Part shown: positions 1 through 51,485 of the stretch, piece by piece
Layout: each line of letters opens with the position of its first letter
Position numbering within the stretch: position 1 is the first letter of the stretch
DNA from: Alteromonadaceae bacterium
Lineage (GTDB): Bacteria; Pseudomonadota; Gammaproteobacteria; Enterobacterales; Alteromonadaceae
DNA length: 51,485 nucleotides
Direction of reading: 5' to 3'
Assembly: GCA_002691625.1 (NCBI GenBank)
Contig: NZIK01000027.1
Location: 196,417-247,901, forward strand
The notes under the pieces: model-generated
Told to the model about the DNA's origin: nothing
The model's input: the letters and a program-made list of their open reading frames with translations, nothing else
Database searches by the model: none
Translations under genes and position numbers: made by a program

Positions 1-578
1 CCTAAACTGCCGCCCACCACCAGCATACGCATGGGTTGTGAGGTTTGACGTTTAGGCTCAATGGCGAGAATCTCGTCCCGCACCGGGTTGCCCACGGCCT
101 GGCATTTTATTTTAGCACCGGCGAAGTACGGAGCCGCCGAAGCAAACCCAAGCATGACTTTTTTAGCAATGCGGGCAAGTAACTTGTTAGTCATGCCAGG
201 CACCGCATTTTGTTCGTGGATGACAATCGGAATGCCGAGGCTCTTCGCCGCAACGCCGCCTGGCCCACTGGCATAACCGCCCATCCCGATGACCACATCC
301 GGTTTCAGTTTTTGCAGCACTTTGCGGGCGTTAAACAAGGATTTAATCAGCGCCAGTAACCCCGATACCCGGGCAGCAAGACCTTTACCACGCAACCCTT
401 TAACCGGGATAAAGTGAATCGGGAAGCCATGGGCCGGTACCACCTGGGCTTCCATACGTTCTGCCGTACCCAGCCAGTCGATGTGCCAGCCGCGCCGCTG
501 CAATTCATTGGCCACCGCAATGCCGGGAAATACATGCCCGCCGGTACCACCCGCCATCACCAGACAACGTTTACTCAT
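1..578 (-). CDS. murG: MurG, UDP-GlcNAc:lipid I glycosyltransferase (partial, C-terminus off the left edge)
   Basis: MurG transfers GlcNAc from UDP-GlcNAc to lipid I to make lipid II on the inner face of the cytoplasmic membrane. The 192 visible codons hold the N-terminal Rossmann domain. The glycine-rich GGTGGHVFPG stands near the start, then GMGGYASGPGG (about residue 100) and HEQNAVPG, all MurG hallmarks. The visible part ends in VVGGSLG, where the linker to the C-terminal UDP-GlcNAc domain begins. The family is about 355 residues, so roughly 160 are missing beyond position 1. The ATG at 578 overlaps the last 8 bases of ftsW, so translation is probably coupled. It is the last visible gene of the dcw operon; the usual followers murC, ddl, ftsQ, ftsA and ftsZ would lie outside the window. 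Confidence 0.97.
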   Translation of the reverse strand, partial: MSKRCLVMAGGTGGHVFPGIAVANELQRRGWHIDWLGTAERMEAQVVPAHGFPIHFIPVKGLRGKGLAARVSGLLALIKSLFNARKVLQKLKPDVVIGMGGYASGPGGVAAKSLGIPIVIHEQNAVPGMTNKLLARIAKKVMLGFASAAPYFAGAKIKCQAVGNPVRDEILAIEPKRQTSQPMRMLVVGGSL

Positions 579-1845
579 CGTCCGGCTCCTGGGATAAATC
601 CTGGTCGTTAGCCTGAAGCGGTTTCATAGCCGCCTTCACTTTAGCTTTGCCTTCCCGCTTGCGGCCTTTATCCAGCGCCTGAACGCCAGCAACCCGTAAT
701 TCAAAATCAATCCGTAACAGCACAGCCACGGTAACCGACATGATAATTAAACTTGAACCACCGTAACTCACCAGTGGCAGCGTTAACCCTTTGGTGGGCA
801 GGATACCGGCGCTGGCACCAATGTTTACTGCGGTCTGGAAACTGAACCAAATGCCAATGGCATAGGCCAGAAAGCCTTCAAATGCCCGTTCACTGGCCAG
901 CGCCTGATTACCAATTTGTAGCGCCCGGATAACCAGCCATAACATCAGTAGCAGCACCACCATGACCCCGGTGAATCCTAACTCTTCGGCTAAAATGGCC
1001 ATAACAAAGTCAGTGTGCGCTTCAGGCAGGAATTCAAGCTTTTGTAAACTGTTGCCCAGTCCCTGTCCAAACCAGTTACCCCGCCCGTAAGCCATTAAAG
1101 ACTGGGTCAGCTGATAGCCGCTGCCGAATGGATCGGCCCAGGGATCCCAGAACGAGGTAACCCTTGCCAGCCGGTACTCTGAATCCACAATCAGGGCGAC
1201 CACGGCTAACACCCCGGCAAACAGTAAAGCGAAAAACTGCCACAGTTTAGCACCGGCTAAAAACAACAGCCCCATGGTGGTAGCCAGCATTACTACTACA
1301 GTGCCCAGATCGGGTTGTGCCAGTAACAGCAATGCCAGAATAAAGAACACGACCAGCGGCTTAATAAAGCCTTTCAGATTCTCTGTGACTTCATCGTAAC
1401 GCCGGACCATATAGCCCGCCAAATAACAGAAGAAAAACAGCTTCGCCGGTTCCGCGGCCTGCACTGTAATAGGCCCGACAACCAGCCAGCGAGTTGAACC
1501 ATTAACGTTTCTGCCAATCAGCAGCACCGCCACCAGCAGGCCTATGGCAGCCAGTAGCATATAGGGGTTGGTCACCCGCCAGAATTGCATGGGTAACTGC
1601 ACCGTAATCATGGCAGCGATAATGGCGGCAATCAGGTAAATACCGTGACGAATTGAGAAATAAAACGGATTGTCATGGAGGCGGTCGGCAACCGGCATGG
1701 AAGCAGAGGTTACAATAATGAGACCAATCGCCATCAGAGCAAACGCCACTAACACAATGCCACCGTCGAACGCCGGAGCACTGGTGTTTGGCTTATCGTG
1801 GCGCGCAGCGAAAAGACCAGCGAGCTGGGAAGTTACAGCATTCAT
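571..1845 (-). CDS. ftsW: FtsW, SEDS-family septal peptidoglycan glycosyltransferase
   Basis: FtsW polymerises lipid II at the division septum together with its partner transpeptidase FtsI, encoded five genes upstream in this operon. The 424-residue protein has about ten hydrophobic segments. It carries SEDS family signatures: PAEPAKL-like AAEPAKLFFFCYLAG near residue 130, the AQPDLGT motif near 180, LPEAHTDF near 280, and the C-terminal GILPTKGLTLPLVSYGGSS. The charged N-terminus (about 30 residues) and the lysine-rich C-terminal tail are cytoplasmic by the usual topology. The start at 1845 gives a 4-base ATGA overlap with the murD stop, and the stop overlaps murG. Length agrees with the family (about 410 residues). 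An RodA paralogue is less likely given its place between murD and murG. Confidence 0.97.
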   Translation of the reverse strand: MNAVTSQLAGLFAARHDKPNTSAPAFDGGIVLVAFALMAIGLIIVTSASMPVADRLHDNPFYFSIRHGIYLIAAIIAAMITVQLPMQFWRVTNPYMLLAAIGLLVAVLLIGRNVNGSTRWLVVGPITVQAAEPAKLFFFCYLAGYMVRRYDEVTENLKGFIKPLVVFFILALLLLAQPDLGTVVVMLATTMGLLFLAGAKLWQFFALLFAGVLAVVALIVDSEYRLARVTSFWDPWADPFGSGYQLTQSLMAYGRGNWFGQGLGNSLQKLEFLPEAHTDFVMAILAEELGFTGVMVVLLLMLWLVIRALQIGNQALASERAFEGFLAYAIGIWFSFQTAVNIGASAGILPTKGLTLPLVSYGGSSLIIMSVTVAVLLRIDFELRVAGVQALDKGRKREGKAKVKAAMKPLQANDQDLSQEPDDE

Positions 1846-3167
1846 GCGGATAACTCCTTTACCGCCTGCTGGAAAACCTCGGCCCGGTGCTGGTAATTAT
1901 TGAACATATCCAGGCTGGCACAGGCCGGCGATAACAGCACCGTATCGCCAGGTTTCGCAAGTAGAAACGCCTGCTGAACAGCACGCTCAAGACTTTCAAC
2001 ATAGTAGCCTTGCTCAGCTATATCACTGAGTACCTGTCCATCTTTGCCAAGCGCAATCACCACATCCACATGCTCTGTTAACGCAGGGGCTAATTCGCTT
2101 AAATCAGCACCTTTCGCATCGCCACCGGCAATCAGAAGCAATTTACCAGTGACGCTACCAGCCAGCCCTTGCAGGGCCGCTTCGGTGGCGCCAATATTCG
2201 TGGCTTTTGAATCGTCGATAAAACTAACGCCTGCGACATCGGCTATTTTAGTACAGCGGTGCGGCGCACTCTTAAAAGATTTCACTGCCTGGGCGGCAGC
2301 TGTCATATCCTGACTAAAGACGCTGACCAGTGCCAGTGCGGACTGAATATTCAATGCATTATGCAAACCTACCAGTGCGGTATCAGCCAGAGCCAGTAAG
2401 GGTTTACCATTATAAGTAATGGTTTGCCCGGCCGCATCCCAGCCAAAGTCTTCGCTGGCCGGGTTGAGGCCGGTGGCTATTTTGGTTTCGACGGCCGTCA
2501 TCGGCATGGTATTGCTGTCTTCGCGGTTGACCACGGCTACCTGGCAATGGTCAAAAATTCGCTGTTTGGCTTCACTGTAAGCGGCCAGTGTATGATGACG
2601 GTCGAGATGGTCAGCTGAAATGTTAAGTATCGTCCCAGCCCAGAGCGCTAAACTGCGGGTGGTTTCCAACTGGAAGCTGGATAATTCCAGCACCGTTACA
2701 TCCGCTGCTTGCTGCAGAGAATCCAGGGCTGGTAAACCGACATTGCCGGCCGCCACCGCATTAAAGCCCAGTTGCTGTAATATATGAGTGGTTAGCAGAG
2801 TCACTGTCGTCTTGCCGTTGGAGCCCGTGATCCCAATTACCGGCTGCTTAACTGCCAGGGCAAATAATTCGATATCGCCAATCACGCTCACACCGGCTTG
2901 TCTGGCCCGTGCAACTTCCGGTAAATCGGTGGCGATACCAGGACTTAATACCAGATGGGTTACGCCTTGCCAGTAATTTTGCGGCAACTCACCACAGGTG
3001 ATATCAGCGTTTACCCGGGCAGCCAGCTCCTCGCCGACAGTGTAGTCTGCGCGGGTGTCCCACACTTTAAACGCTACCGATTGTTGTAGCAGATAGCGCA
3101 CACAGGAAAGACCGGTCTGTCCGAGACCGGCAATAACATACTGTGGTAAACGCGCTGTTTCAGTCAT
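1842..3167 (-). CDS. murD: MurD, UDP-MurNAc-L-alanine:D-glutamate ligase
   Basis: MurD is the cytoplasmic ATP-dependent ligase that adds D-glutamate to UDP-MurNAc-L-Ala, the second amino-acid step of the stem peptide. The 441-residue protein shows the three-domain Mur ligase order. There is an N-terminal Rossmann-like domain (VIAGLGQTGLSCVRYL), a central ATPase domain with P-loop GITGSNGKTTVT near residue 115 and the Mg-binding NISADHLDRH, and a C-terminal domain with FIDDSKATN and LLSPACASLD. Length matches the family (about 438). It starts 3 bases after the mraY stop and its last 4 bases overlap the ftsW start. No unusual residue was noticed. Confidence 0.97.
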   Translation of the reverse strand: MTETARLPQYVIAGLGQTGLSCVRYLLQQSVAFKVWDTRADYTVGEELAARVNADITCGELPQNYWQGVTHLVLSPGIATDLPEVARARQAGVSVIGDIELFALAVKQPVIGITGSNGKTTVTLLTTHILQQLGFNAVAAGNVGLPALDSLQQAADVTVLELSSFQLETTRSLALWAGTILNISADHLDRHHTLAAYSEAKQRIFDHCQVAVVNREDSNTMPMTAVETKIATGLNPASEDFGWDAAGQTITYNGKPLLALADTALVGLHNALNIQSALALVSVFSQDMTAAAQAVKSFKSAPHRCTKIADVAGVSFIDDSKATNIGATEAALQGLAGSVTGKLLLIAGGDAKGADLSELAPALTEHVDVVIALGKDGQVLSDIAEQGYYVESLERAVQQAFLLAKPGDTVLLSPACASLDMFNNYQHRAEVFQQAVKELSA

Positions 3168-3170
3168 AAC

Positions 3171-4253
3171 CTAGCGTAATTTCAACGTTGCCAAACCAAT
3201 CAATACCAGAATCAACGAGATGATCCAGAATCGCACAATCACCCGGGGTTCCGGCCAGCCTTTTAATTCGTAATGATGGTGAATGGGTGCCATGCGAAAA
3301 ATGCGTTGCCCGCGCAGCTTGTAAGAGCCTACCTGCATGATCACCGAGACGGTTTCCATTACGAACACGCCGCCCATAATAATTAGCACGATTTCCTGAC
3401 GTACCAGCACCGCCAGCACGCCCAGCGTTCCGCCAAGTGCCAGCGAGCCCACATCGCCCATAAAGACCATTGCCGGATAGGTGTTAAACCATAAAAAGCC
3501 CAGCCCGGCACCCACAATGGCGGTACACACAATAACCAGTTCACTGGTTAGCGGGATATGCGGAATATTCAGATAGCCGGAAAAGTTGGCGTTACCGGTG
3601 ACGTAAGCAAAAATAGCAAAAGCCCCGGCGACCAGGATTGTCGGCACAATGGCCAGGCCATCGAGCCCGTCAGTCAGGTTAACCGCGTTACTCGTGCCTA
3701 CCAGTGCAAAGTACACAATGGCGATATACAAAATGCCCAGTTGTGGCAGTACCTCTTTAAAGAACGGCACCAGTAAGGCCGTTTCTTCCATGGTTTGTGC
3801 AGAGGAATACAGATAAAACGCAACACAAAGAGCGATTACCGATTGCCAGAAATACTTCCAGCGGGCAATCAGGCCTTTTGAGTCCTTACGCACTACTTTT
3901 CGGTAATCATCGACAAATCCGATAATGCCAAAGGTAACCACTACGAATAAGGTTACCAACACATAGGTATTGGTTAAATCTGCCCATAGCAGCACACTGA
4001 TGACAATGGCCGCCAGAATGAGTAAACCGCCCATGGTAGGCGTACCAGATTTGGATAAGTGCGACTCAGGACCATCGGTGCGCACAGTCTGGCCAATCTG
4101 CATCCGTTGTAACCAGCGGATCATCTTCGGCCCAATAATAATGGCAATCAACAGCGCCGTCAGCGTACTCAGGATCGCTCTTAGCGTGAGGTACGAGAAG
4201 ACGTTAAAGCCAGATTCAAATTGTGTCAGCCAGTCGGCGAGCCATATTAACAT
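3171..4253 (-). CDS. mraY: MraY, phospho-MurNAc-pentapeptide translocase
   Basis: MraY is the ten-helix inner-membrane enzyme that transfers phospho-MurNAc-pentapeptide from UDP to undecaprenyl phosphate, giving lipid I. The 360 residues match the E. coli length. Visible signatures are the aspartate-rich FVDDYRKV near residue 115, [10 protein letters not shown] near 190 for Mg and catalysis, [12 protein letters not shown] near 265, and the histidine-rich [14 protein letters not shown] loop near 325. Hydrophobic segments alternate along the whole length. The ATG at 4253 lies inside murF, overlapping by 7 bases, which suggests translational coupling. It follows murF and precedes murD, the standard dcw order. 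Confidence 0.98.
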
Positions 4254-5653
4254 GCTATTTTCTCCCGCCGACGACTAAGCTTTCCCAGCGGCGATTTCTC
4301 CAACGCCGCTATGACATTTTCCATCCTCGCGCTGCGCGAGCCTTTCACCAGAATCGTTAAGTCTCTTTGCTCATGACCTAAATCCTGTTCCAGAGCCTCA
4401 ATCAGCGCGCTTTGCTCGCTAAAATGGTAGCCATTATCGCCAAAAGCAATTGAGGCACTCTGACTCAACACCCCGGAGGTGTATAAACAGTCGATGAATT
4501 TCTCTTTGGCATACTCACCAACCTGTTCATGGTAGTAACGGGCTTTTTCGCCCAGTTCCGCCATATCACCAAGGGCCAGCACCCGCCGACCAGAGAAGCT
4601 GGCCAGGGTGTCGATAGCCGCTTTAACGGATCCCACGTTGGCGTTATAGGTGTCGTCAAGAATTCGTACCTGCTCAGTGAGCGGCACTACTTTTAACCGT
4701 CCACCAACTGCCTGCATATCCTGCAAGCCATACTTAACGTCTTCCAGCGTAGCCCCAACGGCCATGGTCAGTGCCGCAGCAACCAGTGCATTGCCTACGT
4801 TGTGCATGCCTGGCACAGCCAGGCGAATATCAGTATTGCCCTGCACCGAGTGCATCTCAAATGCTGCGCAGCCATTCAAATCAATGGTGATGTCGGTAGC
4901 GTAAAAGTCGGCCTGGGAATTATGGTTATCCGGCGAAAAGGCTTGCACAGGCTGATATTTCAGTTTACCCAGCCAGAATTCAGCAAACTGACTGTCCTGG
5001 TTAACAATAGCCAGGCCTTTTTCGCCCAGCCCCTTAAAGATTTCGCTTTTGGCCCGGGCCACACCGAGTAAGCTGCCAAAGCCTTCGAGATGGGCTGCGG
5101 CTGCATTGACAATGGTTGCTACATCCGGTTTTACCAGATCAGTGGTATAGGCAATCTCACCGAGATGGTTAGCGCCCATTTCCACTACCGCGTACTCATG
5201 TTCCGGAGTCAGGCGCAGTAAGGTGAGTGGCACCCCGATTTCGTTGTTAAAGTTACCAGCGGTAGCCAGCACGTTGCCGCGCCGCGATAAGATAGCCGCG
5301 CACATTTCCTTAACAGTGGTTTTGCCACTGCTGCCGGTAATTCCAATGGTTTTAGGGTTTACTTCTGCTTTAACTGCTGCGCCAAGCTGGCCAAGTGCCA
5401 GTTTGCTATCTTCAACATAAATCACCGGCAGTTCGGTAGTCACCGGCTGACTGGCAATAACGGCCACTGCGCCGGCGTTTTCTGCGGCCTCAACAAATTG
5501 GTGACCGTCGAAGTTTTCGCCTTTTAGCGCAAGATATACGGCCCCCTGCGAGAGGGTTCGGGTATCAGTGCTCACGGCAGATACAGTGCAGTCTTCGCCA
5601 CTCAGACGACCTTTTATTTGCTCTGCTATCCACATCAAAGACCTGGTAATCAT
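4247..5653 (-). CDS. murF: MurF, UDP-MurNAc-tripeptide:D-Ala-D-Ala ligase
   Basis: MurF completes the cytoplasmic precursor by adding D-Ala-D-Ala to UDP-MurNAc-tripeptide. The protein has the N-terminal substrate domain ([16 protein letters not shown]), the ATP loop [13 protein letters not shown] near residue 105, the central [11 protein letters not shown], and the C-terminal domain with [11 protein letters not shown] and [11 protein letters not shown] chose the ATG at 5653. It gives a 4-base ATGA overlap with the murE stop and sits 8 bases after a clean AGGAG at 5662-5666. The longer reading from the GTG at 5662 would place the start codon on top of that ribosome-binding site. The chosen start gives 468 residues, usual for the family. 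Confidence 0.96.
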
Positions 5654-7179
5654 TTGCTGCACTCCTGCTGCAAACGGGTAATGGCTTCCCGTTCGTTATA
5701 GTTTATTTTTTGTTCGCCAATAATTTGATAACTCTCGTGCCCTTTGCCCGCCGCCAGAATAAGATCATCGCTGTCCGCTTTGGCCAGGCAATAACGAATG
5801 GCCTGCTCACGGTCGGGAATATCCTGCGCTTTTTCAGGGTGATTAAGACCCGCGCGAATATCCTCAGCAATGGCCGAAGGTGATTCTGAGCGACTGTTAT
5901 CAGTGGTGATCACCAGCTCATCGGCACTTTGTTCGGCGGTTTGCGCCATCAATGGCCGTTTACCTCTATCGCGGTCACCACCACAGCCAAATACGCACCA
6001 AAGCTTGCCTTTAGTATGCAGGCGCAGGGCTTTAAGTGCCTGACTCAACGCATCCGGGGTGTGGGCATAATCCACTACCACATTGGCATTGTCCTGAAAT
6101 TCGAAGACTTCCAGGCGACCGGCGACTGCCTGTACCTGCTCAATGGTTTTCACCACATTGTCAAAGCGCTCGCCCTGACAGAGTAAAGCCGCAGTGGCGT
6201 TCATCAGGTTGGCAATATTAAAGTGCCCCAGTAAATCGGTTTGTACCACGGTCGTCCCCCAGGATGTTGCGAGCCTGAACTGGCATCCATTAGGATGATA
6301 TTGCACATTTGTGGCAAAACAATAGCGACCTTCTGGCATATCCCGGGCAGGTTCTGGCAACACGGCGGTCCAAACCTTCTGTATCGACTTTTTAGCCTTC
6401 TTCGCCCAGGCCTGACTTGCCTCATCGTTAAAATTGAGCACCACCGAATGCAGGCCGGGTAAATCCAGCAAACCAAGCTTTGCCTGTGCATAAGCCTCCA
6501 TGGTGCCGTGATAATCAAGATGGTCCCGAGTCAGGTTGGTAAACACCGCAATATCGGTATTAACCTGCTTCAGGCGATTCTGCACCAGCGCATGAGATGA
6601 CGCTTCATACGCCACCTGATGCACTTCCTGCTGTACAAATTCAGCCAGCAAATATTGCATAGAAATAGCATCGGGTGTGGTATTGCCATTGGCCGGCGGC
6701 TTAAATTCGGCATCGTCCCGATAGATTCCACTACCGAGGGTACCGATTGACGCGGCGCGGTGGCCCAACAGATGTTTCATCTGGGTAATCAGCTGCACCA
6801 CAGAAGTTTTGCCGTTGGTGCCAGTCACTGCGATGGTCGCCAGCTTATTGGCCGGATAGTCGTAAAACGCGGCTGCCAGCGAGGAAAGCAGGTCAGCCAG
6901 GCCCCACACCTTCACAATCACGGTATGTTCGCGCATCATTACCTGGCCGTGTTCACCGGCTTCTTCTGCTTCAGCGAGAATAGCACGCGCACCCAGACTG
7001 ATGGCTTGTGGAATAAAGTCACGACCATCACGGCTGTGCCCTTTAACCGCAACAAATGCCAGCTTCGGTGTCACCTCACGGCTATCCAGCGTGAGTCCGT
7101 GAACCCGGATATCCGGTGCATTGATACCAAATTTAATCAACAGTGCATGCAGACTTTGCATAAACGCGTTAACCACCAT
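5650..7179 (-). CDS. murE: MurE, UDP-MurNAc-dipeptide:meso-diaminopimelate ligase
   Basis: MurE adds the third stem-peptide residue, expected to be meso-diaminopimelate in this lineage. The 509-residue protein has an N-terminal domain with TLDSREV, the P-loop AVTGTNGKTSVVQL near residue 118, NLTRDHLDYHGT for Mg and carbamate chemistry, VVDYAHTPDAL, and the C-terminal CGGDRDRGKRP. The diaminopimelate-selecting motif, usually DNPR, reads DNSR here; the arginine is kept and the proline is serine. The ATG at 7179 has AGAGAGG a few bases upstream and overlaps the ftsI stop by 11 bases. The stop overlaps the murF ATG by 4 bases. Confidence 0.96.
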   Translation of the reverse strand: MVVNAFMQSLHALLIKFGINAPDIRVHGLTLDSREVTPKLAFVAVKGHSRDGRDFIPQAISLGARAILAEAEEAGEHGQVMMREHTVIVKVWGLADLLSSLAAAFYDYPANKLATIAVTGTNGKTSVVQLITQMKHLLGHRAASIGTLGSGIYRDDAEFKPPANGNTTPDAISMQYLLAEFVQQEVHQVAYEASSHALVQNRLKQVNTDIAVFTNLTRDHLDYHGTMEAYAQAKLGLLDLPGLHSVVLNFNDEASQAWAKKAKKSIQKVWTAVLPEPARDMPEGRYCFATNVQYHPNGCQFRLATSWGTTVVQTDLLGHFNIANLMNATAALLCQGERFDNVVKTIEQVQAVAGRLEVFEFQDNANVVVDYAHTPDALSQALKALRLHTKGKLWCVFGCGGDRDRGKRPLMAQTAEQSADELVITTDNSRSESPSAIAEDIRAGLNHPEKAQDIPDREQAIRYCLAKADSDDLILAAGKGHESYQIIGEQKINYNEREAITRLQQECSK

Positions 7180-8947
7180 TGGTCGACCTCTCTACCACTT
7201 GTGTGGCACTGACCTGACGATCATCCGGTGCAATATTCAGTAGTTGTAACGCACCACCCATAATTTCAGAGAACACCGGCGCAGCGGTATCGCCGGCATG
7301 ATAGAGATCGCCACCGGGTTCGTTGATCAGCACTACGGTGACCAGTTGCGGATCGTTGAGCGGGGCTATGCCGGCAAAGATATTAACGTACTCTTCACCG
7401 TATCCCCCGGCCACGGCTTTGCGGCTGGTACCGGTTTTACCCGCTACCCGGTAACCCGGGATCCGGGCTTTCACCCCGGAGCCGTCTTCCTGCGTAACGG
7501 TTTCCATCATGGCCATAATGGCTTTGGCATTTTGCTCGCTGATCACACGCTCGGCGCCAGGCTTGTAAGCCTGATTATCGGTATTTTTAACAATGTTAAG
7601 TGGCCGCTTAATGCCACCCGACGCTATGGTTGAGTACATTCTGGCTAACTGAGCGGTAGTGACGGAAATACCGTAGCCGAAAGATAGAGTGGCCAGCTCA
7701 AACTCAGACCAGCGGCTGCGTTCGTGAAAAATACCGCTACTCTCGCCAGGCATATTGATGCCGGTATCCGACATCAGGCCCATGTTGTAATAAGTATCCA
7801 GCAAGAATGGTTTAGGCACCGACAAAGCCAATTTCGAGGTGCCCATATTACTGGAATGCTGAATAATCTCGGCCAACGTAAGCTTACCGTAGTTACGGAA
7901 ATCCTTAACCAGACTGCCGCCAAGGCGCATCCAGCCAGGCGAGGTATCCACAATATCGCCCACTTTTACCGCGCCAAACTCCAGCGCGCTGAGGACCGCC
8001 AGTGGCTTTAATGAACTGCCGGGTTCAAAGGCATCCGTGATCACCCGGTTTCGCATTCGTCGCGGGGAGATATCACTGCGATCATTAGGGTTAAACGATG
8101 GCGCGTTGACCATCGCCAGAATGTCACCGCTATGCACATCAATCACAATGGCCGACGCTGAGCTGGCCTGGTAATACAGCATCGCCTCTTTGATTTCACG
8201 GTAGGCCAGCGCCTGAATGCGCTGATCGATAGTCAGTGTCAGATTGCCCGCAGCTTCGCCGTCTTTGCTTTCCAACACCTCAACCTGACGGCCTTTGGCA
8301 TCACGGCGAATTTTGCGGGTACCCGGCGAACCGGTAAGCCAGTCGTCATATAAACGCTCGAGTCCCTCAATGCCTTTGTCATCCACATTGGTGATACCAA
8401 TTAACTGTGCCGCAACTTCGCCGGTCGGGTAATAACGGCGTGATTCCTTACGCAAATAAACGCCCGGGATTTCCAGTTTCTCAACATAATCCGCCATCGC
8501 TGGCGACACCTGACGCTGCAGATAAACAAAACGGCGTTTCGGGTTGCCGACTTTGCCCACCAGCTCATCAACGTCCTGCCCCAACACTTCAGCCAGCGCC
8601 AGCCAGCGGCGGGGTTGATTAAGCCCATTTTGCTCATGAATAATTTTTGGGTCGGCCCAGATAGCTCTCACCGGCACACTTACGGCCAGTTCTACGCCGT
8701 TACGATCGGTGATCAATCCGCGGTATGTCGGGGTATTTCGGGTTCGCAGAGTGCGACTATCCCCCTGTTCAATCAGCGCATCCGGGGCTATAACCTGGAT
8801 AAAAGCCGTGCGCAGCGCCAGGATCAGAAACACCAGAACGATGATGCCCACTACCAGCACAAAGCGCCACTGCATAGGGCCCGGACGGGTGTTGATTTTT
8901 GCCCCGCCAGCCCTGGCTTTGGAATTTTTTAATGTAATAGCTGTCAT
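7169..8947 (-). CDS. ftsI: FtsI (PBP3), septal peptidoglycan DD-transpeptidase
   Basis: FtsI cross-links septal peptidoglycan and works with FtsW, FtsQ, FtsL and FtsB. The 592-residue class B penicillin-binding protein has a short cytoplasmic N-terminus and a single membrane anchor at about residues 28-48. A dimerisation domain follows (RGLITDRNGVELA), then the transpeptidase domain. Its active-site triad motifs are visible: SSLK with the catalytic serine near residue 311, SSN in QHSSNMGTSK, and KTGT in VAGKTGTSRKA. Length agrees with E. coli FtsI (588). The start forms an ATGA overlap with ftsL. PBP2 is unlikely because of this position between ftsL and murE. Confidence 0.98.
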   Translation of the reverse strand: MTAITLKNSKARAGGAKINTRPGPMQWRFVLVVGIIVLVFLILALRTAFIQVIAPDALIEQGDSRTLRTRNTPTYRGLITDRNGVELAVSVPVRAIWADPKIIHEQNGLNQPRRWLALAEVLGQDVDELVGKVGNPKRRFVYLQRQVSPAMADYVEKLEIPGVYLRKESRRYYPTGEVAAQLIGITNVDDKGIEGLERLYDDWLTGSPGTRKIRRDAKGRQVEVLESKDGEAAGNLTLTIDQRIQALAYREIKEAMLYYQASSASAIVIDVHSGDILAMVNAPSFNPNDRSDISPRRMRNRVITDAFEPGSSLKPLAVLSALEFGAVKVGDIVDTSPGWMRLGGSLVKDFRNYGKLTLAEIIQHSSNMGTSKLALSVPKPFLLDTYYNMGLMSDTGINMPGESSGIFHERSRWSEFELATLSFGYGISVTTAQLARMYSTIASGGIKRPLNIVKNTDNQAYKPGAERVISEQNAKAIMAMMETVTQEDGSGVKARIPGYRVAGKTGTSRKAVAGGYGEEYVNIFAGIAPLNDPQLVTVVLINEPGGDLYHAGDTAAPVFSEIMGGALQLLNIAPDDRQVSATQVVERSTNGG

Positions 8948-9264
8948 TTGATCCGCACCACAACCTCGTCATCCACATCAGGACGATGCATGTCGAGTTC
9001 CTTCTGCACCATGGCTTCAATTCGGTTATGCTCGGTTAGTGCACGTTGTTCCAGCACCAGGTTTCGCCATTCTACGTCGAGCTGGTCTTTCTCGCGCATT
9101 AGCTCTTCCAGGGCGATATTTTGCTGGCGATTGTGGTGCGTGCTAAGGATCACCGCCAGAGCGCTGGCGATAACCGCTATAAACAACAAAACCCGCAGCT
9201 TATGGCGGGTCAATTCGGTAACCAGGATGAGGAGAAAATTAAAGTTGGTCGTCGAACCGGTCAT
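8944..9264 (-). CDS. ftsL: FtsL, bitopic cell-division protein
   Basis: FtsL is a small single-pass protein that joins FtsQ and FtsB and activates the FtsW-FtsI synthase. The 106 residues consist of a basic cytoplasmic N-terminus (ELTRHKLR), one membrane helix at about residues 24-41, and a periplasmic coiled-coil segment rich in Glu, Leu and Arg (about 48-95). Sequence identity in this family is low, so the call rests on length, topology, and position between rsmH and ftsI. Both ends overlap the neighbours by 4 bases (ATGA), consistent with tight translational coupling. Confidence 0.93.
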
Positions 9265-10196
9265 CGTTTTTCCGCTACCCTGAGTACCGCGCTTCGGGAT
9301 CGCACGTTATGCTTGAGTTCTTGGTCGCCGGGCTTGATGGCTCTGCCAATGAGGGTTAACACTTTGTCGGCGTCAATTTCCGCCTGGGTTACCGGTAAAC
9401 CGGGCGGGAAGGATTTGCCTTTACTTTGCTCCTTCATAAAGCGCTTAACCAGGCGGTCTTCAAGCGAATGAAAAGAGATGATGGCCATACGACCACCAGA
9501 ACGTAAAACGTTGGTGGCGGCTTTAAGGCCTACTCTGAGTTGTTCCAGCTCCGCATTGATATAAATTCGAATGCCCTGAAAAGTGCGGGTAGCCGGGTGC
9601 TTGAACTTATCTTTGACCGGTACGGCCTGGTCAATAATAGTGACTAACTCACTGGTCCGGGAAAGTGGCTGGTCCTTGCGATAATTAACAATGGCATGAG
9701 CGATACGTTTACCAAACTTTTCTTCACCAAACTCTTTGATAACCTGGGTAATATCCTGCTCATCAGCACTGTTCAGCCAGTCGGCGGCGCTCATGCCCCG
9801 TGACGTATCCATGCGCATGTCCAGCGGGCCGTCACGTAGAAAACTGAAACCACGCTCAGCATCATCTAACTGAGGCGAGGAAACGCCTAAATCCATCAAT
9901 ACGCCATCAATTTGCTGTGTCAGGCCCATCTGCTCAATCACGTCAGCCATGTCGCCAAACGCCGAATGCACAATCTCAAAGCGACTATCTTCAGCAAACC
10001 GGGCGGCGGCTTCAATGGCCTGGGGATCGCGGTCGAACGCAATTAAGCGGCCATTGCTGCCCAGCTGTTTGAGGATCTCACCTGAATGGCCACCACGGCC
10101 AAAGGTGGCATCGATATAAATACCGTCGGGTTTGATGGCCAGGCCGTCCAGGCATTCCTGCAGGAGTACAGAGGTATGCGAAAACGATGCGGTCAT
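9261..10196 (-). CDS. rsmH: RsmH (MraW), 16S rRNA C1402 N4-methyltransferase
   Basis: RsmH methylates N4 of C1402 in 16S rRNA at the decoding site, using S-adenosylmethionine. The 311-residue protein shows the family's SAM-binding motif [14 protein letters not shown] at about residues 30-43, the acidic DRDP loop, [19 protein letters not shown] near 108, GPLDMRMD, and the C-terminal [12 protein letters not shown]. The length matches E. coli RsmH (313). It overlaps mraZ upstream and ftsL downstream by 4 bases each, and is the second gene of the dcw operon. Confidence 0.98.
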
Positions 10197-10651
10197 AGTG
10201 AGAAGTCCTGTAAACGCTCAGTGAGCTCAAAGTTACCAGAACGCTCAACTTCCATATCTTCTTCGATACGTTTAGCCCAGATTTCTGAATTCCAGATTTC
10301 GAATTTATTTAATTGGCCAACCAGCAGAATTTCTTTGTCTAATTTGGCATGATTACGCAGGGGTACAGGAATGAGCACACGACCGCTCTTATCCATTTCG
10401 CAGTCAATGGCGTAGCCGAGTAATAAACGAATCTTGCGTCTTTCCTGCTCAATGTTGCTGGAAAATTTACTCAGTTTGAGTTCGATTTCTTCCCATTCGG
10501 GAAGCGGGTAAAGCAGCAAACAGCTTTGTTGTGTGTCAATGGTGCAGATCAGTTGTCCGGCGCAATCATCCAGAAGGGGCTGCCGATGCTTTGTCGGAAT
10601 AGCCAGTCTCCCTTTGGAATCCAGATTGATTGCGTTAGCGCCGCGGAACAT
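10193..10651 (-). CDS. mraZ: MraZ, transcriptional repressor of the dcw cluster
   Basis: MraZ is an AbrB-like DNA-binding protein that forms a ring-shaped oligomer and represses its own promoter in gammaproteobacteria. The 152 residues have the two tandem SpoVT/AbrB-like halves. The first begins [18 protein letters not shown]; the second contains ATDCEMDK-like [19 protein letters not shown] near residue 88. Each half carries the conserved DxxGRxxIP-type signature. It is the first gene of the operon; the ATG at 10651 lies about 75 bases downstream of three operator-like boxes described separately. The stop overlaps rsmH by 4 bases. Confidence 0.98.
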
Positions 10652-10725
10652 TCCCCTAGCCTTTTGTGTATTGATCTTATTATTCGTGTTTTATGAGATC
10701 TAATCTGCAAAACGTTGATTATATG

Positions 10726-10788
10726 ATCCACTATTTGCCACTTTTACCCACTTTTGACAGTTTAGGTATCATTCCTCCCCACTGTCAA
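10726..10788 (-). promoter_or_regulatory. Promoter and MraZ operator of the dcw operon
   Basis: Read on the minus strand, TTGACA (10783-10788) and TAAACT (10759-10764) are separated by 18 bases and make a plausible sigma-70 promoter. Just downstream, three boxes TGGGT (10746-10750), TGGCA (10736-10740) and TGGAT (10726-10730) repeat at exactly 10-bp spacing. This is the layout known for MraZ operators: direct TGGGN repeats with 5-bp spacers near the mraZ promoter. Position over the predicted transcription start fits repression. Two of the three boxes differ from TGGG at the fourth base. Confidence 0.8.
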
Positions 10789-10906
10789 GCAAAAACGCGC
10801 CACACAGGATGAGTAACTAAATGGGGGAAAATCCCTTATTTTCGGGCTTTGCGCTGAAGTGGCTGATTAGAAAGAAGGAAAAAGGGGAAAAAGTGGGAAA
10901 ATCCGC

Positions 10907-10932
10907 TCCCCTTAGAAGGAAAGCTAAGGGGA
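10907..10932. repeat. Perfect 9-bp inverted repeat upstream of the dcw promoter
   Basis: TCCCCTTAG at 10907-10915 and CTAAGGGGA at 10924-10932 are perfect inverted copies with an 8-base loop. No T-tract follows on either strand, so it is not an obvious intrinsic terminator. It lies in an A/G-rich stretch (10820-10940) that also holds GGGAAAATCC twice, at 10825-10834 and 10895-10904. Function unknown; a regulator site is possible. Confidence 0.4.
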
Positions 10933-10998
10933 AGTGGGTATTTAATTCTAAAAAGGTCTGAGATCAGCAGCGAAAAAAACCAAATTTATACGCGATCT

Positions 10999-11021
10999 AA
11001 CGCTAATCAGCGTTGTTGACA
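10999..11021 (+). promoter_or_regulatory. Inverted repeat next to a -35-like hexamer, upstream of the microcin-like gene
   Basis: AACGCT (10999-11004) and AGCGTT (11009-11014) form a perfect inverted repeat around AATC. A consensus -35 hexamer TTGACA follows immediately at 11016-11021. No convincing -10 stands 16-18 bases further on, so the promoter is uncertain. A 10-bp palindrome CTGAGCTCAG lies downstream at 11080-11089. Together these suggest regulated expression of the peptide gene at 11172, but this is inference. Confidence 0.35.
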
Positions 11022-11171
11022 TTCTGCGCCTGCAATCGCGACAACGATCTACTTAATCACTACACTTCAAAAACTGAACCTGAGCTCAGTAGTCTGTTTT
11101 TACTGGCAGTGGAACTATTGTGGTTCATCAATAAAAGGTTGGTGATTACAGAGTTATTAACGAGGAATGTT

Positions 11172-11396
11172 ATGAAAGAACTAAATTTAGCAGACATTGA
11201 AGTAGTAGTAGGCGGTGTAGATAGTGGAGAAGCAAGCTTGGGAATTGGCATGGTTGCACTTGCTATTGGCATAGTTGCATCTGGTCCTGTTGGCTGGGTT
11301 GGAGCGGGTGCTGCCGCAGCAACAAGCTTTGGCGGTGGACTTTTCTTTGGTAATGCGATCGCTAATGATGGTGACTGGGAGTGGCTATCTGTATAA
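11172..11396 (+). CDS. Microcin-V-like (class II bacteriocin) precursor with double-glycine leader
   Basis: The 74-residue product begins MKELNLADIEVVVGG, a 15-residue leader that closely follows the double-glycine type. Colicin V uses MRTLTLNELDSVSGG, also 15 residues. Cleavage after GG would release a 59-residue peptide that is rich in Gly and Ala. It has a central hydrophobic stretch with small-residue GxxxG spacing (GLFFG) and an acidic, tryptophan-containing tail (DGDWEWLSV). Such peptides are normally exported and trimmed by a C39-peptidase ABC transporter and insert into target membranes; no such exporter is in this window. I chose the ATG at 11172 because GAGGA lies 5 bases upstream; an in-frame reading from 11013 has no leader logic. 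A secreted signal peptide rather than a toxin is the main alternative. Confidence 0.72.
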   Translation: MKELNLADIEVVVGGVDSGEASLGIGMVALAIGIVASGPVGWVGAGAAAATSFGGGLFFGNAIANDGDWEWLSV

Positions 11397-11483
11397 GTTA
11401 GTCATGAACAAGTAATTTTAACGGCCTGTCTCCTAGTAAAGATTCAGGCCCACACAATCTAAATTATTACAGGGGAAGTCAGG

Positions 11484-11672
11484 ATGTTTAACGGTATAAA
11501 GGGTGGAGCCGGATTACAAAAAGCAATATTCTCAGGCTTTATCATCGGCGCATTTATTGACTTATTGCTTAACCAGTTTCCATTATTTTTCGGATTTTTA
11601 CCCGGTGTTATCGCTATCGTCGGTTACTTTTACCTTTGTTTCAGGTACGGCCGAGAGAACCTGAATTTGTAA
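11484..11672 (+). CDS. Small two-helix membrane protein, possible bacteriocin immunity protein
   Basis: This 62-residue protein starts at an ATG preceded by AGGGG and AGG. It has two hydrophobic segments (about residues 14-32 and 34-53) separated by a short NQFPLFF turn, and a charged C-terminus (RYGRENLNL). I do not recognise a family. It lies 87 bases after the microcin-like gene on the same strand, and small multi-helix membrane proteins in that position are typically immunity proteins (the colicin V one is of similar size). A GGCCTG/CAGGCC hairpin at 11423-11450 lies between them but lacks a T-tract, so co-transcription is plausible. Its end is 11 bases from the convergent modF-like gene. 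Confidence 0.55.
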   Translation: MFNGIKGGAGLQKAIFSGFIIGAFIDLLLNQFPLFFGFLPGVIAIVGYFYLCFRYGRENLNL

Positions 11673-11683
11673 TGTTTTACCAA

Positions 11684-13132
11684 TTAGTCGCGAGGCTGGT
11701 AATCACGCATATTCAGCGTGTTTTTGATCGCCGGGATCTTATCTTCGCTGTGGTGATTAACATACAGTAGTGTGGTATTGCCTTCCCGTGCCAGTAAATC
11801 GAGCATCGCCAGCACCTTGGTGCGGTTGATGTCATCCAGGCCATTGCACGGCTCATCAAGAATCAACAGGCTCGGATGTTTCACCATAGCACGCACGATG
11901 AGCAGTAAACGCTGATCGCCAAATGATAAAGACTGAAACGGCGTTTTCGCTTCTTGATCCAGGCCAATAGCAACCAACCATTCCCGGCACAGCAGGCGCT
12001 GCCTGTCGGTAGGTGTTTTGTACAGCCCAATACTGTCGTAAAAACCAGAACACACCACGTCTGCAACCGAGCAGTTAACCCGGTACTGCAGGTGCAAACT
12101 GTTAGAAATGATGCCGAGGTGTTGTTTTATGTCCCAGATGCTTTCACCACTGCCACGCTGATAACCAAACACGTTCAAATCGTTGCTGTAGCAAAGGGGG
12201 TTGTCACCGGTGATTAGCGTCAGTAAGCAGGTTTTCCCCGAGCCATTCGGGCCGATTACCTGCCAATGCTCACCAGGCGCGATAGTCCAGTTAAGCTGCT
12301 CAAACACAACATTGTCACCCCAGGCAACACGGCCGTTATTCAGTCTGACCAGCGGCGCATTAGGGTCGGTACGCTGGGGCGCATGGCAATCGCTATCGCG
12401 TTCGGGCAGCTTTTCGACATTTTGCTGAATATGCATAATTTGTCTAAGCGGCTGCAGCGCGGCGTCATCAAGTGTGTCGCCTTCAATTTGCCAGGCGATA
12501 CGACCATTTTGTAAGAACAGCAAGCGCCGCGCCCAAACAGGAATTTCGCTTACCCGGTTGACCACCATAATCAGTGTACAGCGGCAGCTCAGCTTATCCA
12601 GGTATTGCGCAAATCTGCCCACCGTTTCAACATCAAGGCCATCATAGGGCTCATCCAACCCCAGCCAGTCAGGTTCCTTGAGCAACTCTCTGGTTAATAA
12701 CACTTTGCGCGTCTCTCCAGTGGACAGGGCCAGAAACTCCCGCCCAAGGAGACTGCTGATACCCAGTAACTCCGCCAATTCGCTCAGCGTTTCAGTTACG
12801 CTTTGTTCGTCGGCAAGACCGTCAAGGATAACCTCTTTAGCCGTGCTGGGTACCGGCACCACATCAAGAATATCGGCGTCGTCTTTGCGGCGCTCAGCTT
12901 CTATTACCGCCTGTTGTTGGCCAACACTTACCCACCCGCAACGACCACCTGATTGCCGTTCGCCATTAAGCACTTTCCCTTCTCCGGCCAGCACCGCAGC
13001 CAGTACCGATTTACCACTGCCATTGAGACCACTGATAATGGTGTGCTGCCCCTCTTTAATAGTCAGTGTTGGACCTTCAACGGTTAATGTCGCCGATAAT
13101 TTTACGCTGGGATTAACTAAAGTGAGTGACAT
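11684..13132 (-). CDS. modF: ModF/PhrA-like double ABC ATPase
   Basis: The 482-residue soluble protein contains two ABC ATPase domains. The first has Walker A GLNGSGKS near residue 37 and the signature LSTGETRK near 165. The second has Walker A GPNGSGKT near 294 and LSFGDQRLL near 400, followed by LLILDEPCNGLD. It has no membrane segment and no peptidase domain. E. coli ModF (490 residues, formerly PhrA) has the same architecture and the same second-domain element SxFYDSIGLY after the first strands. ModF is linked to molybdate uptake by operon position, but its role is not firmly established. No modABC genes are nearby. It ends convergent with the possible immunity gene, and has its own terminator upstream separating it from the SapC-family gene. 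Confidence 0.78.
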   Translation of the reverse strand: MSLTLVNPSVKLSATLTVEGPTLTIKEGQHTIISGLNGSGKSVLAAVLAGEGKVLNGERQSGGRCGWVSVGQQQAVIEAERRKDDADILDVVPVPSTAKEVILDGLADEQSVTETLSELAELLGISSLLGREFLALSTGETRKVLLTRELLKEPDWLGLDEPYDGLDVETVGRFAQYLDKLSCRCTLIMVVNRVSEIPVWARRLLFLQNGRIAWQIEGDTLDDAALQPLRQIMHIQQNVEKLPERDSDCHAPQRTDPNAPLVRLNNGRVAWGDNVVFEQLNWTIAPGEHWQVIGPNGSGKTCLLTLITGDNPLCYSNDLNVFGYQRGSGESIWDIKQHLGIISNSLHLQYRVNCSVADVVCSGFYDSIGLYKTPTDRQRLLCREWLVAIGLDQEAKTPFQSLSFGDQRLLLIVRAMVKHPSLLILDEPCNGLDDINRTKVLAMLDLLAREGNTTLLYVNHHSEDKIPAIKNTLNMRDYQPRD

Positions 13133-13175
13133 GAAAGGCGTTCCACAGGATGGTTCTGGTTAACTGAATATCAAT

Positions 13176-13205
13176 AAAAAAGGTGGGCTCGCGCCCACCC
13201 TTTTT
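13176..13205. terminator. Bidirectional intrinsic terminator between the SapC-family gene and modF
   Basis: Stem GGTGGGC (13182-13188) pairs with GCCCACC (13193-13199) around TCGC. It is flanked by six A residues on the left and five T residues on the right, so it can act on both strands. On the minus strand it ends the SapC-family transcript before modF begins. Confidence 0.88.
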
Positions 13206-13227
13206 AGTTTTCTTTGCCGAACAGTTA

Positions 13228-13992
13228 TTACTGCTGTGGCGCTGCCTCGGCTTGTTCTGCCGGCGCTGGCTCCATTTGCATCGCTTTGATTGGGCTTTCA
13301 GCATTGGTAGAGAGCTCAATCAGGCGGTTCAGCTGACCTAAAGACAGCATCATGGCGTACAGTGCACCCATGAAACCAGCTCGGTGCAGCTCTACTACTT
13401 GCTCATCTGCCAGTTCTACCAGCTTCTTCTCATCGATGGTCAGGATGCCACCAACGTTTCGGCCCTGGCCGTTGCTGTACTGAACGCGCAGTTGCATTGG
13501 GTTTAACAAATCCAGTTCAACCACTTTAGACACGAACTGCTGGGTCAGCATTTCGCTGTTAGCCAGGTCGCCCAGCAATTGCTGACGGTTGTTCAGGAAG
13601 TCAGATGGGTTGCCATCTTCTTTAAACAATGGCTGACCTTCTTCTTTAATCAAATCGCTGTTTTCATCAATGTAAACGCCCAGCTTATCGCCGTCAGGAC
13701 GCACGTCGAACGGGTAACGAATGATGTTCATTGGAATATGTGGCGCATTCCATTTGCCATCCTGTAAAAACAGGTTCTGGCCTGGCTCGATACCCAGCAT
13801 TGCTACAACGTGATGTTTATTAGTTTTAGGATCCTGGATAAACACCAGTGGCATAGCGCCGGCTAATTGTGCAAATTCACGAATGGATGCCGCGGCCAGG
13901 TGGGTGTTTTTCGCGTATGGAAAAGCAGGATCTACCGCTACTTTAAGATCTTTATGTGTATTTTTATCCAGCGGTACGAAATTCATTGCCAT
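13228..13992 (-). CDS. SapC-family protein (PF07277 type)
   Basis: The 254-residue protein has the SapC-family pattern. It opens FVPLDKNTHKDLKV and continues with AYAKNTH-like PYAKNTHLAAASIREF and the PLVFIQDPKT strand. Later come HIPMNIIRYPFDV, the PLFKEDGNPSDFLNN segment, and a C-terminal helix pair ending in an Ala/Pro/Glu-rich tail. The family is named after a protein encoded next to S-layer genes in Campylobacter; its function is unknown. There is no signal peptide or membrane segment. It must not be confused with SapC of the peptide ABC transporter. Two start codons are possible (13992 and 13986). It is a single-gene unit bounded by a terminator downstream and a long divergent promoter region upstream. 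Confidence 0.85.
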   Translation of the reverse strand: MAMNFVPLDKNTHKDLKVAVDPAFPYAKNTHLAAASIREFAQLAGAMPLVFIQDPKTNKHHVVAMLGIEPGQNLFLQDGKWNAPHIPMNIIRYPFDVRPDGDKLGVYIDENSDLIKEEGQPLFKEDGNPSDFLNNRQQLLGDLANSEMLTQQFVSKVVELDLLNPMQLRVQYSNGQGRNVGGILTIDEKKLVELADEQVVELHRAGFMGALYAMMLSLGQLNRLIELSTNAESPIKAMQMEPAPAEQAEAAPQQ

Positions 13993-14100
13993 AAGTACTT
14001 TCTCGATTCAATTGTAATGTGTGGTCTGGTATCCGTATCAGACACCAACACCTGTTATTTTTTAGTTAATGAGGGTCTGGCGACATTATTCAAGGGGCGC

Positions 14101-14118
14101 ATACCAACAAGTTGGTAT
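14101..14118. promoter_or_regulatory. 18-bp near-perfect palindrome, likely operator
   Basis: ATACCAAC and GTTGGTAT are perfect inverted 8-bp arms around AA. The site lies in the 437-base divergent region between the SapC-family gene (start 13992) and the dipeptidase gene (start 14430), where a dimeric regulator could control either. The spacing suits TetR- or GntR-type dimers, but I cannot name the regulator. Nothing else in 13993-14429 stands out. Confidence 0.45.
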
Positions 14119-14429
14119 TTTATTTACGATACCCGCTATGGCGCCGGTTTTATGAGTGGATCATCACAGGTAGTCCATCCTGTGCAGGCCACACTTCCCG
14201 CCACCTGTTGCTTCTCAGATGCCAGACAACCGCCCGGCAGTATGGCGTATTTGAACTTGCGCGTCCAGCCACTCAACGGTAAGACCGATAAGAGGGTAAC
14301 CTCGCAAGATGAATAAAATATTAAAGCAAACAAACACCTTTTTGAATAAACCACCAGGTGAGTAAATCGAAAAATCATGGTAGGTTTATAAAAAAATACC
14401 ATCTAACGTCACTTACAGGGATTTACACC

Positions 14430-15641
14430 ATGAAGCACGCTTTCTTGCTGGGTACTGTTACTGCACTCGCGTTATTAACCGGCTGCCAGTCGACGTCTGC
14501 CCCCGGTCAACCGCCCAAAGGCTTATCCACGGCGCAGGATATTGCTCAACGTTATATTATTGTGGATGGCCACATTGATGTACCGTACCGGGTACATAAC
14601 AAATGGGTGGATGTCACCAAAGCCACCGAAGGCGGCGATTTCGATTATCCGCGTGCCGTTAGCGGTGGCCTGAATGCGCCATTTATGTCGATTTACGTGC
14701 CCGCCAGTCTCGACGACTCAGATGAGTCCACTCAGCTTGCCCATATGCTCATCGACAACGTTGAGGCCATCACAGCTCGTGCCCCGGATAAGTTTGCCAT
14801 TGCCATGAGCCCGCAAGACGTGCGCGAACAATTTGCTAAAGGGTTAATTTCCCTCCCTATGGGGATGGAAAATGGCTCGCCAATCCAGGGCGACCTGAAA
14901 AACCTCGAAATTTTTCAGCAGCGCGGCATTCGCTATATCACGCTGGCACACTCCAGGGCTAACCATATCAGCGACTCGTCCTACGACATTCGCCGCAAGT
15001 GGCACGGCCTGAGCCCTTTTGGTAAAGAGCTGGTCACTGCAATGAACAACATCGGCGTGATGGTGGATATCTCCCACGTATCAGATGACGCTTTTTACCA
15101 GGCTATCGACATCAGCAAGGCCCCGGTGATTGCCTCCCACTCTTCATTACGTACCTTCACACCGGGCTTTGAACGCAATATGACCGACGATATGTTGGTG
15201 AAGCTGGGCGAGAACGGCGGTGTGGTAATGATTAACTTTGGCTCCGGTTTTGTGACTAAAGAAGCGCGCATGTGGAGTGATAATCGCACGAAACAACGCA
15301 ATGCCCTGATCAAAGAATTTGGCGCAGACAGTGAAGAAGTTGCGAATTTTGCTGATAATTACAGTAAGGAAAACCCTTACCCTTACTCAACTTTAGCCGA
15401 TGTACTCGACCACATTGACCATGTAGTGGGTCTTATTGGCATTGATCATGTGGGAATCGGCTCTGACTACGATGGCGTTGGCGACTCACTGCCGATTGGC
15501 CTGAAGGATGTGTCCTCTTACCCGTCACTGGTACAGGGCTTACTGGATCGAGGTTACTCCGAAACTGACATTGCCAAGCTGTTAGGCGAAAATCTGCTGC
15601 GCGTATGGACTGAGGTAGAAGCCTACGCTAGCACGCATTAG
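14430..15641 (+). CDS. Membrane dipeptidase (renal dipeptidase family, M19), lipoprotein
   Basis: The 403-residue product starts with a lipoprotein signal whose lipobox is LLTGC at about residues 14-18, so it is probably anchored in the envelope. The mature part is an M19 zinc dipeptidase with a TIM-barrel fold. The first metal pair is DGHIDVPYR near residue 47, the bridging glutamate is in MENGSPIQGD, then HSRANHISDS, and a histidine in VDISHVSDDAF and ASHSS. The conserved GIDHVGIGSDYDG is near 350. Relatives hydrolyse dipeptides, including those with D-residues or beta-lactam-like bonds. I chose the ATG at 14430 because it begins the signal peptide; the open frame from 14358 adds residues that would bury it. 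Confidence 0.9.
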   Translation: MKHAFLLGTVTALALLTGCQSTSAPGQPPKGLSTAQDIAQRYIIVDGHIDVPYRVHNKWVDVTKATEGGDFDYPRAVSGGLNAPFMSIYVPASLDDSDESTQLAHMLIDNVEAITARAPDKFAIAMSPQDVREQFAKGLISLPMGMENGSPIQGDLKNLEIFQQRGIRYITLAHSRANHISDSSYDIRRKWHGLSPFGKELVTAMNNIGVMVDISHVSDDAFYQAIDISKAPVIASHSSLRTFTPGFERNMTDDMLVKLGENGGVVMINFGSGFVTKEARMWSDNRTKQRNALIKEFGADSEEVANFADNYSKENPYPYSTLADVLDHIDHVVGLIGIDHVGIGSDYDGVGDSLPIGLKDVSSYPSLVQGLLDRGYSETDIAKLLGENLLRVWTEVEAYASTH

Positions 15642-15658
15642 CCCGGCACATAACGCTA

Positions 15659-15702
15659 TTTCACCGGGTTAAATCAGCAGTAAATGGGTTTACCCGGTGA
15701 AA
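15659..15702. repeat. 11-bp inverted repeat downstream of the dipeptidase gene
   Basis: TTTCACCGGGT (15659-15669) and ACCCGGTGAAA (15692-15702) are perfect inverted copies with a 22-base loop. The stem can be extended into the loop with one bulge (TTAAA against TTTA). It follows the dipeptidase stop by 17 bases and could end that transcript, but there is no T-tract, so it is not a classic intrinsic terminator. It may instead protect the 3' end or be a regulator site for the copper locus that begins at 15773. Confidence 0.4.
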
Positions 15703-15772
15703 GCAAAATCAGTATTTCCCTGTCTGATATGATTATCGTATACTCACGTTAGTACAGTTACCGGATTATTCA

Positions 15773-16201
15773 GTGCAACGACTACTTTGTTACTTTCTGC
15801 TAAGCATGCTGATTATTCTGCCGACCTCAGGTCAGGCGTAAAGCGTACGTATGGCAGAAATACAGGTAGTGCACACCATGCAGGCAGAAAACACTGATTG
15901 CATGATGCATCAACCGGACAATGAAATGGTTCATGCTCTGCACGCTGCACAGGCAGACGGCGCTTCAAAAGCAGATTGTTGCCAGAACAATGCCGAGCAT
16001 AACTGTGCCAAGCAAGCTTCGCCCTGTGATAAAAATGGCTGCCAGTGCGAGCATGCCAGTTCCCATTTAGTCAGTTATCTGGCCGGAATAGCAGCCCCCT
16101 TTATTGTTAAAACCGCTGCCAGCCAAATCGTCGGTAAACCGGTAGTGGCGTTTTCCGGATTCCCAACCTCGCTGTTTCGTCCTCCAATACGCCTGAGTTA
16201 A
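15773..16201 (+). pseudogene. Cys/His-rich periplasmic metal-binding protein, interrupted by an in-frame TAA in the signal peptide
   Basis: From the GTG at 15773 the frame encodes VQRLLCYFLLSMLIILPT then SGQA, a textbook export signal with a cleavage-type ending. The next codon is TAA (15839-15841). The same frame then stays open from 15842 to 16201, with an ATG at 15851. The downstream part is rich in Cys, His and Met (HTMQAENTDCMMH, CCQNNAEHNCAKQ, CDKNGCQCEHASSH) and ends in a hydrophobic stretch. It would be a metal-binding periplasmic protein if exported. It sits directly ahead of the CusCBA-type genes. Either one substitution destroyed the start of the protein, or the base call is wrong, or a short cytosolic form is made from 15851. 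Confidence 0.7.
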
Positions 16202-16220
16202 CCAAACCTCTTTTAAGTGC

Positions 16221-16264
16221 AATGTCTGAGACATTGTGACCGGGTGTCTGTACCCGCATTTTTT
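16221..16264 (+). terminator. Palindrome followed by a terminator-like hairpin ahead of cusC
   Basis: AATGTCT G AGACATT (16221-16235) is a perfect 15-bp palindrome. It is followed at once by CGGGT (16241-16245) and ACCCG (16252-16256), a short hairpin that ends in CATTTTTT. The pair lies between the Cys/His-rich gene and cusC. It could attenuate read-through into the efflux genes, with the palindrome as a regulator site or competing stem. The stem is only 5 bp, so it is a weak terminator on its own. Confidence 0.45.
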
Positions 16265-16286
16265 AAGGTTAACCATTGAGGCAAGT

Positions 16287-17600
16287 ATGAAACTTCCTCC
16301 TTTATATGTCGTGTCAGCAGGCATTTTACTCAGTTGCTGGCAGTTTGTAGCCACAGCGCAGCAAGCCCAACAGCCACAATTACCGCAGTTACTGTCGCAA
16401 GCGTTAAGTGAGGATTATGCCCTGGCACGCAGCCGACAGAGCGAGCATGCTCTGACAACTCAGGGCAATGCAGTGCAATCCATGCCCGACCCACGGATCT
16501 CAGTGGGTATGCTCAATGTCCCCACCGACGGATTCGCGCTTAATGAACAGGCCATGACCCAGCTCAAAATGGGCGTCAGCCAAATGCTGCCCCGCGGCGA
16601 CTCCGTCGCCCTGCAGCGGGATGCGCTGGCGGCCAAAGCAGCCGAACACCCGGCCCGACGCGACCTGCGTAAAGCTGAAGTTACCCTGGCTATCACACTG
16701 GCATGGATTGATATTATTATTCTGCACAACAGTAAGGAACTGGTTACCGAACAGTTACAACTACTGGACCAACTGACCATTGCCGTTGAAAATAACTACG
16801 CCAGCTCTTCAGGTGCCAGTCAGTATGATGTGCTGAGTATGGAAGTGCTGCACACGGCACTGGAAGACCGTCTGGAATCGCTGACTTCTGAGCAGCAAAC
16901 CGCTATTGCCGGTTTATCTAACTGGCTGACCCCAATGCAACAGGCCACGCTAACCAACATCACCCCGAATCAGGCCGATCAGCGTTGGTTAACCAGCCTT
17001 ATCGGCCAATCACTTTTGCCTGCCAACACTTCGGCGCTATTGGAACGTTTACAGCAACACCCGCAGGTTATCAGTCGTAATGCCGTGATTAATGTGCAGA
17101 AGATAAAACAGCAGCAGGTAGAAACCAGTTTCGACCCGCAGTGGGAATTTAATGCCAGCTATGCCTATCGCCAGGATGCGACTAACAACACTTCCCGGGC
17201 TGACTTTGTGTCGGTCGGAATGAGTGTTGATGTACCGCTATTTTCCCGCAAGGTAAAACAAGCCGCTATGGCAGCCACCGTGGCCGAAACAGAGAGCCTG
17301 GAAACCGAAAAACGCCTGGTGATCCAACAACAACTCAGTGAGGTGAATCAGCTCTATGCCCGCTACCCTGCTCTGCAGTCGCGCATTAACCGTTATGAAC
17401 AAACGTTATTACCGCTGCGTCAACAGCATTACGACGCTGCGCTTAACGCCTACACCACCGCCAGCGGCAACTTTTCAGATGTGATGCAGAGCCACCTGGC
17501 GCTGATTGATGACCAGATGAAATTACTCAATCTGCAGGGTGACATGGCCGCGCTGATGACCCGGCTTGACTATTTTCTTAATCCCATATCACCGCTTTGA
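16287..17600 (+). CDS. CusC/CzcC-like outer-membrane efflux protein (TolC family)
   Basis: The 437-residue product has an N-terminal signal peptide (about residues 1-25, ending TAQQA) and no lipobox cysteine at the cleavage site. The rest is the long amphipathic helical repeat of TolC-family outer-membrane channels. Its two halves both contain MPDPRISVGMLN- and FDPQWEFNASYAYR-type strands. It should form the outer-membrane duct of the RND copper/silver efflux system made with the CusB- and CusA-like products downstream. The ATG at 16287 starts the signal peptide and follows GAGG. Its TGA is 11 bases before the cusB start. No lesion is seen in this gene, unlike its neighbours. Confidence 0.85.
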   Translation: MKLPPLYVVSAGILLSCWQFVATAQQAQQPQLPQLLSQALSEDYALARSRQSEHALTTQGNAVQSMPDPRISVGMLNVPTDGFALNEQAMTQLKMGVSQMLPRGDSVALQRDALAAKAAEHPARRDLRKAEVTLAITLAWIDIIILHNSKELVTEQLQLLDQLTIAVENNYASSSGASQYDVLSMEVLHTALEDRLESLTSEQQTAIAGLSNWLTPMQQATLTNITPNQADQRWLTSLIGQSLLPANTSALLERLQQHPQVISRNAVINVQKIKQQQVETSFDPQWEFNASYAYRQDATNNTSRADFVSVGMSVDVPLFSRKVKQAAMAATVAETESLETEKRLVIQQQLSEVNQLYARYPALQSRINRYEQTLLPLRQQHYDAALNAYTTASGNFSDVMQSHLALIDDQMKLLNLQGDMAALMTRLDYFLNPISPL

Positions 17601-17611
17601 GGGAGTTTTCT

Positions 17612-19337
17612 ATGAACCGTTTTATTGTTCCTGTTATTGCCCTCATAGCCGGGGTGGGTATTGGCTACGCGTTATTACCGGCTAACGCCCCCACAGGGTA
17701 AGAATAGCGCCACCGCTCAAAACGAAGGGGAAAAGGACATTCTTTACTGGGTAGCGCCAATGGACAGCAGTTACCGCCGGGATAAGCCCGGTAAATCGCC
17801 TATGGGCATGGATTTGGTACCCGTTTATGCCGGTGAAGCAAGCACCACACCGGGAACGGTGAGTATTTCCCCGCAAATTGTTCAGAGCCTGGGGGTGACC
17901 ACCGCCAAAGCCCAAACTCGCTCTCTATCTGAAGCAGTTGCTGCCAGCGGTATTATAGAAGTCGCCGAAGACAGAATCATTCACGTCCATCCGCGGGTGA
18001 GTGGTTGGGTAGAACGCCTTACCGTCACCACTGATGGTCAGCCGGTCAACCAGGGCGACACCTTATACACCCTGTATTCACCTGAGCTGGTAAATGCCCA
18101 GGAGGAATATTTGCTGGCCCGCAGTCGCAACAATCGCTCACTGATCAACGCTGCCAGAGACAGACTGACTGCCCTGCAATTACCACCTAAGGTTATTCAG
18201 AGTCTGGATAAAACCGGTAACGTACAACAGCAAATCGCCTTTGAGGTGCCACAGAACGGCTACGTCACTAACCTTAATATCCGACCTGGCTTTTATGTTA
18301 CGCCAGGCACCACCATGCTGGCTATCGCCAGTCTGCAGACGGTGTGGATCACCGCCAGCATTCCCCAGCGCTATGCCGACATGCTCAGTACGGAGCAAGA
18401 GCTGAACGTAACGCTACCGGCATTGCCGGGGGAGACGTTTACAGCCCGGGTAGACTTTATTTACCCGGAGCTCGACAGCCAGAGCCGCACGCTGAAAGTG
18501 CGTCTGGTGCTGGATAATCCTGACGGCCGGTTAAAACCCAATATGTTTGCCACCGTATCATTCGATACACCGCGTAACGAAAGCCTGAGTATTCCCCGCT
18601 CAGCACTTATCAGAACTGCCGCCAACGACCGTGTGGTGCTGGCACTGGGCAACGGTGAATTCCGTTCAACGGCCGTGGCGGTGGGTCGCATCACTGCAGA
18701 CTATGCCGAAATCACAGCAGGCCTTGAAGAAGGAGATGAAGTGGTGATGAACGGCTTATTCCTGATTGATTCAGAAAGTGCCGTAGATGCCGACCTGTCG
18801 AGGCTCTCGGGCGAGGAGGATAGCCAGAGTAATGACACTCAATGGGTAACCTTAACTATCGATGCTATTGATAGCGAGGCAGGCACCGTGACCGCCAGCC
18901 ACGGGCCGGTAGCAGCCTGGGACTGGCCAGCCATGACCATGGACTTCGCCATTGGTGAACAGGTCAGCCAGGCAGAGCTCAACAGCGGGATTCGCCTTGA
19001 TGCCGAGCTGAATCGTAATACCGATGGCATGGTAGAGATTATTGCCATTGATACCGGCAGCATTGAATCGAGTGTTCCCTCGGCTACCGTTGATGGCACG
19101 ATTAACAGTATTGATGAGCAAAACCACGCCATGAATATCTCCCGCGGCGCCATTGAAAAGTGGGGACGCGGGCCTGCCACCATGGACTTTACCCTCAGCA
19201 GTCATATTGATACGACAGACTGGCAGCCATAGCAGGCAATCCGCTTTACGTTTGAAATCAGAGACGGCGAGTTTGTTATCACCCATATTGAACCTGCCAT
19301 GGCCATGTCGCATGACATGGACCATGCCGGTCAATAG
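17612..19337 (+). pseudogene. CusB/CzcB-like membrane-fusion protein with two C-terminal CusF-like domains; frameshift and in-frame TAG
   Basis: The gene starts at the ATG at 17612, after GAGGGAG. It encodes a membrane anchor (MNRFIVPVIALIAGVGIGY...) that stops at 17699-17701. Dropping one C from the CCCCC run at 17688-17692 joins it to the long downstream frame. That frame holds a heavy-metal-binding segment (YWVAPMDSSYRRDKPGKSP, MGMDLVPVYA), the membrane-fusion barrel and hairpin domains, and a first CusF-like domain with the metal-site pattern H...WPAMTMDF. A second, degenerate CusF-like domain (GPATMDF) follows. The frame meets TAG at 19230-19232, yet the next 34 codons continue the second domain (AIRFTFEIRDGEFVITHIEP) to a final TAG at 19335-19337. 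Two independent lesions make it a pseudogene as read. Sequence error remains possible. Confidence 0.8.
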
Positions 19338-19349
19338 CAGGAGCCAGTC

Positions 19350-22300
19350 ATGATAGCAATCATCATTAACTGGTCGCTTAACAATCGCGTACTGGTGTTG
19401 CTGGCAGCACTGATGCTCACCGCGGCAGGCATCTGGTCGGTGAAACAAACCCCGGTGGATGCCATTCCGGACTTATCCGATGTGCAGGTGATCATTCAAA
19501 CCAACTACCCCGGGCAAGCGCCCTCTGTGGTAGAGCAGCAGGTCACCTACCCGCTCACGTCAGCCATGTTGTCGGTACCGGGCGCACATACTGTTCGCGG
19601 GTTTTCTTTCTTTGGTGACTCCTATGTGTACATCCTGTTTGATGATGACACCGACATGTACTGGGCCCGCTCCCGGGTACTGGAATACCTTTCCCAGGTA
19701 GCGCCTACCCTGCCAGCCTCGGCAAAGCCCAGGCTCGGCCCGGATGCGACCGGCGTGGGCTGGGTGTATATGTACGCGTTAAGCGATCCGAGCGGACAGC
19801 ATGATATCGATGAACTCACCAGCCTGCAGGACTGGTACCTGAAGTTTGCCCTGCAATCGGTGCCCGGGGTGTCGGAAGTCGCCACGGTAGGTGGTATGAA
19901 AAAGCAGTATCAGATCGTCGCCGACCCTTACAAACTGGACGCCTATAACCTGACGATGGCCCAGCTGGAACAGGCTGTGAGTCAGAACAACCAGGAGGTA
20001 GGCGCCTCGGTGATTGAGATGGCCGAAGCAGAATATATGGTCACGGTCAATGGCTATATTGAAACTCTGGACGATATCAGGCAAATCACCCTGGCCTTAT
20101 CAACCTCCGGCACACCGGTAACACTGGCCGATGTGGCCGATGTTAAAGAGGGGCCAGCGCCGCGGCGCGGCATCGCCGAACTGAATGGCGAAGGCGAAAC
20201 TGTGGGCGGCATTATCGTTATGCGCTATAACGAAAACGCTCAGCAAACTATTGATGGGGTTAAGGCAAAACTGCAGGACTTGCAGGCCGGCCTGCCCGAG
20301 GGCGTAGAGATCACCACGGTTTATGACCGGTCCAACCTGATTGCCAGTGCCATCGATAACCTGTGGGATAAACTGCTTGAAGAACTACTGATAGTGGCGC
20401 TTATCTGCGGCCTGTTTTTACTGCATTTACGCAGCGCGCTGGTGGCTCTGGTGACACTGCCGCTGGGCATACTGGGCGCTTTTTTGCTGATGCACTGGCA
20501 GGGTATCAATGCCAACATTATGTCGCTGGGCGGTATTGCCATTGCCATTGGCGCAATGACCGATGGCGCCATAGTGATGATTGAAAATTTTCACAAACAT
20601 CTGGAAAAGGCGCCGCCAGACGCTAATCGCTGGGAGTTGGTGAGTAAAGCCGCCACCGAAGTGGGCCCGGCACTGTTTTTCAGTTTGCTGATTATCACAG
20701 TGAGCTTCTTGCCGGTATTTATTCTGGAAGCTCAGGAAGGGCGAATGTTTGCGCCCCTGGCTTACACCAAAACGTTTGCCATGGCCGCGGCGGCGGGCCT
20801 GGCCATTACGCTGATCCCGGTACTTATGGGTTACCTGATCCGCGGTAACATTGCGCCAGAGGAACGAAACCCGGTTAATCGCATTGCTCAGGCAGCCTAC
20901 AAGCCGGCATTGAGAGTCGTGCTGCGCTTCCCTAAAGTGACTTTATTAATGGCGATGCTGATCACACTTGCCGGTTTCTACCCGCTATCGAAGCTGGGCA
21001 GCGAATTTATGCCGCCGCTCGACGAAGGCGACCTGATGTATATGCCCACCACCTATGCCGGCGTATCCATTGCTGAGGCCAGGGAGATCCTGCAACAAAC
21101 CGACAAACTGATCCGCACCCTGCCGGAGGTTAAAACCGTATTGGGTAAAGTCGGCCGGGCTGAGACCGCTACTGACCCTGCACCGCTGACGATGATTGAA
21201 ACCTTTATTCAGCTTAAACCCAAATCGCAGTGGCGCGAGGGGCTGACCAGTCAGGATTTACGCGATGAGCTCAATAGCATTGTTGCTTTCCCCGGCCTGA
21301 CTAACGCCTGGGTGATGCCGATCCAAACCCGCATTGACATGCTGGCCACCGGTATTAAAACGCCGCTGGGCATTAAAATCTCTGGCCCGGATGTGAAGCA
21401 AATCGAAGCCATTGGCACCGATATTGAAAAATTGCTGGGCGACCTTGAGGGCACCGAATCGGTCTACGCCGAGCGGGTTGCCGGCGCCCGGTATATTGAT
21501 ATTGATATCGACCGTCTTGCTATCAGCCGGTATGGACTGACAATAGCCCAGGTGCAGCAACTCATCAGCACGGCCGTAGGCGGTAAAACCATTACCACAA
21601 CGGTGGAGGATATTGCCCGCTATTCGGTTAATTTACGTTCCCCCCAGCAATACCGGAACAGTCCGGAAGCGCTGGCAGGCTTACCTGTACTTACACCTGG
21701 CGGGGAGCGCATCACGCTGGGAGATATCACGCATATACGCATTGCCGAAGGCCCGCCTGCCCTTAAGAGCGAAAATGCCCGACTCACAGGCTATGCGTTT
21801 ATTGATGTATCCGGTATTGATATTGAAAGTTACGTTAAACAGGCCAAAGGCGTTCTGGACAAAGCGCTTAACCTTCCCACTGGCTACACGTTACAGTGGG
21901 CTGGTCAGTATGAGTACCTTGAACGGGCCATGCAAAAGCTAACCTTTGTTGTGCCAATGACGCTGGCAGTGATAGTGATCTTACTGTTTATGAGTTTTCG
22001 CCGTCTCAGCGATGTAGTACTGGTACTCGGTACTCTGCCCATGGCACTGATCGGCGGGATCTGGTTGCTCTATGCGCTGGATTACCACCTTTCTGTTGCG
22101 GTTGGCGTTGGTTTTATTGCACTGGCCGGGGTAGCCGTTGAAATAGGTGTCATCATGGTGATTTACCTTAACAGCACCTGCGCTGATATACCCCCTTCCG
22201 CTAACGTGGATATCAGTGCCCGCCTGCGTGAGGCAGTTGAGGAAGGCGCGCTTAAACGCGTGCGTCCGGTATTGATGACTGTACTAACGGTAATGATAGG

Positions 22301-22454
22301 TTTATTGCCGGTCATAAGTGGTACCGGCACGGGCTCAGAGGTAATGAGTCGGATTGCTGCCCCCATGGTGGGCGGCATGGCCAGTGCGCTGGTGCTCTCT
22401 TTACTGGTGGTGCCGGCGGGCTTTTTCCTGATCCAGCGGGCTAAACTCCGCTAG
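19350..22454 (+). CDS. CusA/CzcA-like heavy-metal RND efflux pump
   Basis: This 1034-residue protein is the proton-driven inner-membrane pump of a tripartite Cu/Ag efflux system. It has the RND plan: a first membrane helix, a large periplasmic loop, six helices, a second loop and five or six helices. The proton-relay motif of heavy-metal RND pumps is visible in GAMTDGAIVMIENFHKHLE near residue 400. Substrate-path methionines of the CusA type appear in GSEFMPPLDEGDLMYMPTTY and TRIDMLATGIKTPLGIKISG. NYPGQAPSVVEQQVTYPL near the N-terminus is diagnostic for the family. The ATG at 19350 follows AGGAG. The frame is uninterrupted, so the pump itself looks intact although its CusB partner is broken. 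Confidence 0.93.
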   Translation: MIAIIINWSLNNRVLVLLAALMLTAAGIWSVKQTPVDAIPDLSDVQVIIQTNYPGQAPSVVEQQVTYPLTSAMLSVPGAHTVRGFSFFGDSYVYILFDDDTDMYWARSRVLEYLSQVAPTLPASAKPRLGPDATGVGWVYMYALSDPSGQHDIDELTSLQDWYLKFALQSVPGVSEVATVGGMKKQYQIVADPYKLDAYNLTMAQLEQAVSQNNQEVGASVIEMAEAEYMVTVNGYIETLDDIRQITLALSTSGTPVTLADVADVKEGPAPRRGIAELNGEGETVGGIIVMRYNENAQQTIDGVKAKLQDLQAGLPEGVEITTVYDRSNLIASAIDNLWDKLLEELLIVALICGLFLLHLRSALVALVTLPLGILGAFLLMHWQGINANIMSLGGIAIAIGAMTDGAIVMIENFHKHLEKAPPDANRWELVSKAATEVGPALFFSLLIITVSFLPVFILEAQEGRMFAPLAYTKTFAMAAAAGLAITLIPVLMGYLIRGNIAPEERNPVNRIAQAAYKPALRVVLRFPKVTLLMAMLITLAGFYPLSKLGSEFMPPLDEGDLMYMPTTYAGVSIAEAREILQQTDKLIRTLPEVKTVLGKVGRAETATDPAPLTMIETFIQLKPKSQWREGLTSQDLRDELNSIVAFPGLTNAWVMPIQTRIDMLATGIKTPLGIKISGPDVKQIEAIGTDIEKLLGDLEGTESVYAERVAGARYIDIDIDRLAISRYGLTIAQVQQLISTAVGGKTITTTVEDIARYSVNLRSPQQYRNSPEALAGLPVLTPGGERITLGDITHIRIAEGPPALKSENARLTGYAFIDVSGIDIESYVKQAKGVLDKALNLPTGYTLQWAGQYEYLERAMQKLTFVVPMTLAVIVILLFMSFRRLSDVVLVLGTLPMALIGGIWLLYALDYHLSVAVGVGFIALAGVAVEIGVIMVIYLNSTCADIPPSANVDISARLREAVEEGALKRVRPVLMTVLTVMIGLLPVISGTGTGSEVMSRIAAPMVGGMASALVLSLLVVPAGFFLIQRAKLR

Positions 22455-22493
22455 CCCTGCCAGTGTAAATAACGTAGTGTGGGTTAAGCCCTG

Positions 22494-23528
22494 TCATTTC
22501 GGCAGGGCAAACTCAACAAATCCGCGCAGGGCTCTCGCCATAGGAAAAAACTGCGGGTTAACCTGAGGGATCGCGCAGGTTTCGCTTAAATCGGCGCGAC
22601 TTTTATCAAAGTCCATTTTCTCCAGCAGCAGACGGTTAACCACCAGATCGGCATGGCATAACTGATACTCTTCGTCGATGACATAAAAGGTGTTATCCGC
22701 ATCCACATACGTCAGCAGGTTTTGTACGCCTTCGATGGGCGTGGTCTGGTCGGCCTGAGAGTGTGCCACGAAAACCGGTACCTCCACCCGGGCGCCTTCC
22801 TCAAGGCGTTCGCGGATACTGCGAATAAGCTCCATTAACTCAAGGCCAGCGAAGCTGGCGACTTTGGGATACTTTTGTGGATTGGGTCCGCTGGTCTGAT
22901 AATCACCATCGAGTAACCTGGCCAGTGTCTTTATGCCCCACAGCTTCGACAGTGATTCAACATTACCATTCAGCGCCAGCGCGCCAGAAAATAACAGAAT
23001 GCCCTGCACATTATCGGGATTAGACAGGTAGTAATCCACCGACAACGCGCCGCCGGTAGAAAAGCCGCCTAACACCACTTTATCGGTGGATTGCAAAGCC
23101 AGTTCCACCACTTCTGCCAGATGCGCCTGCCAGCGTTCGGCCAGTTGCTCATCTTCCATATCAGCATCAGCGTCTTTCAGACCATGGCCCGGCAATAGCG
23201 GTGCGATAACAGTATATCCGGAATGATAAAGCTCATCGGCAATCGCTGACACGAAAAAGGGGGAGTCACTGAGCCCGTGGATGAGTACAATAATGGGGCT
23301 GTCTGCTTGCTGAAACAAAATAAATGGTGCATTACCATCGCCTCTCAGCGCCGGTGAACACACTGCATAACGATTCGCCGAAGAACTCAGACACTTTTGC
23401 GTGCTACCTAGCTCCTGCTCGTATAAAGCGGCAAACGACTGATTCAGTGCAAACTGAGATTGCCCTGTCGCCAGCGCAGAAAAACACAATGTAGTGGTCA
23501 GACAGACCAGATGTAACAACGACTTCAC
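22494..23528 (-). CDS. Secreted alpha/beta hydrolase (serine hydrolase, S33/lipase-like)
   Basis: The 344-residue protein has a signal peptide (MKSLLHLVCLTTTLCFSALA, then TGQ) and an alpha/beta-hydrolase fold. IVLIHGLSDSPFF near residue 82 would form the oxyanion hole. GGFSTGGA near 155 holds the nucleophile serine in a G-F-S-T-G elbow. The acid and histidine are probably in VFVAHSQADQTTP and YQLCHADLVV. Similar proteins are annotated as monoacylglycerol-lipase-like or serine aminopeptidases; the substrate is unknown. Translation starts at a GTG (23528) with GGAG 7 bases upstream. It is convergent with cusA, only 39 bases apart, with no clear terminator between them. It follows the M20 peptidase on the same strand by 87 bases. 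Confidence 0.8.
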   Translation of the reverse strand: MKSLLHLVCLTTTLCFSALATGQSQFALNQSFAALYEQELGSTQKCLSSSANRYAVCSPALRGDGNAPFILFQQADSPIIVLIHGLSDSPFFVSAIADELYHSGYTVIAPLLPGHGLKDADADMEDEQLAERWQAHLAEVVELALQSTDKVVLGGFSTGGALSVDYYLSNPDNVQGILLFSGALALNGNVESLSKLWGIKTLARLLDGDYQTSGPNPQKYPKVASFAGLELMELIRSIRERLEEGARVEVPVFVAHSQADQTTPIEGVQNLLTYVDADNTFYVIDEEYQLCHADLVVNRLLLEKMDFDKSRADLSETCAIPQVNPQFFPMARALRGFVEFALPK

Positions 23529-23615
23529 TGGTTGACTCCATTAAAAGCAGCAAGGGCGCCTACTATGGCGGCCTTGCCAGTGAATTGCAATCATTGGCAG
23601 GAAAACAATAGCGGG

Positions 23616-24920
23616 TTACCGTTCACTCAGACGTGACATCAAAATAGCCGCGCGTTTCGCCTGCGCAGGCAAGGCACTGACCAGCGCCGTTTCATGTACG
23701 GTGTGACCGCCTGAGCCACTCATGCCCAAACCATCCAGGGCCATTTCCACATACTCTGAGGTAAAGGAGACATCCGCGGCGCCGGCATTAAGCGGATTGA
23801 CTGCGGTTACGCTGCCCTGCCCTAGATCCTGACTGACTTTGCTGTAAATACCCAACAACTCGTGATTACCCGGCTTTGGCGATAAAGGCGGGTAGCCCTC
23901 CCCAAACTCAATGACGGCGCTGGTTTTAGGCAGACTCTGTTTTACGATGGCCTGCATTTTATGCTGAACCCGAATTAACTGATCCTGCGAAACAGCGCGG
24001 ATATCCCCGGTAACAATGGCATGTTCGGCAACCACATTGTTTTTGCCAAAGGTGCTGCCGTTGTTGTTAAGTTTATCGTGGGTAACCTCTGTCCCCCCCA
24101 TTATTCTGCCAGGATTAAATGTAAGTAATTGTTCACTTCGGAGTTTATCGTAAAAGCTGGTTAAGATACGCGAGGCCTCATAAATCGCGCCAGCGCCCAC
24201 GGTGGGTTTAAATACCTGGGAAGAATGCGCCGGCGTGCCTTTAACCGTTAACACCCAGTCTACCGACCCACGACGTGAAACATTAGCGGTGGCCGGATTA
24301 CCATCACCATTTTCAAAGCCCAGTGAAATATCGGCCCATTTGGCGCCGTCGATTAAGGCTTTCTTAGACAAGGCTAACGGCCGACCACTGAGCTCTTCAT
24401 CGCCGGTCATTACCACCATAATATTCATCGATGATAACTTACCGGCCGCGTGCAGTGCTCGCAGCGCTTCGAGCATAATAATGTTGCCGCCTTTCATATC
24501 GGCAACGCCCGGACCTTTAATCTGCTTGTCTTCCACCCGGGTAAAGGTTTGAAACGGACTGCCCGGCTCGAACACCGTATCGAGGTGGCCAATCAGCAGC
24601 ATTTTGGGGCCCTTGCCGCCTTCAATTCTGGCAATCAGATGGCCGGCCCGGTTGAATGCGGCTCCATCCTCAAACCAAACGTCAAAGCCCAGCGCCTCAA
24701 ATTCCGGCATCAGTTGGTCTGCCACCTTTCTGACGCCGGAAAAGTTCATGGTGCCGCTGTTGATATTGACGCTTTTTTCCAGCAGGCTCATCGCCGCCTC
24801 TTTACGGCCATCAATATAATCGGCCATCTGCTGCTCATCGCCGGATAGCGCTGCGCTGGTTGTCAGCGAGAACAACAGACTGGTAGCGCAGCTTAGTGTT
24901 TTCAGAAAAGAAGGTTTCAA
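23616..24920 (-). CDS. Secreted M20 zinc metallopeptidase (carboxypeptidase G2-like)
   Basis: The 434-residue protein carries a signal peptide (about residues 1-24, ending TSAALS) and the M20 di-zinc pattern. This comprises GHLDTVFEPG near residue 113, GPGVADMKGG near 138 with the bridging aspartate, TGDEELSG near 172 with the catalytic glutamate pair, AGAADVSF near 380, and GSGGHTVHE near 405. The central dimerisation domain begins at SRRGSVDWVLTVKG. Carboxypeptidase G2-type members cleave C-terminal glutamate from peptides or folates; the exact substrate is unknown. The start is TTG at 24920 with AGAGG 8 bases upstream; no ATG fits the signal peptide. A divergent 179-base region separates it from the gene at 25100. 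Confidence 0.85.
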   Translation of the reverse strand: MKPSFLKTLSCATSLLFSLTTSAALSGDEQQMADYIDGRKEAAMSLLEKSVNINSGTMNFSGVRKVADQLMPEFEALGFDVWFEDGAAFNRAGHLIARIEGGKGPKMLLIGHLDTVFEPGSPFQTFTRVEDKQIKGPGVADMKGGNIIMLEALRALHAAGKLSSMNIMVVMTGDEELSGRPLALSKKALIDGAKWADISLGFENGDGNPATANVSRRGSVDWVLTVKGTPAHSSQVFKPTVGAGAIYEASRILTSFYDKLRSEQLLTFNPGRIMGGTEVTHDKLNNNGSTFGKNNVVAEHAIVTGDIRAVSQDQLIRVQHKMQAIVKQSLPKTSAVIEFGEGYPPLSPKPGNHELLGIYSKVSQDLGQGSVTAVNPLNAGAADVSFTSEYVEMALDGLGMSGSGGHTVHETALVSALPAQAKRAAILMSRLSER

Positions 24921-25099
24921 AGTGTTTGCCTCTGAATTGTTGTGTTTTTTCTACTATGGCAAAAACAATTAGCGATAACGAGAGGAATCACGATAAAAGA
25001 CCAGTAAAAACAGATTGCAGGTAAGCTTTTGACTTCAGGACCAGAATCGCCATACTGAGACTATTAAAAAACATAGTCCACGCCTGTTAAGGATTACTC

Positions 25100-25441
25100 A
25101 TGTCAAAGAAAGTGTATTGTAGCGCCCAGTTTTTACCCAAACCCGGCAAAGAAAAAGCCCTGTTCAAAGTACTCCAGAGCCTCGAGCCCAACACGCTGAG
25201 AGAGGATGGCTGTATTCAGTATATCGTTACCCGTCATATCACCAGCCCGTTCGCCGAAGGCAACAGCTTTCCCATTGCGTTTAATGAAATCTGGGCCGAT
25301 ATGGCCAGCTTTGAAGCTCACTGTCAGCGTCAGGAAATCAGCGATTTCTTTGCGACTTATTGTCAGGCCGAAGACGGCCTGGCAGAAGACTGGAACGTGT
25401 GTATTTATACCGATGAGCCTGAGGACTTCGACGCCCCGTAG
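25100..25441 (+). CDS. Antibiotic biosynthesis monooxygenase (ABM/YgiN)-fold protein
   Basis: The 113-residue protein fits the dimeric ferredoxin-like ABM family: VYCSAQFLPKPGKEKALFKVL (strand-helix), EPNTLREDGCIQYIV, then NEIWADMASFEAHCQRQEISDFF. The E. coli relative YgiN acts on quinols, while others degrade or modify small aromatic compounds. Nothing here fixes the substrate. The start at 25100 follows AAGGA by 6 bases. It is a single-gene unit closed by a strong bidirectional terminator shared with the convergent peroxiredoxin-glutaredoxin gene, so a redox role is possible but unproven. Confidence 0.75.
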   Translation: MSKKVYCSAQFLPKPGKEKALFKVLQSLEPNTLREDGCIQYIVTRHITSPFAEGNSFPIAFNEIWADMASFEAHCQRQEISDFFATYCQAEDGLAEDWNVCIYTDEPEDFDAP

Positions 25442-25461
25442 CTGTAATCAAATTCAGCAAC

Positions 25462-25490
25462 AAAAAACTCGCCAAGCGGCGAGTTTTTTT
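25462..25490. terminator. Bidirectional terminator between the ABM-fold gene and the peroxiredoxin gene
   Basis: ACTCGCC (25467-25473) pairs with GGCGAGT (25478-25484) around AAGC. Six A residues (25462-25467) precede the stem and seven T residues end at 25490, so it serves both convergent genes. Confidence 0.93.
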
Positions 25491-25507
25491 ATCAGATTAC
25501 TACGACA

Positions 25508-26254
25508 CTATTCGGCAAAATAGGCTTCCAGATCGTCGCTGCCGCCAATATGCTTACCACCAATAAATACCTGTGGCACAGTGTCGCGACCGCTGATGGC
25601 TTTTAATGTCGTCAGCGTAGCGCCCTGTCCCATGACGATTTCTTCGTACTTGAAACCTTTGTGCTGCAACAGCGCCTTCGCTTTAGCGCAGTACGGGCAG
25701 CCTGGTTTAGTAATAATTGAAACCGGCTCCAGTTTTACCGCATTAGGCGCAATGTAGGACAGCATGGTATCTGCGTCTGATACCTCAAACGGGTCGCCCG
25801 GTTTGTTCGGTTCAATAAACATTTTTTCCACTACACCGTCTTTTACCAGCATCGAGTAACGCCAGCTTCGCTTGCCAAAGCCTAAATCGGCTTTGTCTAC
25901 CAGCATGCCCATGCCGTCGGTGAATTCACCGTTACCGTCTGGTACCAGCGACACATTGTCTGATTCCTGATCCGCTGCCCAGGCGTTCATTACAAAGGTG
26001 TCATTCACTGAAATACAAACGATTTCATCCACACCATGGTCTTTGAAGGTGTCGGCCAGCTCGTTATACCGTGGCAGGTGAGTCGACGAACAAGTTGGCG
26101 TAAAAGCGCCTGGCAGGGAGAAAACCACTACGGTTTTGCCGGCGAAAATATCGTCGGTAGTGCGATTAATCCACTGCTCACCTTCCCGAATGGCAAAGGT
26201 CACATCAGGTACTTTTTTTCCTTCAAAAGAAGGTTTATCAATGGGGTGTGTCAT
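25508..26254 (-). CDS. Peroxiredoxin-glutaredoxin hybrid (Prx5/Grx)
   Basis: The 248-residue fusion reduces peroxides with glutathione. Residues 1-165 are a Prx5-type peroxiredoxin with peroxidatic cysteine in [16 protein letters not shown] (near residue 55) and the [10 protein letters not shown] strand. Residues 175-248 are a glutaredoxin with active site CPYC ([15 protein letters not shown]) and the glutathione-binding [18 protein letters not shown]. The arrangement matches the hybrid Prx5 proteins described in Haemophilus and Vibrio. It shares a terminator with the convergent ABM-fold gene. Its promoter lies in the 443-base divergent region shared with the riboswitch at 26514; I could not see a clear OxyR site. 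Confidence 0.94.
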
Positions 26255-26513
26255 TACATTCTCCTTAACAGTTTCGATAAGTATAACCCTAACCGTGCAG
26301 AGAACCAGCGGTAAATACCAATCATTCCAATCACAATTAACGATTAAAGATAAAACTCTTAAACGTAAATAAAAATAACTCTTACCAGCTAGGGTATACG
26401 CATCAATCCCTTAATATAAATTGCAATGCCCGCCGTGAATGGATGCCGACATCCCGATAATCTATTATTTGTACAGGAATTAACGGGTGCTATGAGAGCA
26501 TTCCCGCAGTACA

Positions 26514-26602
26514 TGAAAAAGGCAAAACACTTCGAAAGGGTGTGACGCAAAACCTCCGGTCTACGTCGAAAGATAAGATAGCGGGGTTACCGAACACTGT
26601 GA
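26514..26602 (+). ncRNA. Cyclic di-GMP-I riboswitch (GEMM) aptamer
   Basis: The stretch shows the GEMM-I core in order. AGGCAAA stands at the 5' side (from 26520). A stem CACTTCGAAAGGGTG follows, capped by a C-GAAA-G tetraloop (26528-26542). Next come the invariant GACGCAAA (26544-26551), then CCTCCGG, the receptor helix with GTCGAAAGAT, and the closing GCGGGGTTACCG (26581-26592). The same blocks, in the same order, define the Vibrio Vc2 aptamer. It lies 96 bases upstream of the ParA-like gene on the same strand. A small hairpin (CGGGTGCT with AGCA/CCCG, 26484-26506) precedes it. Ligand specificity (c-di-GMP rather than cGAMP) depends on one position I did not assign. Confidence 0.92.
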
Positions 26603-26663
26603 AGTGGCGTGGCTTGCTTCCCCCGGCAGGCCAGCGATACTGACAGTCCGTTCACTTTTTTAT
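26599..26663 (+). terminator. Terminator-like expression platform of the riboswitch
   Basis: An outer stem GTGAA (26599-26603) pairs with TTCAC (26651-26655), which runs directly into six T residues. An inner stem GGCTTGC (26611-26617) pairs with GCAGGCC (26626-26632) with one G-U pair. The 5' arm starts in the 3' flank of the aptamer, so ligand binding could shift this fold. The direction (on or off switch) cannot be told by eye. Confidence 0.6.
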
Positions 26664-26697
26664 TACGTAATTGCGATTACTTAATGAGGATTGAACA

Positions 26698-27393
26698 ATG
26701 ATGATTTTAGTTGGTGGCGAGAAAGGTGGTAGCGGCAAGAGCTGTCTTGCACAGAACATCGCCGTATATTTACGCTGTGAGAAAAAGGCCAGTGTGCTGA
26801 TGGTGGATTGTGACCCTCAGCGAACCACGTCAGACTGGGCACAAGAGCGAAGCAGCAACGAAGAGCTGCCTTCCATCAACTGTATCCAGCTTTACGGCAA
26901 GATCCGCAATGAGCTGTTAAGCCTAAAAGAGCGCTACGACTACGTGGTTATCGACTGCGGTGGTCAGGATAACCTGGCACTGCGATCGTCTATGGCGGTT
27001 GCCGACCATATCTTGATCCCACTACGCCCGAAGCGCCGTGACCTTAAAACGGTACCGCACATGGAAGATATTTTATCGACCTGTAAGATGGTAAATCCGC
27101 GCATGAACGCGGCGTTTGTTATTACCCAGTGTCCTTCCCTGCCGTCATTGGCCCCGAGGATTCTGGAAGCCAAAGAAGTGTGTAGCTCCTTTGAAGTGCC
27201 AGTGTTAAATTCTGTCACCTTTAGTCGCAACATGTATGACGACTCTGAAGAGTCCGGCCGTTCGGTGCTGGAAAGTGAAGCTGATGGTAAAGCTGCCGTG
27301 GAAATTCGCAGTATCATTGAAGAGTTACTGGCCCGACGCAAAGGGGAACAACATGAGTCTGATAAGCCTGTCTCGCTCTACGCCGCAAGCTAA
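26698..27393 (+). CDS. Small ParA-family (type Ib-like) ATPase
   Basis: The 231-residue protein is a deviant-Walker ATPase. It has KGGSGKS near residue 9, the Walker A' aspartate in LMVDCDPQRTTSDW, and YVVIDCGGQDN as Walker B near residue 80. The adenine-side ILIPLRPKRRDLKT follows. It has no N-terminal DNA-binding domain, so it resembles the small type Ib partition ATPases (ParF-like) rather than chromosomal Soj. The initiating ATG is doubled (26698 and 26701) and GAGG lies 9 bases upstream. The next gene overlaps it by 41 bases and encodes a ribbon-helix-helix protein, the usual type Ib partner. Expression is predicted to depend on the c-di-GMP riboswitch directly upstream. What it partitions or positions is unknown; no plasmid genes are nearby. 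Confidence 0.85.
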   Translation: MMILVGGEKGGSGKSCLAQNIAVYLRCEKKASVLMVDCDPQRTTSDWAQERSSNEELPSINCIQLYGKIRNELLSLKERYDYVVIDCGGQDNLALRSSMAVADHILIPLRPKRRDLKTVPHMEDILSTCKMVNPRMNAAFVITQCPSLPSLAPRILEAKEVCSSFEVPVLNSVTFSRNMYDDSEESGRSVLESEADGKAAVEIRSIIEELLARRKGEQHESDKPVSLYAAS

Positions 27394-27655
27394 TCGAACC
27401 ACAACCAAAAGTATCAGTGCAGAGGAATTTATCCAGGACGCACTGCATTATGCCAGTGGTGCGGCAGTGCCCCTTACCGCTGTTGCAGAGCGGCAGGCTA
27501 ACGACTCCCATCATGAGCCAATGCGCAGAGCTACCTTTACGCTGACGCAGGAATGTATAGATCAGCTTCAGCAACTTTCAGAGCAAAGCGGTATAGCGAA
27601 ATCTAAACTGATCAGGCTATGGATCCAGCGCTACGCCAGTCTCAATTTTGATTAA
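27353..27655 (+). CDS. Ribbon-helix-helix protein, ParG/Omega-like partner of the ParA ATPase
   Basis: The 100-residue protein has a flexible, polar N-terminal half. Its C-terminal half (RRATFTLTQECIDQLQQL, then SEQSGIAKSKLIRLWIQRY) looks like a ribbon-helix-helix: one strand and two helices. Type Ib partition systems pair a small ParA with such a protein, whose unstructured N-terminus stimulates ATP hydrolysis and whose RHH dimer binds DNA. The ATG at 27353 has AGGGG just upstream and lies inside the parA frame, so translation is coupled. I found no clear iterated centromere-like repeats near the pair. It could also act as the operon's repressor. Confidence 0.7.
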   Translation: MSLISLSRSTPQANRTTTKSISAEEFIQDALHYASGAAVPLTAVAERQANDSHHEPMRRATFTLTQECIDQLQQLSEQSGIAKSKLIRLWIQRYASLNFD

Positions 27656-27804
27656 GCGGAAGAAAACTGGCTTGCGCTATTGATTATTTTTTAAACGAAC
27701 CTCAAAATAACAACATAATAAAAGCGTAAACTTAAATATAAATACGACATGACAGCGCAGTAATGGAGTCGCGCGTCTTACGTCACAGGGCGGTGTAGAA
27801 AGTA

Positions 27805-29946
27805 ATGATGTTAAACCGTGTTGGCCTGTTGTTGTCCTTGCTGTGCTGCTCTGTACCCGGATTAGCGCATTCAGTGCGCCACGTATCAATGGATGGACAC
27901 GCGTTCTATACCAGCGGCTTCAATGTTGAGAAACTGGTTAATCAGGGCGACACCCTGAAAGCCGAACGCCATATCCGCGAACAATTAGCACTGTCCAGGT
28001 CAGAACAAAACCAACGAGCCTCTGCTACGGGTGCGCACGCCTTAGGGCACATCTCACTGATTAAGAATAATTACCCGCTGGCATTGCGGCAGTTTCAGAG
28101 CGCCCTGGACTTCTTTAAAAGTGCCAGGGAGCCTCTTGGGATGGCCGATTTGTATACAGATATAGGCAGAACCTATCGGGTAATGGGTCTCTATCAGTCT
28201 GCTCTGGGTTACTTTAATCTCGCCAAAGATATTTATCATCAGCAGGGCCGTTACGACGGTATTGCCTTGCAACAGCTGGAAGTCGGTATTTCCCTGCGTC
28301 AGTTAGGCCAGTTTGAGAGCGCTTTAAGTCAGTTAGAGCGAGCGTTACCGTTACTCCGGCAGGAAAACAACAACCAGGCAACCGCGTCCACTCTGATGCA
28401 AATTGCCCGGGTATACAGCGAAATTGATAAAAACGATGAAGCCATGCTGTACCTGCAGGATGCCGCTGTACTGATTGATACCCTACAAATAAAAACCCTG
28501 CAAGCGGAGCTCGATTATCACCTTGGCCAGGTCAATATCCAAATGGGTCATTATGATAATGCCCGGCGCCATCTGGAACAGAGCAAAGACCAGTTCAGCC
28601 AGCTAGAAGCACAATGCGATGTGGCTAAAATAGACTCCAGTCTGGGTAATATACTGCTTAGCCAGGGTCAGCCGGAAGCCGGCATCCAACTGCTCGAGTC
28701 AAAACTTCAACAAGCGACCGAAAATAACTGCACTACCCTGTTGACCGAGCTTCACTTAACCCTGGCTCAGGCTTACCTCGGCAAAGATCAACAGGCACTA
28801 ACTGACCACATTGACCAGGGTTTGCAACAAGCTATAGAGAGGGGTGAATTACTCACTCAGGCGCGGTTTGAAGCAATAAAAATGCAAATGCATGAACAAA
28901 GCGGGGATTTTTCCGCAGCGCTTAACGCCCTCAAGCGCCAGCAACAGCTGGAAAAGCAAAGTCTTGAGCAACGTCGTTCGCTGGCGCTGCTATATCTGCA
29001 ATCGCAGCTGGATGTAGAGCGTCAGGCCCAATCGCTGGAACTGCTGAATAAAAACCAGGCCATTCAGCTGGCCAAGGCTGAACAGCAGGAGCTGGAAGTG
29101 CGGATGCTGTACGCGTCGTTATTTGCTGTCACCTTACTGGTGTTCTTGATCTGGAGCCGGTTTAATCATAGTCAGCGTTCGCGCTTTCTAAAGCGTGAAG
29201 TACGCCGGCGCACCCAGGAACTGGAATCAAAAAATGCCGAGTTGGAAAATGCCTACATTGCGCTGGAGCGGGCCAGCCTGATGGATCCGCTCACCGGTTT
29301 GTACAACCGTCAGTACCTGAATAATCAGTTACCACAGGAAATCCATCGCGCCCAGCAGGCCTATCTGTTATCCAGGGAAGGCACGCTTACCAACAGCCCC
29401 TCAGACATGCTTTGTTTTCTGCTCGACATTGATAATTTTAAACACATTAATGACACCTACGGTCATATGGCGGGCGACCGTATTTTAACCGATTTGGCGA
29501 AAGTGATGCGCTCAGTGTTCAGGCCTTCAGACATGCTTATCCGTTGGGGAGGTGAAGAATTTCTGGCGGTGTGCCGCAATACCAATCGACTTGAGGCGGT
29601 TGCCCTGGCAGAAAGGCTACGCCAGGGGATCCACGATCACGACTTTCATGTTAGCCAACAGCATAGCCTTCACATCACCTGTTCCATTGGTTTTTGTGTG
29701 CTACCACTATACCCCAGCGAACCTGCACGCCTCGACTGGGACAGTTACTTTGGTTTACTGGATGAATGCCTGTATGCGGCCAAGCGGTCCGGAAAAGACT
29801 GCTGGATAGGTTTAACCGGCGAGAAATCAGAGGCCGCTGACCGGCCGAAATCACGGTTGGAAGAAAAATTTGATTTACCGCCGACCAGGGTACAAACCTC
29901 TCTTAACCATTTATCAGCCATTAGCTGGGCTGAGCAAAGCAGTTAA
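27805..29946 (+). CDS. TPR-sensor diguanylate cyclase (GGDEF)
   Basis: The 713-residue protein starts with a signal-type helix (about residues 1-22) followed by about eight TPR repeats (roughly 45-385) predicted to be periplasmic. A coiled coil follows, then one membrane helix at 434-453, a second coiled coil, and a cytoplasmic GGDEF domain (about 490-665). The active site is GGEEF at residues 582-586. An RxxD product-inhibition site (RPSD) lies five residues before it, so it should be active and feedback-limited. It makes c-di-GMP from GTP. It begins 149 bases after the ParA/RHH pair on the same strand, with the c-di-GMP riboswitch upstream of that pair, so local control is possible. It is convergent with prsR. 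Confidence 0.92.
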   Translation: MMLNRVGLLLSLLCCSVPGLAHSVRHVSMDGHAFYTSGFNVEKLVNQGDTLKAERHIREQLALSRSEQNQRASATGAHALGHISLIKNNYPLALRQFQSALDFFKSAREPLGMADLYTDIGRTYRVMGLYQSALGYFNLAKDIYHQQGRYDGIALQQLEVGISLRQLGQFESALSQLERALPLLRQENNNQATASTLMQIARVYSEIDKNDEAMLYLQDAAVLIDTLQIKTLQAELDYHLGQVNIQMGHYDNARRHLEQSKDQFSQLEAQCDVAKIDSSLGNILLSQGQPEAGIQLLESKLQQATENNCTTLLTELHLTLAQAYLGKDQQALTDHIDQGLQQAIERGELLTQARFEAIKMQMHEQSGDFSAALNALKRQQQLEKQSLEQRRSLALLYLQSQLDVERQAQSLELLNKNQAIQLAKAEQQELEVRMLYASLFAVTLLVFLIWSRFNHSQRSRFLKREVRRRTQELESKNAELENAYIALERASLMDPLTGLYNRQYLNNQLPQEIHRAQQAYLLSREGTLTNSPSDMLCFLLDIDNFKHINDTYGHMAGDRILTDLAKVMRSVFRPSDMLIRWGGEEFLAVCRNTNRLEAVALAERLRQGIHDHDFHVSQQHSLHITCSIGFCVLPLYPSEPARLDWDSYFGLLDECLYAAKRSGKDCWIGLTGEKSEAADRPKSRLEEKFDLPPTRVQTSLNHLSAISWAEQSS

Positions 29947-29978
29947 TCAGCGCAGAGTTTCGTCCGGCGCAATAGCCA

Positions 29979-31340
29979 CTAAACGCCGGTTTTCAAATCT
30001 TCCAGATGGTACTTATCGATTAGTGAATATAATGTAGGTCGGGTTACGCCCAGTAACTCCGCCGTTTTAGACATGTTCTTGTCGGCTCGCTGATAAGCCT
30101 TACGGATCGCTTTGCTCTCAGCCTGTTCACGCACTTCGCGCAGGTTGAGGATTTCACTTGCAAAATCTTCCGATGGCTCGAGCAGGCCCAGGTCGTCGGC
30201 CTGAATAACCGTGCCTTCTGCCATGATGACAGCAGATTTGAGTTTGTTCTGCAGTTCGCGAATGTTGCCCGGCCAGCGATGGGCCAGCATGGCTCTTATC
30301 GCGCCGTCACTGAAGCTCTTGGCTTTGGCATTAAATTCTTCGCGGTATTGATTCAGAAAAGTGCGCGCCAGTAATATAATATCCTGCTCACGTTCCCGTA
30401 GCGGCGGAATATTAATCGGGATTTCGCCGATACGATAGAATAAATCCTCACGGAAGGTTTCTTCCCCCACCATGGTCTGAATATCTCGGTGAGTGGCACA
30501 AATCACCCGAATATCCACCGGAATTTCATTTCTGCCGCCAACCCGTTCAATCACCCGCTCCTGCAGGAACCGCAACATCTTGGCCTGCAAGCCAATGGGC
30601 ATATCACCAATTTCATCGAGAAACAGTGTACCACCCTGCGCCGTTTCGATTTTACCTACGGTGGTTTTATTCGCGCCGGTGAAGGCCCCTTTTTCGTAAC
30701 CGAATAACTCACTCTCAAGCAGGTTTTCCGGGATTGAGGCACAGTTGATGGCCACAAAAGGCTGGTCTTTGCGGGGGCTGTGCTCGTGAATGGTGCGGGC
30801 AAAGACTTCTTTACCGGTACCACTTTCGCCCAGTAATAAGGTGCTGATGTCGGTACCGGCTATCTTTTCAGCTTTGCGCATCACGGTCTGGATAGCGTCA
30901 CTGTTGCCGATAATCCGCCCCATGGCTGGTCTTGTCTTAGCCAGGATCCGGTTTTCATCTTCCAGCTTGGCCAGGTTCAGCGCACGATTAATGAGCAGTT
31001 TTATGGTGTCGGAATCGATGGGTTTCTGATAAAAATCATAGGCACCAAAGTCGATGGCTTTCAGCGCGTTTTCTTTATCATTATTACCGGTTACCACTAT
31101 GACTTTGGTATTGGGCGCCAAAGCCAGAATTTCTTCCAGGGTTTTCAGGCCTTCTGAGGCGTTGGCCGGATCAGGCGGTAAGCCTAAATCAAGAGTCACC
31201 ACTTTGGGTTCGAACCGACGTAACTGCGCAATTGCAGAGGAACGATCGTCGGCGAAAACCACGTTAAAGTCGGTTAAACTCCATTTTAACTGCTTTTGAA
31301 TACCTAAATCGTCATCAACTACCAGGATGGTGTCACTCAT
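29979..31340 (-). CDS. prsR: PrsR, PEP-CTERM-type sigma-54 response regulator
   Basis: The 453-residue protein has three parts. The N-terminal receiver domain (1-125) has phosphoacceptor Asp in VVTLDLGLPP. The central AAA+ domain has GESGTGKE near residue 170, the sigma-54-contacting GAFTGA, and GTLFLDEIGDM. A Fis-type helix-turn-helix (MSKTAELLGVTRPTLYSLI) lies at the C-terminus. The FADDRSSAIAQLRRFEP region and pairing with the adjacent histidine kinase match PrsR, which activates sigma-54 promoters of PEP-CTERM/exosortase exopolysaccharide systems. None of the PEP-CTERM target genes are in the window. It follows prsK by 39 bases on the same strand, so they are co-transcribed. Confidence 0.88.
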   Translation of the reverse strand: MSDTILVVDDDLGIQKQLKWSLTDFNVVFADDRSSAIAQLRRFEPKVVTLDLGLPPDPANASEGLKTLEEILALAPNTKVIVVTGNNDKENALKAIDFGAYDFYQKPIDSDTIKLLINRALNLAKLEDENRILAKTRPAMGRIIGNSDAIQTVMRKAEKIAGTDISTLLLGESGTGKEVFARTIHEHSPRKDQPFVAINCASIPENLLESELFGYEKGAFTGANKTTVGKIETAQGGTLFLDEIGDMPIGLQAKMLRFLQERVIERVGGRNEIPVDIRVICATHRDIQTMVGEETFREDLFYRIGEIPINIPPLREREQDIILLARTFLNQYREEFNAKAKSFSDGAIRAMLAHRWPGNIRELQNKLKSAVIMAEGTVIQADDLGLLEPSEDFASEILNLREVREQAESKAIRKAYQRADKNMSKTAELLGVTRPTLYSLIDKYHLEDLKTGV

Positions 31341-31379
31341 ACTCTGTTTCCGTTTTCATTCTGCTCGATATTGACGTGT

Positions 31380-33404
31380 TTACTGAATGGGAAAGCCCAG
31401 CGTAAAGCAAGTGCCAATGTTTGGCTGGCTTTGTACCTGTAAATATCCGCCTATCGATTCCATATAGGTTTTTGCATCATATGCCCCGATGCCCATACCC
31501 GCGTTACCTTTAGTGGTATCGAAGGGCTTGAACAGGCGATGCTTTATAAATTCTTCATCCATTCCCGTGCCATTATCCTCAATAAACACGAGTTGGTGTT
31601 GCCGCTCTGTGTCCAGTACCAGCATAACTTCAATTTCACCGTCATCGGCACAGGCCTGCTGAGCGTTACTGATGAGATGATACATCACATTGGCAAACTT
31701 ATCCTGATCTACCACAACCTCGGTTTCTTCTTTTACCACAACCAGCGGCAGTGGTAATAACGACTGACAACGATTATCGACCACCTGTTTAATTAACAGT
31801 GATAAGGTGTGCGTGGCGTCGGCGCCTCGTTCTTCTACCTGTTTCTCTGTAAGCTGGCGCAGCATCCTGTCCATACGTGCTTTGGTATGATGCAGGGTTT
31901 CGAAGGTATCTTCAATAAATTCAGGGTTACCTTTATGCTGCTCTGCATTACACAGGATTAAGTCTATCTGTGCCAGTACATTCTTAAGATCGTGCAAAAC
32001 AAAGGCTGCCATGCGATTAAAGGCGGCGAATTGTGCATTCTCTGCTAATGACTGTGCCGCTTCATGCAGGTAAATAAAATTAGCAATTTGGTTAGTTACG
32101 GCATTTAAGTAGTCGCGCACCTCCCAGTTAAGTGACACTTTAGGTCTATCCACGGCACACAGTAATGCCAGCCCCCACATGTTGCCTTCGCGAATAAACG
32201 GAATAACCAGTTGCAAACGGTTAGTCTCGACCACTTTATTAGACAGCTTGAGTCCCTCGTACACATAAGGCTTGGTGCGATATTCATCGAGGTCGATTAG
32301 CCAGCCGGTTTTTTCGCAATACTCCCATAAGGGTTTAAGTGTCCCCTCAACTTCGGATAGCGGCATAAAGTGATGACTGCTCACCACATGAAAACCCGGT
32401 CCCTGCTTTTTGATCAGTGCGCCACTGTCGTAATTGATGGCCCCCATCACGCCTTCCAAGGCCATCTGGTACACACTGGGTAAAGACTGATCGTTTTGCG
32501 ACAGTACATTAGTCAATTTCACCCACTCTTCACGATAGTCAAACTGATTAGCAAAGAAGTGTTTGGTAATAAATACTTTAATGCGGGTGCGAAAGGTATT
32601 CGATAAAAACAGCGTGGCGAGCATGACCAGCGATAAGGCAATCAGTATAATTTGTACAGTGGCGCCCCAGCTCCAGCCCAGGTAACTGATAATGTAGCCC
32701 ATGGCTGCCATGATAAAGAGATACACCCCGGCCACCAGCAGCAATGAGCTGTGCAGCACTACATCACGGGAAATAAAGATATTCACGCCCCAGTGTTTTA
32801 TCCGCCGCGTAGCAATCACCAGAAACGGTAACATCAACAGGTAAATGTAACCGCGGGCAGCAATGAATCCGGGTTCCACATTGGCAATCATGGTGGAGTT
32901 GGCGTAAAACACAAACTCAAACAGATTGGTCGCCCCTAAATACAACGCCAGAGGCTTGTATGCCCACTGATCCTGGCCGACCTGACGGTAAAGCACTTCC
33001 AGCAGAATAAGCACTTCCAGTGCTATGAGGGTTTGCATGAGGAAATGCCAGGTGATATCAACCTGAATAAACCAGGGGCTCAACAGGGCTATTGCCGGAA
33101 CCAACAAGGCAAATATGGTCGCCGGCTGACGTAAGACCTGCCAAATGTTGGCAAAATCGTTTTTCAAACAGCTGGCAATAAACAGCAGCCAGATGCCCTG
33201 CTTGACCGTATCAGCCTGCAACAGATGAAAGACACTTAACGGGCCGCTTAACAGCGACACAAAGCTCAGCGACCAAAGCAGCGTAACCAGTGTGGCGAGG
33301 CTAAGCATGTATTTCGCCAGCCCCGGTTTACGCACCGTAAACAGCAGTAACAACAATACCAGGTAACCAATACTATTCAGGCCGTAGCCGATATCTGCAA
33401 TCAT
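31380..33404 (-). CDS. prsK: PrsK, membrane histidine kinase partner of PrsR
   Basis: The 674-residue sensor kinase has eight to ten membrane helices in residues 1-285, a GAF-like domain (about 300-440), and a HisKA-like segment with the phosphorylated histidine in AAFVLHDLKNVLAQI. The ATPase domain shows N-box MYHLISNAQQA and G-boxes DNGTGMDEEF and GMGIGAY. This layout, a large membrane sensor then GAF then kinase, and its neighbour PrsR mark the PEP-CTERM/XrtA system kinase PrsK. I chose the ATG at 33404, 7 bases after AGGA. The open frame extends to 33467, but the extra residues are polar and precede the first membrane helix without a ribosome-binding site. Confidence 0.87.
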   Translation of the reverse strand: MIADIGYGLNSIGYLVLLLLLFTVRKPGLAKYMLSLATLVTLLWSLSFVSLLSGPLSVFHLLQADTVKQGIWLLFIASCLKNDFANIWQVLRQPATIFALLVPAIALLSPWFIQVDITWHFLMQTLIALEVLILLEVLYRQVGQDQWAYKPLALYLGATNLFEFVFYANSTMIANVEPGFIAARGYIYLLMLPFLVIATRRIKHWGVNIFISRDVVLHSSLLLVAGVYLFIMAAMGYIISYLGWSWGATVQIILIALSLVMLATLFLSNTFRTRIKVFITKHFFANQFDYREEWVKLTNVLSQNDQSLPSVYQMALEGVMGAINYDSGALIKKQGPGFHVVSSHHFMPLSEVEGTLKPLWEYCEKTGWLIDLDEYRTKPYVYEGLKLSNKVVETNRLQLVIPFIREGNMWGLALLCAVDRPKVSLNWEVRDYLNAVTNQIANFIYLHEAAQSLAENAQFAAFNRMAAFVLHDLKNVLAQIDLILCNAEQHKGNPEFIEDTFETLHHTKARMDRMLRQLTEKQVEERGADATHTLSLLIKQVVDNRCQSLLPLPLVVVKEETEVVVDQDKFANVMYHLISNAQQACADDGEIEVMLVLDTERQHQLVFIEDNGTGMDEEFIKHRLFKPFDTTKGNAGMGIGAYDAKTYMESIGGYLQVQSQPNIGTCFTLGFPIQ

Positions 33405-33467
33405 TTGTTGTCCTACTGTTACACCGGGGCAGTTGTGGTGGGCCGCAGTATTTATCGATACTGCCAA

Positions 33468-33491
33468 AGAGGGGGAAGTTTAACCCCCTCT
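33468..33491 (-). terminator. Hairpin after the KAS III gene
   Basis: AGAGGGGG (33468-33475) and CCCCCTCT (33484-33491) are perfect 8-bp inverted arms with an 8-base loop. On the minus strand the stem is followed only by TTT, so it is a strong hairpin with a short U-tract. It probably separates the KAS III transcript from prsK. Confidence 0.6.
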
Positions 33492-33534
33492 ATTTATTGG
33501 TTATTTTCTATCACAATCTGCCTGTAGCTTCCAG

Positions 33535-34659
33535 CTACCTTTTGCGGACAACCAGACTACCAATGGAATAACCAGCGCCGAAGGAACAAATAACACCAAC
33601 GTCCTGACTGGCAAGATCCTGATGATACAGGGCGAAAGCAATAATCGAGCCCGCTGATGCGGTATTGGCATACTCATCCAGAACAATCGGGGCTTCTTCA
33701 CTGTTGGCATCCCTGCCCAGCAGTTTTTTGCAAATCAGCGTATTCATATTGATGTTCGCCTGGTGTAACCACCAGCGATTAACATTGTCAGGCGATAGCT
33801 CATGCTGGCTAAGGTGGCTGGCAATGTGCTCAGCCGCCATGGGGCAAACTTCTTTGAAGACCCGGCGGCCGGCCTGATGAAAGAGCTTGTCAGGACCAAA
33901 GGGATCAACATCATTGGCCCGACTCATATAGCCAAAATTCGAGCGGATATTATTGGAATAAACGGTTTTCGCTTTGGTGCTGAGGATATCAAAGGCGGTA
34001 TCAGTGTTGACCGTTTCGGCGGTTTCCAGAATGGTCGCCGTTGCCACATCACCAAAAATAAAATGGCTGTCACGATCGGTATAGTTAACCTGAGGTGAAA
34101 CCAGCTCCGGATTAATTACCAGCACACATTTAGCATTGCCCGACGCTATCATTTCCCATGCCCGGTGCATGCCAAAGGTCGCCGCCGAACAGGCCACCAG
34201 CATATCAAAACCAAAACCATCAATACCCAGTTCGTTTTGCACTTCGATGGCAATCGCCGGGTAGGAACGTTGCGTGTAAGCACAGGCAACGATCACGGCA
34301 TCAATCTCAGCAGCGGTTTTATTGGCATCGGCCATGGCCAGTCTGGCCGCCTCAATGGCAATCTCAGCCTGGTTAGACAGCTCGCCTTCACCCCGCTCCG
34401 GGATCGCCGGACGCATCCGCTCAATGTCCAGTGCGCCATCCTTGCGATAGATAAAGCGGCTTTTAATACCAGAGGCTTTTTCAATAAACTCGGCACTGGA
34501 AAACGGTTTAGCGGTCAGTTCGCCGGCTTCAATCTGCGCCTGATGTTGCTGATTGTAGGCCTCAGCCCAGGCGTTATAGCTTTCAACCAACTCCTGGTTA
34601 GTAATTTTATAGGGTGGCGTCCACAGGCCCACACCACTTAATACGACGTTTGCGTTCAT
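33535..34659 (-). CDS. Beta-ketoacyl-ACP synthase III (KAS III/FabH-like)
   Basis: The 374-residue thiolase-fold enzyme condenses an acyl-CoA or acyl donor with malonyl-ACP. The catalytic triad is visible: Cys in MLVACSAATFG (near residue 135), His in WWLHQANINMN (near 300), and Asn in EYANTASAGS (near 335). The conserved C-terminal GAGYSIGSLVV is also present. It is longer than housekeeping FabH (about 317 residues) because of an N-terminal insert (about residues 25-60), so it may be a specialised paralogue. I chose the ATG at 34659, which begins NANVVLSGVGLWTPPY. The open frame reaches 34722, but the added residues look unrelated. It is flanked by prsK and cheB but has its own terminator. 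Confidence 0.85.
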   Translation of the reverse strand: MNANVVLSGVGLWTPPYKITNQELVESYNAWAEAYNQQHQAQIEAGELTAKPFSSAEFIEKASGIKSRFIYRKDGALDIERMRPAIPERGEGELSNQAEIAIEAARLAMADANKTAAEIDAVIVACAYTQRSYPAIAIEVQNELGIDGFGFDMLVACSAATFGMHRAWEMIASGNAKCVLVINPELVSPQVNYTDRDSHFIFGDVATATILETAETVNTDTAFDILSTKAKTVYSNNIRSNFGYMSRANDVDPFGPDKLFHQAGRRVFKEVCPMAAEHIASHLSQHELSPDNVNRWWLHQANINMNTLICKKLLGRDANSEEAPIVLDEYANTASAGSIIAFALYHQDLASQDVGVICSFGAGYSIGSLVVRKR

Positions 34660-34790
34660 GTTTTCGGTTCTCTTTAGCAAATGGCCTGTCAGCCCCGGCA
34701 ACGGGCAATCAAACAGGTCCAATGAGTTTTGCTAAGCTTACCCTTTTGTCACGCAAATGTCATTGACCAGCACTGCAACGGCCCAATGCT

Positions 34791-35837
34791 TTACAGGCGC
34801 GAGCCGGCGCCAATCCGCACAAACTCGTCGATCAATTTGCCAGCCATCTTGTCCAGACTCACCACATTATCCGCCGCCCCTATGTCAATGGCCGCCTTAG
34901 GCATACCGAACACCACGCAGGAGTCTTTATCCTGGCAAAAAGTCGATGCGCCAGCCTGCTTCAGCTTCAGCATACCCTCAGCACCGTCTTTGCCCATGCC
35001 GGTTAACAGCGTCGCTACCACGTTGCTGCCGGCGGCGCTGACCAGCGATTCAAACAGTTTATCTACCGACGGTTTATGCCCGGTTACCCGCATCCCGTCA
35101 TCAAGACGGATGCGGTAATCGGCTCCGCTGCGTTCTACGATCATATGCTTATCGCCAGGGGCTAAATAAGCACAACCAGGCAATAAACGCTCGCCACCCC
35201 TGGCTTCACGTACTTGCATGGCATTGGCTGCATCCAACCGTCTGGCAAAAGTGGTCGTATACCCAGGGGGCATATGCTGGGTGATTACGGTTGCCGGTGC
35301 ATTGCCCGGCAAACCGCTTAACACCTGCTTAATTGCTTCCGTACCGCCGGTGGAAGCGCCAATTGCGAGTATTTTTTCGGTGCCTGAAAACTGCACTCTG
35401 GCGGTCGACATGACCGGCTGTTGGCGGGGTTTGCGTACTCGTGCCCGGGCAACGGTTTGTATTTTATCGATGATCATATCACTGTAGTCCTGGATGCCCT
35501 GAGCAACGCCCAGCTTGGGTTTAGGAATAAAATCGATGGCGCCAAGTTCCAGTGAACGCATGGTCGCTTCAGCCCCGTCCTGGGTTAGGGTTGAAATCAT
35601 TAATACCGGAGTGGGCCGGGCCTGCATCAGTACCTCAAGAAACCGCAGACCGTTCACTTTGGGCATTTCAATGTCCAGGGTTATTACGTCAGGGGTATGC
35701 TCCATCACCATTTTCTTGGCTACATAAGCGTCGGGGGCAGCCCCAACCAGTTGCAAGCCGGGCGCAGAATCAATGATTTGCGCCAGTAACTGGCGAATTA
35801 AGGCCGAATCATCAACGACTAATACTTTTATTGTCAT
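34791..35837 (-). CDS. cheB: CheB, chemoreceptor methylesterase/glutamine deamidase
   Basis: The 348-residue protein has a receiver domain (1-120, phosphoacceptor Asp in VITLDIEMPKVNG) and a C-terminal methylesterase. The catalytic residues are in IGASTGGTEAI (Ser), ITQHMPPGYT (His) and LTGMGKDGAEG (Asp). It removes methyl groups placed on receptors by CheR, giving adaptation. It is the last gene of an eight-gene chemosensory operon and follows cheD by 16 bases. Receptors of this operon include one with a C-terminal tether sequence. Confidence 0.96.
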   Translation of the reverse strand: MTIKVLVVDDSALIRQLLAQIIDSAPGLQLVGAAPDAYVAKKMVMEHTPDVITLDIEMPKVNGLRFLEVLMQARPTPVLMISTLTQDGAEATMRSLELGAIDFIPKPKLGVAQGIQDYSDMIIDKIQTVARARVRKPRQQPVMSTARVQFSGTEKILAIGASTGGTEAIKQVLSGLPGNAPATVITQHMPPGYTTTFARRLDAANAMQVREARGGERLLPGCAYLAPGDKHMIVERSGADYRIRLDDGMRVTGHKPSVDKLFESLVSAAGSNVVATLLTGMGKDGAEGMLKLKQAGASTFCQDKDSCVVFGMPKAAIDIGAADNVVSLDKMAGKLIDEFVRIGAGSRL

Positions 35838-35853
35838 AACAACCTCAGATTAA

Positions 35854-36447
35854 CTAGCCCACCACCCGGCGGGATAAGCTAATACGATGTGCTTTTTCCC
35901 GTTCAATGATGGTGGTGTTATTCAACCGGCGAATTCGTCTCATTTGTACTTCACCGGTTTGTGGTAAAAAATATACCTTCCTGGCATAGTCCTGATATAA
36001 ATCCCGCGACACAATGGGGATCTCGTTGGTCGCCATAAACTGCTCAATAAATCTGGCATTCTGCGTGCCTACATCACAGCTTGCAAAGCCTTCCATAACG
36101 TGTCCGCCGCCAAATACCTTAGCTTCAAAATTAGCGGGTTTAGCGCCCATTCGGGTGAGCGTTTCCAATAGCTTTTGCATCGCGAACACCCCGTACTTCG
36201 TGAATGTTTTGGCGGTTTGTTGATCCGGCCTGAGTACCGCTGGCAACATAAAGTGATTCATGCCGCCAATGCCACTGACTTTGTCACGTACACAGGCCGC
36301 CACACAGGATCCCAGAGTTGTGACAATCATGGTTTCTCCGGAGGTGACATAATACTGACCGGGTAATAATTTCACTGCAGCACGCTGAAAATACGGGTCG
36401 AAATACGGTGTTGGTGTCTTAGTAAAGCGTTCGGCGTTACTGGCCAT
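35854..36447 (-). CDS. cheD: CheD, chemoreceptor glutamine deamidase
   Basis: CheD deamidates receptor glutamines. The 197-residue protein holds the catalytic set: cysteine in TTLGSCVAACV (near residue 48), histidine in GGMNHFMLP (near 65), and the VFGGGHVM segment. It overlaps the end of cheR by 11 bases and precedes cheB. CheD is missing from E. coli but common in other bacteria, where it may also link to CheC phosphatases; no cheC is seen here. Confidence 0.95.
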   Translation of the reverse strand: MASNAERFTKTPTPYFDPYFQRAAVKLLPGQYYVTSGETMIVTTLGSCVAACVRDKVSGIGGMNHFMLPAVLRPDQQTAKTFTKYGVFAMQKLLETLTRMGAKPANFEAKVFGGGHVMEGFASCDVGTQNARFIEQFMATNEIPIVSRDLYQDYARKVYFLPQTGEVQMRRIRRLNNTTIIEREKAHRISLSRRVVG

Positions 36448-37279
36448 TGGCGGCTTTCACAGGCTGATACAGCGTTTTACCAATAGGCCTTACCAAATGA
36501 GTCTGATGATTAAAGTTCTCCGAATGACCTGCCACATAAAGGCCGCCAGGTTTGAGTAACCGTACCATCCGGTTAAGCACCTTGAGTTGAGTTTCTTTAT
36601 TAAAATAAATCATCACATTGCGGCAAAAAATAATATCGACTTCATGGTTAAAGCCCCAGTCCGCCTGCTGCAGGTTAATTTGCCTGAATTCCACCATGTC
36701 GCGCAGTTCTTTCACCACCCGTACTTTGTCAGACTGGGTACCCCGGCCCCGTTGGAAAAACGACTTACGCCGCTGTGGCGGTATTTGTTCGATATTGCGC
36801 ATGGGGTAAATGCCCTTTCGCGCTGTAGCCAGTACATTGCTATCAATATCCGAGGCGATGATTTTTACCGGTGTTTTAAACGAACCAAATGCTTCAGCAA
36901 CGACCATGGCGATAGAGTATGGCTCTTCGCCCGTACTGCTGGCCGCGCACCAGATAGTGGTGGTTTGCGGGTGGTCATGCAGGTAATTCGCCAAAGCATC
37001 AAAGTGATGGGGTTCACGAAAAAACGAGGTCAGGTTCGTTGTCAGCGCATTAACAAATTGTTCCTGCTCGGTTTTACTGCTGTCCACATAATCAAGATAC
37101 TCAGCAAAACTGGAGAGCCCCAGCGCTCGAATGCGCCTGGCCAGCCGGCTGTACACCAGGCCATCCTTAGCATCGGTCAGCCTGATCCCCGCTTTTTGCA
37201 TCAGGCTGGGGCGGGCTTTGTCAAAATCCGCGCGCTGGAACACAAACTCTCGCTCGTGCTGTATAGCTATCGCGCCCAT
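36437..37279 (-). CDS. cheR: CheR, chemoreceptor methyltransferase
   Basis: CheR methylates glutamates of the receptors using S-adenosylmethionine. The N-terminal helical domain (VYSRLARRIRALGLSSF) and the C-terminal SAM domain with WCAASSTGEEPYS near residue 105, ASDIDSNVL near 150 and DIIFCRNVMIYFN near 220 are clear. The protein is 280 residues from the ATG at 37279, which lies 2 bases after the stop of the PAS receptor gene. A GTG at 37297 would add six residues. The beta-subdomain used for binding receptor pentapeptides is present, which fits the EWESF tail of the adjacent receptor. Confidence 0.95.
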   Translation of the reverse strand: MGAIAIQHEREFVFQRADFDKARPSLMQKAGIRLTDAKDGLVYSRLARRIRALGLSSFAEYLDYVDSSKTEQEQFVNALTTNLTSFFREPHHFDALANYLHDHPQTTTIWCAASSTGEEPYSIAMVVAEAFGSFKTPVKIIASDIDSNVLATARKGIYPMRNIEQIPPQRRKSFFQRGRGTQSDKVRVVKELRDMVEFRQINLQQADWGFNHEVDIIFCRNVMIYFNKETQLKVLNRMVRLLKPGGLYVAGHSENFNHQTHLVRPIGKTLYQPVKAANGQ

Positions 37280-37281
37280 CT

Positions 37282-40200
37282 TTAGAACGACTCCCACTCG
37301 TCATCTGCCGATACTGCAGGCTTTAACACTGCCGGAGCTGCCATTCTGCTGCCATTCGTGGCACTACCGTTGAGTTTTGCAGCAGCTGGTGGCACATTCA
37401 GCGCTCTGGCTGGTGCAGGTGCAGCAATGCCCACTGGCATCACCGGTGAAGTATCCAGTTTAAAACTTGATACGCGGTCAGATAACTGGCTGGCCTGTTG
37501 GCGCAGGCTATCAGCAGCTGCGGCGGCCTCTTCAACCAGGGCGGCATTCTGCTGGGTCATTTCATCCATCTGCACCACGGCTCTGCTCACTTCGTCAATC
37601 CCCGAAGCTTGCTGAACCGACGCGGCAGCGATTTCAGACATAATGTCGTTTACCCGTTTAATGGAGTTCACCACGTCGTTCATGGTTTCGCCGGAGCGGT
37701 TAACCAGGTCGTTACCAGTCGATATCTTATTGACCGAGTCAGAAATTAACTCTTTGATATCCTTGGCTGCCTCAGCAGAGCGCTGCGCCAGCGTGCGTAC
37801 TTCACTGGCCACTACCGCAAAGCCCCGGCCTTGTTCACCAGCGCGTGCTGCCTCAACGGCGGCGTTTAGTGCCAGAATATTAGTCTGGAAGGCAATCCCG
37901 TCAATCACGCCGATGATGTCCGAAATTTCCTGAGCTGACTCATTGATTGACGACATAGTGCTAACCACCTGACGAATCATGTCGCCGCCCTGCGCCGCCA
38001 CTTCACACGCCTGCGCTGCGAGGCCATTGGCCTGCTCGGCATTTTCGGCATTCAGTTTTACCGTGCCATTTAACTCTTCCATGCTCGAAGACGTTTCTTC
38101 CAGACTGGAGGCCTGTTGCTCTGTGCGTGACGACAGGTCGGCGTTACCGGAAGCAATTTCGGATGACGCGGTGTTAATGGTCTCTACCGCAGTATTAATT
38201 TCACCGATGGTTGAGCGCATATTAAAGATAAACTGGTTGATAGCTTCGCCAAGCACCTGGAAATCACCTTCAAATTCGTGCTCAATGCTGCAGGTTAAAT
38301 CCCCGGCCGCCAGTTGCGTCATCACATTTTTGATGTCCATAATGGTGGTGCGCATATCTTTGATGAACTGGTCCGTTGCTATGCCCAGTTCTTTAAAGTC
38401 ACCCTCAAACTCCTGCTCGATGCTGCAGTTCAGATCGCCCTTCGACAACGAATTCATGATGTGCTTAATTTCGTTTACTGCTTTAGTGCGGGCCGTCACA
38501 TCGGTGGCAAACTTGACTACACGGAAGGGCTTGCCGTTCTGATCCAGAATCGGGTTGTAAGTAGCCTGAATAAAGATTTCACGGCCGCCTTTGGCAATGC
38601 GTTTAAACTCACCGGAAGCGTAAATGCCTTTGTTCAGTTTGTCCCAGAACGCGGCATATTCAGCACTGTTTTTATAGTCTTTCTCAACAAACAAACTGTG
38701 ATGCTTGCCTTTGATCTCTTCAAGACTGTAACCCAGTGAATCACAGAAATTTTCATTGGCATTGAGGATATTGCCATCCAGATCAAACTCGATTACCGCT
38801 TGTGATTTACCAATCGCGTCCAGTTGCCCCTCAAAATAGGCGTTTTTCTGTTTTTCGGCGGTGATATTGGTGGCGAATTTCACCACTTTAAATACCTTAC
38901 CGTTCATATCAAAGATGGGGTTATAAGACGCCTGGATCCAGATTTCCTCATCGTTTTTGCCGATTCGTTTAAATTCGCCTGAGGAAAACTTACCGTTTTT
39001 CAAATCATTCCAGAACGACTTATACGCTGAGCTGTTTTGCTCTTTGGTCTCTACAAACAACCGATGATGCTGGCCTTTGATTTCTTCCAGCGTGTAACCA
39101 ACGGTATTCAGGAAGTTCTCGTTAGCCGTTAAAATGGTGCCATCGGGCGTGAACTCGATGGTGGCCTGTGACTTACCAATGGCCTCCAGCTGGCCGGCGA
39201 AATCAGCATTACGCAGTTTAGCTTCAGTGATGTCGGACGCATATTTCACAACCTTAACCGGCCTGCCCGATAAGTCCATAATCGGGTTATAACTTGCCTG
39301 GATCCAAATTTCCCGGCTATCTTTGCCGAAACGCTGAAACTCGCCGGAAAAGTATTGACCGGCTTTTAATTTCTGCCAGAAACTGGCGTATTCCGAACTG
39401 GCGGCATAAGTGCTGCCAACAAACTTGCTGTGGTGCTGACCTTTGATTTCCTCAAGGCTGTATCCAACGGTAGCCAGAAAGTTATCATTAGCCGTTAAAA
39501 TGATGCCCTCTAAATCAAATTCGATGACTGCCTGGGATTTGCTGATAGCATCGAGCTGACCGCAGAAATCCGCATTGCGCATTTTCTCAGCGGTAATGTC
39601 TGTAGCAAATTTGATAATTTTGACGACCTTACCGTCTTTATCCAGTACCGGGTTATAGCTGGCCTGAATCCAAATGGCGTTGCCATTTTTGTCGAAACGG
39701 CAGTATTCACCGCGGTGAAAATCGCCGCTACGCAGGGTTTGCCAGAATGCGTTGTAGTCGCCACTGCGTGCATAGGCCGGGTCCACAAACATACTGTGAT
39801 GCTGCCCTTTTATCTCGTCCAGACGATAGCCCATTGCGTTCAGGAATAAATCATTAGCATGCTCAATAGTGCCGTCTGATTTAAACTCGATCACCGCCTG
39901 CGAACGCTCCATGGCGGCGATCTTCCCAAAAGCCAGTTGGTGTTCCTGATCGTCAAACCACTCCAGCACATAGCTTTCAATCTGGCCATACAGCCCTTGT
40001 ATTGCGGTGACATTAATGTCCAGTGTGCACTTACCAATGGTAACAGACTGCTTCTGACCGGCATTAAGCAAACGGCTGCTTAAATCTGACTTGATTACGC
40101 TGCAATGCTGACCGGTAAGCATTTCTGCCTGCCACTGGCCACTGTTAGCCTGCAGTTCAGCCTGACGTAATCTGAACAGATTGCGCAGCGCCGGGTTAGT

Positions 40201-40332
40201 ATAAGTGATAATACCGTCGTGATTGAGTACCATCAGACAAGATGAGCTGGCATCCAGCGCTCTGTTCTGAACCAATGCTTGTTGCTGTGCTTTTTTCAGG
40301 GCTTCCTGATTGAAAATATTTAATACACCCAT
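37282..40332 (-). CDS. Soluble multi-PAS methyl-accepting chemoreceptor
   Basis: The 1016-residue receptor has no membrane segment and no signal peptide, so it should be cytoplasmic. Residues 20-125 are a divergent PAS domain. Four further PAS units of exactly 122 residues each follow (about 144-631), each with the pattern [18 protein letters not shown] and IWIQASYNP. Two HAMP-like segments follow (each with GDL.CSIE.EFEGDF, about 640-740). The signalling domain has the kinase-contact tip [19 protein letters not shown] and [23 protein letters not shown]. The C-terminus is EWESF, the type of pentapeptide that tethers CheR. PAS pockets could bind a cofactor such as FAD or haem; the sequence does not show which. 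It lies between cheW and cheR. Confidence 0.93.
38440..39903 (-). repeat. Four tandem 366-bp PAS-coding repeats
   Basis: The segment coding the repeated (I)QA(S/T)YNP motif recurs with its GGGTT(A/G)TA(A/G) anchor at 39650, 39284, 38918 and 38552. The spacing is exactly 366 bp (122 codons) each time. Repeats are diverged in sequence but have no insertions or deletions relative to one another. Edges here are set by residue 144 and are arbitrary in phase. Confidence 0.85.
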
Positions 40333-40427
40333 GATTTACTCCACCATTTTATCTTGCTGCGTGCCGGCGTTACCTGTGCCCTCACGCAAAATTCTTTAAT
40401 TTCAAACCTTGCCAGTAATCGCTTTAC

Positions 40428-40934
40428 TCAACCGGCCAGAGACATATTTGGATTGCTATCCACCAGGGCCAGTGCATCACTGGTGATCAGTTTTTCGATA
40501 TTGACCAGAATGACCATCGTGTCATCGACTTCTGACAAGCCATGCAAATACTGGCTGTCGAACGCCACACCAAACTCAGGAGGCGGTAAAATTTGTTCAT
40601 CGGTGAGTCGCACCACGTCAGACACACCATCTACCACAACCCCGACAATTCGCTCGTGAACATGCAGCATGATAACAATCGTAAACTCGTTATATGTGGC
40701 TTCACCCACGTTGAATTTGAGGCGTAAATCCACAATCGGCACGATATCGCCGCGCAGATTCAACACACCTTTAATAAAGGCCGGTGCATTAGCGATTTTG
40801 GTCGCAGCCTCGTACCCGCGGATTTCTTTAACCGTGGTGATATCCAGGGCGTAATGCTCCTTGCCCAGCACAAAGCTTAAAAATTCCTTTTCGTTAGATG
40901 CCACGGGTGATTGCTGTAAGGTTGAATCGCTCAT
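40428..40934 (-). CDS. cheW: CheW, chemotaxis coupling protein
   Basis: CheW bridges receptors and CheA in the signalling array. The 168-residue protein has the SH3-like CheW fold: [16 protein letters not shown], the [11 protein letters not shown] loop, [22 protein letters not shown], and [13 protein letters not shown]. The ATG at 40934 overlaps the cheA stop by 4 bases (ATGA), which decides the start. It is followed by the multi-PAS receptor after 95 bases. Confidence 0.95.
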
Positions 40935-42901
40935 GCACACACCTCATGTTTAATAGTTAACTGGCAGGACTGGGCCATGGAGTCCACGTCGATAATCAAC
41001 GCGACTTTGCCATCACCCATAATGGTTGCACCGGCGACGCCAGCGACCTTTTTGTAATGTTTTTCGAGACTTTTAATAACAACCTGTTGCTGCCCCATCA
41101 GCGCATCAACCTGCACGCCAAAGCGGTTTTTGCCGCTTTCCAGCAACACGATGATGCTCTCGGTAGGTTCGGCAATGGCGTCGTCGACCTGCATCATCTG
41201 ATGCAGTGGCACCAGTGGCCAGTATTCATCCCGGATCCACAACACGTTGTCGTTACCAATGGTCTGAATTTGCTCTGGCTTAGGTTGGAAAGACTCAATA
41301 ATGTTAAGTAGCGGCATCACAAAGATTTGCTCACCCACGGTGACACACATGCCGTCCACAATCGCCAGGGTAAGTGGCAGGTGAATACTGAACGATGAGC
41401 CTTTACCCAGATTTGACTCGATTTCAATGCGCCCGCCGATAGATTCGATATTGCGGCGCACTACATCCATGCCTACACCGCGACCAGACACGTCGGTCAC
41501 TTCGGCTGCCGTGGAAAAACCGGGCTGGAAGATAAGTTGCCAGACTTCGCTGTCCGGCATATCCAGCGACACTGGCAGGCCGTTTTGAACCGCTTTATCC
41601 ATAATGCGTTCACGATTCAGGCCCGCTCCGTCATCACTGATGCTAATGATGATGCTGCTGCCTTTTTGCTGCGCGCTTAGGATAACGGTTCCTGACTCTG
41701 GCTTACCCGCCTCGGCGCGGGTTTGCGGTGACTCAATACCGTGGTCAATACTGTTGCGAACCAGATGCGTAAGCGGGTCAACCAGCTTCTCAATCAGGCT
41801 TTTATCGATTTCTGTGGCGCCGCCTTCGATAACCAGTTTCACCTGTTTACCAAGCTTTTGGGATAAATCACGTACCACGCGCGGGAACCGGTTAAAAGTC
41901 ATGTTGACTGGCAGCATACGCATCGACATCACGGATTCCTGGATTTCCCGGGTATTGCGCTGTAACTCGTCGATGGCGGCTTGCAGCATTTCGCCGGACT
42001 GACCGTCAATGTCGCGACCAATCATGGATAGCATTGACTGCGTGATCACTAACTCGCCGACCAGATTGACCATGCCGTCAATTTTAGCGGTATCAACACG
42101 AATGGAACCGGACTCTCTCGCTGCGCTGCTATTGTTGGTTGCAGCGGGCTTTTTCGCCGCAGTTTGTATAGGGGTTACACTGGCCACCGGTGTTTTTGGC
42201 GGCTCAGGCAGCTCTTCAAAGAAGCCAAAAGCTTCATCGCTTTGAGGTGAGTTGTTAACGTCAGGCGTTACAATGTCATCGAAAAAGCCAAAGCCATCCT
42301 CTTCCTCGGTGGTAGCCTGTGGTGCGGCACGCTCGGCATTTTGCGCATCAGCGCCAAAGGCGAGATCGCCAAATAAATCATCGGTATCTGCCGAGGCCTC
42401 AACGGTCTCGCTGGTGCTGTCCGGCTCTGGCAAATCATCAAAGAATCCGAAACCGTCATCTTCCTCGATAGCATCCTGGTTCTGAACGCTGTCTCCCTTC
42501 GGCGCATCATCAAGGGCGCTAAGAGTAGCTTCGAGTTGCGCAATACCTGCAGCGATCTCGGCTTCTGGCAGCGGCTGTTGTTCACGGTAAGCGGTTAATG
42601 TGGCTTTAAGAATATCCACGGTTTCCAGAAACAGGTCGACGATGGCCGTATCAAGCTCAATGGTTTGATTACGGGCTTTGTCCAGCAGGGTTTCCATAAT
42701 GTGGGTCAGGCCGGTTAAGCGGTCAAAACCAAAGATGCCGCTGCCGCCTTTAATAGAATGGGCCGCTCTGAAAATACTGTTGAGCTCTTCGATATCCGGC
42801 GCATCCACGTCAATGATCATCAGCAAGTCTTCCATTGCCTGCAGATGCTCTTCACTCTCATCGAAGAACACACCATGAAACTGTTCAACATCTATAGACA
42901 T
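40931..42901 (-). CDS. cheA: CheA, chemotaxis histidine kinase with Phe-rich acidic linker in place of P2
   Basis: The 656-residue kinase has P1 (phosphorylated His48 in [11 protein letters not shown]), P3 dimerisation ([15 protein letters not shown], near residue 282), P4 ATPase ([11 protein letters not shown] near 385, [24 protein letters not shown]) and a C-terminal P5 CheW-like domain. Between P1 and P3 (about residues 135-270) there is no recognisable CheY-binding P2 domain. Instead an acidic, low-complexity linker repeats FGFFDD, FGFFDD and FGFFEE (coding 42215-42460), with DLFGDLAFG between. These could be short docking motifs for the response regulator. It phosphorylates the CheY-like protein encoded upstream and CheB downstream. 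Confidence 0.95.
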
Positions 42902-42928
42902 ACTTACCTCTGCTTCCGCCTGGCCGAA

Positions 42929-43294
42929 TTAACCTAAGACTCGTTTTAAAACGTTAAGTAAAACGTCCGGTGAAAACGGCTTTACCATCCAGCCGGTCGC
43001 ACCGGCCGCCTTGCCTTTTTGCTTCATGTCATCACTTGACTCTGTCGTCAGTACGACGATAGGCGTTTTGCTGAACTGCGCTTTACCACGCAAAGCTTTG
43101 ATTAAAGACAAGCCATCCATCCGTGGCATATTCTGATCAGTCAGGACAAAATCGAACTGGCCGCGGCGGCATTTTTCCAGCGCGTCCTGCCCATCCTCAG
43201 CCAGGGTTACATTAAATTGAGCCGCCCGAAGTGTGGCTTCCACCATCTGACGAATAGAAACTGAATCATCTACAACCAGGATATTTTTGCTCAT
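42929..43294 (-). CDS. cheY: CheY-like single-domain response regulator
   Basis: The 121-residue protein is a lone receiver domain: acidic pair in ILVVDDSVSIRQM, phosphoacceptor Asp in FDFVLTDQNMPRMDG, Thr/Ser in VVLTTESSDD, and Lys in WMVKPFSPD. It has no output domain, so it should act by protein contact, as CheY does. The ATG at 43294 follows GAGAGGA by 6 bases; the longer reading to 43315 is not needed. It sits between the short receptor and cheA. Whether it binds a flagellar motor or another target is not shown. Confidence 0.93.
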   Translation of the reverse strand: MSKNILVVDDSVSIRQMVEATLRAAQFNVTLAEDGQDALEKCRRGQFDFVLTDQNMPRMDGLSLIKALRGKAQFSKTPIVVLTTESSDDMKQKGKAAGATGWMVKPFSPDVLLNVLKRVLG

Positions 43295-43322
43295 AGGATG
43301 TCCTCTCTTTAACACGACTAGG

Positions 43323-44510
43323 TTAAAATAATTCCACGTCGCCGGCGTCCATGGACGACGCTGATACGGGGTTATGATCTAACTGCCCTCTGACCACTAA
43401 CTGTCCTTGGTAATCTTCTATTTGCGCTTCGATGTGCGCCATGTCATAGGTTTCAAGCTGGTCTCTGACCATTGAGATAATGCCCCCTGTGTGAGTAAGG
43501 TTCTGGCCGTTAATGTCGCCAAACTGCATACCCCGAATAGCATCACCGATAGTGGCGGCAAACTGTCCGTTAAGGCTCTCAAGCTTTTCGGTAACAGACA
43601 TATCGTTGCGGGCTTTTTCAGCGATACTCAGTAGTTGCTCCTTGATATGATCCTTTTTGCAAATCACATTGCCTACATCCATATCCGCCACGAAACGCGC
43701 TTCTTTTTCGAGACTGACGATCAGATCGCCAATCATGGTCATCTGTTGGGTAATCACCCCGCTGAATTCAGTGGAACGGGTAGACAACTTACGCACCTCG
43801 TCGGCAACCACCGCAAAACCCCGCCCGGCCTCGCCTGCCCGGGCAGCCTCAATGGCCGCATTCAGAGCCAGCAAATTCGTTTGTGAAGAAATCGCATCAA
43901 TATCGCTCAGCGCTTTTTGCACGGTAGGCATGGCTTCGCAGATGGTATTAACCTGGGTCATTAGCGATTGGGTGGACTGGCTGATTTGCTCGCTGGTATC
44001 AATAAAAGACATTAGTGTTTGATCGGTCTCTTCAACAAATTGTTGTAATTGAACCGCGTACACTTCGTCGCTATCGGCATCGGATTTCAGCAAGGCATAG
44101 GTCAATGTATTTTGCTCTTCCACCAGCGAGCGCAGCGAGGCAAAAGCGCAAGAGAGTGTTTCGACAGCATCATCCTGGGTTGACTTAACCCGTTCAATAT
44201 TGACCTCGCATTCAGTCAGTAATTCGCTGAGAGATCGGTTTATACGTTGCATTCGCTCCGGCACCTGAGTGGGAGGCTCCGTGGGCTTACGCTCTGCCGC
44301 CAGAGATAATTCAGTAGCTTTAAGCACCTGCTGATCGCGTGCAGTTCTGGCCACAGAAGCCATCACCGCTACCGACAAGATAGTCAGCGACAATGCGGTT
44401 TGTTGTGTATAAGCAGCACCCCAGGAAACAAAAAGTACAAGAAATGATAACCAAAACCAGCCGCCCCTGAAGCTGAGTGGATGCTTTAACGAACTGACTA
44501 ACTCTGCCAT
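43323..44510 (-). CDS. Short membrane-anchored methyl-accepting chemotaxis protein
   Basis: The 395-residue protein has two close membrane helices (about residues 18-35 and 38-55) with almost no periplasmic loop, so it has no classic ligand domain. A long coiled coil and the signalling tip ([20 protein letters not shown] then [18 protein letters not shown]) follow. Past the tip it has [13 protein letters not shown] and an acidic tail ending DAGDVELF. I chose the ATG at 44510, which follows GAGGT closely. It is the first gene of the chemosensory operon. It may sense membrane or cytoplasmic state, or partner other receptors. Confidence 0.88.
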
Positions 44511-44618
44511 AGCTACCTCATTTATGCCTGCCAACCGCTAAAACAATTAACCGATGCGGTTTAACCTTCTTCCCAGACAGTTTAATTATTGTTACTTTCC
44601 AGTTTTCAAATTTAACTC

Positions 44619-44648
44619 TTGTACATTTTATTGCTTTTGTACATTTAA
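44619..44648. promoter_or_regulatory. Direct repeat of a TGTACA-containing 12-mer upstream of the chemosensory operon
   Basis: TTGTACATTTTA (44619-44630) and TTGTACATTTAA (44637-44648) repeat at 18-bp spacing; each contains the palindrome TGTACA. They lie 109-138 bases upstream of the first receptor gene, inside the 403-base gene-free stretch 44511-44913. That stretch otherwise holds only a terminator at 44867-44889. I saw no FliA-type promoter. The repeats look like a paired operator. Confidence 0.45.
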
Positions 44649-44866
44649 TGACATTTGCGACAAATTGGATATTAGTACTCCAGCAACAGAATGACAAGCC
44701 TATTTTTTGAACGCCCCGGACGCAACCCGGGATATAGATAGAAAACGAGATTAAGATCAGTGATTTGTAGAATTGCGGAGCAAGTAAAGTTAGACTAAAG
44801 AACAAGCGAAAAGGATGGGCTAATGTCACGTATAGCAACAAACGGCGTGGTTAAAATGCCAGGCAC

Positions 44867-44889
44867 AAAAAAGCCCGGCATTGCCGGGC
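44867..44889 (-). terminator. Terminator of the choice-of-anchor-I lipoprotein gene
   Basis: GCCCGGC (44873-44879) pairs with GCCGGGC (44883-44889) around a 3-base loop. Six A residues at 44867-44872 give a U-tract on the minus strand, 25 bases past the stop of the gene ending at 44914. Confidence 0.92.
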
Positions 44890-44913
44890 ATTTAACTGTA
44901 AACAGCGTTATCG

Positions 44914-46695
44914 TTATTTTTCAGTAATTGAATATACCGCCACCGTACCGCTCACTTCGTTGCCCACAATCAGAGCGGGGCCACCGGTTGGGCTTTCATC
45001 TGCAGCAACAAACAGTAAGCTTTCGGGTGCCAAATCACCAATCGCATCACCTACAACCAATCCTTCGGTCACATCACGGTTATTGATGTATTCAACGAAG
45101 GACGCGTCGTAAGGGTTGGTGATGTCATAAACAAAAATGCCGCCCATTCTCTCCAGACCGATAAATGCGTAGGTACGCTCACCTACCTGACCGACGGTCA
45201 GTGCTTCAGGCTCAGGCCCCTTGTTTTCAGAACGTGAATCACCTTCGTTTTCATCATCCCCATTGTTAAAAGCGCTACCGTATAATGATGCCGTGATGCG
45301 TTCAAAGTCATCACCGGAATCAAATACGACTAAACCATTTTGGTCCCAGATAGTGAATGACCGGGCGCCATAACTATAAGCGGCATCGTACAGTCCATTG
45401 CCATCAGCATCGCCTAAGGCGTTGGTCACCCGCAGATCGTCGGCTTCACCATTCATCTGCAGCATTTCAAGCGCCGAGCCGGGCTCAGCATCAAGAGCCT
45501 TAATTTTCACTTCTTCGGTATACGCCAGACATTCTCTGTCGTCCCAATCCTGGCCGCCAGCAGCAGTACAATCCGTCTCACTCATGTCTTCAGAAATAAA
45601 GTATTCCCGCGCATCACCCTCGTTGGCAGTTAACAGAAAATCCGCGCCTTTCCAGCTAGTCATAGCAATCGTGTCGGGCATATACACACCGTACAATCCT
45701 TCGTACTGACCGAAACTTACTTCACCGTCTTCCTGCACGTCGATATTCAGCCCGGCCCAGTTTTTGAACCCCAGACCCACTATGTCCATTGTCATCGTGT
45801 TCAGGTCAATTACCGCCACACCATTGTTTTCCTGCAATGTCACGTATGCCATCTCATTGCTGGCCGTGATGTATTCAGGCTCTAAATCCTGGGCAACCGA
45901 AGTTGTGATGGTCACACCATTGATTGTACGTCCGGCCGGGTTAGGGAAATGCATCCCCATAGCCATTAACTCAGCCTTTTGTCCGTTGAAGTCTGTAAAA
46001 TCGAGCAGTGTAGCCTCATCAGCAGGAACGCCGTCGGTGACGTCGATAACGGCTACAGAACCTTCCGGGTCAACAGTATAATCGCCACCTGGTTCACCTT
46101 CATTGGCCACCAGCACTTTGCTACCATCCGGCGTAAACGTCACCATATCGGGTAGATTACCTACTTCTACCGCCTTTAATAGCGTTGGCGCAGACGCGGA
46201 TACGCCGGTGTAGAACAGCACAAAACCGTTATCAGCCTTGGCGTCAGCAGGTACGGCTCCAGCCAGTAAATCACCGGATAACGCAATACTGGTTAATCCG
46301 TCCAGAGCAACCCCGTCTACCTCGGTGGGCAAGGTAACTTCTGAACCTACGGTCAGATTTAAATCGGTAATCGGACTGTCCAGCGGCGCGTCAGACAAGT
46401 CACTGATATCTACCAGCGCAACCGTATTAGAATCACTGTTAGTGACGTAAACCATGCCACTTGCCACATCGTACTGAACAATTTCAGCAGCGCCTTCGGC
46501 TTCCAGTGATGCGCGGCCAATAACGGCCAGCTCAATGCCACGGGTTGCATCCTGACCATCTGCACCCACCGGACCGGCTTCACCCTGAGGTCCTTGTGCA
46601 CCGTCAGTACCGTCATCACCATCCAGGCTACAACCGCTTAACAGACCCGCTACAGTTAGCGCAAGTAAACTCGTTTTGAACATTGACGCTTTCAT
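44914..46695 (-). CDS. Choice-of-anchor-I family lipoprotein with beta-propeller repeats
   Basis: The 593-residue product has a lipoprotein signal with lipobox LLSGC (Cys22). A short collagen-like run of eight Gly-X-Y triplets follows (residues 26-49). The rest is a large propeller-like region with repeats such as GMVYVTNSDSNTVALVDI and GSKVLVANEGEPGGDY, plus NMYVTLQENNGVAVIDL-type blades. These features match choice-of-anchor-I proteins, sometimes annotated as alkaline-phosphatase-like; I see no confirmed catalytic site. I chose the ATG at 46695, preceded by AAGGAA. The open frame from 46746 would precede the signal. A triple Pho-box-like repeat upstream suggests phosphate-starvation control. 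Confidence 0.8.
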   Translation of the reverse strand: MKASMFKTSLLALTVAGLLSGCSLDGDDGTDGAQGPQGEAGPVGADGQDATRGIELAVIGRASLEAEGAAEIVQYDVASGMVYVTNSDSNTVALVDISDLSDAPLDSPITDLNLTVGSEVTLPTEVDGVALDGLTSIALSGDLLAGAVPADAKADNGFVLFYTGVSASAPTLLKAVEVGNLPDMVTFTPDGSKVLVANEGEPGGDYTVDPEGSVAVIDVTDGVPADEATLLDFTDFNGQKAELMAMGMHFPNPAGRTINGVTITTSVAQDLEPEYITASNEMAYVTLQENNGVAVIDLNTMTMDIVGLGFKNWAGLNIDVQEDGEVSFGQYEGLYGVYMPDTIAMTSWKGADFLLTANEGDAREYFISEDMSETDCTAAGGQDWDDRECLAYTEEVKIKALDAEPGSALEMLQMNGEADDLRVTNALGDADGNGLYDAAYSYGARSFTIWDQNGLVVFDSGDDFERITASLYGSAFNNGDDENEGDSRSENKGPEPEALTVGQVGERTYAFIGLERMGGIFVYDITNPYDASFVEYINNRDVTEGLVVGDAIGDLAPESLLFVAADESPTGGPALIVGNEVSGTVAVYSITEK

Positions 46696-46810
46696 TGCAT
46701 TTCCTTTTTTATAGTTAATTGAAGTATGCTTAGCAAAGACACTCACTGATCGAAACTTAACTATTTCAGCGTGTTAATCCTGCTTAAACGTCCAAGCGTA
46801 GAAAAGCCGA

Positions 46811-46839
46811 GTGACAGTTTCATGTCCCTTGAGTGACAG
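46811..46839 (-). promoter_or_regulatory. Triple Pho-box-like direct repeat
   Basis: On the minus strand CTGTCAC (46833-46839), GGGACAT (46822-46828) and CTGTCAC (46811-46817) repeat with exact 11-bp periodicity and 4-bp spacers. PhoB binds 7-bp CTGTCAT-like repeats spaced by 4 bp, so the two outer copies are near-consensus and the middle one weaker. Orientation points to the lipoprotein gene at 46695; the M48 gene starts on the other side at 46896. Confidence 0.65.
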
Positions 46840-46895
46840 AAATGTGAAATCCCGAGTCGTAGCACGGCTGGCAGATTGAAAAAGGAATCAAATTG

Positions 46896-47696
46896 ATGAA
46901 GTTATCCGCTTATGTACTGGCAATGGCAATGACTGCCAGCACCCTTGTTGGGTGTGCAACCTCACCTACCGGTCGCAATCAGATACTGTTGTTTGGCAGC
47001 GATCAGCTTAATGCCATTGGCGTTCAGGCCTTTGATGGCATGAAAAGCGAAATCCCGGTGTCCAAACAGCCTGCACAGAATCAGTACGTTCAGTGTGTGG
47101 CCGACACCTTATTACCCTACGTACCCTCGGGCGTGTATTCAGGCGACTGGGAAGTCGTGGTGTTCAATGACGATCAGGTTAACGCCTTCGCACTGCCCGG
47201 CGGTAAAATTGGCGTTTACACCGGCTTGCTAAAAGTGGCCACTAATCAGCATCAGTTGGCTGCTGTCATCGGTCATGAAATCGGCCACGTTATTGCGCAG
47301 CATGGTAACGAGCGGATGTCGCAGACGACCCTAATTCAAACCGGTTCGCAGGTTGCCAATCAGGTACTGGCAGCAAATCAGGTGCCTTATAACGCCGAAA
47401 TTATGGGCGCACTGGGGCTCGGTTTGCAGTTGGGTGTACAGCTGCCGTTTAGCCGTACTCACGAATCAGAAGCCGATCTGATTGGTTTGCAGCTCATGGC
47501 TAAGGCCGGGTTTGATCCCCGTCAGTCCGTTGACTTGTGGCGTAATATGGAAGCGGCCAGCGGTGGGGAACGGCCAATGGAGTTGCTGTCAACTCACCCG
47601 GCCCCCGATAGCCGGATTAAAAATCTGCAGGCCAATATGGATGCGGCAATGGCCGACTATCAGGCCAGTCCCACAAAAGCCCGTTGCAGCCCGTAA
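46896..47696 (+). CDS. M48-family metallopeptidase lipoprotein (LoiP/YggG-like)
   Basis: The 266-residue product has a lipoprotein signal ending LVGC (lipobox near residue 20) and an M48 zinc peptidase domain. HEIGH (in AAVIGHEIGHVIAQH, near residue 127) binds zinc, and the third ligand is the Glu in FSRTHESEADLIG near 190. NAFALPGGKIGVYTG is the conserved strand before the helix. Relatives such as E. coli LoiP are envelope quality-control proteases. I chose the ATG at 46896; a TTG at 46893 would add one residue. It has a bidirectional terminator after it and shares the Pho-box region upstream. Confidence 0.9.
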   Translation: MKLSAYVLAMAMTASTLVGCATSPTGRNQILLFGSDQLNAIGVQAFDGMKSEIPVSKQPAQNQYVQCVADTLLPYVPSGVYSGDWEVVVFNDDQVNAFALPGGKIGVYTGLLKVATNQHQLAAVIGHEIGHVIAQHGNERMSQTTLIQTGSQVANQVLAANQVPYNAEIMGALGLGLQLGVQLPFSRTHESEADLIGLQLMAKAGFDPRQSVDLWRNMEAASGGERPMELLSTHPAPDSRIKNLQANMDAAMADYQASPTKARCSP

Positions 47697-47705
47697 ATCG
47701 CGAAC

Positions 47706-47734
47706 AAAAAAAACGGCTCTGAGAGCCGTTTTTT
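47706..47734. terminator. Bidirectional terminator between the M48 gene and mscS
   Basis: ACGGCTC (47713-47719) pairs with GAGCCGT (47723-47729) around TGA. A run of A residues precedes and six T residues (47729-47734) follow, so it serves the two convergent genes. Confidence 0.93.
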
Positions 47735-47747
47735 GCCTTTAAATGAT

Positions 47748-48596
47748 TTATTCAGCGCTTTCTTTCTTCTCGGTGTTATCCGCTTCTTTGAAGAAATGCA
47801 CATCCATTTGAGGGAATGGTATTGAAATACCTTCCTCGTCGAATCGTAATTTTACATTTTCAGTAAACGCCCACAATACTGCAAAATAATCTTCCTTTTT
47901 GACCCATGGGCGAACGGTAAAGTTTACACTGGAATCGCCTAGTGAAGACACGGCTACTACTGGCGCAGGCTCTTCTAAAATCCGCTCATCTTCCTTAACC
48001 ATCTGCTCCAGAACATTTTTTGCCTTTAACAGATCATCGCCATACCCAATACCAAAAGTCATATCAACGCGGCGGTTTGTCATGGCTGAATAATTAATGA
48101 TGTTGTCACCATAAATTTTACCATTTGGTACGATGATCTCTTTGTTGTCAGGGGTGTTCATAGAGCTGGTAAAAATGCCTATTTTCTTTACCGTACCTGC
48201 TACACCTGCAGCTTCAACATAATCACCGGCACGAAACGGTTTGAAAACAAGCAACATTACACCCGCAGCAAAGTTCTTCAGCGAGTCCTGTAACGATAAG
48301 CCAATTGCCAGACCAGCGGCACCTAGAATGGCAACTAACGACGTGGTATCGACACCTAATTCATCTAACGACGCTACAATCACAAACAGCATGAGAACTG
48401 CGTTAAGAATCGACTTCAAAAAATCGACCAGCATATCGTCGTACTTCGATTTCGACATCAACTTGCCGAACATTGAAATAATAATTCCAACAACCATCCT
48501 ACCGATGACGAAAATAATAAGCGCCATCGCAATATTAATACCCCACGGAATCGCATAGGTATTAACGTACATTTCAATGTCTTCTTGAGTGAACAT
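47748..48596 (-). CDS. mscS: MscS, small-conductance mechanosensitive channel
   Basis: The 282-residue channel releases solutes on hypo-osmotic shock. Three membrane helices lie in residues 15-125. The pore helix is the Gly/Ala-rich LGAAGLAIGLSLQDSLKNFAAG (near residue 95-115), followed by FKPFRAGDYVEAAGVAGTV of the beta domain and VPNGKIYGDNIINYS. The C-terminal alpha-beta domain ends FPQMDVHFF plus a charged tail. Length is close to E. coli MscS (286). It is a single-gene unit. Confidence 0.95.
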   Translation of the reverse strand: MFTQEDIEMYVNTYAIPWGINIAMALIIFVIGRMVVGIIISMFGKLMSKSKYDDMLVDFLKSILNAVLMLFVIVASLDELGVDTTSLVAILGAAGLAIGLSLQDSLKNFAAGVMLLVFKPFRAGDYVEAAGVAGTVKKIGIFTSSMNTPDNKEIIVPNGKIYGDNIINYSAMTNRRVDMTFGIGYGDDLLKAKNVLEQMVKEDERILEEPAPVVAVSSLGDSSVNFTVRPWVKKEDYFAVLWAFTENVKLRFDEEGISIPFPQMDVHFFKEADNTEKKESAE

Positions 48597-48689
48597 ACTA
48601 AAATTCCTTTATTGTTTAGCTAACAGTAAGTTACCAGTGTTCGTGTGAACTGCGCAACAGAATTGGTTTTTTTGGGCTATAATTTCATT

Positions 48690-48798
48690 AAGCTGTCACA
48701 CCCGCGACGTACTATTTTTTACAGATTTTACTGCTTAATTTGCTAATCAGTTGATTGCATTTGAGTTTTTAAAAAAGGCCGTCTGAGCCCTTTTTTTT
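48690..48798 (+). ncRNA. Possible small RNA with intrinsic terminator
   Basis: A consensus -10 TATAAT at 48678-48683 and a terminator-like element (AAAAAAGGC at 48771-48779, GCC at 48787-48789, then a long T-run 48791-48798) bracket about 109 bases with no open frame. The stretch lies in the 391-base divergent gap 48597-48987. No -35 matches well, and the stem is short, so a real RNA is only a possibility; a leader for the gene at 48988 is the alternative. Confidence 0.3.
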
Positions 48799-48987
48799 AC
48801 TGGATCTGAGGACCATAAACGACTATATTTTTTAGCGCAATTTTTCCAAAAGTTGGGAAATCGAATGCGCCTGAAAAGGTATTTAGGGTCATTCAGAAGT
48901 ATTTGTAAGCATGCTTATGCATCATGTCTGGTCTGGCATAGTGTTGCAACTGCTTATAATCAGTAGAAATTTTTTAAGGAATAGAAA

Positions 48988-49140
48988 ATGTTACTACTTA
49001 GTTGTCTATTTTTGGTTGTGTTATTTATTCTTGGTTATGCGCTCAAAGGCGACAAGGGAAAACACACCGTTCATGCCCGTCGCAATAAATCCATGGCGGT
49101 CAATCAGGCACAATCCATAAATACTTTTGCCTCGAAATAA
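48988..49140 (+). CDS. Small 50-residue membrane protein of unknown function
   Basis: The frame encodes one N-terminal hydrophobic helix (MLLLSCLFLVVLFILGYAL, residues 1-19) and a basic, polar tail (KGDKGKHTVHARRNKS, ending INTFASK). It has AAGGA 7 bases before the ATG, a TATAAT at 48955-48960 upstream, and a strong terminator 7 bases after the stop. That makes it a credible one-gene unit. I do not recognise a family. It might be a small inner-membrane or stress-response protein. Confidence 0.6.
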   Translation: MLLLSCLFLVVLFILGYALKGDKGKHTVHARRNKSMAVNQAQSINTFASK

Positions 49141-49147
49141 CAGTCAG

Positions 49148-49190
49148 CATCGCTGCAATAGCCCAGACTGTTGCAGCGATGTTTTGTTGT
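49148..49190 (+). terminator. Terminator of the 50-residue protein gene
   Basis: CATCGCTGCAA (49148-49158) and TTGCAGCGATG (49171-49181) are perfect 11-bp arms followed by TTTTGTTGT. It closes the small ORF and precedes rsmE. Confidence 0.88.
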
Positions 49191-49248
49191 ATTCCTCTCG
49201 CAATGAAAGCTAAACTGTCCGCCGTTTCACTTTGGTAAGATAGTCTTT

Positions 49249-49977
49249 ATGCGTATCCCTCGTTTATTTCATCCCGACACCATCACTGTAGACAGTGAGC
49301 TAACGTTAACTGCCGACGCAGCGCATCATGTAGCAAACGTTCTGCGACTGAAGAGTGGTCATCCGGTAGTGTTATTTAACGGTGACGGTAATGAGTATCC
49401 GGCAACCATCATTCTGGCTCAACGGCGCCAGGTTGTCATCGAAGTGGATTCCCGGCTGGCCATCGACACGCAGTCGCCATTACCCCTGCACTTAGGCCAG
49501 GCAGTATCAAAGGGTGACCGTATGGACTTGGTTCTGCAAAAGGCCACGGAGTTGGGTGCAACAATCATTACACCGTTAATTACAGAACGCTGTCCGGTAA
49601 AACTGGATGAGTCCCGCTGGCAGAAAAAAATACTGCAGTGGCAAAAAATCATTCAGGGCGCGTGTGAGCAATGCGGCCGCAATACGCTGCCGGAATTAAA
49701 GCCGGTCACCCTGCTTAAAGACTGGCTGGCCGACTCCACCTCACAAACCCGACTGGTATTATCACCGGGCAGTCAACAACGCCTGACTCAGCTAACTACA
49801 AACCATGCTGGTTACCGCTTACTGATTGGTCCTGAAGGCGGACTATCCGATACCGAAGTGCATCAGTCTCAGGAAGCCGGTTTTACTGCATGCTCCCTTG
49901 GTCCCAGAATTTTACGCACAGAAACTGCCGCAATCACCGGTCTGTCAGTATTACAGGCAACGTTTGGCGATTTGTAA
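49249..49977 (+). CDS. rsmE: RsmE, 16S rRNA U1498 N3-methyltransferase
   Basis: RsmE methylates N3 of U1498 in 16S rRNA. The 242-residue protein has the N-terminal PUA-like domain (RIPRLFHP, HHVANVLRLKSG) and the SPOUT knot domain: DLVLQKATELGATIITPL near residue 95, LLIGPEGGLSDTEV near 192, and the C-terminal LGPRILRTETAA. Length agrees with E. coli RsmE (243). It is followed by gshB on the same strand, the usual gammaproteobacterial neighbourhood. Confidence 0.97.
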   Translation: MRIPRLFHPDTITVDSELTLTADAAHHVANVLRLKSGHPVVLFNGDGNEYPATIILAQRRQVVIEVDSRLAIDTQSPLPLHLGQAVSKGDRMDLVLQKATELGATIITPLITERCPVKLDESRWQKKILQWQKIIQGACEQCGRNTLPELKPVTLLKDWLADSTSQTRLVLSPGSQQRLTQLTTNHAGYRLLIGPEGGLSDTEVHQSQEAGFTACSLGPRILRTETAAITGLSVLQATFGDL

Positions 49978-50091
49978 TCGTTAATCCTGCGCCTGTAAGC
50001 GACTAAATAATACGACCAGTAACCGCATAATGACTTGAATTAAGCGGTTGTTACCTCCATTTTTGTCTTATATGACCAAAGAGAGTGCACT

Positions 50092-51039
50092 ATGACCTAT
50101 ACCGTTGGCGTGGTAATGGACCCCATTGCCAAAATAAAGCCAGAAAAAGACACCAGTTTCGCAATGATGTTAGAGGCTCAGCATCGTGGTGCGACACTGA
50201 TTTACCTCGAACTCAAAGACTTATATATCGACAATGGCGTGCCTAAAGCCATTGGTTACCCGGTGACTGTGAGAGACCAGGCGCAGGATTTCTATACCCT
50301 TGGCGAAGAACAACAGTATCTGCTGGGTGAACTCGACGTTATTCTGATGCGCAAGGATCCGCCCTTCGACAGTGAATTTTTGTACGCTACGCATATTCTT
50401 GACCTGGCTGAGCGTGCAGGCGCACTGGTAGTAAATAAACCGCAGAGCCTGCGAGATTTTAATGAAAAGCTGTTTACCGCGTATTTCCCGGCGCTTATTC
50501 CAGATACGCTGGTCACCCGCAACGCTGCTCTGGTCCGCCAGTTCCATGCCAAACATAAGGATGTTATTTGTAAACCGCTTGATGGCATGGGCGGCGCTTC
50601 TATTTTCCGCATTAAGGAAGACGGGACTAATTTGGGCGTAATCATTGAAACCCTGACCAATAACGGCCAGACCCAAATGATGGTGCAGGCCTATCTGCCG
50701 GCCATTAAAGAGGGTGACAAGCGTGTACTGATAGTCAATGGTAAGGTGATGCCTTATTGTCTGGCGCGTTTGCCATCAGCGGGAGAAACCCGCGGTAACC
50801 TGGCAGCCGGCGGCACAGGACGACCTCAGCCAATCAGTGACAGCGACCGGGAACTGGCAGAAACCATCGCACCAGTGTTGGTTGAGCGCGGGTTAATGTT
50901 TGTCGGGCTCGATGTCATTGGCGATCGCATCACTGAAATCAACGTTACCAGCCCTACCTGCGTTAGAGAAATCGAGCGCGCGTACGATATAAACATAACG
51001 GGCGAGTTATTTGACGCCATTGAAGCTAAACTTAACTAA
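50092..51039 (+). CDS. gshB: GshB, glutathione synthetase
   Basis: GshB joins glycine to gamma-glutamylcysteine with ATP. The 315-residue ATP-grasp enzyme starts TYTVGVVMDPIAKI and carries LMRKDPPFDSEFLYAT, the nucleotide-binding CKPLDGMGGASIFRI near residue 160, RVLIVNGKVMPYCLAR, and the metal-binding GDRITEINVTSPTC near residue 283. Length agrees with E. coli GshB (316). It could supply glutathione to the Prx-Grx protein encoded elsewhere in the window. Confidence 0.98.
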   Translation: MTYTVGVVMDPIAKIKPEKDTSFAMMLEAQHRGATLIYLELKDLYIDNGVPKAIGYPVTVRDQAQDFYTLGEEQQYLLGELDVILMRKDPPFDSEFLYATHILDLAERAGALVVNKPQSLRDFNEKLFTAYFPALIPDTLVTRNAALVRQFHAKHKDVICKPLDGMGGASIFRIKEDGTNLGVIIETLTNNGQTQMMVQAYLPAIKEGDKRVLIVNGKVMPYCLARLPSAGETRGNLAAGGTGRPQPISDSDRELAETIAPVLVERGLMFVGLDVIGDRITEINVTSPTCVREIERAYDINITGELFDAIEAKLN

Positions 51040-51081
51040 GCCGTCGCCATTTTTGTAAGTCGGCCCAACGAGGTACTGAAC

Positions 51082-51485
51082 ATGACTGAACTGAAAAATC
51101 TGGCCAATCATTTTCTGATTGCCATGCCGTCAATGGAAGACCCGTTTTTTTCCCGCAGCCTGACCTATATTTGTGAACACAACGAAGAAGGTGCTATGGG
51201 TCTGGTGGTGAATCAACCTACCAATATGACCCTTAAAGAACTATTGGAACAGGCCGATAAAGACGCAGAAGTGGATGATGAGAAAGGTCAGCAAATCGTG
51301 CTGGCTGGCGGGCCGGTGAGCCAGGAGCGCGGCTTTATTTTACACAGCCCTCAGCCTGGCTGGAGTTCAAGCCTGAATCTGACCTCAGAAATTATGGTCA
51401 CCACCTCCAAGGACATCCTCAGTGCGCTGGGCAATCATCGTGGGCCCGAACAGGCAATTATTACACTGGGTTATGCGGGCTGGAG
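51082..51485 (+). CDS. YqgE/AlgH family protein (partial, runs off the right edge)
   Basis: About 134 codons are visible of a protein normally near 185 residues. The N-terminus LANHFLIAMPSMEDPFFSRSL, then MGLVVNQPTNMTL and LAGGPVSQERGFILH, is diagnostic of the YqgE/AlgH (DUF179) family. Function is not established; AlgH was linked to alginate regulation in Pseudomonas. The ATG at 51082 follows GAGGT and sits 42 bases after gshB, the conserved gammaproteobacterial order with a Holliday-junction resolvase gene (yqgF) often next. Confidence 0.95.
   Translation, partial: MTELKNLANHFLIAMPSMEDPFFSRSLTYICEHNEEGAMGLVVNQPTNMTLKELLEQADKDAEVDDEKGQQIVLAGGPVSQERGFILHSPQPGWSSSLNLTSEIMVTTSKDILSALGNHRGPEQAIITLGYAGW

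Follow-up and report, generated by a model that had tools for sequence, protein, structure and literature searches.

What is a c-di-GMP riboswitch doing at the head of a pair of genes of the partition type? This question is raised by a locus in a 51,485-nucleotide stretch of Alteromonadaceae DNA, the whole of which is called the window here. c-di-GMP is a known decider between swimming and sessile life, and if the reading proposed below is true, a direct c-di-GMP wire would run to a Walker-type partition ATPase, so that a life-style signal would act on the positioning of DNA or of a cargo. The preliminary description of this DNA had reported a GEMM-I aptamer directly ahead of a small ParA gene and an overlapping ribbon-helix-helix (RHH) gene, and these three elements were recovered (Rfam RF01051, 76.1 bits; Pfam AAA_31; Pfam RHH_3). 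The locus comprises the following parts:

26408..26430, plus strand: candidate promoter/operator box CCCTTAATATAAATTGCAATGCC, 5' of the aptamer (read by eye)
26511..26594, plus strand: c-di-GMP-I (GEMM-I) riboswitch aptamer (Rfam RF01051, 76.1 bits; our own model R1, 99.2 bits)
26592..26661, plus strand: platform hairpin with a GAAC...GUUC base, followed by U6, terminator-like (folding)
26667..26680, plus strand: inverted repeat GTAAT-TGCG-ATTAC between the U-tract and the start codon, a possible RHH operator (read from the sequence)
26698..27393, plus strand: parA, a Walker-type ATPase, ParF-like and of type Ib size (Pfam AAA_31/CbiA)
27353..27655, plus strand: rhh, the ribbon-helix-helix partner, 100 aa (Pfam RHH_3)
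27805..29946, plus strand: neighbouring TPR-GGDEF diguanylate cyclase gene, possibly co-transcribed (Pfam GGDEF, 131 bits)

The last of these, 150 nt 3' of rhh, was absent from the preliminary description. We consider it rather probable that the locus is a chromosomal, plasmid-derived type Ib cassette (a ParF/ParG-like ParA with its RHH protein) which was brought under the control of c-di-GMP.

The aptamer and its leader

The Rfam scan of the window matched RF01051 over its full length with E = 2.9e-13 and 76.1 bits, where the gathering score is 35, and this was the sole family above cut-off; the covariance-model check suggested in the preliminary description thus ended in a strong match. Two c-di-GMP-I aptamers were found in the genome of the window, the one in the parA leader included. 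This aptamer also scores 99.2 bits with R1, a model that has it among its seed rows. The helices are conserved among relatives: in 24 aligned aptamers (alignments A5 and A3, which hold 24 of the 26 linked leaders described below, L035 and L036 being omitted because they are identical to L034), 96.5% of 432 cells are paired, as against 30–40% in slid controls. Two-sided changes occur at 6 of the 18 aptamer pairs in these 24 sequences (shuffled mean 3.8, with 3 of 500 shuffles reaching the observed number), and further pair types showed no excess (16 vs 16.2 in shuffles). The leader RNA is predicted to bind c-di-GMP and to change expression in response.

The platform hairpin begins right behind the last CC of the aptamer, opens with GAAC (26592) and closes with GUUCAC (26655), and is followed by six U residues (26656–26661). 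In the window its folding energy is -28.3 kcal/mol (z -3.4 vs mononucleotide shuffles), and the entire leader is only moderately more stable than shuffled sequences (z -2.18). The hairpin and its U6 are terminator-like, as the preliminary description had said of the platform; a simple terminator/promoter scan of the window did not list this hairpin. The comparison was extended to 26 leaders, chosen by the letters GAAAAAGGC and equal to the linked RF01051 matches. CUUUUU lies 3' of the aptamer in all 26, where the constancy of the GAAAAAGGC stretch is partly a matter of selection; the GAAC...GUUC hairpin base is present in 19, and the hairpin reaches z values of -2 or lower in 18 and stays above -2 in 8. 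From the last CC of the aptamer to the ATG the distance is 75–146 nt (25 fetched leaders).

How would such a leader switch? Most likely, the riboswitch would act by transcription attenuation at the hairpin and its U-tract. In constrained folding with the aptamer core enforced, the terminator stem has a probability of at least 0.9 in 17 of the 26 leaders; enforcing the aptamer makes the stem more probable by 0.08 or more in 6 and less probable in none, and in 5 the tested stem pair is not formed, since it is not the stem there. Because enforcement raises the stem probability and never lowers it, we lean weakly towards an OFF switch, in which bound c-di-GMP would mean less ParA and RHH protein. 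The lean is weak because no competing antiterminator is evident: the same folding, searched for one, gave no clear mutually exclusive structure, and aptamer and hairpin coexist in it, so that the fold model leaves the switching itself unexplained.

Two further elements flank the aptamer and its platform. A repeat of the GTAAT-TGCG-ATTAC type is found in 10 of the 25 fetched leaders and is missing from the other 15. To the eye, the upstream box CCCTTAATATAAATTGCAATGCC is similar to CATTCGTTAATATCGATTTTGATGC, which is well conserved in Alteromonas without the riboswitch. When CATTCGTTAATATCGATTTTGATGC was sought with up to 3 mismatches in five genomes, it was found solely ahead of parA in two (G020 and G041) and gave no match in the other three (G000, G014 and G040). 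Since the box is not dispersed in these five genomes, a classic multi-site parS is unsupported.

Riboswitch or PilZ gene ahead of parA

Of 146 related genomes, 67 contain the ParA family (at least 52% identity to the ParA of the window), at 73 places in all; these places are the window and 72 of the 73 fetched loci, L104 (37% identical) being left out. An aptamer in the orientation of parA stands 5' of it at 26 of the 73 places; 25 of the genomes concerned belong to the window's genus and one (G062) to another. These placements come from an RF01051 scan, whose stricter filters can lose weak aptamers, and from a reading of the upstream regions. At 14 places a PilZ gene of about 100 aa is found directly ahead of parA, at 32 there is neither, and G049 (L038/L113) was put in no class because its contig ends at parA. 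Within the genus, RF01051 is matched at least once in 27 genomes, and in 25 of them a match lies directly ahead of parA; the exceptions are G011, which has no such parA, and G049 with its contig break. Could the riboswitch-less loci hide a weak or degenerate GEMM element? This was rejected: R1 found no aptamer near parA in 47 other fetched loci, and over 48 sources it gave no linked match besides that of the window, returning otherwise an unlinked aptamer in L086 and two opposite-strand matches of 15–16 bits (E up to 1).

A second set of 80 named loci, the best 80 of 383 from a scan of 84,980 species, shares some genomes with the first (L108–L187 and L033–L104, respectively). It contains 29 riboswitch loci (called with R1), 28 PilZ loci, 22 with neither and one unclassed (L113). 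Among the riboswitch carriers here are Alteromonas, Aestuariibacter, Salinimonas, Paraglaciecola and Ferrimonas; PilZ genes are carried by Colwellia, Thalassotalea, Shewanella, Pseudoalteromonas and their kin. Relatives are named as in their records, and one "Marinobacter" record groups with Ferrimonas in the ParA tree. When 11 of the named loci were submitted to Rfam, all 9 called by R1 matched, 7 of them to RF01051 and the 2 from Ferrimonas best to RF03167 (c-di-GMP-I-GGC), and the two not called by R1 (L119 and L164) gave no match. In Ferrimonas and Paraglaciecola the order of aptamer and parA is kept, with rhh behind wherever the contig continues, and the flanks are without the tested neighbours of the window, save for a weak 32% response-regulator match in L157. 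The presence of the link at 26 of 73 places and its persistence where the flanking genes differ argue that the association of riboswitch and parA is not accidental. The conservation that the preliminary description had proposed to check is therefore real in many related genomes, also with changed flanks, but it does not extend to all. Indeed, the group of A. abrolhosensis and A. marina is among the receptor-less loci, which means that neither c-di-GMP input is indispensable. We also considered the upstream peroxiredoxin gene as the target of the riboswitch and rejected it, both because this gene lies on the opposite strand and because many loci that keep the aptamer have another neighbour.

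The PilZ gene that occupies the spot of the riboswitch in related lineages strengthens the link to c-di-GMP. A profile search of the upstream stretch at every fetched place returned the same 14 genes, all of which match Pfam PilZ at E up to 0.001 (34.7 bits vs a cut-off of 22.5 for the one whose score is shown). RxxxR ... DxSxxG is the c-di-GMP signature of PilZ; both R of the first motif and the D and G of the second are invariant in the 14 proteins, and the S is present in 12. The distance from the PilZ stop to parA is 10–138 nt. In L081, for instance, the trio PilZ-parA-rhh lies between radC and rpmB, a type of context common to 8 loci, and PilZ-parA as a whole occurs in at least 5 flanking contexts (both counts from ORF clusters); with this many contexts, the association is not riding on one location. 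Riboswitch and PilZ gene were never found together at a locus, either at the 73 places or among the best 80 of 383. Relatives of this PilZ protein were found in 5 of 17 genomes searched, and none in the 5 genomes of the window's genus that were tested; apart from such a parA, they occur in G136, on a different contig than parA, and weakly in G063.

A ParA tree of 96 rows, built by a quick method that left 41 of 90 inner branches open, contains one large part of PilZ loci and another part of riboswitch loci; the two Pseudoalteromonas rows stand apart. The receptor labels require 8 changes on it, against a shuffled mean of 45, a comparison helped by near-copies. Several groups with neither receptor sit inside the riboswitch part, for example A. 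abrolhosensis/A. marina and Bowmanella/Lacimicrobium, and are most simply seen as losses, with several gains as the alternative. Two unrelated kinds of c-di-GMP receptor heading the same cassette are an unusually strong comparative argument for a c-di-GMP input; if this is true, they would be a natural example of one ligand being sensed by RNA and by protein at equivalent places. This line of evidence, independent of the riboswitch, was unforeseen in the preliminary description, whose interpretation as a whole is partly supported.

The ParA-RHH pair and its relatives

ParA (231 aa) matches Pfam AAA_31 at 65 bits, along with MipZ and CbiA, and in 22 of 22 diverse rows (alignment A1) it carries a deviant Walker A motif, KGG(S/T)GKS, as well as D37 and D86. 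Across families, identity is mostly 66–93%, and 52–60% in three of these rows. L102 and L103 are the most diverged among the strong ParA relatives. By sequence, the nearest solved structures are 5u1g ParA and 4dzz ParF, and the alignment to ParF covers residues 9–212, nearly the whole length. The protein stays below the cut-off of NF041546, a family of ParA partition ATPases (143.7 vs 180 bits). A small ParA with a deviant Walker A and without an N-terminal HTH, next to an RHH partner, is what characterizes type Ib, and the pair of the window shows these features. The basic stretch RPKRRD of ParA was considered as a mark of c-di-GMP and rejected, since the ParA of an Acinetobacter plasmid carries it too.

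The partner gene is nearly constant. In the window, the ATG of rhh overlaps parA by 41 nt and the product matches RHH_3 at 24.5 bits (cut-off 21.6); among the fetched loci, 69 of 72 parA genes have such a partner, with an overlap of 41 nt in 49 loci and of 14 nt in 14. It was sought and not found in L102, L103 and L104, whose ParA proteins are 55%, 52% and 37% identical to that of the window. The RHH protein is less conserved than ParA. In alignment A4 (57 of 70 available rows) a conserved motif, MSL..LKKSxPxxK...SVDxFIxDAxxYAxG, stands at the N-terminus, followed by a variable linker and then by the RHH part. Its profile has 9 sequence matches, which include CopG but not CdbA. The AlphaFold model of the window protein has a mean pLDDT of 74.6 and a pTM of 0.40, with about 90 for the two C-terminal helices, a helix at the N-terminal motif (23–35) and low confidence between this motif and the C-terminal part. 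Foldseek placed CopG first for this model (probability 0.97, TM 0.86 over CopG, E 0.46) and CdbA (6sbw) at rank 23 of 35 (probability 0.18), with no match at E 0.001. The model thus supports a predicted RHH fold towards the C-terminus and a helical N-terminal motif; binding of a centromere by the protein is putative.

Where does the pair come from? At E up to 1e-60, the ParA subfamily was found in 3 of 369 genomes class-wide, all from the window's own family, and in 67 of 394 genomes of the order. Outside the order, the relatives that came closest are partition genes of Acinetobacter plasmids, with a ParA 56% identical; in the one region examined this parA adjoins repM. The Acinetobacter ParA also misses the NF041546 cut-off (135.9 bits), and its 99-aa partner matches our RHH profile at the N-terminal motif and the RHH part, scoring 19.5 bits with Pfam RHH_1, just below the cut-off of 20.5. 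ParA relatives from phages are about 44% identical, for example that of phiSG1 (gp46/gp47), whose partner matches the RHH profile at chance level only. As plasmid and phage partition genes are the closest relatives outside, we read the cassette as a domesticated type Ib system.

Proposed role and known systems

In ParF-ParG, ParA binds the nucleoid in an ATP-dependent way and the tail of the RHH protein has a stimulating role; ParG, a DNA-binding protein of the RHH type, has its tail at the N-terminus. By analogy, the ParA described here would be expected on the nucleoid when it holds ATP, the RHH protein would be expected to bind a local operator or centromere, and its conserved N-terminal segment would engage ParA and trigger hydrolysis. 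Dynamics of this kind, as well as a thing positioned by them, are what we infer for the pair. In the window's lineage, control would lie with the c-di-GMP-I riboswitch in the parA leader; in related lineages, the PilZ protein encoded directly 5' of parA would replace it, probably acting on the proteins directly. Our tentative proposal, whose chances we place slightly below even, is that of a new chromosomal system for ParA positioning or nucleoid organisation, in which c-di-GMP sets amount or activity, and RNA and protein receptors have been exchanged at the same operon head.

The same genes might instead form a regulator, the RHH protein repressing or activating its own operon, and perhaps prsK/prsR and the GGDEF gene, with its DNA binding modulated by ParA and the amount set by c-di-GMP. 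This is a real possibility, if a somewhat doubtful one: the conserved box lies solely at the parA locus in the genomes searched, PrsR and PrsK (regulators of PEP-CTERM/exosortase, above NCBIfam cut-offs) adjoin the pair, a prsR match is found downstream in 42 of the 43 loci fetched from the window's genus, and a GGDEF gene is found in most. However, the pair persists in Ferrimonas, in Paraglaciecola (bar the weak L157 match) and in the PilZ loci, where those neighbours are missing, and the retention of the ParA ATPase motifs and of mostly 66–93% identity seemingly goes beyond what a mere co-repressor would need. GGDEF itself could be what the riboswitch mainly serves, as feedback on c-di-GMP synthesis with parA-rhh as passengers on the transcript, since in the window it follows the pair by 150 nt on that strand, with comparable positions in most Alteromonas loci. 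We regard this as improbable, because the cyclase gene adjoins parA in most Alteromonas loci both with and without a riboswitch and thus stays where the riboswitch is missing, and because riboswitch-parA persists with no adjoining GGDEF in L039 and L042 (G051 and G016) and in L148, L151, L153, L155 and L157 of Ferrimonas and Paraglaciecola; GGDEF also does not adjoin parA in L053, L080, L103 and loci of several other genera. Finally, the kinship to plasmid and phage partition genes would suit an unremarkable leftover of a plasmid or of an integrated element, with the riboswitch as a functionless accident of the lineage, and it is this account that we find the hardest to credit: of the 43 loci fetched from the genus, 42 share the neighbourhood of the window, the ParA being at least 79% identical to that of the window, the aptamer is kept with two-sided changes and across changed flanks, and PilZ recurs in the other lineage. 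Given the two kinds of receptor, the question of a c-di-GMP input is directly testable in culturable marine strains.

Among known systems, TP228 ParF-ParG resembles the cassette in having a small ParA without HTH whose next gene encodes an RHH protein with an N-terminal tail; that ParG, the partner of ParF, is an RHH protein is stated in the accessible parts of the sources (PMC7308502, PMC5389482, PMC5393062). Differences are nevertheless seen: (i) the present cassette is chromosomal; (ii) it often stands behind a c-di-GMP riboswitch or a PilZ gene; (iii) at E up to 1e-60 it is confined to one order in our samples; and (iv) no centromere repeats were identified. The Acinetobacter plasmid pair is closer in sequence, with its ParA 56% identical and its partner homologous to the RHH protein, N-terminal motif included, but it and the phiSG1 pair are carried by a plasmid or a phage, beside replication genes (two regions), and no PilZ gene is annotated upstream of the Acinetobacter pair (one region). 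BcsQ/YhjQ, MipZ and FlhG are ParA-like proteins tied to c-di-GMP processes or to the pole, and they share with our ParA the ParA/MinD superfamily; the ParA of the window scores 35 bits with TIGR03371 (BcsQ), against a cut-off of 158, and we know of no RHH partner in those systems. On the RNA side, the Cd1 c-di-GMP-I riboswitch is an OFF switch and the related pilM cGAMP switch an ON switch, according to the portion of the source available to us (PMC9262584); aptamer kinship and transcriptional control (here predicted) are shared with them, but switches of this type, as far as that portion goes, target flagellar or pilus genes and not a partition pair.

The claim of the preliminary description that no such system had been described holds as far as the open-access literature shows: no riboswitch-parA or PilZ-parA-RHH system was found in that literature, which leaves subscription papers largely outside, and a match from the Bdellovibrio literature, in its accessible part, concerns growth-phase genes only and not riboswitch-parA. 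The nearest precedent found there, judged from accessible parts of the papers, is CdbA/CdbS of Myxococcus xanthus. CdbA is an RHH nucleoid-associated protein that binds c-di-GMP itself (PMC7156744), and CdbS is a PilZ protein alongside it (PMC10313047). According to these sources, c-di-GMP is tied to nucleoid organisation there through an RHH DNA-binding protein and a PilZ protein, a link of the kind that is proposed for the present loci. In contrast to the cassette described here, no dedicated ParA partner is mentioned for CdbA in the part of the source at hand (PMC7156744), and whereas CdbA is, by the same account, its own c-di-GMP receptor, the receptor at the loci described here would be either a riboswitch or the product of a separate PilZ gene.

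Pairing around the aptamer in the leaders

In the window (26510-26661) and in the homologous parA leaders, the U-tract (CUUUUU) is able to pair with an A-tract, GAAAAAG, that precedes the aptamer, a pairing that would enclose both the aptamer and the hairpin. When the leaders were folded with the aptamer enforced, the mean pairing probability of the two tracts was 0.62-0.94 in 25 of the 26; the exception was the leader of locus L079, at 0.04.

The genome of the window carries a second c-di-GMP-I aptamer, on contig C69 (1501-1579 in the coordinates of that locus, L002). By eye, the ORF that runs from 1730 on, downstream of it, resembles a fusion of AraC-type and HDOD domains, and the divergent gene on its other side resembles a PEP-CTERM protein.

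The PrsR/PrsK neighbourhood and copies of the unit

In the window the parA-rhh-GGDEF unit is adjoined by the genes for PrsR and PrsK, whose scores exceed the NCBIfam cut-offs. The same neighbourhood was found again at two loci of related genomes, L102 and L103, where ParA has diverged; the L102 protein is missing the customary DCDPQ segment.

PrsR/PrsK genes and diverged ParA relatives
Window, 29979-33467: PrsR and PrsK, PEP-CTERM/XrtA response regulator and histidine kinase
L102, 4001-4690: ParA relative (55%), syntenic place, without RHH partner
L103, 4001-4678: ParA relative (52%), syntenic place, without RHH partner

The abh-prx-parA-rhh-GGDEF block stands in tandem duplicate, the copies being ~11 kb apart, in one riboswitch-less genome of the genus Alteromonas (L063, G041:C1:3325735-3344800).

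Paralogues and riboswitch types in other lineages

In the order-wide ParA scan, 26 of the 29 genomes of family f6 with a match hold two paralogues of the window's ParA family. Family f6 looks like Shewanella, since ParA from locus L096 groups with named Shewanella rows in the ParA tree. The paralogues of genome G092 differ: a PilZ gene lies upstream of parA in L096, and none does in L097.

At both Ferrimonas loci (L148 and L151) the best-scoring riboswitch family is the variant c-di-GMP-I-GGC (RF03167), and in a record named Marinobacter nauticus (L153) it is RF01051. Because the ParA tree places this last record with Ferrimonas, it may be mislabelled or may reflect a transfer.
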